A stretch of DNA of 64,000 nt from Cliona cf. orientalis. Taxonomy: Eukaryota; Porifera; Demospongiae; Clionaida; Clionaidae. The notes below the pieces were generated by a model that was not told the DNA's origin, did not search any database, and saw only the letters and a program-made list of their open reading frames with translations. Below are positions 1 through 64,000 of the stretch, piece after piece. The stretch lies in the NCBI GenBank assembly GCA_963930775.1, contig OZ005693.1, positions 4,092,001 through 4,156,000 of the forward strand. The letters are read 5' to 3'. Position 1 is the first letter of the stretch. Each line of letters begins with the position of its first letter. A program made the position numbers and the translations under genes.

Positions 1-61
1 TTCCCACGTACAAATTTTTGGTTGACAAAGCTTAAATCACAACCGACTATACATACCATAC

Positions 62-287
62 CTCTTATGTCAGGAAAGCTGCAGATGGGTTCCTTTCTGC
101 ATTGCGGACACCTGGCAACTTCACACGATGACTTTAGATCGGAGAGACAACGAGAGCAGTACATTCTCCCGCAACAGACAGTCTGCTGAGGGTCCCTCGA
201 CACGCATGTACAGATCAGGCAAATCAGAGAATCGGGGATCGCGTCGATAAACTGGCAATCGTATCCCTTGAGATCGTCCGAAGCCAT
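62..287 (-). CDS. RING-finger protein, first coding exon (partial)
   Basis: The minus strand reads from ATG at 287 through about 75 residues to a GT donor just below 62 (GTATGG); the rest of the gene lies outside the window. The peptide contains a RING-like zinc pattern: CLIC, then CCGRMYC-SRC, then CPQC, so most C3HC4 ligands are visible. RING domains of this kind recruit E2 enzymes for ubiquitin transfer. A short acidic leader (MASDDLKGYD) followed by the RING resembles TRAF-like proteins, which are numerous in sponges, but no TRAF or MATH domain is visible here. The start has no upstream in-frame alternative that I noticed. Family confidence is good for RING and low for TRAF. Confidence 0.72.
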
Positions 288-560
288 GTCTTCCTTCTCC
301 CTACTAAACTTTGAGCTCAGCTGCAAGATCCACGATTCCTATTTGGCGCACACTACACGTGGATACCCGGTATAAATTTTAAAAGAATGGGGGTGGGGCT
401 GATTAAATGTACACGCATGCGCATTGCCTCGAGCTGCAGAGTAACGCGATACACAAGCTCAAAGTGGAAAAAGTACGTAATAATGATAAGAGCATAAATA
501 CAGCTGATATAAAAACCAATCATTTCACAAATTAATAGCAAAAGAAACGTTGAAAAAAGC

Positions 561-3500
561 TTATGTACCTTCTACTCCTAATATGGCAATATGTGAGTCT
601 CTTTCTCTTGGGTAGAGCATGTAATAAAACTCCAACTCTTGACAAAGCTTTGAGTACAACCTCACCTTCAGTGCATCACTCAGCCGATCATAGTAATGTC
701 CAAGATAACTGCTGGTCTGTTGGGATGACGAGTGAAGGCTCTTGTTACGATAAAACCTTGAATCGATATTCAATCGGCGCATGGCCATGAGAGCATCTTG
801 ACCGTACGTCCGGAAATTGCCGTAAAAGTTGTACCTTACTCGACAAGGGTGACAAGTGTGGATGACTGGCTTCAGGTGGGGGTTGATTTTAGTCAAGTCA
901 GAGTTTACGTAGTACAGCACAAACTCCTCGAACGTAACGCTGAGGTTGTACTTTGTTTTACTGTCCATCCATCTCTCAAATTCAGTTTTTCTGTATCTCT
1001 GCAGTATAGTCAGCTTAATGTAATTTGGGAATCGGACTGACATATCGTTGAAAGGAGGTTCAATTTTGTTCCTGAATCCAGAAACTAGTCTCTCCAGAGG
1101 GTGACGGATGATCACAAACTTGTAGTAGTCTCGGATCATGTTCAACCTCGTTGAGTCGTCCAGGCTGTTGTTCTGAAGGGAAGCACGACGAATTGCTGGG
1201 AGGATTAGATAGGCACCAATCTTGATTACATGCATGGCTAATATTGTTAACCATATATTATTGCACTTCAACAACGAGCTGATCTACGATATAATACATA
1301 ATATTATTATGCTGCAGAGATAATGGTGTTGTTACATATATAGGACGGGCGGGGTTCTGGGGGGAATATTTGATCGGGGGTGGCTATGACTACATTAGCA
1401 ACAATTATAAACAATGCTTTTGGTGGCTTATGACAGAGCGTAGAATATTACTGTTACAGTAGTGGTGGTTATTGGGGGGGGGGGTGTTGGAGGAGGAAAA
1501 ACTACCCAAGGCAGTGTTTAATGAAACCATACAGGTGTTTCATTACTTACCCTTTTCGAGATACTTGAGGTCAACCCATTCATCGTTGATGGTGCGAACT
1601 GGCAACGCTCCAACACTCACAAACCACATCCGCTTCATATCAGTGCAGCCTGGGGCAGACAAGCAACATGATAATATTATTATTCTAGTTCCAACTTTTT
1701 AACATGTCATGTTGTAAATCAGGTCTGATTCTGGGAACCAGATTATAATTAAATTTATAGGAAAAGGCGATATTGTACATGTGGCTCCATATGCAATTTA
1801 TCATCTCTTACATATCATAATGTAACTTCTCTTTTCATACAATAATAATGTACCCCCCCCCCCCCCCACGTACATGTACGTACACATACATGCATTGTAA
1901 TATTATAGTATCACATCAATGTGACAATTGGTCCACTGCATTGTATTGTAGTAATAGACCACATACCTACTTTTTCTACAAAGCAGAACATTGCCTTCTG
2001 ATGATCGTCATAGAGCAAATGTCTGTAGAGAAGCTCTTTAGCCCCATCGTTGCCCGGGAGATGAAACTTTCTACCAAGCTTGTCTTGATGGTCTCTGCAA
2101 TACTTGTCAATCTGTTCCATCTGAAACTGAAGAAGACAATTATGGATAGGAGATAGTACATGAATGAGTATGTGTACATTATACACATGTACTCCCATTT
2201 TGCATACTACAATTACATGTACATGCAATAGATTAGCCTCGTATTTGAGGGGAAGGAGAAAGGGCCTGGTACCTATTGTGTGCGTATGCGTCAACAACCC
2301 TGGGGTGCCATGAACGACTGTATGCTTTTTCGCCCTCCTCTCATGTCTAGGGTATGAAGCGATGTCATAATAAGTGTAGCCTTGTACCCTAGGCAACGGG
2401 AGGAGGGCGAAAAAGCGTACTACAGTCGTTTGCGGCACCCCAGGTTTTCTTGGGGTAGTTGGCATATGCGCGTGCAATAGGTAACAGGCCCTTTTTCCTC
2501 CTCCTTCTGTGTCTGGGTACAAGGCTAGCAATAGATATGCATAATATTATGGGATGCTTAGCCGTTCGAGAAGGAGGAAGGCGGTGTTTTCAGATAATAA
2601 ATTGAATGAATTGAGGCAGCAGGCTCATACCGTGGATCAGGATATTTTCGCCAGTAAAATATTTCGCTTGTAAATTTTTCGCATAGTCTAAATTTCATCG
2701 CCAGACTGTAGCGACAAAAATAGGTATAGGTCGACGCACATTACATAAAATATTTCACGAGTTTAATTTTCGTCGGAAAAGGTCATCGATTAATGTTTGG
2801 AGAAAATTTCGCAATCTACATGTACAGTAGATGCATGTGTACTTGATATCAGTCCAGTTAATTTGTCAGCCTTGTGATTTTATCAAAATGAGCTACATCT
2901 TGTAGCATTGAGAAAACAAGCATAACATTATATTTGAGTATTCCAGTTAAATTTCACGTCATACTTTGCTTCTCTCTTCAATATCCACACTCTCCGATCT
3001 TCTTATCATATCCTGCTCATATGATATCATACCTACAAACAACATGAACATATTATTTTAAGTACCCCGAACATAAGTTTGGTATCAAATTCTGATATCC
3101 TTTTAATTACTGAACTAGGGAAATACATGTAGCCTCCAATTTCCAACAGAGACCTAGGAACAGCACCTTGGGTAGCATAGCCTCAGCCTCCTACGTACCT
3201 GAACATGGTACAAAGCTAATTAGCCCTTAGGGCACTAATACCTATCTACACAAAGACCATTGTCAGGAAAGCAGGCCACACTGTAGCTAACACAGTCAAT
3301 TCAATTAACACATAATATTCACAAATTATTTAATGTGGTTACATACATACTAAACACATGCTCTGCATTACCACTATCCCAATAGAAAATGTCAAGAGCA
3401 TGAAAATGTATAACACACAGAAAGCAAAATCACATGGAAAGTTCAGTCTTCCACATAATATTATGTATTGAGAGTGGAGGGAAAAGAGCTAAGGCCATGG

Positions 3501-4978
3501 TAATAAAATAACTGGTTTCTCAGACACATAGAAGCTTTCATAGCATGCGGGAGGGCGACGATTTTTATTTTTTTTTGTGCCATGGGATCAATGAATTTCA
3601 TTAACTGCATGCACAAAAAGGTTCATGATCCTATCATAGCCTTACCAGACTGTGAATATCAATCAAAATTACTTTCTCTGGAACCTTATGGACACTCCTT
3701 TTAGTCTGTCACTGGTACAAACATCACGGTAGCTAGCTAACAACTGAACTAGCAGCTAGCAATTATTAGCTACTTCTTGCACACACGTGTCAAAGGTGCG
3801 ATCACGTGATCACCTTGACCTTTGACCAAAAAATAAAAAAGTGAGCTGAAAGTCAAAAAGAGGAAGTGGGCGGGTCTGAGAAACCGGTAATTATCTCCCC
3901 AGTAGCAATTTACTTTTCTGTGGTTATGAGGTAATTGTGGTGTAATCTATGATGAAATTATGATGCAACCTATGAGGTAATTATGAAAAAACCCAGGGCC
4001 TCGCTGGAGCCTTTCTGGGACTTGAAAGTCAGTAAATATGTAGAGTATCTTACGCGTGTATCCAGCGAATAGATTACGAGCTGAGCGCTACTTTCTCTGA
4101 GAAGCACTGTTGGTTGAACTTCACGTGTTTTCTTGGCTTACGTAATGCCGTGGATAGCCTTGTGCTATATATAGCACGCATCGTTGTCACAAGGGGCTGG
4201 CCCGCGCGAGACTGCAGCAGCGCGACCAACCTGAAGTTCGGAAGGAATACTGTGCTGTCGAGTTCGTCTCTGTGATTGAAGCATCGAAACCTAGCTGTCG
4301 CTACCAAGGTTGAGAGTCGATCTTAGACGCCATCTCCATGATTTCTGGGGCCAGCATCGATCGATGTGTACGCATTCTATTGACGTCCTTTTACCACATG
4401 CACCATTACACTGTGCAGCTACTGGGGAGATGGTCAAGGGTTCATTTTATTACTATGGCCTAAGCCAGAATGTTATGATCTGATTAAGGTGCATCATTTT
4501 AACAGATAAAAATTGTTATTCTTGCACTTTTAAATTTTAAAGCACTCATACATGTATTGTATGCGTGAAATTTTTGGTGGAAACATTACTTTTTACCAAT
4601 ATGGTAATGGTCACCATAATAACATGCTCTACGCAATCTTTACTCACTGGAGGTGTAGGAATTAACTGAATCCAGTATTCTTTTGCTCGCAATGTGGTCT
4701 TCTACAGCAACTGCCACTGGGATATAGCCTCCATTTCTATCTTGGATCACGGGAACTCCACCATTATCGCGTCCAACTGCATGCACCCCGACTTTTTCGA
4801 GTTCATAGGATCTGACTCTCGATTGTGACGCCCATTGAAGGGAATTGGCCTCCAAATAGTGATTCGTTCGTGAAGTGAGGACGTAGAATAGATAGAGAAC
4901 CAGACCGACACCCGAAACAATAACCACTGGCAGCGATCTAGCACGGCAGCTTCTTACAATGTACCATGGCATCTTCAT
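561..4978 (-). CDS. Carbohydrate sulfotransferase A (HNK-1/CHST type)
   Basis: A Golgi type II enzyme that would move sulfate from PAPS to a glycan. Exons seen on the minus strand: 4648-4978 (start; cytoplasmic tail, membrane anchor VVIVSGVGLVLYLFYVL, stem), 1967-2126, 1551-1649, and 561-1195 (stop). The last three join in frame. Across the 1967/1649 junction they give FVEKVGCTDMKRMWF, the PAPS 5'-phosphosulfate loop (family form PKVGCTNxKR), and the last exon gives VIIRHPLERLVSGFRNK, the 3'-phosphate loop. The first exon ends in phase 1 and the next begins in phase 0, so a small middle exon is missing from my model; joining the anchor exon to this gene rests on position and on the similar layout of gene B. 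The large intron carries a foldback MITE and a TIR element. Confidence 0.8.
2234..2527. mobile_element. Foldback MITE, Mutator-like, 9-bp TSD
   Basis: The two ends are inverted copies: the left begins TAGCCTCGTATTTGAGGGG and the right, read on the minus strand, begins TAGCCTTGTACCCAGACAC; both run on into GGCCTG-TACCTATTG. The flanks carry an exact 9-bp duplication GCAATAGAT (2225-2233 and 2528-2536). Such a duplication is typical of Mutator-type elements. No coding sequence is seen. It lies in an intron of sulfotransferase A. Confidence 0.8.
3892..4436. mobile_element. TIR element family 1 (ATCTCCCCAGTAGC), full-length copy
   Basis: About 545 bp bounded by ATCTCCCCAGTAGC and its inverse GCTACTGGGGAGAT. 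The body is shared, in the opposite orientation, with 49077-49600 and in part with 13425-14072. A run of ATGAGGTAATT/ATGATGAAATT-like repeats lies near one end. The outer flanks of the copies are partly alike (GGTCAAGGGTTCAT next to one end), so the true termini may lie slightly further out and I could not fix a target-site duplication. It has no coding capacity and sits in the first large intron of sulfotransferase A. Confidence 0.7.
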
Positions 4979-5477
4979 CTCTGCCAGGACGCCAAATAGG
5001 AAATGGTCGTTACAGGACTACGTGCGTGACGTGATGATGTCATGAACTAGCAGTGGATCATGGTACAGTGCGCATGCGCAGATGAAAGCGCCACGCGCGC
5101 TCTAGATTGGGGGTGTGGCTTGCGAGACTCACCATAAAAGAGTTGCAATGCGCACTTGTTTTCAACTTTGTTACTGTAGACCTATAGTTGGAACCCATAA
5201 ATGGGGAGACAGAGTTAATAATTATAGTGTCATCAATACCGTCCCGTTTCATCACTGCTGACGCAAAGTGTGGGCGTAATAACGCGTAAGGAATACACGT
5301 AAGGAATCACTGAGCAAACCACACCTCTATCAGCGTCACCCGTATTAAAGGGAAAACCACACCTCTATCACTCCGCCTACGCTTTCCAGCGAAGATTGAT
5401 CGCGGTGTCCCACGCCATTTCCACTAGCACCACCACCACAGTTGGGCCTATAGCTAATTTGCCAAGAGTCTGGCAAA
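4979..5477. promoter_or_regulatory. Shared upstream region of two divergent sulfotransferases
   Basis: The 499 bp between the start codons of the minus-strand (4978) and plus-strand (5478) sulfotransferase genes must hold both promoters unless there are upstream non-coding exons. I see no clear TATA box. GCGCATGCGC-type palindromes (5070s) and CGCG-rich stretches are present, and ACCACACCTCTATCA occurs twice in direct orientation (near 5318 and 5354). Its regulatory role is inferred from gene arrangement only. Confidence 0.45.
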
Positions 5478-8400
5478 ATGAAGCAGTCTCGTCTTTTCTG
5501 CTGCATTCCAATAATGTGTCTAGTCACCCTGTTGGGAGTGGCAACACTAATAAAGACAGATTCTTTGAGTACACTGCTGACTCCTATATCTGCAAGAATA
5601 GGTAAGTCTGACTGCCAAGTTGAAGGGTGAAAATTTAATGATAAATTGCAATAAATTGAACTGCTTCGGCAAAATTAATTATTAATAAAACCATATAGCT
5701 GTATTGGCGGTATTTTGTTCGCAGTTAAGATTTAATGATAATGTAGCTAGCTGTTGAATAATGCCCCCCAACGAGTACCTTAAGCTAATAAGCATGGAAT
5801 CGATCAATATGGTACCAACTTGACAAACACAGCTTCCTGCATGTACAGGTGTGTTGAAACATGGAATTCGGACTACTCATCTCAAGCGAAAGATTAAGAA
5901 GATCAGGGTGAAACTACTGCCATCAGGAAACCTGGTTGACATGCAAGGAAATACTGTTCCACCTGAAATTTTGGCTGCTAATCTAAAAGTAAAATTATAC
6001 TCATGTAATCTCCTTTCTCTATCTTTCTCTCTCTCTATAATAAGGCCAGTAGTAATAATATCCTTGTTTCCCGTCACCATCAAGATGCCAAGAGTATGCG
6101 GGCGGGCGGTTATTATCTATTATTGCCTAAAAATTATTATTCATAGGCCACAATACTGCAGAATTATTATACGACTGCTTCCTCCATGAATATCATTAAG
6201 GGCCACCTGCTAATGAGATTCATAAGCCTGAAAATTCAATAATAATTGTAGATGCGGTGGCCTATACTAGAAAGGATGCGGGCGGGTGACAGGAAACAAG
6301 GAATCTACAAAGCTTGGCCTAAGGCCAAATAAAAATTGAATATTAGTTTCTCATCCCCGCCCGCCTCTAGTTTTTCCTCCGCCTGACCACATTTTAATTC
6401 ATGAATATCATTAAAACTATCATTAAAAAAATTTAATGCACGAGGCATTACGTCATAGACGCGCCAATTTGTTAATGAAATTCATGATGACATTTAATGA
6501 TATTCATGACAAAAAAAAAAACAAAAAAAAAAAAAGCCACCCTCCCGCCTGGGGAAATTCCTGAACGTAGGATGAGAAACTAATAATCAATTTTGCTTGG
6601 CCTAATATAAACAATAAATCCTCCCTTCAACATCAGTTGCTAATTTAATCATATATCCCTTGTTAGCTGATGTTCTTGGCCATAATATTATTTAATATCA
6701 GAGGCAGAAAATGATGCCTATTATTATTTCTCTTCAGCAAAGAAGTGGCAGAATAAATAATTTGGAGGCTGCACAAAATGTTTTGTCAGTGGCAATTAAT
6801 AAGCAGGAAAATGTACATGAAGCAAGACCGAGCTCTCCTGAGTCAAATTTACCGGCAGGATTATCCACTACAACACCAATTGAATATCCCAGAACCAATC
6901 TTGCATCTAAAAGCAGCATTGGTGCTAATAACTCCACAGCGACTCAGGGACATGAGAAGGATATCCATTGGCAACATTTTTCACAGAATCCAGATATTAA
7001 TAAGAGGGGAAAGGTAGCTATACAATATTAATATCTGTTCACGTATAAACCTATTAAGGGGGCATTTACAAAATAAAACTTGCAGATGCTTAGCATCAAT
7101 TATGACATTAACTCCAGAACCCCTCCGAGCCTAGCTCTCCCCCTCTTAGCCTCACGTATCATTGTATGAACTCGTACACCGACGCCAGAAGGCTAGCTAC
7201 TCAATCAAATTAGGGTCATACCCCAACTCCCCCCCCCCCCACCCCACCAGGCTTAGCCTCATAATGAAAGCCGCCTAACCATAGAGGTGACGACACAGCT
7301 AAGTATACAAAACTTATATATACTCACAATACAATTATTATGCATAAGTTAGATATTTGAGATTGACACATTGTCATGATACACTTGGTTCTTTCAATGC
7401 CTCCTATTGTGGACAATGGTCCTTATATATTGTTCACACCAAAGCAATTTATAATTATCTGTATTCACAGTGGCAAAGAGAACAAGTAGACAAGTACTGC
7501 ACAAAGCACGGTAGAGACAAGCTAGCATTGATGTTGCCCACAAGTACACGCTCCAAAATGATTCACAGAAGGAACTTGTTCAGACACCTTATTTTTGATG
7601 ATAAAAGAAAACTGATATTCTGCTTTATACCTAAGGTAAAATACTACATTGCTTCAATTATACATACGTAAATGCATACAATGTCATAAAATTATGATAA
7701 TCATATTATCGTATAGGTAGGATGTACCAACATGCGCAGATTTCTTTTTGTGCTGCAAGGAATCATTCCAGAAGAATCAGTCACTTGGAGACATGTATCG
7801 GAGCAAGAATTCTTAGGACCAGGTATGTGCACAAGTATAGCTACACACAATGAACTTACACTCATTATAATTACACTAATGATAGGTACCAGGGTACCAG
7901 GGTATGTCAATTCTTTACTATCACCCAGTATAATAATAACAGTTACTGTATATAGTCCCTGATTTAAACAATACAATAAATAATAATTATCGTTAGATAC
8001 TGCTTATAGGCCGTTTCTATGTGCATGATTTAGAGTGAAGGGTTCTACTGAGCCCTGAGGTCACACAGAAACCGACTAATTATAAACAGTCTAATAACTT
8101 TAGATCCTAGCAACAATGCGCATAAGCTTGACATATAAACTGCTGCCTAGCAACAATCCTAACCATAGGCAACAATTTTTACAAGTTTATAATTATGGAA
8201 AGTTTATCTTTTTACAAGTTTATATGGGAAATAGATACCTACTCCTGACCAATCAGATCACAGTATTTGTTACAACTATGGGATCTAAATGAATGCGCTT
8301 AAGTGCAGAACCCTCACCGCACGCTACATGCATGCACGACTCGTGCGTGTGTATAGCATGGCTCACTGCCATGGCAATATCAGGACTGAGGAGTATTGAA

Positions 8401-9595
8401 CTAGCTACATACCCTGCACCTGAATAAGGTTCTGGTAGGGTGGTGCTGTTCTCTTCAGAGTCAGTGCATGATCCAGGAGTATAGGGGAAAGGCACCTGGC
8501 TATGTCACTATAAATATAAACTGAAAGCCTCTGACATTATACTATGCACTTGACAGCCATTATCTGTATGTAGCTACATTCTGTAGACACTGTCACTGCA
8601 TTGAAGACTGACCAGCAAAGCACAGAATGGCATTGCCATTCTGTGCTTCGCTGGTCAGTGACAGTGTAAACAGGCAGAGGCTCTCACGTGCATCAGTGAT
8701 ATTATGATGTAGCTGAGGTAGGTGCCATGTAAGCACAGACTGCGCTGGCAGCTAACAACTGCACACTAGCTACAGTGACTACATCACTGGGTGGGACTGT
8801 TTTCTATAGATGAACAGATGGACAGATAAAAATTGCCAAATGATTGCAGTAGCTAACCCTCCACCTACGCTTTGCGGCGAGGGTTAATTATAAATGTGGC
8901 ACCATATTTCTAATCAAAATTATGTTAATCTTCACCAACAAACCTGTATTATAGGTGTACGCAGAGCATCATTCTTAAACTATTCACTAACTGAATCCCA
9001 AAGACTCGATAAAATTAAAAACTACTGGAAATTTATGATCGTCCGAAATCCACTGGAGCGACTCCTCTCTGCCTTCATTAACAAACTCTCATCACCACTC
9101 AAGAACAATATCGAGGTCATAGACACATTTGAGCTACACAAAAGAAGCATAATGGAGAAATATCACCCTGAAAAGTTGAAACAGTGGATAGATAGTGGCC
9201 AAATGGAGAAAATACAACTAGATTTTGAAACCTATCTGCAATGGATTATCGACACCCCAAATCACAAGCTTAACGAGCACTTTGCTCCGATTATTGAACT
9301 TGCACAACCGTGTCGAATAAGATACCATTTCTATGGCAATTTCAAGATGTATGCTTCTGATATGGAGGCGATCATAGCAAAATTAGGTGCTCCAAAGGAC
9401 TGGTACATCAATAGAAGTAACCACAAGCAAGGCAAGGAGACCAGTGATAAGATGATACCGTTCTACTCCACTGTGAGAAGAGAGGTCAAGGAGAAACTGA
9501 TCCAAGATTTCTCTGATGAGCTAGAATTTTACTACACTCTCTATCCTGAGGAGAAAGATAGCATGGATGCAATATTATTTCATAGGAGTGAATGA
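5478..9595 (+). CDS. Carbohydrate sulfotransferase B (HNK-1/CHST type)
   Basis: Six exons join in frame into 483 residues: 5478-5601, 5849-5988, 6738-7013, 7471-7635, 7717-7822 and 8955-9595. Residues 7-27 form a membrane anchor after a short basic tail, as in type II Golgi enzymes. A Ser/Thr-rich stem comes from exon 3. Exon 4 gives QREQVDKYC, matching the same exon of sulfotransferase A. The PAPS 5'-phosphosulfate loop PKVGCTNMRR spans the exon 4/5 junction near residue 236, and the 3'-phosphate loop VRNPLERLLSAFINK starts near 300. HNK-1-type enzymes sulfate galactose, GalNAc or uronic acid; which acceptor this one uses cannot be read. It is divergent to sulfotransferase A and shares its intron positions in the catalytic part, so the pair arose by duplication. 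Donor GTAAAA after exons 2 and 4 is weak but forced by the frame. Confidence 0.9.
6323..6602. mobile_element. Harbinger-type MITE with TAA duplication
   Basis: The left end GGCCAAATAAAAATTGAATA and the right end, inverted GGCCAAGCAAAATTGATTAT, are followed on both sides by TTAGTTTCTCATCC. TAA flanks each side (6320-6322 and 6603-6605). A 3-bp TAA/TTA duplication is the mark of PIF/Harbinger insertions. It has A-rich tracts and no coding sequence, and lies in intron 2 of sulfotransferase B. Confidence 0.75.
8608..8658. repeat. Near-perfect 51-bp palindrome in intron
   Basis: Arms of 25 bp (CTGACCAGCAAAGCACAGAA inward and its inverse) differ at one position around a single central base. The outer bases CACTGTCA and TGACAGTG extend the symmetry after a short bulge. 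It lies in the last intron of sulfotransferase B and would form a stable hairpin in RNA or extruded DNA. Confidence 0.8.
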
Positions 9596-10374
9596 AGCAG
9601 ACTGAGCCAAGCTATATGCCATAGACTGAGCTAGCTGCCATTGCATCACATGCATACCAAGTATAATATTTATACATTATAAGCCTTAGGATGTTAATTA
9701 ATATTGTTGAAAGTGAAAAATAGCCAGCTATAATTATTATGCATCATTGTGAGCCAGAGCTTCACATGTAAAACTTTTTTCTTATGACATTGTGTGAATT
9801 CAGGTCTTGCTCAATAGCTAGCTATAGCTAGCAGTCATATTGGGCTCTCCCGATTAATGAAGATAAGCCTACACCCCCGTGGAAAATAATCATGCATGGC
9901 GTCTTCAGGGCCGAGTTTTAGGTGGACTTTAATTAGGTTTTTGTTTGCATCTTGAGGGTAAGAAGGTGTGACACAATTAATTTAGCAGTGTCCTTAGGGG
10001 GAACAGAGAGTGCCGCATTGGCATTACATTGAATAATTCATGAGAGATCTAACAGACCCTATTAACTATAATATTTGGGGGACAATTTAATTGCTCTTGG
10101 GGGTAGATAAGCCAACATTAATTTTGTTGTCTTTGATTCGGAAATATCAACTTGCAAATTGTCTTCCTAGGTTCAACAGTGCCATCCACAGCTGATCAGA
10201 AGTTTTACACTGACTTCCATGGGCCATCCACATAGCTAATGACATAAAGAATTGGGGCAATCCAAGAATGTGGTAAAGAGTCGATACTTGATTGAAGCAT
10301 ATGCAGGTCCAAAGCTAGAGGGTCAGAGGTCGTGGATGTATACGTACCCCGCCCACTATTAAACAGAAGGAACC
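9596..10374. other. Intergenic spacer between sulfotransferase B and the glycosyltransferase
   Basis: It holds the 3' flank of one gene and the promoter side of the next. It is AT-rich with several TAGCTAGC runs. I see no coding exon, RNA gene or clear repeat unit in it. Confidence 0.5.
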
Positions 10375-12824
10375 ATGGCCATGGCGCGAATTCGTCGAAT
10401 AATCTTAGTGTCTCTGTGTTGTTTGGTAATCCTGATGTTTATTATTATCACCACCTCAGTCAAGGAGACGCTCCGGGGTATCTTCATGTCGGCTATTCGA
10501 ACCGCAGGCCCGGCATTTCGAGGTTCTTGCCTTCCTAGAGGTGATATTCCCCAGTCAAACTCGAGCATTGGGGTGCTAAGCTTCAACGGAGTGAAGGATG
10601 AACTTTATGAGGTAGGAAAATCAATCTAATTACCTAATCTTGTCGTTGAGTTGAGTGATATGGGGACAGGATAGTGCTATCATCATGATTTAATATCCAA
10701 GTCTAGGGCCTGGCTAAAACTTGCCCTGCCTCCTCATTATTATGTTAAATTTACACTAGGGACACACGTGAGTGCAGGAATTTCCTCGCTCAGCTCAACG
10801 CACAAGCCGATTGGCCAAGGATGCTATTCAATATGCTTTAGCGAATAGTGTTGCACCACACCCCCGACAGGTAAGGTTCCAGGCATCATAGGTGGGTGGG
10901 GTTAGCCTCGTGCTTTGGCACGTGAAAAGCATGAGGCTAGGAGCTAGCTACAGGGTAGAGCAAGTTTGCATCAATACGAATCAAATGGTGCTTAAATCCT
11001 TGTATTCTGTAGATCTATTTGGCCATCTCTGGCGAGGCACTAGTTAAGATTATAGGAGTTTGAAAGTTTATAGTATTCAACATAATATTATAGGTCGATT
11101 GCATGTCAGCCATTCTGTGAGTAGTGATGAAGTGGGGGGCACAACTGTGATAGTGGAGTGTGGGCTTTAAGGGAGGTGCACAATTAAATTTTTTCAATGG
11201 TTAGGCCCCAATTCCTTGATTATTAGTTTCTCATCAGGTAGTTTCCCAACATACCGTGCGGGCGGGCAGGTATTACCATTATTTAATTAATGTTGACCAC
11301 AACTTATGCAACACTTGAAAGGCACATAAAATGCATGGTGCTGCCTGGGCAAACATTGCTATTGGCACACACAAACAGTATACTAGTCACAAAAGTGGCA
11401 TCAAGAGTGTCAGTCATGAAAGTAGCATGGTTAGGCAGTACACAGATGCTTACCAGAGCCATAGCACCCCCTAGCTCTTCAACAACATTGTAGCTAACTG
11501 CTGCACACGGTCGGTCACGTGATTGTCCACGCCTTTTATTACGTCATTGGAATGCACTAATGAAACAATGGTGATAAATTCTAATTTGAAAAATTGATGC
11601 GGGCGGTTGATGAGAAACTAACAATCAACGAATTGGGGCCTTACATACATACATTTAGGCAAGACGAAGCATTGCATGGCTTTGTACACATGGTAGCAGG
11701 TTAGCAATCGAATCAACAATTGAAAAACTGGTGGCCGAGAACAAAATTAATTTTTAGAAATTTGGGAAACCATGCAAGTGCAAACAGGACCCGAGTGGGA
11801 ACCTCACTTTGCCCGGGACAAGGATAGACACGGGCTGGCATTACTTGAGTACATTCATTAGGCATTCAACATAAAAGTTAATGTGGAGAATTTGACTCTC
11901 CTTTAATGTTGATTTTATTCAAGATAAATGGTTCTTCATATTAAACAACTGAACATAGTTATATATGCATGTCACAGTGGTATAGCAACAACATAATTCG
12001 ATAGCTACCTCCTTGCTTCCTTCCTATATATGCTAGTCATAATACATGTATTTCAGTTTCAGTCTGTTAATTCTGAGCATGCAAGTATACAGATCAATTC
12101 AATCATTCATTATAATACTATTATACCCCTGCAGCTATCCAGATCAAACCGTGAAACCTACTGCCGTCTACATGGCTATCCCCTCATAGATGGAACAGAT
12201 ACTTTTCTTAGAGGGCGGAGGAATCGTGCTGGAGGCCTCGCCTACTTTTCATGGCTAAAGATAGAATTCGTATGTGCCATGATGGGGAACCATGAACACT
12301 TACACTGGTTATTCTGGATGGACACTGATGCTCTATTTATGAACATCCACATCAGTCTATCTCAACTATTGGCTGGTGTTGGAAATGACGACCTGACTAT
12401 ATTAGCAGCAGATGCAGAAGGCATCAATGCTGGGACATTCTTTATCAGAAATTCTCCTTCTGGGAGGCAACTTTGTAAGGAATTACTCAACCAGCGGCCC
12501 AAGTACCATTATGAGCAACAAGCAATGTCCGTACTATATAACAAAGCAGTAGAAAAGAGTGGGCAAAAGTGCGTAGTGCATGAGAGAGATAACCTTCTTC
12601 TTCCTTCTGGCGTGAAAGCCTGTCTCAATCAGAAAGCTCCAGGTTTTCGAATCTTAAAACTCTGTGCAATAGGCTCTTGGGTTGGTTTGGAGCGGAAACG
12701 TGGTCACGGTCTGTACTTTGATGGTGTTTACATGGACAATGACTTCATTGTACATTTTGCTGGAGACAGAAGCCTGAAGCTTGGTGCAATGAAGCAGGCT
12801 TTATCAGGGAGATTGAAAAGGTGA
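10375..12824 (+). CDS. GT34-like glycosyltransferase, type II membrane protein
   Basis: Two exons, 10375-10611 and 12135-12824, join in phase 0 to give 308 residues. Residues 6-27 are a hydrophobic anchor (IILVSLCCLVILMFIIITT) after MAMARIRR, as in Golgi enzymes. Exon 2 opens with SNRETYCRLHGY, the conserved NRxxYxxxHGY block, followed near residue 140 by FWMDTDALFMN, a DxD motif that binds the metal and nucleotide sugar, and near the end by VHFAGD. These together match the GT34 family (alpha-galactosyl and xylosyl transferases). At 308 residues it is on the short side for the family. Donor sugar and acceptor are unknown. Next to two sulfotransferases it suggests a local glycan-modifying set. 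Its 3' end is duplicated at 40772-40939. Confidence 0.82.
10894..10940. repeat. Tiny TAGCCTCGT hairpin
   Basis: TAGCCTCGTGCTTT is followed within 40 bp by its near inverse AAAGCATGAGGCTA. The ends match those of the larger TAGCCT foldbacks in this window (2234, 17158, 61144). I see no target duplication. It is probably a shortened relic of that family, in the intron of the glycosyltransferase. Confidence 0.45.
11214..11640. mobile_element. Harbinger-type MITE with TTA duplication
   Basis: The inverted ends GGCCCCAATTC-TTGATT and the adjoining TTAGTTTCTCATC occur on both sides. TTA flanks the element at 11211-11213 and 11641-11643. GCGGGCGG lies close inside each end. The end sequence is related to the 6323-6602 element, so they are two subfamilies. 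It sits in the glycosyltransferase intron. Confidence 0.72.
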
Positions 12825-13424
12825 TCGGTTGTCCTTTCTTACTAGCTGCCTCCTACATGCAGTTGTAGCTATGCCAAGGAATACACAGATTCTGAAATCA
12901 ATATTAAGTCTTGCATCTTTCAATTATTATTTTTTTTTAATCTGGCTGTAGACTAGTGTGCATGTATACTGTCATTGTTCAGTTGTTTCATCAGGTTCTT
13001 TCTGTCAATGTTTCTCTCTCTATAAAATTAATAATAATCAGGGTCTAATATTAATAGAGATTATGATGTCATTCTCTAGACTATTATATGAAGCTTATTT
13101 TGTGTCAAAACTGGGGAGATAATAATGATACTCAATGTGACCTGCAAACAACAATGTAACCTCCTAACTGTTTTCAATGTGAAAATTTTTGATGCAATAA
13201 TAAATTAAATGTTATGATCTCCGAACATGAGCTTTGAATGGGCAGTCTCTGCTATATATAATATTATATTCAGTGATGCAAATTTCCAAAATTTGAGTTG
13301 ACATAAATGCACACTTAGAAAATTGATTTTCTTGCAAACATCAAATTGAATGTGAAGTTTCATGCAAACTCTTATGTGAAATTTCATGCAAAGTTTACAA
13401 TACTAATAATTATTATTATGAACA

Positions 13425-14072
13425 CTTGACCATCTCCCCAGTAGCTGCACTGCACAGTGTAATGGTGCATGTGGTAAGGCCACATCAATTTAATTTGTTG
13501 TTGCTCGGATATTTTGAGGTAAAAATTGGACCAAGCGATCGAAAAAAAAAGCAAAAAATGCAATTAATTTGGGTGTGGTTATAGACCACAATCTATAATT
13601 AAGACAGGCTAATGTGACTATCTAGGACCAGGAAATCAAGCTAGAACACAAAAACCACTCTACTGTACATAAGCTCCACCCAACTTAATTAAATTTTTTT
13701 TCTGTTTGCCCAAAAATTGGAGCGAGCGAATCCGTGCAACAATGTATTTAATTTGTCTGGCCTAACAGGTTGTCACTAGGATGCGTACACATCGATCGAT
13801 GCTGGCCCCAGAAATCATGGAGATGGCGTCTAAGATCGACTCTCAATCTTGATAGCGACAAGTTTCGATGCTTCAATTACAGAGACGAACTCGACAGCAC
13901 AGTATTCCTTCCGAATTTCAGGTTGGTCACGCTGCTGCAGTCGCCGCGCGGGCCAGCCCCTTGTGACAGTGATGCGTGCTATATATAGCGCAAGGCTAGC
14001 TTTATTTATCCACAGCATTACGTAAGCCAAGGAAACATGTGAAGTTCAACCAACAGTACTTCTCAGAGAAAG
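13425..14072. mobile_element. TIR element family 1, truncated copy with nested MITE
   Basis: It begins with the family-1 end (GACCATCTCCCCAGTAGC) and follows the 49077-49600 copy until AGAAAGTAG near 14072. There it breaks off into the family-2 MITE (CAATATTGGGGCGCG). It is interrupted by the Harbinger-type MITE 13478-13762. Confidence 0.7.
13478..13762. mobile_element. Harbinger-type MITE nested in family-1 element
   Basis: The ends GGCCACATCAATTTAATTTG and inverted GGCCAGACAAATTAAAT are flanked by TAA at 13475-13477 and 13763-13765. The intact family-1 element at 3892-4436 supplies the empty site: its inverse reads GTGCATGTGG-TAA-AAGGACGTC where this copy has the insertion. That fixes both boundaries and the 3-bp duplication. 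Confidence 0.8.
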
Positions 14073-14950
14073 TAGCAATATTGGGGCGCGCGGCTTGAGC
14101 CGGTTGACCCGGACGTGACCTCCACCTGCCATGCATGTGCTAGACAGAATAGGGAAATCCCCCCGAGTGCGTGCTCGCCAAAGAAAGCGAACTGAGAGAA
14201 TCGCCATATCTCATCGATAGTCCACGATCTCTTCTACGCTAGGTTCGAATTCTGGGTCCCAACACCCTCTCATGTGAGCTAAACATTTTGAAGCAGTTTT
14301 CACCCAATTTCATCATAGGTTTCATCATCATTTCATCATAGGTTTCATCATCATTTGTCATAATTACCTCATCGCGAGGCCGAATAGCGATTTGTTGATT
14401 GGGACTCTGGACGTAATGAAAAACTTAGAGACTACGTCCAGAGTCCCTCGCGAATACGCCGCCATAAATTCGAACTAGGACACACTGAGAAACTGCGCAT
14501 GCTCCGTATACGCGTACAATATTGGGGCGCGCGGCTTGAGCCGGTTGACCCGGACGTGACCTCCACCTGCCATGTGCTAGACTGAATAGGGAAATCCCCC
14601 CGAGTGCGTGCTCGCCAAAGAAAGCGAACTGGGAGAATCGCCATATCTCATCGATAGTCGACGATCTCTTCTACGCTAGGTTCGAATTCTGGATCCCAAC
14701 ACCCTGTCATGCGCGCTAAACATTTTGAAGCAGTTTTCACCCCAATTTCATCATAGGTTTCATCATCATTTCATCATACATTTCATCATATTTCATCATC
14801 ATTACCTCATTGAGCGGCCGAATCGATTTGTTAATTGGGACTCTGGACGTAATGAAAAACTTAGAGACTACGTCCAGAGTCCCTCATGAATACGCCGCCA
14901 TAAATTCGAACTAGGACACATTGACAAACTGCGCATGCTCCGTATACGCG
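14073..14950. repeat. Tandem family-2 MITEs (TACGTCCAGAGTCCC ends)
   Basis: Units of about 430 bp lie in tandem. Each begins TACGTCCAGAGTCCCTC, passes CAATATTGGGGCGCGCGG and a GTTTCATCATCA-rich part, and ends GGGACTCTGGACGTA, so the unit ends are inverted copies. Between units the linker ATGAAAAACTTAGAGAC recurs. The first unit here lacks its left part, the second is whole (14433-14846), and the third is split by the element at 14953-17779 and resumes at 17782. Confidence 0.75.
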
Positions 14951-15457
14951 TAGCGTAAGCCGCCATTTATCGGCATGCAAAATTTCCCGATTTGTAACTC
15001 CCGCCAGGAATGACGTATGAACTTGGTTCTTGCACTGAAAGAAAGCCCTTGACGTAGGCATTCATTAGCTAGAATCCAGAGAGGTAGGCCCTAGTAATCA
15101 ATGAGCTATAAGCGCTAATGCGCAGACATCACAATACCATTTATCGGCAACCGGTACGTATTATCGGCACACCTATCTTTTTCCATAATGGCGAATGCGC
15201 CATTTATCGGCACCTGGGCCTTCTTGAGCCTTTTACTGCTGCCTTACTTGCCAGAAAATTATAGAAAAAATATCCCCAGATACTTCAGGATGTCCTCTCG
15301 CTATATCTCTCTTCTCATATCGATCGCTTGCATCGTCTTCGAACGACAGCCGTGAATGTGTTGATACTACACGTAAAATCGATACTAGAGCCGTTTCAAC
15401 GGTACAATAAATTCATGAAGGACTTGGATGTGTTCTAGGCATCAGCCTCCACCTTAA

Positions 15458-16462
15458 GGTACCATTAAATTGCGTGGGCGTGAGGTGGGGGATATGACAC
15501 CTAAACCACATCAAAGTAGTGAGGTGCATGTTGTGTAACCACGCCCTTTTAATTGCACAGGTCTCAGGGGTGTGGCTGCTAGAGCCGGAAGTGTTCATTT
15601 AATATCCTCCATGGACCGGAAGCCGAGCCGGAAGGGAGGGGCCAGGCCACGCCCAAAACAGCCCCACCCTGTTCCCCAAGGACCACCATTCTCAATCAAG
15701 TGCCTACTAACCACCGGATGTCCACCGGAAGCCCACAATCAATCCCAATTAAAACACACAGCTTCCTCAAGGCCAAAACACACACAAACACTTGGAGGCC
15801 GTTCTGCCACACCGCCCACACAAGAGCTCACCTCATTTCCTGTGTGGGCGGAGTAACAACACGTCATCGCAACCACATCCGCTTCAAACCATCGTCAGTT
15901 TCCGTCCAGCCGTACGGTCCCCTCCATCGCACCGGCGTACAGTGCCTCATTAACAGACATGGCCTCACCTTTGACCTCCTGCCACGCCCCCAAAGCCTCC
16001 TCGCGGGGTTCAAAGGTCACCACCGCTTCCGGGACACGCCCACCTATCGCCGAGGCCAAGTCACAGGCGCCGATATCCAAGCACTGGCCCGTGAAGCCAC
16101 GCCCAATCGGAAGCAATAAAACCTGCATTAACGCACACGCACACACTCCACACAGTGCCAGGAACACGCCCACATGCTTAATTAGGCCTAATAAGGCTTT
16201 TTTTTTTTTTTTTTTTTTGTCGTTGCGGTTAATAGTTAAGAAAGAATGCTTTGATCTTGCTTTGAAGTGGGCAATTACCGGTGTTTTCTTCAGGGGCCAC
16301 TTCCGGTCGCTAATTACACGCGCATAATCATCCCTGGCCGATTCTAGACACGCCCACCTTCGACCAAAAGCACTCGTATGGCCTCTTCGGCCACGCCCCT
16401 TCACGATTCGCTAATTGAATTAGCCAATCCTGACGCTCACGCCCACGCACTTTAATGCTACC
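15458..16462. mobile_element. GGTACC-ended element, copy 1 (Harbinger- or TTAA-type)
   Basis: The inverted ends GGTACCATTAAATTGCGTGG and CCCACGCACTTTAATGCTACC are about 30 bp long and are flanked by TTAA (15454-15457 and 16463-16466). The interior is unusually GC-rich with many CACGCCCAC motifs and one poly-T tract near 16200. On the minus strand both copies keep an open frame of about 90 codons (roughly 15895-16170) with a hydrophobic leader and conserved GGRVPxAVVTFEP and EALGAWQEVKGEAMSVNEAL; I do not recognise it and it may be captured or chance sequence. Confidence 0.72.
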
Positions 16463-16769
16463 TTAAGAGCAACTATGACGGAATAATAATCTTTCTAGCT
16501 CTTGCTAGGCCATGGTAAAGCCGCCATGAGCTGTTTCTCCCTGTAGACGCCAGATACTTCATCCGATTTTGATCGAACTTGGTATAGAGCTTCTTCACCA
16601 CGCCTTCTTGCCAATAATATCATCCTTTTCTTCCTGTTTACTTTCCTTGATGTGCAACGGCCATTGAAAGTTTCAGGTCCGTAAACGCTTCAGCGATGTC
16701 CGTATAATCCCGTAAAATACGTCGTAAACTAGGTGCCGATAATTGGCACGGGCGGTGCCGGTGTCGGAG

Positions 16770-17760
16770 TATAGTTGGACCCCCCGGATACTTGGACCCC
16801 GGGGTCCAAAGCCCCAAGGATATTTGGACCCCCGGTCCATTCGTAACGAGGCATGAATGGACCCCCCTATGGATAGAATGACCCCCCCTCTCCAAGCTCG
16901 CGCGCGCGCGCGAACCTGTGCGTTGCTGTTAGTCAGGCTGCTTGCTCGTTGCTGTCAGGATGGGTATGAGAGCTTTGTACCTATCTAGAAAGTGATACAT
17001 ATATATCCAGAACGGTTATCTAAAGATGGCAATATCATAATAGCTAATAATACTTGTCTGGCTTGATGCATTCTGATGCGTGGCATAAAAAATCTAGCTA
17101 TCTATGCTTAGCGGAGGTGCTGGATTGGATCCAAAGCTACAATAGCTATCAACCTACTAGCCTCGTACCCAGGCCCTTTGAGGAAGGCCTGGATACGAGG
17201 CTATCAATTAATAATTAACCTACACGAAAGAAATTCAATACTATGAATATCATTACTTTCACTCTACAACTTACATGAGCTCACTGCCGATTAATATCAT
17301 GAAGAAAATCAAAGCAAAAGTTGAAATGACTCTCTAGTCTAAGACTAATATCACTACAAATAGCTACTGTAATCTATGCTGTAATCTGATTGGTCACTCA
17401 GAGATCAGGCCCTTAGACTTAGTAGCACCCTCGCTGTGGTCGGGATGCTACAGCGCTAGCCTCGGGCCATACTCCATAGATGGTAAAATAGCCTTTCTAC
17501 TATCTATGCTCGGGGTTAAAAAGCGTAAAGACCTTGCACTCAGTCTCTAAGTATTGATTGGGAACTTGAGATCGAGGCCCATGAGGCCAGGGGTAAGTAT
17601 GCAAACTTCGATTCGAAGGGGGGTCCATTCTTCCAGGGAGGGGTCCATGGAACCTTAGGATGATTGGACCGAGGGGTCCAATCATCCTAGTACTATTGGA
17701 CCCGGGGTCCCGTAGCGGGGGGGTCCAATCATACTGCGACACCGGTATTACGTACATGCC
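16770..17760. repeat. GGACCCC inverted tracts
   Basis: Runs such as TTGGACCCCCCGG and GGGGTCCAA recur at 16780-16870 and, inverted, at 17620-17740. They probably form inner inverted repeats of the surrounding 2.8-kb element. They border a GCGCGCGCGCG tract near 16900. No gene is seen. Confidence 0.5.
17158..17204. repeat. 47-bp TAGCCTCGTACCCAGG hairpin
   Basis: TAGCCTCGTACCCAGGCC is followed almost at once by its inverse GGCCTGGATACGAGGCTA. The ends are those of the 2234-2527 foldback. The flanking 9-mers do not match, so it may be an internal deletion relic. A like hairpin lies at 61144-61203. Confidence 0.6.
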
Positions 17761-17781
17761 GATATATGGCGGCTTACGCTA

Positions 17782-18117
17782 CAATATTGGGGCGCGCGGC
17801 TTGAGCCGGTTGACCTTCACCTGCCATGTGCTCGACTGAATAGGGAAATCCCCCTGCCCTGAAGGCGAGCTCGCTAGAGAAAGCGAACTGAGAGAAACGC
17901 CATAAGGATATCATTGGATAGTCCACGATCTCTTCTACGCTAGGTTCGAATTCTGGGTCCCAACACCCTGTCATGCGAGCTAAACATTTTGAAGCAGTCT
18001 TCGACCCAATTTCATTCATCATAGGTTTCATCATCATTTCATCATAATTTCATCATAGGTTTCATCATAGCGAGGGCCGAATTGTTTTTTTGCGAATTGG
18101 GACTCTGGACGTAATGA
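17782..18117. repeat. Right part of split family-2 MITE
   Basis: This continues the third family-2 unit after the 2.8-kb insertion: CAATATTGGGGCGCGCGG at the left and GGGACTCTGGACGTAATGA at the right. Beyond 18117 the sequence returns to the segmental duplication. Confidence 0.7.
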
Positions 18118-18735
18118 TATCAATACTTCATGCAAATATGTCGTAACTTGCACATAATATAGCTAGCTACATTCACGTTTGGAGGTCACATTGTATCAAA
18201 ATTTGCACAAATTTTCATATTGAAAACTGAAGTTAGGAAGTTAGGAGGTTATATTGTTGTTTGCAGGTCACATTGAGTATAGCTATCATTATTTTTGACA
18301 CAAACATGATAAGCTTCACACTAGACCTATGAAAAATTATTTGGGAATTTTACAACAGTTGTTCATTGTCATCTTAAGTTTGCCTATAATTGAGCAGTGA
18401 TTCAATGAACTCTAAACTGACACAGTGATACTGCAGTATTCATGCATGCATTATGGAACGTTGTCTATTATTCGATTAATGACAAGTTGTTTACCCAAGA
18501 GTATAATAGCTAATACAACTGTAGCTAGCTATAGTTATTTAGCAAAGTGCAGTGGTTTACAAAACTATAATATATAGAGGATACGAGCGAAGTGCAGCAG
18601 TATTATAGTTTACAGAACTATATAGAGGATATGTCCCAATATAGCTACATCCACAGAGCACTATAACTACACCCAGATCTAGTGAAGTTACAGTAGATTA
18701 AAGATTGTGACACAATAAATACACATCACAACATA

Positions 18736-20400
18736 ATGGCTATGGATAGAGATTCAGGTGAATACGAGTCGCTCCAGGACATCTCAGCGCTAGTCACTAC
18801 TAAAGAACGTCTTCAGCTATGCTGCAAGCCAACATACAAACCAAGGAGAGTCAAAAACAAAGGAGCCATTTTTGTATTAATTTGTAACTATCTGATAATG
18901 AATGAATTCTATCTTCTCAATTCATATGATGAGGGTGGAATTGAATCACTGACATGGAAAGTGGCATTTGGTCTTTCTGTGCCAGTGGCTGGATGGTTAG
19001 CTGATACACACACTGGCCGATACAAAGTGATACGATTTAGTGTATGGATGATGTGGATAGCCACAGCCTTAGCAGTCATCAGTTCAGTTATAGCACAGAT
19101 ATTATTGGCTCGTGAGTTTAATATCATAGACAAAAATGTTCAACTGGTATTAATTGTTTTCATGGCTATCGGTTTTGGTGGATACCAAGCCAATATCATT
19201 CAGTTTGGAATGGATCAACTCTATGATGCTTTATCAACTGAAATCCAATCCTTCATAATCTGGTATGTGTGGACTGTAGTAAGTGCTGGAATTGTTGTAG
19301 ACGTTATCTCTGCTTGTCTTAGTCAGCAATATTTGATGATTAAGCCACTCTTTGTGAGTGCAAATCTTTCTTTGGCCTTAATTCTATTGCATTGTTGTAA
19401 TCAATATTTGATTAAAGAACCAGTTAAACACAAAAATTCTTTCAAAATGGTGTACAAAGTAATGAAGTACGCTGTAAGAAATAAGCATCCAAGACAGAGG
19501 AGTGCCTTCACCTACTGTGAAGATGAGCTTCCTTCTCGTATTGACTTTGGTAAGAGTAAATATGGAGGACCATTCACAACAGAGCAGGTGGAAGACGTCA
19601 AAACATTTCTTCGGGTTTTGCCTGTTGCAGTGGTGGGTGGAGCACTTATTGGTGGAGTAATAGCATCAAATTATTTGCGGGATAAGTTTAGTGAAATGTT
19701 GTAAAATCATGGTGAAGCAGAATGGAATTCTAAGCTATCAGTCATTGAGTGTTATCGCGAAGCAAGTTTTACTCATACTTTCTATTACAGTGCCACAGTA
19801 GTGATAGTGCTACATGAAATTCTGCTTTATCCAATATTGTACAGATGCTATCCACGCCTAGAGAGTTTACAAAAAGCGTTCATTGCAATGCTTTTACAAC
19901 TGGTGCGAATTCTTATACTGATGGCATACGAGATTGTTTTCCAACGTAATTCTTTCATAGTACACAATAACAATGCAACAGCTCCATGTCTGTTTTCTCC
20001 ACACCAAGAGACATTAAAAACGTCAGACTCTTTAAACTATTACTGGATGATCATACCTGACATTATAATATCGGTTTCATATGCGATGCTCTATATTGGG
20101 TCCGTAGAATACTTTTCTGCTCAGGTTCCTTACTTCATGAAGAGTTTAACCGTTGGGATAACCTTCTCTTCATTCTTTCTATCAGGTACTGTATGGTTGG
20201 TCTGGTCCATACCATTCAAAACTGATAGTCTATCATACAAATGGGGTGCCAATTGTGGATTCTGGTATGGCCTGCTACTGACAATCGTTGAAGCAACTAT
20301 CTGTACCATCCTAATAGTACTGATAAAGTGGTACAAGAAGAGAAGGAGGCAGGATGTATTACCAAACGAACACATCTTTGCTGAGAGGTACTACTCATGA
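18736..20400 (+). pseudogene. POT/SLC15-like transporter, copy 1, with premature stop
   Basis: A single-exon frame from ATG 18736 to TGA 20400 would give 554 codons, the usual size of proton-coupled oligopeptide transporters, but codon 323 is TAA (19702-19704). Copy 2 has TTA there. Family signs: VAGWLADTHTGRYKVI (the GxxAD-GR loop), then GFGGYQANIIQFGMDQ followed by E-x2-SFIIWYVW, matching the POT GxGGxxxNxxxFGxDQ block. Many hydrophobic helices precede and follow. Such proteins import di- and tripeptides or histidine with protons. The usual ExxER motif of helix 1 is replaced by NEFYLLN. The downstream half after the stop stays open and similar to copy 2, so the mutation is recent or the stop is read through or a sequencing error. 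Confidence 0.85.
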
Positions 20401-20606
20401 CATAGTATAATTATAGTCAATGAAGTTACATACAGCTGCTAATATTATGCTCACAATGTCATTAAATTTTAATCATTTTTGTATTATAGAGTTATTGTAA
20501 CTTGCATGCATTTGAGTCCTCTGCATAATTATTATAGTTACTAATGTTGTAGAAAAATTAAATGTAAGTTTATATGCAATAATATGAATCTGGAATATTC
20601 AGATAA

Positions 20607-20885
20607 GGCGAGGCAAACTAAATTCACAGTTTATCGTCACAGACTTTTCGATTTTGCATGCGGGCGGGCGGTCATTATTCAGATTTCAAACTAGTAAAAG
20701 AGTGCGAGAAATGCTAGGTTCGAACTCGCGATCGCCGAGACCACGCCCTTCAATTGCAGCGCTCGAGGGGGCGGGGCCAAAGTGCCATATAGTTGCTGCA
20801 TACAATCTGAAATATGAAAATTTTGAGAAAATCTGAAAATCCATGCGGGCGGTGACGATAAACTGCGAATTCAGTTTGCCTGGCC
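20607..20885. mobile_element. Harbinger-type MITE with empty site in copy 2
   Basis: The ends GGCGAGGCAAACTAAATTC and inverted GGCCAGGCAAACTGAATTC continue into CAGTTTATCGTCAC on both sides. TAA flanks it at 20604-20606 and 20886-20888. Copy 2 near 46290 reads CAGA-TAA-TGAGAT with no insertion, which proves the boundaries. Confidence 0.88.
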
Positions 20886-21112
20886 TAATGAGATAGGAGT
20901 CATGAAACTGCAAGAGACAACTGTTTAAATAACCATTAGTTTCCTACAGTGTATTATAATAAAATAATTGTCACAACACTGTTACTGTTACTGTGCATGC
21001 ATGGTACGGTTTTAATTTTCTTTCTCGTGTTTATATAATGTCACCAGCTGGTGTCAGTTATCCCAACAGCACTGTCTGTTTATATAATGTATGTTTTACA
21101 GCTAATATAATA

Positions 21113-21676
21113 CAGTCGAGCCTCCGAACAAAGGACACTTTGGGAACGGGCCTCTTGTCCTTTGTTCGGAGGTTGTCCCTATCTCGGAGGTTCATGATTT
21201 CTCAACCCATTTTGATTGTATTATCCTTAACAAGTTAGTAAATGCATGATAAGAGCAGTAGAGATGATAATCAAGTGATTGGTATGTTCAGTCTTCAGTA
21301 TCAACATAGCACAGACTGAATTTTTTTTGTTTCTGAAGTACTGGCTACTCCAAATCGTTATCTGGATTCAAGGCTAATATTATTATCGCGCATGCGGCAC
21401 AATGTCGCGACCGCCTAGATTGCGGCAAAGGTGGGCGTGGCATCGTTAATTTAAGGGCGTGGTTTCCGGATGTCCGCTATTTAGAGGCAGTTTTGCATTG
21501 AAAAGTCACGTTGGGAGCTTGGATCTTGTCCGCTGTCCGGAATCGAGAAGCGTCCACTTCTCGGAGGTTGCTAATGTACTATAACTATCATGCTAAATTC
21601 AATCGGTAACACGGCACTTGTCCGCTGTAGAGAGGTTGTCCGCTTCTCGGAGGGTCCGTTATCGGAGGCTCAACTG
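21113..21676. mobile_element. Pogo/Tigger-like MITE with empty site in copy 2
   Basis: The left end is CAGTCGAGCCTCCGAACAAA and the right, inverted, CAGTTGAGCCTCCGATAACG; TA flanks both sides (21111-21112, 21677-21678). Copy 2 reads CTAATA-TA-GTGTACAC at 46521-46534. Interior stretches of TGTCC-TTTGTTCGGAGG are repeated. The CAGT start and TA duplication fit pogo/Tigger MITEs. Confidence 0.85.
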
Positions 21677-21820
21677 TAGTGTACACTTCATTTAGTCTAA
21701 GAGTAAACTGTCAGTATAAGATTCAATTGTGCACGTCATAGTGAATTCATACCACTGAAATATTAACATCACATGACAGGTAAAATAGCTATAATGAATG
21801 TGCTCATATAAATCAACAAA

Positions 21821-21960
21821 ATGGCTATAGTCTAAGAGTTGGAACACTTGTTGTCATAACTGGCATTGTCTTCCTTTGCAACACTGTCAGTGGACAGCAT
21901 GCTCCAATAAGACCCAAGTTATCGGAGTCCTTTTCTGCTAAGGTTCACGTAGCTAGCTTG
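21821..21960 (+). pseudogene. Broken signal-peptide exon, copy 1
   Basis: It matches the intact leader at 47490-47630, but a 2-bp insertion after ATGGCT makes the fifth codon TAA, a 4-bp deletion lies in the region of codon 15, and one further base is gained downstream. It is therefore non-coding in this copy. Confidence 0.6.
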
Positions 21961-23669
21961 ATTATTAATAATTACTTTCTTGAGCAGCTTGTGATAGCTA
22001 ATATAGCCACCCCTGATGAGCAGCCGGCCATGCGCCACTCTCTCTATAATGGCCACTCACCTTGGTCCCCTCTGCATTGAAAATAGTACTCATATAACCC
22101 CTGATTCGTGTTTCTATATATAATGGCCAAAATTTATGATCCCAATGGTAGTCACTATGAGTCGTTCTATACTGTTTATACATAGATAGTGACATGTGTG
22201 TGCTTTGTGTGTGTAAGAGCATGGGAATGGCTTGTGCTTGTTTCATGATCACATTCTATTGAGCACTCCTATAATATTAGCTATACATATAGCTGTATGC
22301 ATGCTGTACATTACACTGATTTGCATTCTGATTACTTACATGCAATGGATCATGAATACAAAAATTAATATCCTATGGGAGAGCTCTAGAAGGAGAGCAG
22401 GGGGGAGCAATTGATTGCTCGTCCAATTTTCAAGGAGAGGGTACCCCCCTGGCCTGGCCCCCCTACTTTTATTCTCTCTCTCAGAGTACTGCCTATGTGT
22501 CCTCAGAGCACCCAAATTTTAAGAAATTTCTAGTGACAACATTGATGCAAACTTGTTATACAAATATTATGTTGAATTTGTCTATAAATTCAATGTTCTG
22601 TGCATGATAACATACCTCAGTATACTCATACATACAAGTACAAACTGAAAGTGTATACAATCTTTAATTTAAAACACACACACAATTGCTAAAGATAGAC
22701 CCTTGCGAGCCCAACGAATCATCTTTCTAAAATCATTGTAGCTAAGCATCAGAAGCAGCCAGCATAGAACACCTCTACACTGTACTTGAGCACAATGATG
22801 GGAAAGAGAATGTCACCCCATCACATCGTATGACAGCAGGTGACACTGTCCAGCTAGTATAATGAAAAAGCAGACGAGATATCATGCATTAAGGTACCAT
22901 TAAATTGCGTGGGCGTGAGGTGGGGGATATGACACCTAAACCACATCAAAGTCATTAGTGAGGTGCATGTTGTGTAACCACGCCCTTTTAATTGCACAGG
23001 TCTCAGGGGTGTGGCTGCTAGAGCCGGAAGTGTTCATTTAATATCCTCCATGGACCGGAAGCCGAGCCGGAAGGGAGGGGCCAGGCCACGCCCAAAACAG
23101 CCCCACCCTGTTCCCCAAGGACCACCATTCTCAATCAAGTGCCTACTAACCACCGGATGTCCACCGGAAGCCCACAATCAATCCCAATTAAAACACACAG
23201 CTTCCTCAAGGCCAAAACACACACAAACACTTGGAGGCCGTTCTGCCACACCGCCCACACAAGAGCTCACTTCATTTTCTGTGTGGGCGGAGTAACAACA
23301 CGTCATCGCAACCACATCCGCTTCAAACCATCGTCAGCTTCCGTCCAGCCGTACAGGCCCCTCGATCGCACCGCCGTACAGTGCCTCATTAACAGACATG
23401 GCCTCACCTTTGACCTCCTGCCACGCCCCCAAAGCCTCCTGGACGGGTTCAAAGGTCACCACCGCATCCGGGACACGCCCACCTATCGCCGCAGCCAAGT
23501 CCCCGGCCCCGATGTCCAAGCACTGGCCTGTGAAGCCACGCCCAATCGGAAGCAATAAAACCTGCATTAACGCACACGCACACACTCCACACAGTGCCAA
23601 GAACACGCCCACATGCTTAATTAGGCCAAATTAGCTTTTTTTTTTTTTTTTTTAGTCGTTGCGGTTAAT

Positions 23670-26426
23670 TATTATTATTATTATTTTTTTTTTATAGACA
23701 ATGGAGGCCAGGAGGCCCATAAGTCTGAAAAATAGCTGTACTAGAGTGCACAAATAGTATAATAATTGATCAAAGTGATATAATAATATTGTTTATAGGT
23801 GATAATAGCTAATCAATAATATGAACAGTAGACTTTCGTGTTTCCAGGGCTGCGGCAACAAACTTGCAAAATAAAAATATGGTTTTGGGTTGCTCGGCAA
23901 ACGAGATGAACTTGAATTTCTCTAAATTGGATAGAAAGGCGAAGGAATGGTTTACACTTGAACAGTGCTCTATAAGTTTATTTTTCTCCGGCATCGATTT
24001 ATAGAGGTCGCAGTCGAATAGGAAATGTAGCTCATCTTCAACTAGTTGGTTGGAACAGAACCAGCAAAAGCGCTCCTCAGCTGGAATTGGGGTCGGGAGG
24101 TTGTATCTTCCAGTTTCGATTCTAAGGGAATGGGCGCTTGTTCTTAGTCTTGCAGTTGGAACTCGTAAATGGGGAGGAAGATTGAGGTACTTTTCCATTT
24201 TGAAATCATGTTTAATGAGCTTGTATGTTCTAAGCTTCCCTGTGTTAGCTTGAAGCTCACTGGACCATGCTTGGATGTACTGATCTTCAAGTCTTTGTTT
24301 GAGTTCGTTAGCGAATGCATGTGGGTTGACTGAAGATGGGTGGGACCAGACATACGAGTTCCACTTTCATCGAGGATCTGTTTAACATATGAAGTCCATT
24401 GTAGAGAGTGGTTTTTTGCCAGAGTATAGGCCTCTTTGACCAAGGGTGGTAGCTACGTCCCAACTGCCAGCAACTCTCAGCCAGTACTTCACCATTAGAA
24501 TCTTCCTTTTGATGATAAGCGGGGATCTGCCTAACTCGCCATAGCAAGCTAAGTTAGTGGTTGTTATTGGCACCCCGAGAGCAGATTTGCAGAATCTTCG
24601 GTGAATGACTTCCAATTCTTCGGCACGTGCATAACCCCATATCTCACAGCCATATTCAGCTACAGGTCGGACTAAGGAGTCAAACAGGTAGCACTGTAAC
24701 GAGGGATCGGGATGGGATAAATGGGAGAGTGACTTTAAAAGAGAGAAGCAAGCTTTCCTGGTTTGATTCGCAAGTGTTAAGATGGCTGGTCTGAGGGATC
24801 CAGTATCCGATAATACGATGCCTAGGTACTTATACTCGTTTGTAGCTTCAAGTGGAGATGAGCTCAATGTAAAATGGGGTCCTCCCTTTTTGTTATTGAA
24901 TGCAACAGTTTTCGTCTTATCGATATTTATTTTCAGATCCCATGTTAGGCAGTATTCCTCTAGAAGATCGATTGATGTCTGCAAGCCTGAGTGAGAATCC
25001 GCCAGGAGGGCTAAATCATCGGCAAAGAGGAGGAGATGTGCCTTCTTGCTTCCTAAATGGATACTTCCTGAGTTATTTGCTGACAAGTGTGATTCTAGAT
25101 CGCTTATAAAAAGGCTAAAGAGGAGAGGGCTCAAATTACAGCCCTGTCTGACCCCTTTTGAACAGTGAAATGTTGGGGACATCGTTCCGTTAGCCACAAC
25201 TCTGGATGTAGCTTTACCATACATGCTTTGAAGGATTTTTAGCATTCTGCCACCGAGCCCCATTGAGGCGAGTTTGCTCCATAACAGGCCATGGTTGACA
25301 GAGTCGAAGGCCTTAGCAAAATCAACAAAGCAAGTGTATAGTGTTGCTTTCCTTTTTTTATGATGTTGTATTGCTATACTCATTATGAACAGAGGATCGG
25401 TTGTTCTCCTTCCCTGTCTGAATCCGAATTGAGCGTCATTAATTTTATCATTGATATCTGCCCAGTACTGAATTCTTTCCCTTAAGATTGCTGTAAAGAG
25501 CTTACTTAAGATGGGTAGCAAGGTAATTCCTCTATAGTTATTTGGATCTTCTTTGCAACCTTTCTTGTAGATTGGTTTGATTGCTCCAGAGCTCCAGGAG
25601 TCAGGGAAAATCCCTTGCTCCAGTAGTCTGTTGAAAAGTATTGTAGTGAATGATATGAGATCGCTGTTGAACAGCTTGAAAGCAGTGGGTGAGAGACCAT
25701 CAAGGCCAGGGGCCTTGTTTTTCTTCAGGCATGAAATTGCTGCCCTCACTTCCTCTTCTTCGATAGGATCGTCTAGAATAGGGTTCGTTTCGGAATTATG
25801 GGGAGGAACAGCATGAGATCTGACCTCAGAACCCGTTAACAAAGACTCAAAGTATGCCCCCAACCGATCAGTGGATACAGGGATTTCCTTGTCATCAGTG
25901 TTTGTACTGGTTGCATTGGCAATTTTCCTCCAGAATTCGCGAGGGTTTTTCGATTTAAATTCTTTGAGCTCAGTGTGCAATTTGGATATGATATTGCGTT
26001 TCTTTTGCCTAATTAAGTTCTTATATTTGCGTTTATTCTTCCAGGCAAGATCTCTGAGCAGCATATTGTCTGGATCTGCCTTCAGTTTCCTGGCAGATTT
26101 TTTAAAGATTCTCTTGGCTTGCTTGCATTCTTCATCAAACCATGTGTTTTGAGGAAACGAGTTTGATTTCTTTCTTTTATTGTTCCTTTCGGGGCTAGTA
26201 GTCAGCAAGGTAGATTTCAGAAGGGAAATAAATTGGTCAGCACATTCTGCAGCAGGTACTGAGGCTAGCTTGACAGATAGGGTGGATAGGTTGTTCAAGA
26301 ACTCCCCTCTGGAGAAAGCTTCAGCAATATTTTCTTCCGGTAATTGTCTGCTAGATGCAGAGCTGAGGCAATTGTCATCAACATTCTCTGTTTCGCTCTA
26401 ACATGTCATGAGACCACCAGAGTAGT
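23670..26426 (-). mobile_element. 5'-truncated LINE inserted into the GGTACC element
   Basis: The insertion separates GTCGTTGCGGTTAAT from AGTTAAGCAAGAATG, which are adjacent in the other copy of the host element. GTTAAT stands on both sides (23664-23669 and 26427-26432) as target duplication. The 3' end, at the left, has an ATT/poly-T (AAT/poly-A) tail. The endonuclease part is absent, so the copy is 5'-truncated as is usual for target-primed reverse transcription. Confidence 0.85.
23809..26400 (-). pseudogene. Non-LTR reverse transcriptase, frameshifted
   Basis: The minus strand encodes a reverse transcriptase: NNYRGITLLPILSKLF, then FGFRQGRRTTD, then FVDFAKAFDSVNHGLLW, then GVRQGCNLSPLLFSLF, and the catalytic LLLFADDLALLA. 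The thumb follows, then AEYGCEIWG and ACYGELGRSPL, and last a Cys/His block CWFCSN-x6-HFLFDCD near the C terminus. Open frame runs from below 26400, but the coding path changes frame near 24443 and again near 24360, so this copy cannot make the whole protein. The layout fits the Jockey/CR1/L2 side of LINEs; the exact clade is not decided. No full endonuclease domain is present. Confidence 0.88.
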
Positions 26427-26930
26427 GTTAATAGTTAAGCAAGAATGCTTTGATGTGGGCAATTACCGGCCTTTTCTTCAGGGGCCACTTCCGGTCGCTA
26501 ATTACACGCGCATAATCATCCCTGGCCGATTCTGGACACGCCCACCTTCGACCAAAAGCACTCGTATGGCCTCTTCGGCCACGCCCCTTCACGATTCGCT
26601 AATTGAATTAGCCATTCCTGACGCTCACGCCCACGCAATTAAATGGTACCTAAGTTTGATGGATTTGTGTTGATTAGCTAACTTGTAGCTAAAAATGTAG
26701 TGTTTTTCTTGTATAATAAACTACATAGAGAGATAAAACTGTATGTAGAAATAGACCAGTACTTATACACTCAGGTGCTCCAATCGATCACCATCGTTAT
26801 GTAACAGGCAGTATTATGACCGCTCCATCCATAATGTAGGTAAAGGTCGTCAAAGAATGAGCAGGGGTGTAGGTCAGAGTGGGTGTAAATTATGATCGTC
26901 ACAATTGCAGATCGATGTGTAATGCGCGCA

Positions 26931-28118
26931 TGCTCAATGCGGAGAGTAGCTATAGAACCCCTCCCCTCCCCACATTTAGACGTGCATGGGTAGCCTGCCA
27001 TCATTATACTAAGATTAGTTGTCCGTGTGTGTGTGTACGACCAGAAAGGTGACCGGAAGCGATTTGACCCCAGCTAAAAAGTATTCTTTCTCGGCGTCAC
27101 TGGATTTGGAACGATACAACAGACAGCCCACTGACGGCTGGCTATGGCCCAGCAGCCACTAAAGTGAGCTGCTTCAAAAAAAAAAAACGCCGGCGCAGAA
27201 TTAGACTAAACTGTACACCAAGGGGTGGTCTCTCCTATACCCACTGTGGTTAGATCTGCGACCGGGGTCACAATTTGTGACCGCCAAAATTCGGCTGTGA
27301 CCTCGTGACCGTGCTTAAAATTCGGCTGTGACCTAGTGACCACGCTTAAAATCGTCGGCTATTAGCACTAGCTAGCTATAGTATAGTATAGTATAGTAGT
27401 AGCCGCGCGGGCCGCGCATGCTCACGTGAACATAATTATTAAAATTGATATTAGTAACGTAGCTAGCTAGCTGTAGCTAGAACATCGAATCAGAACATGT
27501 CATGTGGATATGGAACGTTTAAAGGGCGAGTATATCATCTCTGAATATGTACCTACGTATTATTTAGCTAGTATTTGACATGTCTGACAACCTCGTCCAT
27601 GTTTGTGCTCTGTGACCGCGGAATAGCAATTTTAGCGCCGTGACCTGGTGACCACTTATGAAAAACCTCGGTGACCCAGTGACTACCCCGTGACCCCGGT
27701 CGCAGATCTGACCACACTGGGTATAGGAGAGACCACCCCTTGTACACTTACATATGGCGGCCTGGAGAATGCGAAAGGGTGACATTCTGGAGTCGATGTT
27801 GCCCATAGGTGCTTTCCAGAGGGAGGCGATTCTATTCTAAGCGTCTTCTCTTGGGACCCCTTGCGAGCGAAGCTGCAAGACAAGTAACGAATTCTTCAGC
27901 TGGCTGATTGACAAAGATACATGATTAGGCAGGATGTGCACGTGCGCTAGCTTGCACGATGCGCATGCGCACAAATATGTAGGCAAAGGTCGTCGACCAC
28001 ACATGCACAATAATAGCACGGGGATAAAGGAGTGAGCGAGTGAAGCGAGCTCACTCCTTGTATAATATATTCTTGCTATCTATTAGGGCTCTCTATAATA
28101 TAGGGCTTCTAAATTATC
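26931..28118. other. Spacer between the duplication and the Ig receptor
   Basis: It holds one TIR element (27219-27742), a GCGCATGC-type palindrome and an AGGCAAAGGTCGTCG motif near 27977. A short open reading frame beginning ATGGCGGCCTGGAGAATGCG at 27755 is 30 codons long and of unknown meaning. The last 90 bp should hold the promoter of the receptor gene. Confidence 0.45.
27219..27742. mobile_element. CAAGGGGTGG-ended element with 5-bp TACAC duplication
   Basis: The inverted ends CAAGGGGTGGTCTCTCCTAT are about 50 bp long and run on through AGATCTGCGACCGGGGTCAC. TACAC flanks both sides (27214-27218 and 27743-27747). The interior has repeated GTGACC-TGGTGACC phrases and no coding sequence. 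The superfamily is not clear. Confidence 0.72.
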
Positions 28119-33089
<4,971 letters not shown>

Positions 33090-33610
33090 TCATAGTCAGA
33101 CTGTGCTGTAATCATAAAATTGGATATAATATTATTATAACTATATATGTAATGAACGCATGTACTCTAACTATTGACTCAAATAATTTCCTTATATTAT
33201 CCTCATTGTTACGTCATAATATTATTATGTCATTTCCTGTATGTATTATTGCTATTTCCTGAATAATAATCAGTCTTGCCATAGTGATACCAGTAAAGAA
33301 GTGCATGTTCAAGAGCTGCTGGGCAGAGGTCTTTTACATATTATTTAGCTGTGTTCATTGCATGTCCTCCATCCTACAGCAATCAATTGCAAGGCTCAGC
33401 ATAATTAAACACTCGTAAATATTATACAAATGACATGTAAATTAAATGTTATTAATACAGTACAAGTGCAAGGCCATAGCCCATAGGAGTATATAGATCC
33501 GGTCAGTCCAGCCATGGCCGGACCACGATTTTTCGGTAAAGGTAGTCAAATGATTTATCTAGGCATGCGCAGTAAGCTTTTTAATCAATGTATGCTGGCA
33601 AGAGTAGATA

Positions 33611-34140
33611 CCGTACCCTCGCGAAAGAGGGCCCATGGGCGGTGCACCTTACATTGGGCCAAGATTGGGGGGTGGGCTGATATTCGAGGTATCAGTATCG
33701 CATTTATACACGAAAGAGCGCCCAGGTAAGTTACACACGCTAGGTTCATAATTTGAATAGTAGCAGCGGCTACTATTGATTTCAGCCTTATTCAAGCACG
33801 GTTGCCAATTCAGAGCACGGGCAGTCGCGATACTTCATCATGTATCATTGAGTGCAGCTCTACTAAGTGGGCGTGGCTACGATCGCTAGCCGTGTGCGTT
33901 AGTTTATTTTTGCTTAAATGTGGACTAAAGCTAGCTAGGCTTAGTTTTACAGCTGTTTAGTACGCTACTTATCGATCTTACGAAGTTCAGTCCTCATAAA
34001 CCAGCCATTTGAGCTGCATTTTCAAGGGCATCTACACATGGGCGCATATTCGAGTAAACACTAGACCTTAGCAGGAAATTGAGCCCAAAGTGGGGGGTGG
34101 GCGGACATTCCGTAGTGGGCCCTCTTTCGCGAGGGTACGG
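33611..34140. mobile_element. TA-flanked MITE with CCGTACCCTCGCG ends
   Basis: The inverted ends CCGTACCCTCGCGAAAGAGG continue into GCCCA on both sides, and the dinucleotide TA stands outside each end (33609-33610 and 34141-34142). Internal short inverted repeats (AGTAGCAGCGGCTACT) are present. It has no coding sequence and is probably mariner-type. Confidence 0.72.
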
Positions 34141-34195
34141 TAATATTACTCTTGATGCTGGCTGGAGAAGTAATTATTTATGGCTCCTTTAATAC

Positions 34196-35020
34196 TAGCT
34201 AAAGCTTCCACACTAATGTCCCTTCAGCAAATGATGTCCTTACTGTCCCATCAGTCACTACTGTCAAATCAGACACCAATGTCCCTTCAGTCTCTACTGT
34301 CAAATCAGTCACCAATGTCCCTTCTGTCACTGCTGTCTACTGTCTTTACTGTCCCTTCAGTCACTATACTGTCAAATCATTCATCAACATCATTTCAGTC
34401 CCTGCTGTCCTTACTATCCTATTCAGTCACTACTGTCAAATTGGTCACTAATATCACAGCTGTCCTCACTGTCCCATTAGTCACTACTGCCAAATCAGTC
34501 ACCAATGTTCCTTCAGTCACTATACTGTCCTTACTGTCTCATTAGTCACTACTATCAAATCAGTCACCAATATCCTTGTGGTCACTGCTGTTCTTACTGT
34601 CCCATCAGTCACCAATATCCCTTCAGTTACTGCTGTCTTTACTGTCCTATCAGTCACTACTGTAAAAGTAGTCACTGATGTCCTTTCAGTCACTGCTGTC
34701 CTTACTGTCCCACCACTCACTACTATCAGATCAGTCATTAATGTCCCTTCAGTCACTGCTGTCCTTACTGTCCCATCAGTAACTAGTCACCAATGTTCCA
34801 TTATTATCACTATACTGTCCTATTATAGTCACTATACTGTCAAATCAGTAGCCAATGTCCAAAAAATGATCTGTACGTAACTGTTGACGGTCATTTATCA
34901 GTCAATGCTGTCCCTTACTGTCCCATCATACCATCAAATATTGATCACCACCGTCCCATCAGCTACTAGCTATACTGTCCTTGTCAGTTACTGTAAAATC
35001 AGTCACCAATGTCTCATCAT
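34196..35020. repeat. Minisatellite array, plus orientation
   Basis: A diverged tandem repeat with a unit of roughly 63 bp, itself made of three related parts of about 21 bp: CTTCAGTCACTGCTGTCC, TTACTGTCCCATCAGTCACT and ACTGTCAAATCAGTCACCAA. Several frames stay open through it because the unit length is divisible by three. Confidence 0.85.
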
Positions 35021-35609
35021 AATTTTAACCTTGCCACAAAGCGTATGAAGAGGGTAACTGTAATCACTGGGCAATTTTTGCTATCAGTCTGTCCATCAGT
35101 CCGTCAACTTACACCATGAATAGACTTGTACTTTAACCCATGCAGGCACACTACGTATATACATAATTATAATTATGTATAATATGAACATACAGTGTAG
35201 ATCATTTTCAGTGTGATCCTGACTGTGTGGTTAACCACTACTGTAACACCTTGTTGGAGCCAACAAAGTCAGACATCAGTCACAGAGCACTATATAAACT
35301 GAGCCTCTTTCCACTTCACTTTGTGTATGATGCCCTAATTATAATAGGTACATGTAGTTACATGTGCTTGATACCCTAACCTAACTGGTTACATATATTT
35401 ATGCATAACATAATACACCAGAATATTCTTATGTATAATGCATAATATGAAGAGCATTATCCAACTATACACTACATGAGTATATTATTGTAGATGAATG
35501 CATACCTAGAGCAGTGGGTGACATCACACTCAACCAATAATCAAGCTAATGGCTATGGTTAGGTTTAGGCTGCAAGGGTTCTGCACTTGAATTAATGCAT
35601 TCATTCTCT

Positions 35610-36800
35610 ACTGTCCCATCGTTCAACAATGTCTCATCTGTCACTATTGTCCTTAATTACTGTCCCAGTTATAGTGACTGATGGGACAGTATATATAAGG
35701 ACAGCAGTGACTAATGAGACATCAATTGATGACTGGTTTGATAGTGGTGCCTGATGGGATAGTACAATTATTAGAAGTATTTTATGGCAGAGTACTATAG
35801 TAAGGACAACATGGGATAACTGTGACAACTTTGACAGCAGTCTCATGATGGGACATTAATTAATATAACTGAAATATTACCGGTAACTGATGAGACAATA
35901 AGGACAAAAGTGACCAAATTGACACCTAATTTAAACATTAATATAAATTTTTATATCTTGATCTGATGGGGTATATACGTAGCTAGTAAGGACACAAGTT
36001 ACTTATAGTGCAGTAAGAATAGTGATGACTGATGTGACATGCTGACTTTACGACAGTAGTGATAGATATATAGGGCAGTAAGGATAGCAGTGACTGAAGG
36101 GACATTAGTTACTGATTTGACAGTATAGTAACTAATGTGACAGTAAGATAGCAGTGGCAGAAAAGACAGTGACTGACTAGGGAGAGTAAAGATAGCAGCT
36201 GAAGACTGATTTGACCGTAGTTACTGATGGGACAGTAAGACAGCAGTGACTGAAGGGACATTCGTGACTGATTTGACGCTAGTGACTGATGGGACTGTAA
36301 GGGCAGCATTGCCTGAGGGGACATTGATGACTGTAGTTACTGATGGGACAGAAAGGACAGCAGTGACTGAAGGGACATTTGTAAGCGATTGACAGCACTA
36401 ACTGATGGGACAATAAGGACAGCAGTGACTGAAAGGACATTGGTGACTGATTTGAAAGTAGTGACTGATGGGACAGTCGATTGAAGGGACATTGGTGACT
36501 GATTTGGCAGTAGTGACTATAGTGGGACAGTAAGGAAAGCAGTGACTAAAGGGACATTGGTGACTGTGTGGGACTAGCTATATACAGTGATTGAAGGGAC
36601 ATTGGTGACTGATTTGGCAGTAGCGACTAATGGGACAGTAAGGACAGCAGTGACTGAAGGGACATTGGTGACTGTAGTTACCGATGGGATGGGATGGTAC
36701 GGACAGCAGTGACTGGAGGGACATTAGTGACTGATTTGACAGTAGTGACTGATGAGACAGTAAGGACAGCGGTGACTGATGAGACATTGATGACATTGTT
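35610..36800. repeat. Minisatellite array, inverted orientation
   Basis: The same unit as at 34196-35020, read on the minus strand (GGGACATTGGTGACTGATTT, then GACAGTAGTGACTGATGGGA). The two arrays face each other across about 600 bp of AT-rich DNA, giving a large imperfect inverted repeat. I found no clear terminal sequence or target duplication outside. Confidence 0.85.
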
Positions 36801-37598
36801 GCACTTGATCAGTGATGAAGCAGTAGCAACAGGGGTGACTAACGTTGGTATATATAGTATAACTGATGCGAAGGTATTATGCACCTTATTGATGTAGCAA
36901 TAATACTATAGTAATAATGTATACAATATCATTCGTATAGTATACAATGTACAAAATATTATAATAATATTTATACACCGTGGCATAACATTATTGTAGA
37001 AGGATTGTTAATGATATTAAATTAATAGTGATTCTTACATGAAGTTATAACCTAATTTATGTCATTGTAGTATTATTTTAATAGTAGAGATTGGTATTAT
37101 ATCACTTAAAATTTAATAATAATGATCTCATGAGGTACAAACAGGAGCAATTATGACAGTTCAGCTCTAAAGTATCAAATTCAATATATAGACCTGCTGA
37201 TCATATGTACACCGTGCTCTGCTATCTCCCAGCTGATCTTGTCAATCCTGAGTTGGCTATGTACTTACTGATTGAAATAAATCAGTTTGACTGAGTGCAT
37301 GTACATATTTTTAGGCCCTTACCATGCACCACCTCCTGCATGCACGCGCGATGGGGGAGGGGGAGGTAATCATTAAAAATGTGGAATTTGTGGAAAGATC
37401 GAGCCTACAGCTGCTAACGACCTTTACCTATACATTAACTTGTGCGCATGGGCAGAGAGCACACCCACGCGTCATTTCCGTTTCCGTTGTGATGTCAAAT
37501 AGCAGAATCGAAGCGTCATAAACACTTGCTTAAAGTTTCAGTGTTAAAGCAGTATACGTAGCCATTAGTAAGATAAAAAAGTACTTCATTTATGAAAT

Positions 37599-38159
37599 AT
37601 GAAGTTTAATTGTTTGCTAGCAGTATTTTTTGTTGTGGCAAGTCTGCCAGCTTCATACTGTCAGCTTACAGCCGCTACCATCTCACCAATTGGTACCTTT
37701 CAAGCCAGATTGGATCCCAGAACAAATACTATCTTCAATTGCATAGTGAAAGGAGCTGATGCCCTAGTCTGGAGGGTTGATGGGATACCAGCAGAGGAAG
37801 AAAGGATTCGTAACCGTGGAATATCAACAGACAATGTGAATACCGGAATTGACAATACTCTTCAAGGGAGTATTACAATCCCAAATACTATGGTCAACAA
37901 TTATTCTAGTGTGGTTTGTGTGGCAATGAATATTCCTGGCACTGAGCCCCCTGAAATCAGCAGCGATCCAGGTGTTCTACAACTATTTGTTGAATCCGAT
38001 AATTCAACAAACTCAGTGAGTCCTACTGATAATTTTGGTCTTACTGATTTTCGAACAGAATCAAATTCAATGGCAATGTCATCTAGCATAGGTAGTGTTA
38101 CCATCATTGCTTTGTGTATTAGCATAATAATATTATCATGCAGAGTTTTGTTTGCATAA
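37599..38159 (+). CDS. Single Ig-domain surface protein, probable GPI anchor
   Basis: One exon of 186 residues. Residues 1-21 are a signal peptide. The following domain matches the first domain of the Ig receptor at 28119: both have TxATISP, LDP-x4-TIF-C, VxGA-x2-LWxVD and an IRxRGIST block, and the second cysteine in VVCVAM. After a Ser/Asn-rich stretch the protein ends in a hydrophobic segment (SVTIIALCISIIILSC) with only four residues beyond it. There is thus no cytoplasmic tail, which favours a GPI-anchor signal over a signalling receptor. It could act as a ligand, decoy or co-receptor for its paralog; that is inference. Codon use and a TATA-poor upstream region look ordinary. Confidence 0.78.
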   Translation: MKFNCLLAVFFVVASLPASYCQLTAATISPIGTFQARLDPRTNTIFNCIVKGADALVWRVDGIPAEEERIRNRGISTDNVNTGIDNTLQGSITIPNTMVNNYSSVVCVAMNIPGTEPPEISSDPGVLQLFVESDNSTNSVSPTDNFGLTDFRTESNSMAMSSSIGSVTIIALCISIIILSCRVLFA

Positions 38160-38569
38160 ATTCTGTTAAGATACATCATGGGCCAAGTTTTAATACCAAC
38201 AGTATATCAAGTATGCCTACTTGCTGATCATTATCACCATTGGCATTTGCACCTCTGAATAGAGAAGGTTAATGTACTATATGAAATCACATCCTTTATA
38301 AGAACCCCACTTCCTGTAAACTGCTTAGTCATACTAGACAGTTCGGCGCGGAAGCTCGAAGCGAGCTGATTGCGCAATTGCGGGGGCGGTCGATCACGAT
38401 GAGCATGCGCCGTGTGAACATGCAGCGCGGGATAAGGTCATGACCTTGATGTTGTGACTACAGGTTCAATGTCACGTATAGCTATGGAGTCATGATCAAG
38501 GTATGTGAGGAATGATCTATTTACTAAGAGTGGGAACACCTGCTGACCTGTTCCTTACGTATATGCTTA

Positions 38570-38730
38570 GGGGACACTTCCAAAAAATTAGCGTCATTAT
38601 GGGCCATGATGCTATTTTCGAACTAGCTATATTTAATAATATTATATCCTTGAACTTGTGGACTATGCATGTAGCTCATGCTGTATGTAATGTTGACGCT
38701 AATTTTTATTTAGTTTGGAAGTGTCCCCTT
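38570..38730. mobile_element. 160-bp MITE with AGGGGACACTTCC ends
   Basis: The inverted ends AGGGGACACTTCCAAA and AATTAGCGTCA lie at both sides of a short AT-rich centre. The target duplication is not clear. It has no coding sequence. Confidence 0.65.
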
Positions 38731-38935
38731 GGTAGTTGCGTAACTTTAAGTTGATTTATTTCGATGAACTCGAAATTCTACCCCCCCCCCCCCCCCCCCA
38801 GCCCCTAACCCCACAAATTTTTAAATAATGCAGTAGCTACCGTCGTACTTACTGTAATTTAGGCGCCACTGTAATAATTATAAGCGCCGTCTGACCATTT
38901 ATGGTATTTTTTCCTTCTAAACCGAACATTGTATA

Positions 38936-39518
38936 CAGTGGACTCTCCGAATAACGGACACCTTGGTACATAGGCTTCTGTCCTTTATTCGGGGTCTGTC
39001 CTTTATTGGGGTGTTTTACTTTAGTCACCCCCACTTCATCTAATATTAATTCTATAGCCAATAATTCATTGTTATAAAAAAATTCATGACGTATTCAAGT
39101 GACATTGTATGGCTAGCTACTTGCCATTTGAGCATGCAAGTAAAGCAGTGGCTGTTGTCATTACTATAGCAAGTATAGCTAGACAAAGTACTACCGTTTT
39201 TAGAGCGTCTAGATGTATTGCTGTCTTATTATTTTGGTACAGATTGTTAATAATGCCATGAACTGCATGTAAGAAGGTCGTGGGCGGGGTTAGCCACATC
39301 CACCGCCGTCCGTTAGTCGGAACGTTTTTTGTATAGTACTGTATTACTTCATGCAAGCTGCTGTGTCCGTTATCCGGAATTCGGAGGCAAGTTGTCCGCT
39401 ATTCAGGTGTTGCTACTGTATTAAACATAATATGGAGATATTGGTTGGTACATATAGCAGTGTCCGTTATTTGGTAGAGGTCCGTTATTGGGAGTGTCCG
39501 TTAATAGAGAGTCCACTG
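38936..39518. mobile_element. Pogo/Tigger-like MITE
   Basis: The ends CAGTGGACTCTCCGAATAAC and inverted CAGTGGACTCTCTATTAACG are flanked by TA (38934-38935, 39519-39520). Repeated GTCCTTTATT and GTCCGTTAT phrases lie near the ends. It is of the same type as 21113-21676 but belongs to a different subfamily. Confidence 0.78.
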
Positions 39519-39654
39519 TATATGGCTATTAGAATGCCTGCTTGCATTGTATGGCTCTACTATGCATCCTGCTTGACTGTGTGATGGTTTTCGGACCATT
39601 TTTTCTGCTTAGTGTGTGGTCCCCTTGAAGAAAAAAAGGAAAGCAATCTGACCA

Positions 39655-40760
39655 ATAATTAACCCGCACGCATGCGCAAGGGGTAAAGTAATTGGTCGTG
39701 TCGTCATTGTCGTTGTCGTTAGCACAAAAATCGCCATGTCTCGAGGTCTAGGCACCTGAGCGACTAGTAAATGGGTTTCAGCGTGCTTCGAATCGAGGGA
39801 CATAGTCCACTATATGCTCGAGCGTCACAATTAAATAGTGCTTTTTTATTAGCCTTCGTAACCACGTATATCAACAGTGCCCACTCAATGCGTTTATGCA
39901 TGCAGGCCATGTGCTTTCTGCACATGCGCATGACAAATGATAAGGTAAAGGTCGTCAATAATGCTAGTGGCAAATGTTTGGCTGCTAGCTCTCCGCAGAC
40001 TGGAATGTAAAGCCCCATCGAATCAGAATATTAGATACCTACATCTAGATCTGGTGCAGAGAGAGAGTCAGTAATTTTTTTGGCTGATATCACCAGGAGG
40101 CTATAGATAACTAGAGCTCTATAGAGCACATACCCCGCGCGCACATTGCGCAACCTATAGAGCTGCTTTTGTTGCTGCTTGGTTGTATCAAGACCCCCAT
40201 AAGCTCTTGGTTGTATAAGATAGGGCTCTTGGTGATATCAGCAAAAACACCACTGACTCTTTTTCTGCACCAGATCTAGACTAGGTACATATAGGTATCT
40301 TACATTCTGATTCGATGGGGCCAGTCTGCGGATAGCTTACCAGCCAAACGTATGCCGCTAGCATTATTGACGACCTTCACCTTCCATAAGTTATGCGCAT
40401 GAGCAGAAAGCATAAGGCCTGCATGCATAATGCATTGAGTGGGCACTGTCGATAGGCGTGGTTACGAAGGCTAACAAAAAGGCACCATTTGTGACGCTCG
40501 TGGACCATATCGCTCAATTCAAAGCATACTAAAGCCCGTTTTTTGCCAAATGCGACTGATTCATTGTGCTTACTAGTCGCTCAGGTGACTAGACCTCGAG
40601 ATATGGCGATTTTTCTGCTAACAACAACAATTACAACAACGACAACAACGACACGACTGATTACTTTACCCCCTTGCGCATGCGCGCGGGGTAATTATAC
40701 AACCAATAGATCTATAGATTGTGCAATGTGCGCGCGGGGTATGTGCTCTACAGAGCTCTA
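39655..40760. repeat. 1.1-kb imperfect palindrome
   Basis: The left arm (about 39655-40165) and the right arm (about 40180-40760) are inverted copies with small gaps. Shared marks in order are GCGCATGCGCAAGGGGTAAA, ATCGCCAT-TCTCGAGGTCTAG, CACCTGAGCGACTAGTAA, AAGGTCGTCAATAATGCTAG, GATTCGATGGGGC and GGTGATATCAGC. The arms contain the same AAAATCGCCAT and GGTCGTCAA motifs as the centre of the foldback at 29717-31567. Confidence 0.8.
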
Positions 40761-40771
40761 GTTGAAAAACT

Positions 40772-40939
40772 GAACTCTGGGCAATTGGCTCTTGGGTTGG
40801 TTTGGAGCGGAAACGTGGTCATGGGCTGTACTTTGATGGTGTTTACATGGACAATGATTTCATTGTACATTTTGCTGGAGACAGAAGACTGAAGCTTGGT
40901 GTAATGAAGCAGGCTTTATCAGGGAGATTGAAAAGGTGA
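40772..40939 (+). pseudogene. 3' fragment of GT34-like glycosyltransferase
   Basis: It matches the last 55 or so codons of the gene at 10375-12824 (GSWVGLERKRGHGLYFDGVY, VHFAGD, stop at 40937-40939). The rest of the gene, including DTD, is missing. It marks the left edge of duplication copy 2. Confidence 0.85.
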
Positions 40940-41769
40940 TCGGTTGTCCTTTCTTACTAGCTGCCTCCTACAGTTGTAGCTATATATGCCGGCGCCAAGG
41001 AATACACAGATTCTGAAATCAATTTGAGACTTGTATCTTTCAGTTATTATCTTTTTTTTATATAGACTAGTGTGCATGTACATTGTTCAGTTGTCTCATT
41101 ATACAGGTATTTCCCTCTCTATAAAATTAATACCGGCCGTCCGAATACATTAACGCATGATCCAATTTAACGCAATAAATTAGCATTAATTTTTACGAAT
41201 TGTCATAACGTTTATATATATATGGAACGATTGACGACCTTTACCAGAAAAACGCACGTTATTCAAAATTGAAATTATTTTTTTCTCCATGCCAAGGACT
41301 ATACACAGATTCTGAAATCAATATTAAGTCTTGCATCTTTCAATTATTATTTTTTTATCTGGCTGTAGACTGGTGTACATGTACTGTCATTGTTCAGTTG
41401 TTTCATCAGGTTCTTTCTGTCAATGTTTCTCTCTCTATAAAATTAATAATAATCAGGGTCTAATATTAATAGATTATTATAATTATTATGAAGCTTATTT
41501 TGTGTCAAAATAATGATACTCAATGTAACCTCCTAACTGTTTTCAATGTGAAAATTTTTGATGCAATAATAATGTTATGATCTCCAAACATGAGCTTTGA
41601 ATGGGTAGTCTCTGCTATAATATTATACAGTTTAATTTCAGTGATGCAAATTTCCAAAATTTGAGTTGACATAAATGCACACTTAGAAAATTAAGTTCAA
41701 TAATTTTCTTGCAAACATCAAATTGAATGTGAAGTTTCATGCAAAGTTTACAATAATAATAATTATTAT

Positions 41770-42158
41770 GATATCAATATTAAATTTTCATGCAAATATG
41801 CTGTAACTTGCACACAAACTTAGCTAAATGCGAAGACTTAGTAATAATCAGCGTTGCTTACTTGGACGACAGCAGGAGGGGGTGTGATCTGGCGCCTTTT
41901 GCTATGCCTAGAGCTGCTGATGTGTCAATGCAAACCATGGTATCCATGCATCTGGAAACAAACCGTGACTTTTGTCCAATTGCCTTAGCCTGACCACACC
42001 ATCTTGCTGTCTGAGGATTATTGAGTCTACATGCATTACAGAAATTAAATTTATAATGAAAATGAAATAAGCCATGCATGCATGCTGACTATTAATATTG
42101 CTAAATATATAAGTTCACATGAAAGTAAAAACTTCGCATTATTTTTACATGAAATATA
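41770..42158. other. Unassigned DNA in copy 2
   Basis: The minus strand stays open over about 70 codons (41858-42079) with NPQTARWCGQAKAIGQK, which I do not recognise. It could be a relic exon. No start, splice partners or repeat partner were found. Confidence 0.3.
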
Positions 42159-42972
42159 GCGTAGGCCGCCAATTATCGACCTAGTTTTGCCCCTTTGGTC
42201 ATAACATCTCTGTTGGAGGTCTCCAGGACTTGATTCAACCACTAGAAGAAAGAGCTTTTCTTCCTCGACCTCCATGGCAACTTCGATATATGGGCGACTC
42301 ATCGTTTGAGTGGGAGGAGCCCACAAAGGTTATGGGGTCATCCGCCAATTATCGGCCGCCCATGTATTTTCATATGCTCAATTATCGGCCGGCAACACGG
42401 ATTACATCATAGCTCATTTCCAGTGCAAAATTGGTATTGCGCAACACCACTACGGTCTTTAGCATCACAAACTACCCCTTACCAGCTCTATTTGTGATTA
42501 TTCTTATGTTACAATTTTTGTATGTGCTTGATACAAATTACAAATAATGCTAAATATACCATTCTAACTAGATTCTTGGAAGCTAATGCAGATATTTTCA
42601 CACCAGAGATGTTACCTAGGCCAAACAGAATCCTGAGGCAGTCTGAAGACCAACATACACCTAGTCTTACAAGAGTACACAAGAAAAATCAGTCAAAATA
42701 GTGTTATTTACCGTCTTGCACCAAATATATGAAAGAAAGACACTTAACTGGTGGTGAAATATTCGTAGAGATGATAGAGAAGACTCCAGCCACCATCGCA
42801 GACCCTTGAGCGGTACCAACGATGGCGCCATGGCAGCCTATATCGAGGCATAACAGTCCACTGAACTATTGAGGGGGAGTGGCACGGGGCGGAGACCACG
42901 GAAATTATCCGTACATCATTCGTATACTAACCGGTCGATAATCGGTGCTGGTCGATAATTGGCGGCGTACGC
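42159..42972. mobile_element. TA-flanked element with GCGTAGGCCGCC ends
   Basis: The left GCGTAGGCCGCCAATTATCG and the inverted right GCGTACGCCGCCAATTATCG are flanked by TA (42157-42158 and 42973-42974). The ends are related to the 2.8-kb element at 14953-17779. No transposase is seen. Confidence 0.75.
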
Positions 42973-42974
42973 TA

Positions 42975-43800
42975 AGTATGTTTAATGTCACAATCATGGG
43001 ATAATGTGGCCAGCATCCACGATCATCTATTAACAGTACATGCTCACAAAACATAGAGATATAGTTCATGCACAAACAGTATCCTGCCTGGGCAAGATTG
43101 TACATTAGTACCGTGCGCATGCGCAGATGGAAGCGGTTGCAGAGGCCACACCCCTTGGCAAAGGTGCTATGGCAACGTTCTCGCTCTGCTCGAACGTTGC
43201 TACCGGACTACTGACAGGTATGAACAGACCTCGCCTCTCGCTTCGCTCGAGGTTCGGTGGCTAGCGCCAGCGCATGCTTTAATAGCAGGCCTTTCGAAAC
43301 GCGCGGCGCTTTCGCGCCGATCGTTCGATCGACAATGCGTCTCTAGCTGTACTGAGCTATGGCCCGAGGCATTAAGGCCACTCTTCTTTGTGCACACGGC
43401 CCTACAGTTCTGACCAATCCTGAGCCTTGTAGTGCGGCTCGTTCATAGCAACCGGGCGCATCCAAGACGCGTATCCATGCCCTCATGTAATGACACGGAC
43501 TAGCTATATAAGAAAAATGACCGTCTGAAAAATATTTTCGTTGTATATAGTATGACCACATTAAAGTTTGCATGACAGTTCATATAAGAGTTTGCATTGA
43601 ATTCGAAACTTCACATTGATGTTTACATAAAGTTCACATGAGAGGCATTGAAGTTTACATGAAAGATCATTGAAGTTTGCTAAGTGTGCATGCATTAATT
43701 TTATATCAACTCAAAATTTGAAAATTTACATAAAAGTTTGCAGCATATGAACTTTATAGCAGAGATTGCCTAAAATACTGCATTCAAAGCTTATGTTTGC
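42975..43800. other. CpG-rich spacer without a recognised gene
   Basis: The part from 43090 to 43470 is markedly richer in CG than its surroundings and holds GCGCATGCGC and short inverted repeats (CGAACGTTGC, TCGATCGAACG). The remainder is AT-rich and repeats a TTTACATGAAAGTTTGCAT phrase. I see no exon or RNA gene. Confidence 0.4.
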
Positions 43801-44383
43801 AGATTATACATTCACGTTTGGAGGTCACATTGTATCAAAATTTGCACAAATTTTCACATTGAAAACTGAAGTTTAATAGGAGGTTATAATTATTGTTTGC
43901 AGGTCACATTGAGTATCATTATAATAATTTTGACAGAAACATGATAAGCTTCACACTAGACCTATGAAAAATTAATTATTTGGGAATTTTACAACAGTTG
44001 TTCATTGTCATCTTAAGTTTGCCTATAGTTGAGCAGTGATTCAATGAACTCTAAACTGATTCAGTGATACTGCAGTAGCTATTCATGCATGCATTATGGA
44101 AAGTTGTCTATTATTCGATTAATGATAAGTTGTTTACCCAAGAGTATAATAATACAACTGTAGCTATAGCTATAATTGTTTAGCAAAGTGCAGTGGTTTA
44201 CAAAACTATAGAGGATACGAGCGAAGTGTAGCAGTATTATAGTTTACAGAACTATAGTATGTCCCAATATAGCTATATCCACAGAGCACTAGCAGCAAAA
44301 AGACTAAGCTATAACTACACCCAAATCTAGTGAAGTTACAGTAGATTAAAGATTGTGACACAATAAATACACATCACAACACA

Positions 44384-46063
44384 ATGGCTATGGATAGAGA
44401 TTCAGGTGAATATGAGTCGCTCCAGGACATCTCAGCGCTAGTCACTACCAAAGAACGCCTTCAGCTATGATGCAAGCCAACATACAATCCAAGGAGAGTC
44501 AAAAGCAAAGGAGCGATTTTAGTATTAATTTGTAACTATCTGATAATGAATGAATTCTATCTTCTCAATCACTGGAACAATTCACATGATGAGAGTGGAA
44601 TTGAATCACTGACTTGGAAAGTGGCATTTGGTCTTTCTCTACCAGTGGCTGGATGGTTAGCTGACACGCACACTGGCCGACACAAAGTGATACGATTCAG
44701 TGTATGGATGATGTGGATAGCCACAGCTTTAGCAGTCATCAGCTCAGTTATAGCACAATTGGTATTGGCTCGTGAGTTTAACAACATAGACAAAACTGTT
44801 CAACAGGTGTTAGTTGTTTTCATGGCTATTGGTTTTGGTGGATACCAAGCCAATATCATTCAGTTTGGAATGGATCAACTCTATGATGCTTTATCAACTG
44901 AAATCCAATCCTTCATAATCTGGTATGTGTGGACTGTAGTAAGTGCTGGAATTATTGTAGACTTTATCTCTGCTTGTCTTAGTCAGCAATACTTCACGAT
45001 TAAGCCACTCATTGTAAGTGCAAATCTTTCTTTGGCCTTAATTCTATTGCAGTGTTATAATCAATATTTGATTAAAGAACCAGTTAAACATAAGAATTCT
45101 TTCAAAATGGTGTACAAAGTATTAAAGTACGCTATAAGAAACAAGTACCCAAGACAGAGGAGTGCCTTCACCTATTGTGAAGATGAGCTTCCTTCTCGTA
45201 TTGACTTTGGTAAGAGTAAATATGGAGGACCATTCACAACAGAGCAGGTGGAAGACGTTAAAACATTTCTTCGAGTTCTGCCTGTTGCTGTGGTGGGTGG
45301 AGCACTTATTGGTGGAGTAATTGCATCAAATTATTTGCGGGATAAGCTTAGTGAAATGTTATTAAATCACGGTGAAGCAGAATTGAATTCTAAGCTGTCA
45401 GTCATTGAGTGTTATCGTGAAGCCAGTTTTACTCATACTTTCTATTACAGTGCCATAATACTGATAGTGCTACATGAAATTCTGCTTTATCCAATATTGT
45501 ACAGATGCTTTCCACGCCTAGAGAGTTTACAAAAGGCATTCATTGCAATGCTTTTACAACTGGTGCGAATTCTTATACTGATGGCATACGAGATTGTTTT
45601 CCAACGTAATTCTTTCATAGTACAAAATTATAACAATGCAACAGCTCCATGTCTGTTTTCTCCACACCAAGAGATATTAAAAACGTCAGACTCTTTAAAC
45701 TATTACTGGATGGCCATACCTGACATTATAATATCGGTTTCATATGCGATGCTCTATATTGGGTCTGTAGAATACTTTTCTGCTCAGGTTCCTTACTTCA
45801 TGAAGAGTTTAACCGTTGGGATAACCTACTCTTCATTCTTTCTATCAGGTACTGTATGGTTGGTCTTGTCCATACCATTCAAAACTGATAGTCTATCATA
45901 CAAATGGGGTGCCAATTGTGGATTCTGGTATGGCCTGCTACTGACAATCGTTGAAGCAACTATCTGTACCATCCTAATAGTACTGATAAAGTGGTACAAG
46001 AAGAGAAGGAGGCAGGATGTATTACCAAACGAACACATCTTTGCTGAGAGGTACTACTCATGA
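44384..46063 (+). pseudogene. POT/SLC15-like transporter, copy 2, stop at codon 29
   Basis: It is aligned with copy 1 along its length, but codon 29, TGC in copy 1, is TGA here (44468-44470). After that the frame stays open to 46063, including codon 323, which is TTA here and a stop in copy 1. A 12-bp difference adds HWNNS near MNEFYLLN. Translation could restart at ATG 44546, giving 505 residues; this would lose the N-terminal tail and little of the membrane part, so the protein might still work. The POT marks AGWLADTHTGRHKVI and GFGGYQANIIQFGMDQ are kept. Whether it is a pseudogene or a 5'-shortened gene is not settled. Confidence 0.8.
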
Positions 46064-46644
46064 TATCATATATAGTCAATGAAGTTACATACAGCTGCTA
46101 ATATTATGCTCACAATGTCTTTAAATTTTAATCATTTTTGTAATATAGAGTTATAATATTATATTATTGTAACTTGCATGCATTTGAGTCCTCTGCATAA
46201 TTATTATAGCTACTAATGTTGTAGAAAAATTAAATGTAAAATAAGTTGTTTACAATAATATGAATCTGGAATAATAATTATTCAGATAATGAGATCTCAT
46301 GCAGGCTAAATGGTTAATGATCTAGAAAGGAGTCATGAAACTGCATGAGACAACTGTTTAAATAACCATTAGTTACAGTGTATAATAATTTTAAAATGGT
46401 TATCACAACTGTGCATGCATGGTACGGTTTTCTTTCTCGTGTTTATAGTAATTATAATGTCACCAGCTGGTGTCAGTTATCCCAACAGCGCCGTCTGTTT
46501 ATATTATGTATGTTGTACAGCTAATATAGTGTACACTTCATTTAGTCTAAGATTCAATTGTGCACGTCATAGTGAATTCATACCACTGAAATATTAACAT
46601 CACATGACAGGTCAAATAGCTGTAATGAATGTGCTCATACAAAT

Positions 46645-47475
46645 CATAGATAATAGAGGGGGGAGGAGGGATTGGAAACGTTGTACAATACTATGGGCGC
46701 ATGCTTGACACCGTCACGTGACTCTATCAAAAGTTCGCGAGTCGCACAATTTCGTTACACCGCAAAGGCTGTGTTTTTTGCCTGAGAGAGAGTCTTTGTG
46801 CACTGTAGCCGAGTCGCCCGAGGTCCTGAAGTCAAAAGAAGCAAGAATCAGGCGACTTTCCTAAATAGACTTATAGGTGGGCTGCCGTTCGGCCTTGTGG
46901 AATTTTCCTGGGACCTGCGAGAGGTGTAGGCCTTCGTTAAACGCCTCGATAGATCCAGCATCAGCCAAGGAGTGCTAACGATGGCCTGAAGTGTAGTGCT
47001 TTTTTATAAAGCAAGCGCAACAAGGGCCAAACAAGCTCAGGTAAGTTCAATCTGAGCATGACTCGTGCTATTAATAAAGCTAGCATACCCGAGTGCTACC
47101 CCCAGAAAGCTCGCGGATGCTTCTAAAGCACATGGTAGGCAGCCATAGACACTGCCCAATCGCTCTCACTTCGAGTTCTCTCGCCGATAGTGAAAGAAAA
47201 TTCCTCCAAGTTTTATACGAGGTAAAACATAAAAAAGACAGTTCAAAATCGCGTTTCAATTTCTCCCCACGCTTGGTTTAGCCATAGATCTAGGTTTAGT
47301 CTAACTATAAGGCCACATGACGCTATATAAGGCCCTAGTTATGGCTGTAATGTACTGTCTGTATTATCATGGTATTATCATCGCGAAGGGGGCGTGCCGT
47401 GGCGAGCATGCGCCGTCGCATCCCCCATACTTTGTACACGCGTTTCCAATCCCTCCTCCCCCTCTATTATCTATG
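46645..47475. mobile_element. CATAGATAATAG-ended element with 7-bp duplication
   Basis: The ends CATAGATAATAGAGGGGG and inverse continue into AGGAGGGATTGGAAACG on both sides. TACAAAT flanks it at 46638-46644 and 47476-47482. Copy 1 reads GCTCA-TATAAAT-CAACAAA near 21808, the empty site. The 830-bp interior shows no recognised coding sequence. A 42-bp hairpin at 61945 has the same end and duplication length. Confidence 0.85.
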
Positions 47476-47489
47476 TACAAATCAACAAA

Positions 47490-47630
47490 ATGGCTAGTCT
47501 AAGAGTTGGAACACTTGTTGTCATAACTGGCATTGCATGTCTTCCTTTGCAACACTGTCAGTTGACAGCATGCTCCAATAGGACCCAAGTTACGGAGTCC
47601 TTTTCTGCTAAGGTTCACATAGCTATATAG
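47490..47630 (+). CDS. Short secreted-protein leader or first exon, copy 2
   Basis: ATG at 47490 starts 46 codons: MASLRVGTLVVITGIACLPL followed by QHCQLTACSNRTQ, a convincing signal peptide and the start of a mature part with two cysteines and an N-glycosylation site. It may be a first exon with donor after GCTAAG (47612), but I cannot find the next exon. The matching exon in copy 1 is frameshifted, so the gene may be decaying in both places. Confidence 0.4.
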   Translation: MASLRVGTLVVITGIACLPLQHCQLTACSNRTQVTESFSAKVHIAI

Positions 47631-47639
47631 CTTGATTAT

Positions 47640-49078
47640 TAATAATTACTTTCTTGAGCAGCTTGTGATAATATAGCCACCCCTGATGAGCAGCCGGCCA
47701 CGCGCCACTCTCTATAATGGCCACTCACCTTGGTCCCCTCTGCATTGAGAATAGTACTCATATAACCCCTGATTCGTGTTTCTATATATAATGGCCAAAA
47801 TTTATGGTCCCAATGGTGGTCACTATGAGTTGTTCTATACTGTTTATACATAGATAGTGACATGTGTGTGCTTCACTTTGTGTGTGTATTAAAGAGCATG
47901 GGAATGGCTTGTGCTTGTTTCATGATCACATTCTATTGAGCACTCCTATAATAATATTAGCTATACATCATATAGCTGTATGCATGCCGTACATGACACT
48001 GATTTGCATTCTAATTACTTACATGCAATGGATCATGAATACAAATTATTAATGTGTGTTGTTATAGCATAATATCCTATGGGAGAGCTCTAGAAGGAGA
48101 GCAGTGGGGAGCAATTGATTGCTCGTCCAATTTTCAAGGAGAGGGTATCCCCCTGGCCTGGCCCCCCTACTTTTATTCTCTCTCTCAGAGTACTGCCTAT
48201 GTGTCCTCAGAGCACCCAAATTTTAAGAAATTTCTAGTGACAACTTTGATGTAAACTTGTTACACAAATATTATGTTGAATTTGTCTATAAATTCAATGT
48301 TCTGTGCACGATAACACACCTCAATATACTCATACATACAAGTACAAACTGAAAGTGTATACAATCTTTAATTTAAAACACACACACAATTGCTAAAGAT
48401 AGACCCTTGCGAGCCCAACGAATCATCTTATTTCTAAAATCATTATAGCTAAGCATCAGAAGCAGCCAGTATAGAACACCTCTACACTGTACTTGAGCAC
48501 AATGATGGGAAAGAGAATGTCACCCCATCACATCGTATATGACAGCAGGTGACACTGTCTAGCTAGTATAATGAAAAAGCAGACGAGATATCATGCATTA
48601 AGTTTGATGGATTTGTATTCAGATTAGCTAATTTGTAGCTAGCTAAAAATGTAGTGTTTTTCTTGTATAATAAACTACATAGAGAGATAATACTGTATGA
48701 CATTGTAGAAATAGACCAGTACTTATACACTCAGGTGCTCCAATCGATCACCATCGTTATGTAGCTAACAGGCAGTATTATGACCGCGCCATCATAATGT
48801 AGGTAAAGGTCGTCAAAGAATGAGCAGGGAGTAGGTTGTTGTCGTCACAATTGCAGGTCGATGTGTAATGCGTGGGGTTGTTCATGACCTAAATTTTAGT
48901 GGTAATCACATACTTGAGGTCTAATTATTGCTAGCTGTTTGTGGGCATATATGCAATCACAGTCGAACACCTCTACTGTAACAGTCTGCTAATACCTAGT
49001 ATACTGGTATGTGATGTAGAACAACCAGTGATTACATGTCCTTAAAATTAATAATAATATTATGAACCCTTGACCATC
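47640..49078. other. Right part of duplication copy 2 and its edge
   Basis: The sequence follows copy 1 to about 48872. A minus-strand open stretch of about 50 codons ending in a good donor (ACCAAG followed by GTGAGT, about 47728) is shared by both copies and could be an exon, but I cannot connect it. From 48873 to 49078 I see only unique AT-rich DNA. Confidence 0.4.
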
Positions 49079-49600
49079 TCCCCAGTAGCTGCACAGTATA
49101 ATGGTGCATGTGGTAAATGGTCGTCAATAGAATGGGCCCCAGAAATCATGGAGATGGCGTCTAAGATCGACTCTCAACCTTGATAACGACAAGTTTCGAT
49201 GCTTCAATCACAGAGACGAACTCGACAGCAGAGTATTCCTTCCGAACTTCAGGTTGGTCGTGCTACTGCAGTCTTGCGCGGGCCAGCCCCTTGTGACAAT
49301 GATGCGTGCTATATATAGCGCAAGGCTAGCCACCGCATTACGTAAGCCAAGAAAACACGTAAAGTTCAACCAACAGTGCTTCTCAGAGAAAGTAGCGCTC
49401 AGCTTGTAATCTATTCGCTGGATACACGCGTAAGATACTCTACATATTTACTGACTTTCAAGTCCCAGAAAGGCTCCAGCGAGGCCCTGGATTTTTTCAA
49501 ATTACCTCATAGGTTGCATCATAATTTCATCATAATTTCATCATAGATTACACCACAATTACCTCATAACCACAGAAAAGTAAATTGCTACTGGGGAGAT
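49077..49600. mobile_element. TIR element family 1, inverted copy
   Basis: It runs from CCATCTCCCCAGTAGCTGC to GCTACTGGGGAGAT and is the reverse of 3892-4436 over nearly its whole length. It directly abuts a family-2 MITE cluster on the right, as the truncated copy at 13425 also does. Confidence 0.75.
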
Positions 49601-50450
49601 AATGAAAAACTTAGAGACTACGTCCAGAGTCCCTCACGAATACGCCGCCACAAATTCGAACTAGGACACATCGACAAACTGCGCATGCTCCGTATACGCG
49701 TACAATATCGGGGCGCGCGGCTTGAGCCGGTTGACCTTCACCTGCCACGTGCTCGACTGAATAGGGAAATCCCCCCGAGTGCGAGCTCGCCAAAGAAAGC
49801 GAACCGAGAAAATCGCCATATCTCATCGATAGTCCACTATGTCTTCTACGCTAGGTTCGAATTCTGGGTCCCAACAACCTTTCATGCGCGCTAAACATTT
49901 TGAAACAGTTTCACAGGAATTACATCATAAGTTTCATCATAGGTTTCATCATAATTTCATCATAGCGAGAGCCGAATTCTTTGTTTCTAATTGGGACTCT
50001 GGACGTAATGAACAACCTAGAGACTACGTCCAGAGTCCCTCACGAATACGCCGCCATAAATTCGAACTAGGACACATCGACAAACTGCGCATGCTCCGTA
50101 TACGCGTACAATATTGGGGCGCGCGGCTTGAGCCGGTTGACCTTCACCTGCCATGTGCTCGACTGAATAGGGAAATCCCCCTGCCCTGAAAGCGAGCTCG
50201 CTAGAGAAAGCGAACTGAGAGAAACGCCATAAGGATATCATCGGATAGTCCACGATCTCTTCTACGCTAGGTTCGAATTCTGGGTCCCAACAACCTTTCA
50301 TGCGCGCTAAACATTTTGAAACAGTTTCACAGCAATTACATCATAGGTTTCATCATAGGTTTCATCATCATTTCATCGTAATTTCATCATAATTACCTCA
50401 TCGCGAGGCCGAATTCTTTTTTGCGAATTGGGACTCTGAATGAACGTAAT
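49601..50450. repeat. Tandem pair of family-2 MITEs
   Basis: Two units of about 400 bp, the first starting TACGTCCAGAGTCCCTC at 49619 and the second at 50025, joined by GGGACTCTGGACGTAATGA and its linker. The last terminus is disturbed (GGGACTCTGAATGAACGTAA). Each carries CGGGGCGCGCGG or TGGGGCGCGCGG and TTTCATCATAGG repeats. Confidence 0.75.
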
Positions 50451-50868
50451 GATCATAACAAAAGCCTTGACTGTTGTAAAATGCTGTAGCTCCTCTATTT
50501 GGTTACAAATTTTCTTCCAAGAAAATGTAGCTGCAGCTGTGTGTGAACCATTTTCTGTTAAAAAAGAGTAGAATAGTATTCACATGTAGATATAGTTAAG
50601 ACCATGCCTATTAAATTTATTCATTACTCCACTGCCTATGGTGGTTTGTGTTTGTTTGTGCGGGGCCAGTTTGAAGATCACATGAACTCTAGCCAGCAGC
50701 AACACCTTCACTTGCCCAATGGTAATGAAGGACTACAGTGAAACGAAGAAGCTTATTAAGGAGATTAATAGTGAACTCTCAGAGACAAGAAAGGAATTTT
50801 CGGAAGTTGAAGCCTAAAGGAGCCTCAATTGCAAAAGTTGGTGTTTCTAACGTAGATATAGTAATCTA
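50451..50868. other. Spacer with a possible small exon
   Basis: The plus strand 50672-50736 reads FEDHMNSSQQQHLHLPNGNE and then a stop, preceded by a pyrimidine-poor stretch. It might be the last exon of an unseen gene but has no supporting homology that I recognise. Confidence 0.25.
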
Positions 50869-50877
50869 CTTAATTAC

Positions 50878-51214
50878 TAGTCTCGCGCGCCAGCCCCTCC
50901 TACCCAAAGAGGGAGAAAGGGTCTGGTCAAATGCCTATAGGGCCCGTGTCCCCGCGCACTGTATAGTGCGCGCCAATCAGATGCACGGAATAAAGTCACA
51001 TGACTGCGCGGGCATGAAAGGAATGCAAATTAATGATTGTGCGCGTGCGCGATCGTGCCCCAGTACAATGGAATGTTAATTTAAATTTGTATTTCTTATT
51101 CACGCACACCAGAAATACGTGACGTCATGCATTCCTCGGCGACACGGGTCCTTTACGCATTTGACCAGACCCCTTCTCTCCGCGTGCGTGAAAGGGGGCT
51201 GGCTCGCGAGACTA
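50878..51214. mobile_element. Foldback MITE, Mutator-like, 9-bp TSD
   Basis: The ends TAGTCTCGCGCGCCAGCCCC and inverted TAGTCTCGCGAGCCAGCCCC run on into GGTCTGGTCAAATGC. CTTAATTAC flanks both sides exactly (50869-50877 and 51215-51223). It has the same TAG-CTCG start and 9-bp duplication as the 2234-2527 element, so they belong together. Confidence 0.85.
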
Positions 51215-51223
51215 CTTAATTAC

Positions 51224-51901
51224 ATGTTCAGGTTCACTATAATTCTCATCTATTTTGCCGTCTTCAAAATACATTTTGTATTGCTCTGTGGTGATGACAA
51301 TGTCTCCTTCAAAAGAGATCTGGGTCATAGTAAAAATCATTTTGACCAGCTTCCATGACATTGTTGTTACCATTTCTTCTAGGTATACGTAGCATAAAGG
51401 AAGAGTGGTCATAAATTATTAATAAGTCCTGCCCAGCGGAGTAGTAGTGCATGTGCAGCTGTTGCAACTTGCCAGTTTGTGTTTACATATGGCACCTACC
51501 TCAACTACATGACTTATTGCCATTCGGTTTTCCCTTCCATAGGTGTCAATTTGCAATTGGATGCTCCACTAATTAAAAGCTATAAATACTTTTGGCAGGT
51601 ACACATAGACTATTGTAATACAATACAAACTGGCAGGAAAATTAACTGACTTGTGTCATTATTTTTAACTAATCCTGCAACTGTAATACTTTATACTATA
51701 ATGAAAAGAACAGCTTATTAAGTGCAGTGCGTACGTGCACACACATGCACTGATTATTACTACACACATAAATGATTACTGTAACATTATATTATTATAT
51801 TCATCTTACAAAGAATTATAGAAAATGCTACAAGTTTCACACTAGAATTATACTTATTGAGTTGACCAGATTCAAGACAATGCAAATCTTTTGTGTTCCC
51901 C
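51224..51901. other. 3' flank of the beta-helix receptor gene
   Basis: AT-rich, with no exon or repeat unit that I can support. AATAAA-like signals for the minus-strand gene would lie here. Confidence 0.4.
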
Positions 51902-54900
51902 TTAAATTTTGTGACCCGTTTCAGTGGTTATCTCTGCAAAGTTATCTGAGTCCATAGTATCGTCATTTGTTGAGGTTGATTTCGGAGCCTCAACTACAGT
52001 GCAAGTAGGCTGATTCAACTCAAACACTGCTCCAGATTCACTGCCATTGACATTGATAGTGTTGTCAACTGATTCAAAGAGAATGTGTAGTCCATGATCA
52101 CGTCTATCATCATCATAATCTTGCTCTGGTGTTTGTGAATGGTTTGATTTTTGGCTGAAGTGTACCTCAAATGGCATTTTAAGTACCATGCAATATTTGT
52201 TGGTGCAAAGCTTTGAAAGAATTTTCGTATAAACATACAAGTGATAAAAGGCTATGATAAGCAGAAGGATGAATGCAGCAATGACAGAAATATATGCAAC
52301 AGCTCTTTGGTTGATACTAGTGTCTAAAGCAAGCCAGGTAAATGATGTTAGAAACAAAATGTTTACATAGGAAACAGTTTCAATGAAATCTACCTCCCAT
52401 TTCGTGTAGATACTTCCAATAAAGCTTTTAAGAAGCACTATGCAACTAACTGTGATGGTGACTGATGCAAGTGTAACTCTAGGACCTCCAGACACATTAA
52501 GTGCTGCCACAAGATAAAGTGCAATTCGGACAAGAAGCAAAAGTCCAGTCCAGTATCGATGCTTGGATGTGTAGGGAATAGTGTACATCTCCATGAAAGT
52601 ACGGAACTTGGGATTGTTAATGATCTTGTTAATCAACTTATTTTGACAAGATGGAATCCATTGCCAAGTGAATAGAAGGATAGTGTACACCAGGCCAGCT
52701 ACCAGGATGAAGATCGCAGCAAGAAATAGAACTGTGTGTTTGCTGGAGAAATAATTGACTGTAGCATCGGGTAGCCACACTGCATCTTCAGTGCCATCAG
52801 GATACTGTAGGGTACCATAAGAGAGAGCAGTGATGACAGTTTGGATGAATTTGGCATAAGACAGTAATATCAGTGTGGCCAGGGTTTCCACAGGACTTTT
52901 TCCAATCATGCGAGAGAATCGACTGGAATAGTTGCTAGAGAAGATGACTATGATTACGAGCAGAATGACATATGCTGGAAAGACAAACTGCAACCATGCT
53001 TTAGTGTATGCATCCATACCAGGATAATAACACACATTGTCTATTCCAAATTCTAAATTGAGCCATGATATGAAAACAGTGGCAAAATTTGAACCCGTAT
53101 ATGGGAGAAGAATACTTTTATCCACAGCCACAATGTTTGCATAGAAAATCAGCCCATTGAGAGTTCCAACTGCGACAGTCAGCTTGAGAGCTAGCAAAAG
53201 GATTACTAACACTATGCCAGCTATTAGGGCAGCCAAATTAATGACCACAAATGTTGCAGGCCAGTAGCTAGGACAAGAGAGACAACGAGAGCTTCCAAGA
53301 GAGAGAGCGAGACCAGGTTGGCAAGATCCGCATAAGAGCCCTGTACGATTAAATCTACACTGTGCATCAGCTCCGTCAGGCCGGTTTAAATTCACTGAAA
53401 CACCACTTTCGAAGCAGTAACCAAATGGGCAGTGGAGATAGATTAAATAGCCAGCAATACCAGTCTCGTTGATGTAAGCTATCCATATATCAAATTCTCG
53501 AAATAACTGTTCAGTAGTGGAGTTGCAACTAACGTAATCCTTTATAGCATCATGGCAGTGGCAATCACAACTCACATCTGCAGATTGAAATCCAATAGGA
53601 CATAACTTACAGGGAATGAACTGAATATTGACAGTGATGGAGGACTGGGGAGCATCTCTACAGGGTCCATCAGAAGCATAAAGAGTCAACTGTTCTGAAT
53701 CATGGGCAGATAAAGCTCGTAGAGAAATACTTTGACAGGTTTTGGTTATGAAGCTTAGCTGACCTTCTGTGAGCACACTTTGTGTTGATCTTAAATGACC
53801 AGTTACTGTAGCATTTATGGGACGACCAACCTGATTCATGGCAGTCAGTGATACAATGAAAATCTGTCCCTTCTTAACTTTAATTTCAGGTATGTATGAA
53901 CAGTTTTGTTGACCGTTAATGCATGGACAAACTTGAACAGGACCAGATGTAATCGAAGCAAAATCATTATTATTTAGTGAAGATGTATTTTCGAGGTATT
54001 GAACTCCACTTAATATATGAATACCATATTTGTGATTGATTTCTGCAAAGGGACTTGTTGTACATCTGTCTAGCAGACCACCATGAAGAATGGGACCAGA
54101 TTTCAAAGCATGATTGTTGAAAAATTCAATGTGAGTTATATAAAGGTTAGGTAAAAATACAAGATGACGAGATAATACCTGAAAGAAGCATTCAGAAGTT
54201 GGGTCATTGGGTGTACTATTGCATGCTCCTACTGAATTTGTGTAATCATCAACAAACATGGCTCCTCCATAATTCGCTCTGTTCGACAGAAAAATGATTG
54301 TGTAATCTGAAATGCGATAGCTATAGAAGTTAGAGTCATACTGTGATATGAGGAGTTTAAAATTTGATTCCAGTGACATCCCACCACCTTCATTCGCTGT
54401 ATTTCCAATGAACTCTATCCACTTTAGTTGAGCAGAGAGTCGAGGAGCATCGAGCATAATTAGGGAACTGATTGCATGGATTCCTCCCCCTCTCCTCACG
54501 GCCTCATTCCCTTGGATAATCAGATGACAATTCTGTCCACAGGAAATTTCACTTTGGTAGAGGTACACACCACCTCCATTCTCCGTTGCTCTGTTGTTTT
54601 GTATCGTGATTGGTGCATTGACATGGAGTTGGCTTTGTGTGGCATAAATACCCCCTCCGTTTTCTCTACTGTTGTTTTCCAGCTGGTAAAATGATCCATT
54701 GAAATGTATTGTACTCTGAAGTATTGAGATAGCTCCATCAGGGGTATTATTCATAAACTCTCCATTTGCATCAAAAAGGATATTGCTGCTCAGTATGACA
54801 ACTGATCCCAGGTTATTTGAAAATATGAAGCTTCCAGAAATGTGCCCAGTAGTCAAGCCAATAAAGAATACATGAGTGTCTCCTGCTGAATTATTGGAGG

Positions 54901-55468
54901 CAATAATTGAACCATTTATTGTCAGGCTCCGTGCAGCGCTGTATACTGCTCCTCCATGGTCTGCAGAATTGTTGATAAAAACAGTTCCACTGTCATAGTT
55001 AGTTTGTCCATTATCTGTAATGGTGTTTCGACTACCAAAAATTTTGAGATCAGTGTTTAATCCTACTGTGTACAGAGCTCCACCATAATTTGATGCAGAA
55101 TTACCAATGAAGTAACAAGAAAATAAGGCGAAATTGCTTATTAGACCACTTAGAGCTCCTCCTGAATCACTTACAGCCGTGTTAAAGAAAAATGTGGTAT
55201 CTGCTATGGTTACGATATTGTCACGCCATGTACGTATCGCACCTCCTCCGTAGACTAAGACTGAATTCCTTTCAAAATGGCAGGAATTTATATCAATATT
55301 GCTTCCCATTTGGTTATCCATCACACCTCCCCAAAGACCAGCTAAATTAAAACTGAATACACTGTTACCATAATGAACTGTGGATCTGATACCTCTCTGT
55401 ACTCCACCGTATAATGCACTATTAACAACTTCTATTTTATAGTGGGAAATTCTAATTTGTATTTTTTT
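51902..55468 (-). CDS. GGA-repeat beta-helix receptor with multi-pass C-terminus (5' incomplete)
   Basis: One long exon from a likely acceptor (TTTCCTCAG) at 55468 to the stop at 51902 encodes 1188 residues. The first half is a parallel beta-helix of GGA and FxxN turns (for example GGGAI, GGALY, GGGIY, GGAMF), as in chlamydial Pmp proteins and the large animal families built on the same repeat. A cysteine-rich segment follows (CPIGFQSADVSCDC and GLLCGSCQPGLALSLGSSRC-x2-CP). The last third has about nine hydrophobic helices, then a tail rich in acidic and Ser/Thr residues. A surface adhesion or sensing role is inferred. No signal peptide is visible and no in-frame ATG lies before 55324, so the 5' end is missing; only about 100 bp separate this exon from the next gene on the same strand. 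Confidence 0.8.
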   Translation of the reverse strand, partial: KKIQIRISHYKIEVVNSALYGGVQRGIRSTVHYGNSVFSFNLAGLWGGVMDNQMGSNIDINSCHFERNSVLVYGGGAIRTWRDNIVTIADTTFFFNTAVSDSGGALSGLISNFALFSCYFIGNSASNYGGALYTVGLNTDLKIFGSRNTITDNGQTNYDSGTVFINNSADHGGAVYSAARSLTINGSIIASNNSAGDTHVFFIGLTTGHISGSFIFSNNLGSVVILSSNILFDANGEFMNNTPDGAISILQSTIHFNGSFYQLENNSRENGGGIYATQSQLHVNAPITIQNNRATENGGGVYLYQSEISCGQNCHLIIQGNEAVRRGGGIHAISSLIMLDAPRLSAQLKWIEFIGNTANEGGGMSLESNFKLLISQYDSNFYSYRISDYTIIFLSNRANYGGAMFVDDYTNSVGACNSTPNDPTSECFFQVLSRHLVFLPNLYITHIEFFNNHALKSGPILHGGLLDRCTTSPFAEINHKYGIHILSGVQYLENTSSLNNNDFASITSGPVQVCPCINGQQNCSYIPEIKVKKGQIFIVSLTAMNQVGRPINATVTGHLRSTQSVLTEGQLSFITKTCQSISLRALSAHDSEQLTLYASDGPCRDAPQSSITVNIQFIPCKLCPIGFQSADVSCDCHCHDAIKDYVSCNSTTEQLFREFDIWIAYINETGIAGYLIYLHCPFGYCFESGVSVNLNRPDGADAQCRFNRTGLLCGSCQPGLALSLGSSRCLSCPSYWPATFVVINLAALIAGIVLVILLLALKLTVAVGTLNGLIFYANIVAVDKSILLPYTGSNFATVFISWLNLEFGIDNVCYYPGMDAYTKAWLQFVFPAYVILLVIIVIFSSNYSSRFSRMIGKSPVETLATLILLSYAKFIQTVITALSYGTLQYPDGTEDAVWLPDATVNYFSSKHTVLFLAAIFILVAGLVYTILLFTWQWIPSCQNKLINKIINNPKFRTFMEMYTIPYTSKHRYWTGLLLLVRIALYLVAALNVSGGPRVTLASVTITVSCIVLLKSFIGSIYTKWEVDFIETVSYVNILFLTSFTWLALDTSINQRAVAYISVIAAFILLLIIAFYHLYVYTKILSKLCTNKYCMVLKMPFEVHFSQKSNHSQTPEQDYDDDRRDHGLHILFESVDNTINVNGSESGAVFELNQPTCTVVEAPKSTSTNDDTMDSDNFAEITTETGHKI

Positions 55469-55566
55469 CTGAGGAAATTTACTACTTTGTCCACTTTCTT
55501 TCAGGAACTTTAATCACTCTGTATTAATATCCAAGATATGGTATACATCTTACAAAAAAAAAGAAG

Positions 55567-58500
55567 TCAAATATTACAGAGTTCCTTATTTAAACGTCTC
55601 TTGATGAGGGTCAGTGTTTGATCCTCTGCAGTGTTCAAGCTGCTTCTGTTTGCCTTTAAGCAGCCCATTGTTGGCTCTTCTACATGGAGAAAACAAGATA
55701 AACATAATTGATCCGAATATAAGGGATCTGTAATTTCAGAAGTACATTTAGAATTTGTGGAGCTAAAATGCTTATACACTTCAGACTCTACATGATATTA
55801 GAATACCATGGCGTCTGAAATTTCAGAAGTCAACATTTTAGAAATTCTAAGGTTGAAATGCTCAAATACTTCAGATTCTGAAAGCATTCGAATGACAATG
55901 GGGTCTGAAATTTCAGAAGTTAACATGTCAGAAGTTAACATTTTAGAATGTAATCAAACAGAAATTTTAGGGTTGAAATGCTCAAATAGTCCAGATTCTA
56001 GAATGAAAATGAGGTCTGAAATTTCAGAAGTTATATAATAATAAAATGAAATCAACCAGAACACCCTGGGTAGAAATGCTATATAAGAAGTACAGAATTT
56101 GTGGAGCTAAAATGCTTAAACAGTTCAGACTCTATATACAATGTCATGATTATCAGAATACTATGGTATCTGAAATTTCAGAAGTCAGCATTTTAGAATG
56201 AAGTCAACCTGAAATACTTCAGATTCTGAAAGCATTCGAATGACAATGGGGTCTGAAATTTCAGAAGTTAACATTTTAGAATGAATCGAATGTCAACCAG
56301 AAATCTAAGGTTGAAATGCTCAAATAGTCCAGATTCTGAAAGCTTTATAATGACTATGGGGTCTGAAATTTCAGATGTTAATATTTTAGACTGAAATGAA
56401 TCAGAAATTCTAAGGTTGAAATGCTCAAATAGTTCAGATTCTGAAAGCATTAGAATGACAATGGGGTCTGAAATTTCAGAAGTTAACATTAATTATTTTT
56501 AGAATGTAATCAAACAGAAATTTTGGGGTTGAAATGCTCAAATACTCCAGATTCTAGAATAAAAATGAGGTCTGAAATTTCAGAAGTTATAATAATAGAA
56601 TGAAGTCAACCAGAACACCCTGTGTAGAAATGCTATATAAGGGATCTGTAATTTCAGAAGTACATTTAAAAGTACAGAATTTGTGGAGCTAAAAATGCTT
56701 AAACAGTTCAGACTCTACATGATTATTAGAATGCCATGGTGTCTGAAATTTCAGAAGTCAACATTTTAGAATGAAATTAACCAGAAATTCTATCATAATA
56801 GTTGAAATGCTCAAATAGTTCAGATTCTGAAAGCATTAGCATGACAATGGGGTCTAAAATTTCAGAAATTAACATTAATTACTTTTAGAATGTAATCAAA
56901 CAGAAACGTTGGGGTTGAAATGCTCAAATACTCCAGATTCTAGAATAAAAATGAGGTCTGAAATTTCAGAAGTTATAATAATAGAATGAAGTCAACCAGA
57001 ACACCCTGGGTAGAAATGCTATATAAGGGATCTGTAATTTCAGAAGTACATTTAAAAGTACAGAATTTGTGGAGCTAAAAATGCTTAAACAGTTCAGACT
57101 CTACATGGTTATTAGAATGCCATAGTGTCTGAAATTTCAGATGTCAACATTTTAGAATGAAATTAACCAGAAATTCTATCATAATAGTTGAGATGCTCAA
57201 ATAGTTTAAATTCTGAAAGCATTAGAATGACAATGGGGTCTGAAATTTCAGAAGTCAACATTTTAGATTGAAGTCAACCAGAAAATTTAAGGTTGAAATG
57301 CTCAACTATTTCGATTCTGGAATAAAATGAGGTCTGAAATTTCAGAGCAGAAATATTTGGCTCTAAAATTTTAGAGCTCCAAATGAATTCATAATTTGCA
57401 CAATATTGTACATTAAAATGTGCTTACCACTCTGTATGGAAAGATTGAGAACCCAGTCGGATGGGCTTGTGTAGAGTTTAACAAGCTCTGCATACACCCC
57501 TCTCTGGAAATCATGTGGCCCAAATGGTTCCCCACCATCATCCTTGAGGGAGTGTGCCTCTGAGTCAAAAAGGTTGGACTTCCTCACTGTTCCGTCAGAA
57601 CACAAGCCACTCCTGCCAACCACAATTGCCACAACAGACTCAGAGAGAGAACACCCAGGAGAAACTATGTATGCAAGAATAATTATGTTATAATAATATT
57701 ACTGACATTACAGACACATAATTCATTAACTGTACTCACCTCTGTCAACCTCTCCCATATTGACAAAGCCTAACTCTATTCCTTCCAGTCCACAATCTTG
57801 AAGTGTAGTCCTCACAGTAGTGATGGAGAAGGGTTTACATATCACAGCTGTGGTGAAACTCATCTGCCCAAGTGTGGTGTTGATTGCCTTCACACATCTA
57901 ATGCTCACACTAAGATTTTGATGAATCTGAATAGGAAAAATGAAATGTACCTAAAGCATATCACATCCTACTTAAAGTATAATTACCTCTTCTTCTTGAA
58001 TAATGTTGATTGTGACCAAAGTTAATCCATTGCAGTTAAGGCCATTGGAGGTGCACAAGTCTGTCACAGTGCCATAGTCAAGTGATGTATGCTGCTGCAT
58101 CATTATTGCAGAGCTATTCCCCATTGAATAGCGACCCAATAGCTCAGATGTTGAAGGAGCATCCACCTTGCTCTTGAGAGCCATCTGACAGAATTCTTTG
58201 AACCTGGAAGATAGAATCAGTCCCACTGTTAACTACTTATTCCAGTGGTGTACATATACCGATCTCTACACTAAGCTAAACCTACTGAAATGTTGGTGTA
58301 GGATTCTATTCTTGTTATATACCTCTGAGGCATACTCTTCACAGGGCACTTCTTGAATTCATCAAGGGCTTCTGGTGTGGCAAACGTTGGGAATTCCTTC
58401 TCTGCTTCTCTCCATGAAGATACGCCAGTCTCTCTCACAAACATCTCTTGTACTTCCTTTAACTTCTTTATTTCTCTGCACTCCACAGTCATCTCTTGAA

Positions 58501-61500
58501 TTGACATCTCTTTCTTGATCACTCCTTGTAGCACAGTTATAGCTATCTGCGTGTCCAGTCCCCTCATAGCCTTGAAGTTGCTACCTGAATAAACAAACAA
58601 ATTGATGAGTAATTTTTAAGTTCATGTTATTTATCTATAGATTTACAATTTTACCCTTCAGCTCCAATACTTTCCCTAGTGATCCTCTTTTCACTTTCTG
58701 CCCTTTCAGCATTCCCTTCCCATAGAGCTGGAAGACTTTCTCCACTAGAGAAAACACCTCATTCGGCAGAGAGGCCAAGAAAAACACGCAGGCATCATCC
58801 AGAGCAGTCACCTATTGGTCATTCAACATAATTTTGATAAAGAAGTACTATAATTCTTTACCTCATCCATCAACAGTCCGGCACAATAGCCTCTCCAACT
58901 CTTTGGCTTCTCTGGTGTTGGCTCAGTCAAGGGTGTGTTTATTACTTTAAAGAGAGAGTTACGGCAGAATTGTATCTATGTAGGGTGTATGAAAAACACA
59001 ATTTCATCAATGTTCTCTAGGTTGAAGAAGCTAGAGATGCAATGACATACCTTCTCCCAGTGACTCATACTGTGTTGAAGAGATGTGGCATTGTTATGTT
59101 TAGAAGCCAACCTGTATGCTTCCTCATTGCTTAGACCAGAATACACTGAAACCAGCCGAGTCCTAAAGGCAGCGGGAGGGTTCTCCAGTTCTTCACATAG
59201 AGCCTGGAGTGCTGCTCGAGAGTGATTTCCTCCAAGGGTCTCATACAGGTACGTTTCCTTCTTTGACTCATCAAAACTCTCACCTGAATGAAGCATAATA
59301 ATTATAGTCATTATTAATTATGTCAAACCAATTGCAAGTAACTGAGTTGACATATTGTACAGAAAGGTTATAACGAATTTTGCTCAAATACACCAGCCGA
59401 AGTGAAAGTTTGATATTACAAACGTTTCGGCAGCTATACAACTGCCATCATCAGTGCAATAGACAGATACAGCGGCATATATATAATTATATGAAATCCT
59501 AAAAATGAGTAAACTAAAAAACAAGCATGCATTGACATCATAATTCACTCAAAACATGTCAATGAAAGAAGAATAAACAACACTATTGAAGTCCGAGAAT
59601 GCTATAATTGTACTCGGTAGACAGAGACCCAACATCCCTGTTCATCCCTGTTAAGAGTAGTTCCGATTGTTCTGGTTTTAATGTAAGATGAGATTGAAGT
59701 AATGGACCTCATGGCTAATAACATTGCAACAGTAAATCAGTCTATCATACCTTCATCCAAGACTACTAAGCCCACTATTGGAGCTGCATTGATAGAAGGA
59801 TTAGCCTTCATCGCCTTCTTTAACTCCTCGACCCGACCATCTTTGGCAGTCCTCAGCAAGCGATCTGAGTGAGGCTCTACCAGACAGCTGATTGGAAGTG
59901 TGTAGTAGCCTATGAAACATAATGTCATAGTGGTTAATGTAATATTACATTGTCAGTGATTTGTTTAGTCTGATGGTTCAATGAATGACAAGCAAAAGTA
60001 GCTACATACCGATGAACGAGCGTAAAATAGCATCATCTAGTTCCTTCTCCTTCTCCTGGACAGAGGCTTGTGATCCTGGAGTTGTTGTCAATGCTCTCTT
60101 TGTCACTTTGATGGGCCTGATATTTGGTGTCTTCTCTACCAGAGGCCTCTTACTGAATGTACAATCATGTATGCATGGAAGTATTCATTAAAGTCAACTA
60201 TTGACATACCCAAACAATTGATGTTATGTAATTATAATATAGTTAGACTAGACTATAGTCCGGAGTGGTTTAGCCTTGGTACAATCATGTAAACTGCCCA
60301 GCTGTGGTATAACTGTGCAGTTATACCATGGGTAACTTAGCGATTGCATATAGGGTACAAGCCACTAAGACCATAGCTACAGCCTGTCTACCATATACAC
60401 AATAGTAATAGTTGCTGAACTTGAAACGTCCTGATGTTGTATGTATTAACTGTGTCTATCTGCTCAAGAAGATAATATTATGATTGTTGAAACATATTGT
60501 AGCATAAATGCAACATACCGAGTGTTTGAGCTTGGTGTTACACAGGGAGTGGTTTGTGAGGGGGAAGTTTGATTCAGAGAGGGCGGGGGTGATTGGAAGG
60601 AAGAGGAAAGAGACTGATCAGCCGAGCTCTGGCTGTCCAGTTCATCTGAATCTCCAAAAACGGTGGATGCAATGCCAGTGTCTGGATCCAAGGTTGGTGA
60701 GATGTACTTAGACCACACTCTTGCCACGTCTTCTTCACTTCTCGCACCTCTGGTGTGAAAGTATCTGGATATCCTAGAAGCAGTGAAGTTAAATCCCTTT
60801 ACAGTGAACCCTTTTGATTTTCCATCACTGAATTGGATCTAAAGTATGAAATGTAGAGAACAAAAGTAATATTCTAACACGCTGTCATAGTGTCACATGA
60901 CCCCTCTAAAGTTGCCCCCCCCCCCCCCCCCGGGACACTATACCCTAGTGCAGTATGTCCCCAGGTACGTATTGCATTAGAGTAGGGTGTCTCCTTGGGA
61001 CATTGGACACTAGAACCACTTGTCCTTTCTTAAAGAATAATCTGATGGCATGCTCCCACAGGAGAATTTGACATTTTTAACCCTCATGCAGCAAGTGCTT
61101 ATGAGAGTAGTTTAAATGTGATGGAATACAAAAGTATATATTCTAGCCTTGTACCCAGGCCTTTCTCCCAAGTTCTCTTGAAGGGCCTAGGTACAAGGCT
61201 AATAGCCGCTTAGCTTTGCAGGGCTGGCTCACGCCCCCCCCCCCCCCCCCCCCCCCCCCAACATTTCTCCGTGTCACAGTGGGGACGTGTAACACTGGAG
61301 AGGACATTCTACTCTAGGGCTAGCTACACATGTCCGGGGGGACACATGGCTGAGTGCAGAGTGTCTAGGGGGACACTGTACACGGGGGGGCAGGCAGCAC
61401 TCCGACAACGCTACCTAAGAAAGAAGTATATATATACAGATATAAGGCCAAAACCTAACTATAATGCATGATTTTGAGGTGTCAAAATCCCGTCTTGGAC

Positions 61501-61772
61501 CTCAAACTTGAATCAAACATTAACTTTGTAATTGACAGGAATAGATAACACTCTTAATCATTGTTTAACTGATGCACGCTTTAGCAACAGGCTGAAACTA
61601 TATAGATAAAACAGATCTGTATTTAAAAACCCACTCGAAGAACGGTCTTGTCACCTTTCGCACAGCACTGTACAGAAGTTACATATCCGTTGTCTGATTC
61701 CTTGCCACTCTTAATCACCTGAATCCTTCCATTCTTATCTTGGAGGAAGTGCCAACTTAGTGGAGGGGTCAT
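55567..61772 (-). CDS. ParB-like / DNA methyltransferase-like fusion protein
   Basis: Twelve exons join in frame to 759 residues: 61635-61772, 60519-60838, 60010-60152, 59751-59909, 59051-59283, 58862-58975, 58655-58811, 58323-58584, 57987-58203, 57740-57926, 57428-57664 and 55567-55679. Residues 1-95 hold an unknown domain (FSDGKSKGFTVKGFNF), then a Ser/Pro linker. Residues about 202-300 look like the ParB/sulfiredoxin fold: LPISCLVEPHSDRLLR, VEELKKAMKANPS-x5-PIVGLVV, and YETLGGNHSRAALQ as the nucleotide-binding GGNH box. The C-terminus, LVKLYTSPSDWVLNL and then MGCLKANRSSLNTAEDQ with IKRRL, aligns with the end of beta-class DNA N4/N6 methyltransferases (LIKxxSxPGDxVLDPFxGSGT, GRxxxGIExD, RL). 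The glycine-rich loop is replaced by SIQSEEPT and I find no DPPY-type motif, so activity is doubtful. ParB-methyltransferase fusions are known from phages and bacteria; spliced in an animal, this points to old transfer and domestication. Confidence 0.75.
55800..57350. repeat. Satellite array with TCTGAAATTTCAGA palindrome
   Basis: About 15 diverged units of roughly 100 bp. Each holds the palindrome TCTGAAATTTCAGA, then AACATTTTAGAATG, AACCAGAAATTCTAAGG and TTGAAATGCTCAAATAG, TCAGATTCTGAAAGCATT. A higher-order repeat of several units is visible (56040-56640 and 56600-57020 share AGAACACCCTG-TAGAAATGC). It fills most of the last intron of the ParB/methyltransferase-like gene. Confidence 0.88.
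59340..59500 (-). ncRNA. Penelope-like terminal relic with hammerhead-like core
   Basis: On the minus strand 59424-59454 reads CTGATGA, a stem GGCAG-loop-CTGCC, and GAAAC, the order of the hammerhead ribozyme core (CUGANGA, helix II, GAAA). It is followed by GTTTG-TAATAT-CAAAC, a possible helix III with one mismatched position. Such cores occur in the terminal repeats of Penelope-like retroelements. I cannot pair helix I well, so it is probably a degenerate copy. It sits in intron 4 of the ParB/methyltransferase-like gene. Confidence 0.45.
60915..61260. repeat. Poly-C tracts and TAGCCTTGTACC hairpin in intron 1
   Basis: Poly-C runs near 60917-60932 and 61236-61259 bracket a hairpin at 61144-61203 (TAGCCTTGTACCCAGGCC and its inverse) of the TAGCCT foldback family. 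It lies in intron 1 of the ParB/methyltransferase-like gene. No exon is seen here. Confidence 0.6.
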
Positions 61773-61944
61773 CTTGCTTGATTTTACGATCGATCTTACA
61801 ACAAAAACCTGGCTCGACAAAAAAAAACACTTCTTCAAATCTCGTACGCTTCACACTTCTGCGTGAAAGTGTGCGCGTGCGCGATGGTAGCTATGTAAAG
61901 GACTGCCCGCCTCCAAACCCCACCCCTCCGGGCCTATACAGTAC

Positions 61945-61986
61945 CATAGATTATATATTCCCCGGGAGGGGAATATATAATCTATG
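61945..61986. mobile_element. 42-bp hairpin insertion with 7-bp duplication
   Basis: CATAGATTATATATTCCCC and its perfect inverse enclose four bases. ACAGTAC stands on both sides (61938-61944 and 61987-61993). The end CATAGAT and the 7-bp duplication match the 831-bp element at 46645-47475, so this seems a minimal member of that family, almost nothing but its two ends. Confidence 0.7.
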
Positions 61987-62184
61987 ACAGTACAGAGGGA
62001 GGACGGCGTCTACTCCGCAACGATGATATTAAAACGCACGTACGTAGCACACTATAGCTTATCTTGCCGACTTTTCGATACTCCTCTCAATGAATAGATC
62101 TGAGTCGTGCATTAGTCTAAACCGTTTCAGGAATGGTTCAGGTTAAGTACTCATAGCATTCTGGCCCTAGTTTCGACATGCAAC

Positions 62185-62295
62185 GTCTCTGAAGCCTCAA
62201 ACTTGACCACAACCTTTGTTTCCATGCTACCAATCACAATTCTAAGTTTCGTGGTCAGGCGACATGGTTGAGGTGTGTTCAGTATGTGTGAGGAT
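62185..62295 (-). repeat. Inverted single unit of the 187-bp satellite
   Basis: Read on the minus strand it matches the satellite unit downstream (CACACCTCAACCATGTCGCC, then CACGAAACTTAGAATTGTGA). It faces the direct array across about 400 bp. Confidence 0.7.
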
Positions 62296-62336
62296 GAGAT
62301 TTTAACATGTACGGCAAATTAAGTACGTTTAGAATA

Positions 62337-62704
62337 TAGTTGTAACAAATACTGTGATCTGATTGGACACTCAGAGGTCTCTATTTCTCATAGAGACCTA
62401 CAAGCTTTCATAGAGACCTACAAGTTCTCATAGAGACCTACAAGTTTCATAGAGACCTACGAGTATAGCCAAGGGCAAAGAAAGATGCACAGTGCAACAG
62501 TAGCCTTGTCCTAATTGGGTCAACTGCCACGGTTACAGTTGCTATTATTCTAAATCAGTTAGAGACCTCGTCCAATGGTCTCTACGCTTTTAAGAGACCC
62601 TCAGGCCCTTTGTAGCACCGTCGCTTCGCTCGGGATGCTACAGCCTCGGGCCTTCGGGTCTCTTAAAAATTAATGCGTAGAGACCTTGGACTCGGTCTCT
62701 AACT
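62337..62704. repeat. GAGACC hairpin block
   Basis: TGTAACAAATACTGTGATCT-GATTGG opens a block that also occurs near 17370 and inverted near 8240. From 62557 AGTTAGAGACC runs through GTCTCTACGCTTTTAAGAGACC into its inverse ending at 62704, with GTAGCACCGTCGCTTCGCTC in the loop. CATAGAGACCTACAAG is repeated four times at 62375-62460. A broken relative lies at 17400-17547. Confidence 0.65.
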
Positions 62705-62709
62705 ATTAT

Positions 62710-64000
62710 GTATATACCAAGGGATATGTGAATCCCTCATCCTCACATGTGGAGAACACATCTCAACCATGTCGCCAGTCCACGAAACCTAGAACTATGA
62801 TTGTTAACATCAAAACAAAGATGGTGGTGAAGTTTGAAGCGCTTCAGAGATGATGTGTGTGGAATTAAGAGCTAAAAAGCTATGAAATGTGTACACATTG
62901 CCATATACCGAGGGGTATGTGAATCCCTCATACTCACATGTGGAGAACACACCTCAACCATGTCGCCAGTCCACGAAACTTAGAACTATGATTATTATCA
63001 TCAAAACAAAGGTAGTGGTGAAGTTTGAAGCTTCAGGGATGATGTGTGTGGAATTAAGAGCTAAAAAGCTATGAAATGTGTACACATTGCCGTATACCGA
63101 GGGATATTATGTGAATCCCTCATCCTCACTTGTGGAGAACACACCTCAACCATGTCGCCAGTCCACGAAACTTAGAATTACGATTGTCAACATCAAAACA
63201 AAGATGGTGGTGAGGTTTGAAGCTTCAGAGATGATGTGTGTGGAATTAAGAGCTAAAAAACTATGAAATGTGTACACATTGCCTCAAATCCCTCATACTC
63301 ACATGTGGAGAACACACCTCAACTATGTCGCCAGTCCACGAAACTTAGAACTATGATTATTAGTGTCCTACCAAAGATAGTGGTGAAGTTTGAAGCTTCA
63401 GGGATGATGTGTGTGGAATTAAGAGCTAAAAAGCTATGAAATGTGTACACATTGCCATATACCGAGGGATATGTGAATCCCTCATCCTCACTTGTGGAGA
63501 ACACACCTCAACCATGTTGCCAGTCCACGAAACTTAGAACTATGATTATTAACATCAAAATAAAGATGGTGGTGAAGTTTGAAGCTTCAGAGATGATGTG
63601 TGTGGAATTAAGAGCTAAAAAGCTATGAAATATGTATACACATTGCCATGTACCGAGGGATAATATGTGAATCCCTCATCCTCACATGTGGAGAACACAC
63701 CTCAACTATGTCGCCAGTCCACGAAACTTAGAATTATGATTATTAGTGTCCTACCAAAGATAGTGGTGAAGTTTGAAGCTTCAGGGATGATGTGTGTGGA
63801 ATTAAGAGCTAAATAGCTATGAAATGTGTACATATTGCAGCCATATACCGAGGGATATGTGAATCCCTCATCCTCACATGTGGAGAACACACCTCAAACA
63901 TGTCACCAGTCCACGAAACTTAGAACTATGATTATTAGTGTCCTACCAAAGATAGTAGTGAAATTTGAAGCTTCAGGGATGATGTGTGTGGAATTAAGAG
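62710..64000. repeat. 187-bp satellite array, running off the window
   Basis: Nearly seven units of about 185-190 bp. Each holds ATACCGAGGGATATGTGAAT, CTCACATGTGGAGAACACAC, CACGAAACTTAGAACTATGA and GTGGTGAAGTTTGAAGCTTC, ending AGAGCTAAAAAGCTATGAAA. Units alternate between two variants in the middle (AACATCAAAACAAAGATGG or AGTGTCCTACCAAAGATAG). One unit lacks the ATACCGAGGGATATG part. Open frames through it are repeat artefacts. Confidence 0.9.

Follow-up and report, generated by a model that had tools for sequence, protein, structure and literature searches.

The window analysed here, a stretch of 64,000 nt corresponding to C5:4092001-4156000 in an assembly of 216.8 Mb and 149 contigs (C1, C2, C5 and C11 being contigs of this assembly), contains a minus-strand gene encoding a ParB-like protein. 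A first-pass annotation of this DNA had proposed 12 exons with GT-AG borders and a total of 2280 nt, and this gene model was confirmed: the 2280 nt include the stop codon and specify a protein of 759 aa, while all 11 introns possess GT-AG borders. From the start codon onwards, the coding sequence runs through exon 1 (61772-61635), exon 2 (60838-60519), exon 3 (60152-60010), exons 4 and 5 (59909-59751 and 59283-59051), which encode the first half of a ParB/sulfiredoxin (Srx)-like domain and the part of this domain containing the sequence GGNHSR, exon 6 (58975-58862), exons 7 and 8 (58811-58655 and 58584-58323), which encode a helical middle domain, exon 9 (58203-57987), which is methyltransferase-like and reads TINII rather than DPPY at the motif IV position, exon 10 (57926-57740), exon 11 (57664-57428), also methyltransferase-like and with a degenerate motif I position at its 3' end, and exon 12 (55679-55567), which encodes the degenerate methyltransferase end and contains the stop codon. 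The coding frame contains no internal stop, compared to 55 and 49 stops in the other two frames and a mean of 43 stops (minimum 29) in 500 shuffles of the bases of the gene. The 1.7 kb intron 11 consists, between positions 56212 and 57346, largely of degenerate 105/386-bp tandem repeats, and its length differs between the C5 (window) copy and a second copy on contig C2. Just 5' of exon 1, a hairpin with two 18-base arms (61946-61985) is missing in the C2 copy and is therefore probably a small recent insertion.

The splice sites of this gene match those of other genomic copies, which would represent independent, sequence-level support for the 12-exon chain. In copy L028 (35-67% identical by exon), nine of nine acceptors are exact in both position and phase, as are seven of nine donors, the other two being off by 3-6 nt. 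Copy L023 backs the exon 1 donor together with the exon 2 and exon 3 acceptors, and every splice dinucleotide is kept in the C2 copy, the exons of which are 99.2% identical to those of the window gene. When all eight copies examined are pooled, exact agreement is seen for 36 of 48 acceptors and 27 of 49 donors; the remainder, mostly from the more diverged copies L012 and L014, are off by 3-9 nt or were not found at that place. Most ParB proteins and beta-class methyltransferases are from prokaryotes or viruses, a point in favour of contamination, or of a prokaryotic gene whose splice-like borders arose by chance. Considering that the intron positions are common to copies, that the gene is located on an 11.46-Mb contig of a 217-Mb assembly containing wnt genes (ten wnt matches at three places), and that narrow sequence patterns produced 42 and 30 matches in prokaryote genomes and viral contigs with no relatives recovered by tblastn, such an origin is extremely improbable, and the animal-type character originally attributed to the gene was upheld.

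The gene is part of an element of 24,468 bp (C5:4147424-4171891), which begins at window position 55424 and continues beyond the window end at 64000. Its left TIR, of 32 bp, is located at window 55424-55455 (plus strand) and is identical at 30 of 32 positions to a right copy at C5:4171860-4171891; directly outside the TIRs, the TSD TATT is present at window 55420-55423 and, outside the window, at C5:4171892-4171895. Both flanks of the element represent one PMP-repeat gene (PF02415), the downstream part of which occupies window 51902-55423 on the minus strand (the PMP-repeat region is also given as window 51902-55513), while its upstream part extends from C5:4171892 onward. When the flanks are joined minus one TATT copy, an open frame of 1374 aa is obtained, and two PMP paralogues (C1:10477339, 63%; C1:10493321, 58%) span the junction uninterrupted. 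The joined flanks and the paralogues directly demonstrate that the element is inserted into PMP-repeat coding sequence. PMP-repeat (Chlam_PMP) genes constitute a large family in this animal, with 149 matches to a single 139-aa probe. Elsewhere in the window, a reverse transcriptase ORF at 24385-26397 (PF00078, E 5.8e-37) represents a retroelement, and pairs of ORFs that resemble each other in size or in family (POT/MFS-like transporters), located at 15583-16119 and 23022-23558 and at 18697-20397 and 44471-46063, suggest local duplications.

Inside the TIRs, the 12-exon ParB-like gene on one strand is arranged head-to-head with a DUF7869 gene on the opposite strand, and a tandem array of ~190 bp units lies between the two. 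The DUF7869 gene is split over several ORFs and is therefore probably multi-exon. The element displays TIRs and a TSD with an empty site, which are hallmarks of a cut-and-paste DNA transposon. The catalytic role would fall to the internal DUF7869 gene, as we infer its product to be a DDE-type transposase; Pfam does not name DUF7869 a transposase, and no literature naming this domain was found among openly licensed PMC papers. The Sola1 superfamily is defined with a 4-bp TSD, a length that is not specific to Sola, and the TATT duplication of the element agrees with it. The identity of the ParB-like gene as a transposon gene is well shown, and very probably it constitutes the second, accessory gene of a giant DNA transposon that carries two genes and resides in an animal genome. 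As regards the ends of other copies, the C2 copy possesses the same left TIR within a different flank, and its right TIR was not found; on C1, a further TIR is situated 2.1 kb past a DUF7869 match; in the diverged L032 copy, 26 of 36 positions at the right end agree with the TIR, and the other end (DUF7869 side) of the L031/L032 pair yielded neither TIR nor TSD.

A search of the window protein against its own genome generated 77 exon-level matches, which were grouped by hand into 29 loci, with an identity to the window protein of 80-98% at the C2 locus, 77-90% at C1:23.53M (where some matches extend into introns) and 28-65% at the others. At 18 of the 29 loci a DUF7869 (PF25273) match is present upstream, on the opposite strand and within 24 kb, whereas random placement gave 0.6 paired loci on average and at most 6 in 5000 trials, a test that assumes uniform placement and one guessed contig size, and that employs only the listed DUF7869 matches (of the 165 found, the weakest being excluded). 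The other 11 loci have no divergent DUF7869 within 30 kb among the matches listed. Two C1 copies, mutually inverted, match at 99% identity across two blocks totalling 7.4 kb. Many of the listed DUF7869 matches that have no ParB-like gene nearby, often present as longer single open frames, are found in the latter half of contig C1 (17-37 Mb), where a second lineage of simpler transposons may have expanded. Numerous copies are incomplete or have no partner gene, as could be expected if the ParB-like gene were a passenger, that is, captured host or bacterial DNA without a role in the transposon life cycle; this is nevertheless quite unlikely, since the divergent two-gene layout is kept in copies that are only about 30-60% identical in protein, and since the same layout has been published in brown algae, as far as the available text of PMC12477816 describes it.

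The window copy and the C2 copy differ at 18 of 2280 exon positions and at 38 of 2115 positions in introns 1-10 (Fisher p 0.003), with NG86 values of 0.0051 for dN and 0.0177 for dS, and a one-base insertion distinguishes the C2 copy from the window copy. Judged from this alignment, the pair is a recent duplication under mild coding constraint, as expected for a transposon gene. The first-pass annotation had viewed the gene as a domesticated bacterial protein, and such an explanation, in which the animal recruited a single bacterial gene as an epigenetic regulator, would accommodate the open 12-exon frame and exons that change less than introns. However, constraint based on few changes is also expected of a transposon gene, the sister copy has suffered the insertion mentioned above, and the gene, flanked by TIRs and a TSD, resides within a different gene and recurs at 29 loci of which 18 are paired with DUF7869. 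Domestication is therefore very unlikely, and the gene is to be regarded as cargo of a TIR/TSD-flanked multicopy transposon.

The ParB/sulfiredoxin-like domain that had been claimed for the protein was substantiated as a ParB/Srx fold, with GGNHSR at aa 271-276 (window 59233-59216). Its relatives in the fold comparison are the bacterial proteins ParB, Noc and KorB and eukaryotic sulfiredoxin, to which the domain is 12-24% identical, followed at lower Z by free serine kinase, SbnI, SspE and a Dnd-system entry. The sulfiredoxin motif is GGCH, and the window protein has GGNHSR in its place. Sulfiredoxin was also the best PDB sequence match of the ParB-domain profile, but this match was insignificant (E 0.5) and was set aside. 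Profile searches with the 759-aa protein as a single sequence returned nothing significant in Pfam, NCBIfam, PHROGs, PDB or a set of 5.8 billion proteins; profile signal was obtained only from alignments of copies, with at least 500 matches at E ≤ 0.01 in one search and 29 in another. For the model of the middle domain (pLDDT 70.2), comparison with the PDB at a threshold of E ≤ 0.001 gave no match.

The C-terminal region had been described as the C-terminal half of a beta-class methyltransferase, of which the weak similarity stands, probably reflecting remote homology, while the region (aa ~509-759) is more aptly viewed as an entire domain that has degenerated. The profile check against both domain families, also put forward in the first-pass annotation, gave no match between the window protein and the Pfam ParB_N profile (PF02195), and for the methyltransferase profile PF01555 an E of 0.0062 in one of seven members (L035), with a score under the curated cut-off. 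The C-terminal region further aligns with M.RsrI and MboIIA over the X/I motif region, at E values that are not significant (0.072 and 0.74, PDB). The profile matches to the methyltransferase fold are weak only, and the domain is probably a remote homologue of beta-class methyltransferases. In distinction from M.RsrI, MboIIA and PF01555, neither the catalytic nor the SAM motif is present in the window copy, where motif IV reads TINII, without the catalytic motif [DNS]PP[YFW], and the motif I region reads NLSIQSEEPT, without the SAM motif FxGxG. An alternative placement of motif IV, at ICKPFS, was abandoned in favour of TINII, which lies upstream, once seven members had been aligned. Canonical DPPY occurs in none of these seven, VDPPK is found at motif IV in one subfamily (L030; P0139, P0141, P0147, P0149), and the motif I-II region is still recognisable in L032 and L035. 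These remnants, the PF01555 match of L035 and the order of ParB before methyltransferase, which is that given for Sola1-1_Ec32 in the available text of PMC12477816, favour N4/N6 DNA methyltransferase activity directed at the DNA of the transposon itself, as suggested there for the algal relatives, but given the TINII and NLSIQSEEPT sequences of the window copy and the lack of DPPY in all aligned members, such activity is unlikely.

Much of the gap between the divergent genes is filled by a ~192-bp tandem array (window 62712-64000, continuing to C5:4166259), of which the stretch C5:4162001-4163000 was matched by pattern and not base by base. An array 30-mer, allowing up to three mismatches, has 299 genomic occurrences, compared to 0 for its reversed control, and the 100 places listed fall into eight loci, each located beside a ParB-like and/or DUF7869 match. 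The whole array unit produced 295 matches, and the 150 listed also represent eight loci, being those of the 30-mer minus the window's own (with lower-ranking units) plus C11:6749.7k. Over both searches, nine array loci are present among the matches listed, six with both genes, C11:6.48M and C11:6.75M with a ParB-like match only, and C1:13.92M with DUF7869 only; among these matches, arrays at transposon loci are found at L036:1-3782, C1:16855-16863k, C11:3101-3119k and C11:6481-6489k. The consensus array units of the window element and of an element at C1:29.79M (47 and 17 full units) are 95.8% identical, while their DUF7869 stretches are 46-49% and their ParB-like stretch (122 aa) is 32% identical, and the array is oriented differently with respect to the genes in different elements. 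These values would be more readily explained by an array recently exchanged or homogenised between elements than by one inherited together with the genes; alternatively, the array may be under strong constraint. A few hundred bases from the array, a dispersed repeat nested in the transposon (window 62425-62532) has 40 matches, 93-94% identical, on 17 contigs, so that repeats in this genome are not generally confined to the elements. A 14-bp palindrome, AATGTGTACACATT, was considered as a parS-like site and rejected, as the best palindrome of the unit ranks 96 (counted from 0) among 14-mers; it is not specially conserved and consequently lends no direct support to the array as a ParB binding site.

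Tentatively, and with somewhat less than even confidence, the most likely mechanism is one in which the ParB-fold protein would bind to the DNA of the element that encodes it, perhaps via the tandem array, and would coat or mark this DNA, thereby counteracting silencing by the host or assembling the element ends, probably without methylation. The protein would then act in the manner of transposon-encoded anti-silencing proteins such as VANC, though with a ParB-type clamp and a methyltransferase domain, and considering that the window copy has retained neither catalytic nor SAM motifs, the latter domain would serve as a DNA- or protein-binding scaffold. The apparent persistence of the protein without methyltransferase motifs suggests that binding, and not modification, may be its core function. 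A more specific version, possible but doubtful, holds that a clamp with a burnt-out methyltransferase loads on the dedicated ~190-bp array, that highly diverged elements exchange or homogenise this array, which would act in cis as a common module with a function in, for instance, anti-silencing, partition-like clustering or the pairing of ends, and that pure DNA coating has replaced the own-DNA methylation proposed for the algal forms. A near-identical array in elements whose compared proteins are 32-49% identical offers a concrete DNA target, and this shared array is the most interesting open observation of the current work.

The VANC proteins of Arabidopsis VANDAL transposons are anti-silencing proteins whose targets are often tandem repeats, according to the available text of PMC5735166. 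Their likeness to the window element is functional only, consisting of a second protein encoded by the transposon and of noncoding tandem repeats as targets (here candidate targets), and while the role of VANC has been demonstrated experimentally, that of the window protein is putative. We know of no homology between VANC and the ParB-like protein. For the gene pair itself, the Ectocarpus paper PMC12477816 was the only relevant one among openly licensed PMC papers. In its available text, Sola1-1_Ec32 is a giant DNA transposon of 21.5 kb with a 1104-aa ParB-like and DNA methyltransferase accessory protein, encoded on the strand opposite the transposase gene and with ParB preceding the methyltransferase; the same domain pair is said to occur in further eukaryotic transposons, with reference to Petroll et al. 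2025 among others. By layout and size alone, the window element resembles Sola1-1_Ec32 in its giant dimensions (24.5 versus 21.5 kb), in the strand of the gene opposite that of the (here putative) transposase gene and in the combination of ParB-like and methyltransferase domains in one protein. It differs in belonging to an animal and not a brown alga, in its protein of 759 versus 1104 aa, in its 12 exons and in its large tandem array between the genes, which the available description of Sola1-1_Ec32 does not mention. Intact methyltransferase motifs are likewise missing, motifs IV and I being lost in the window copy. The first-pass annotation had regarded the domain pairing as typical of phages and bacterial mobile elements and not of animals, and a domesticated protein of this kind in a sponge as new; the occurrence of the pairing in eukaryotic transposons was already published for algae, and what is new is an animal variant of this kind of transposon accessory gene. 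The algal class of accessory proteins is thereby extended to an animal genome, in which 29 loci are available for comparison.
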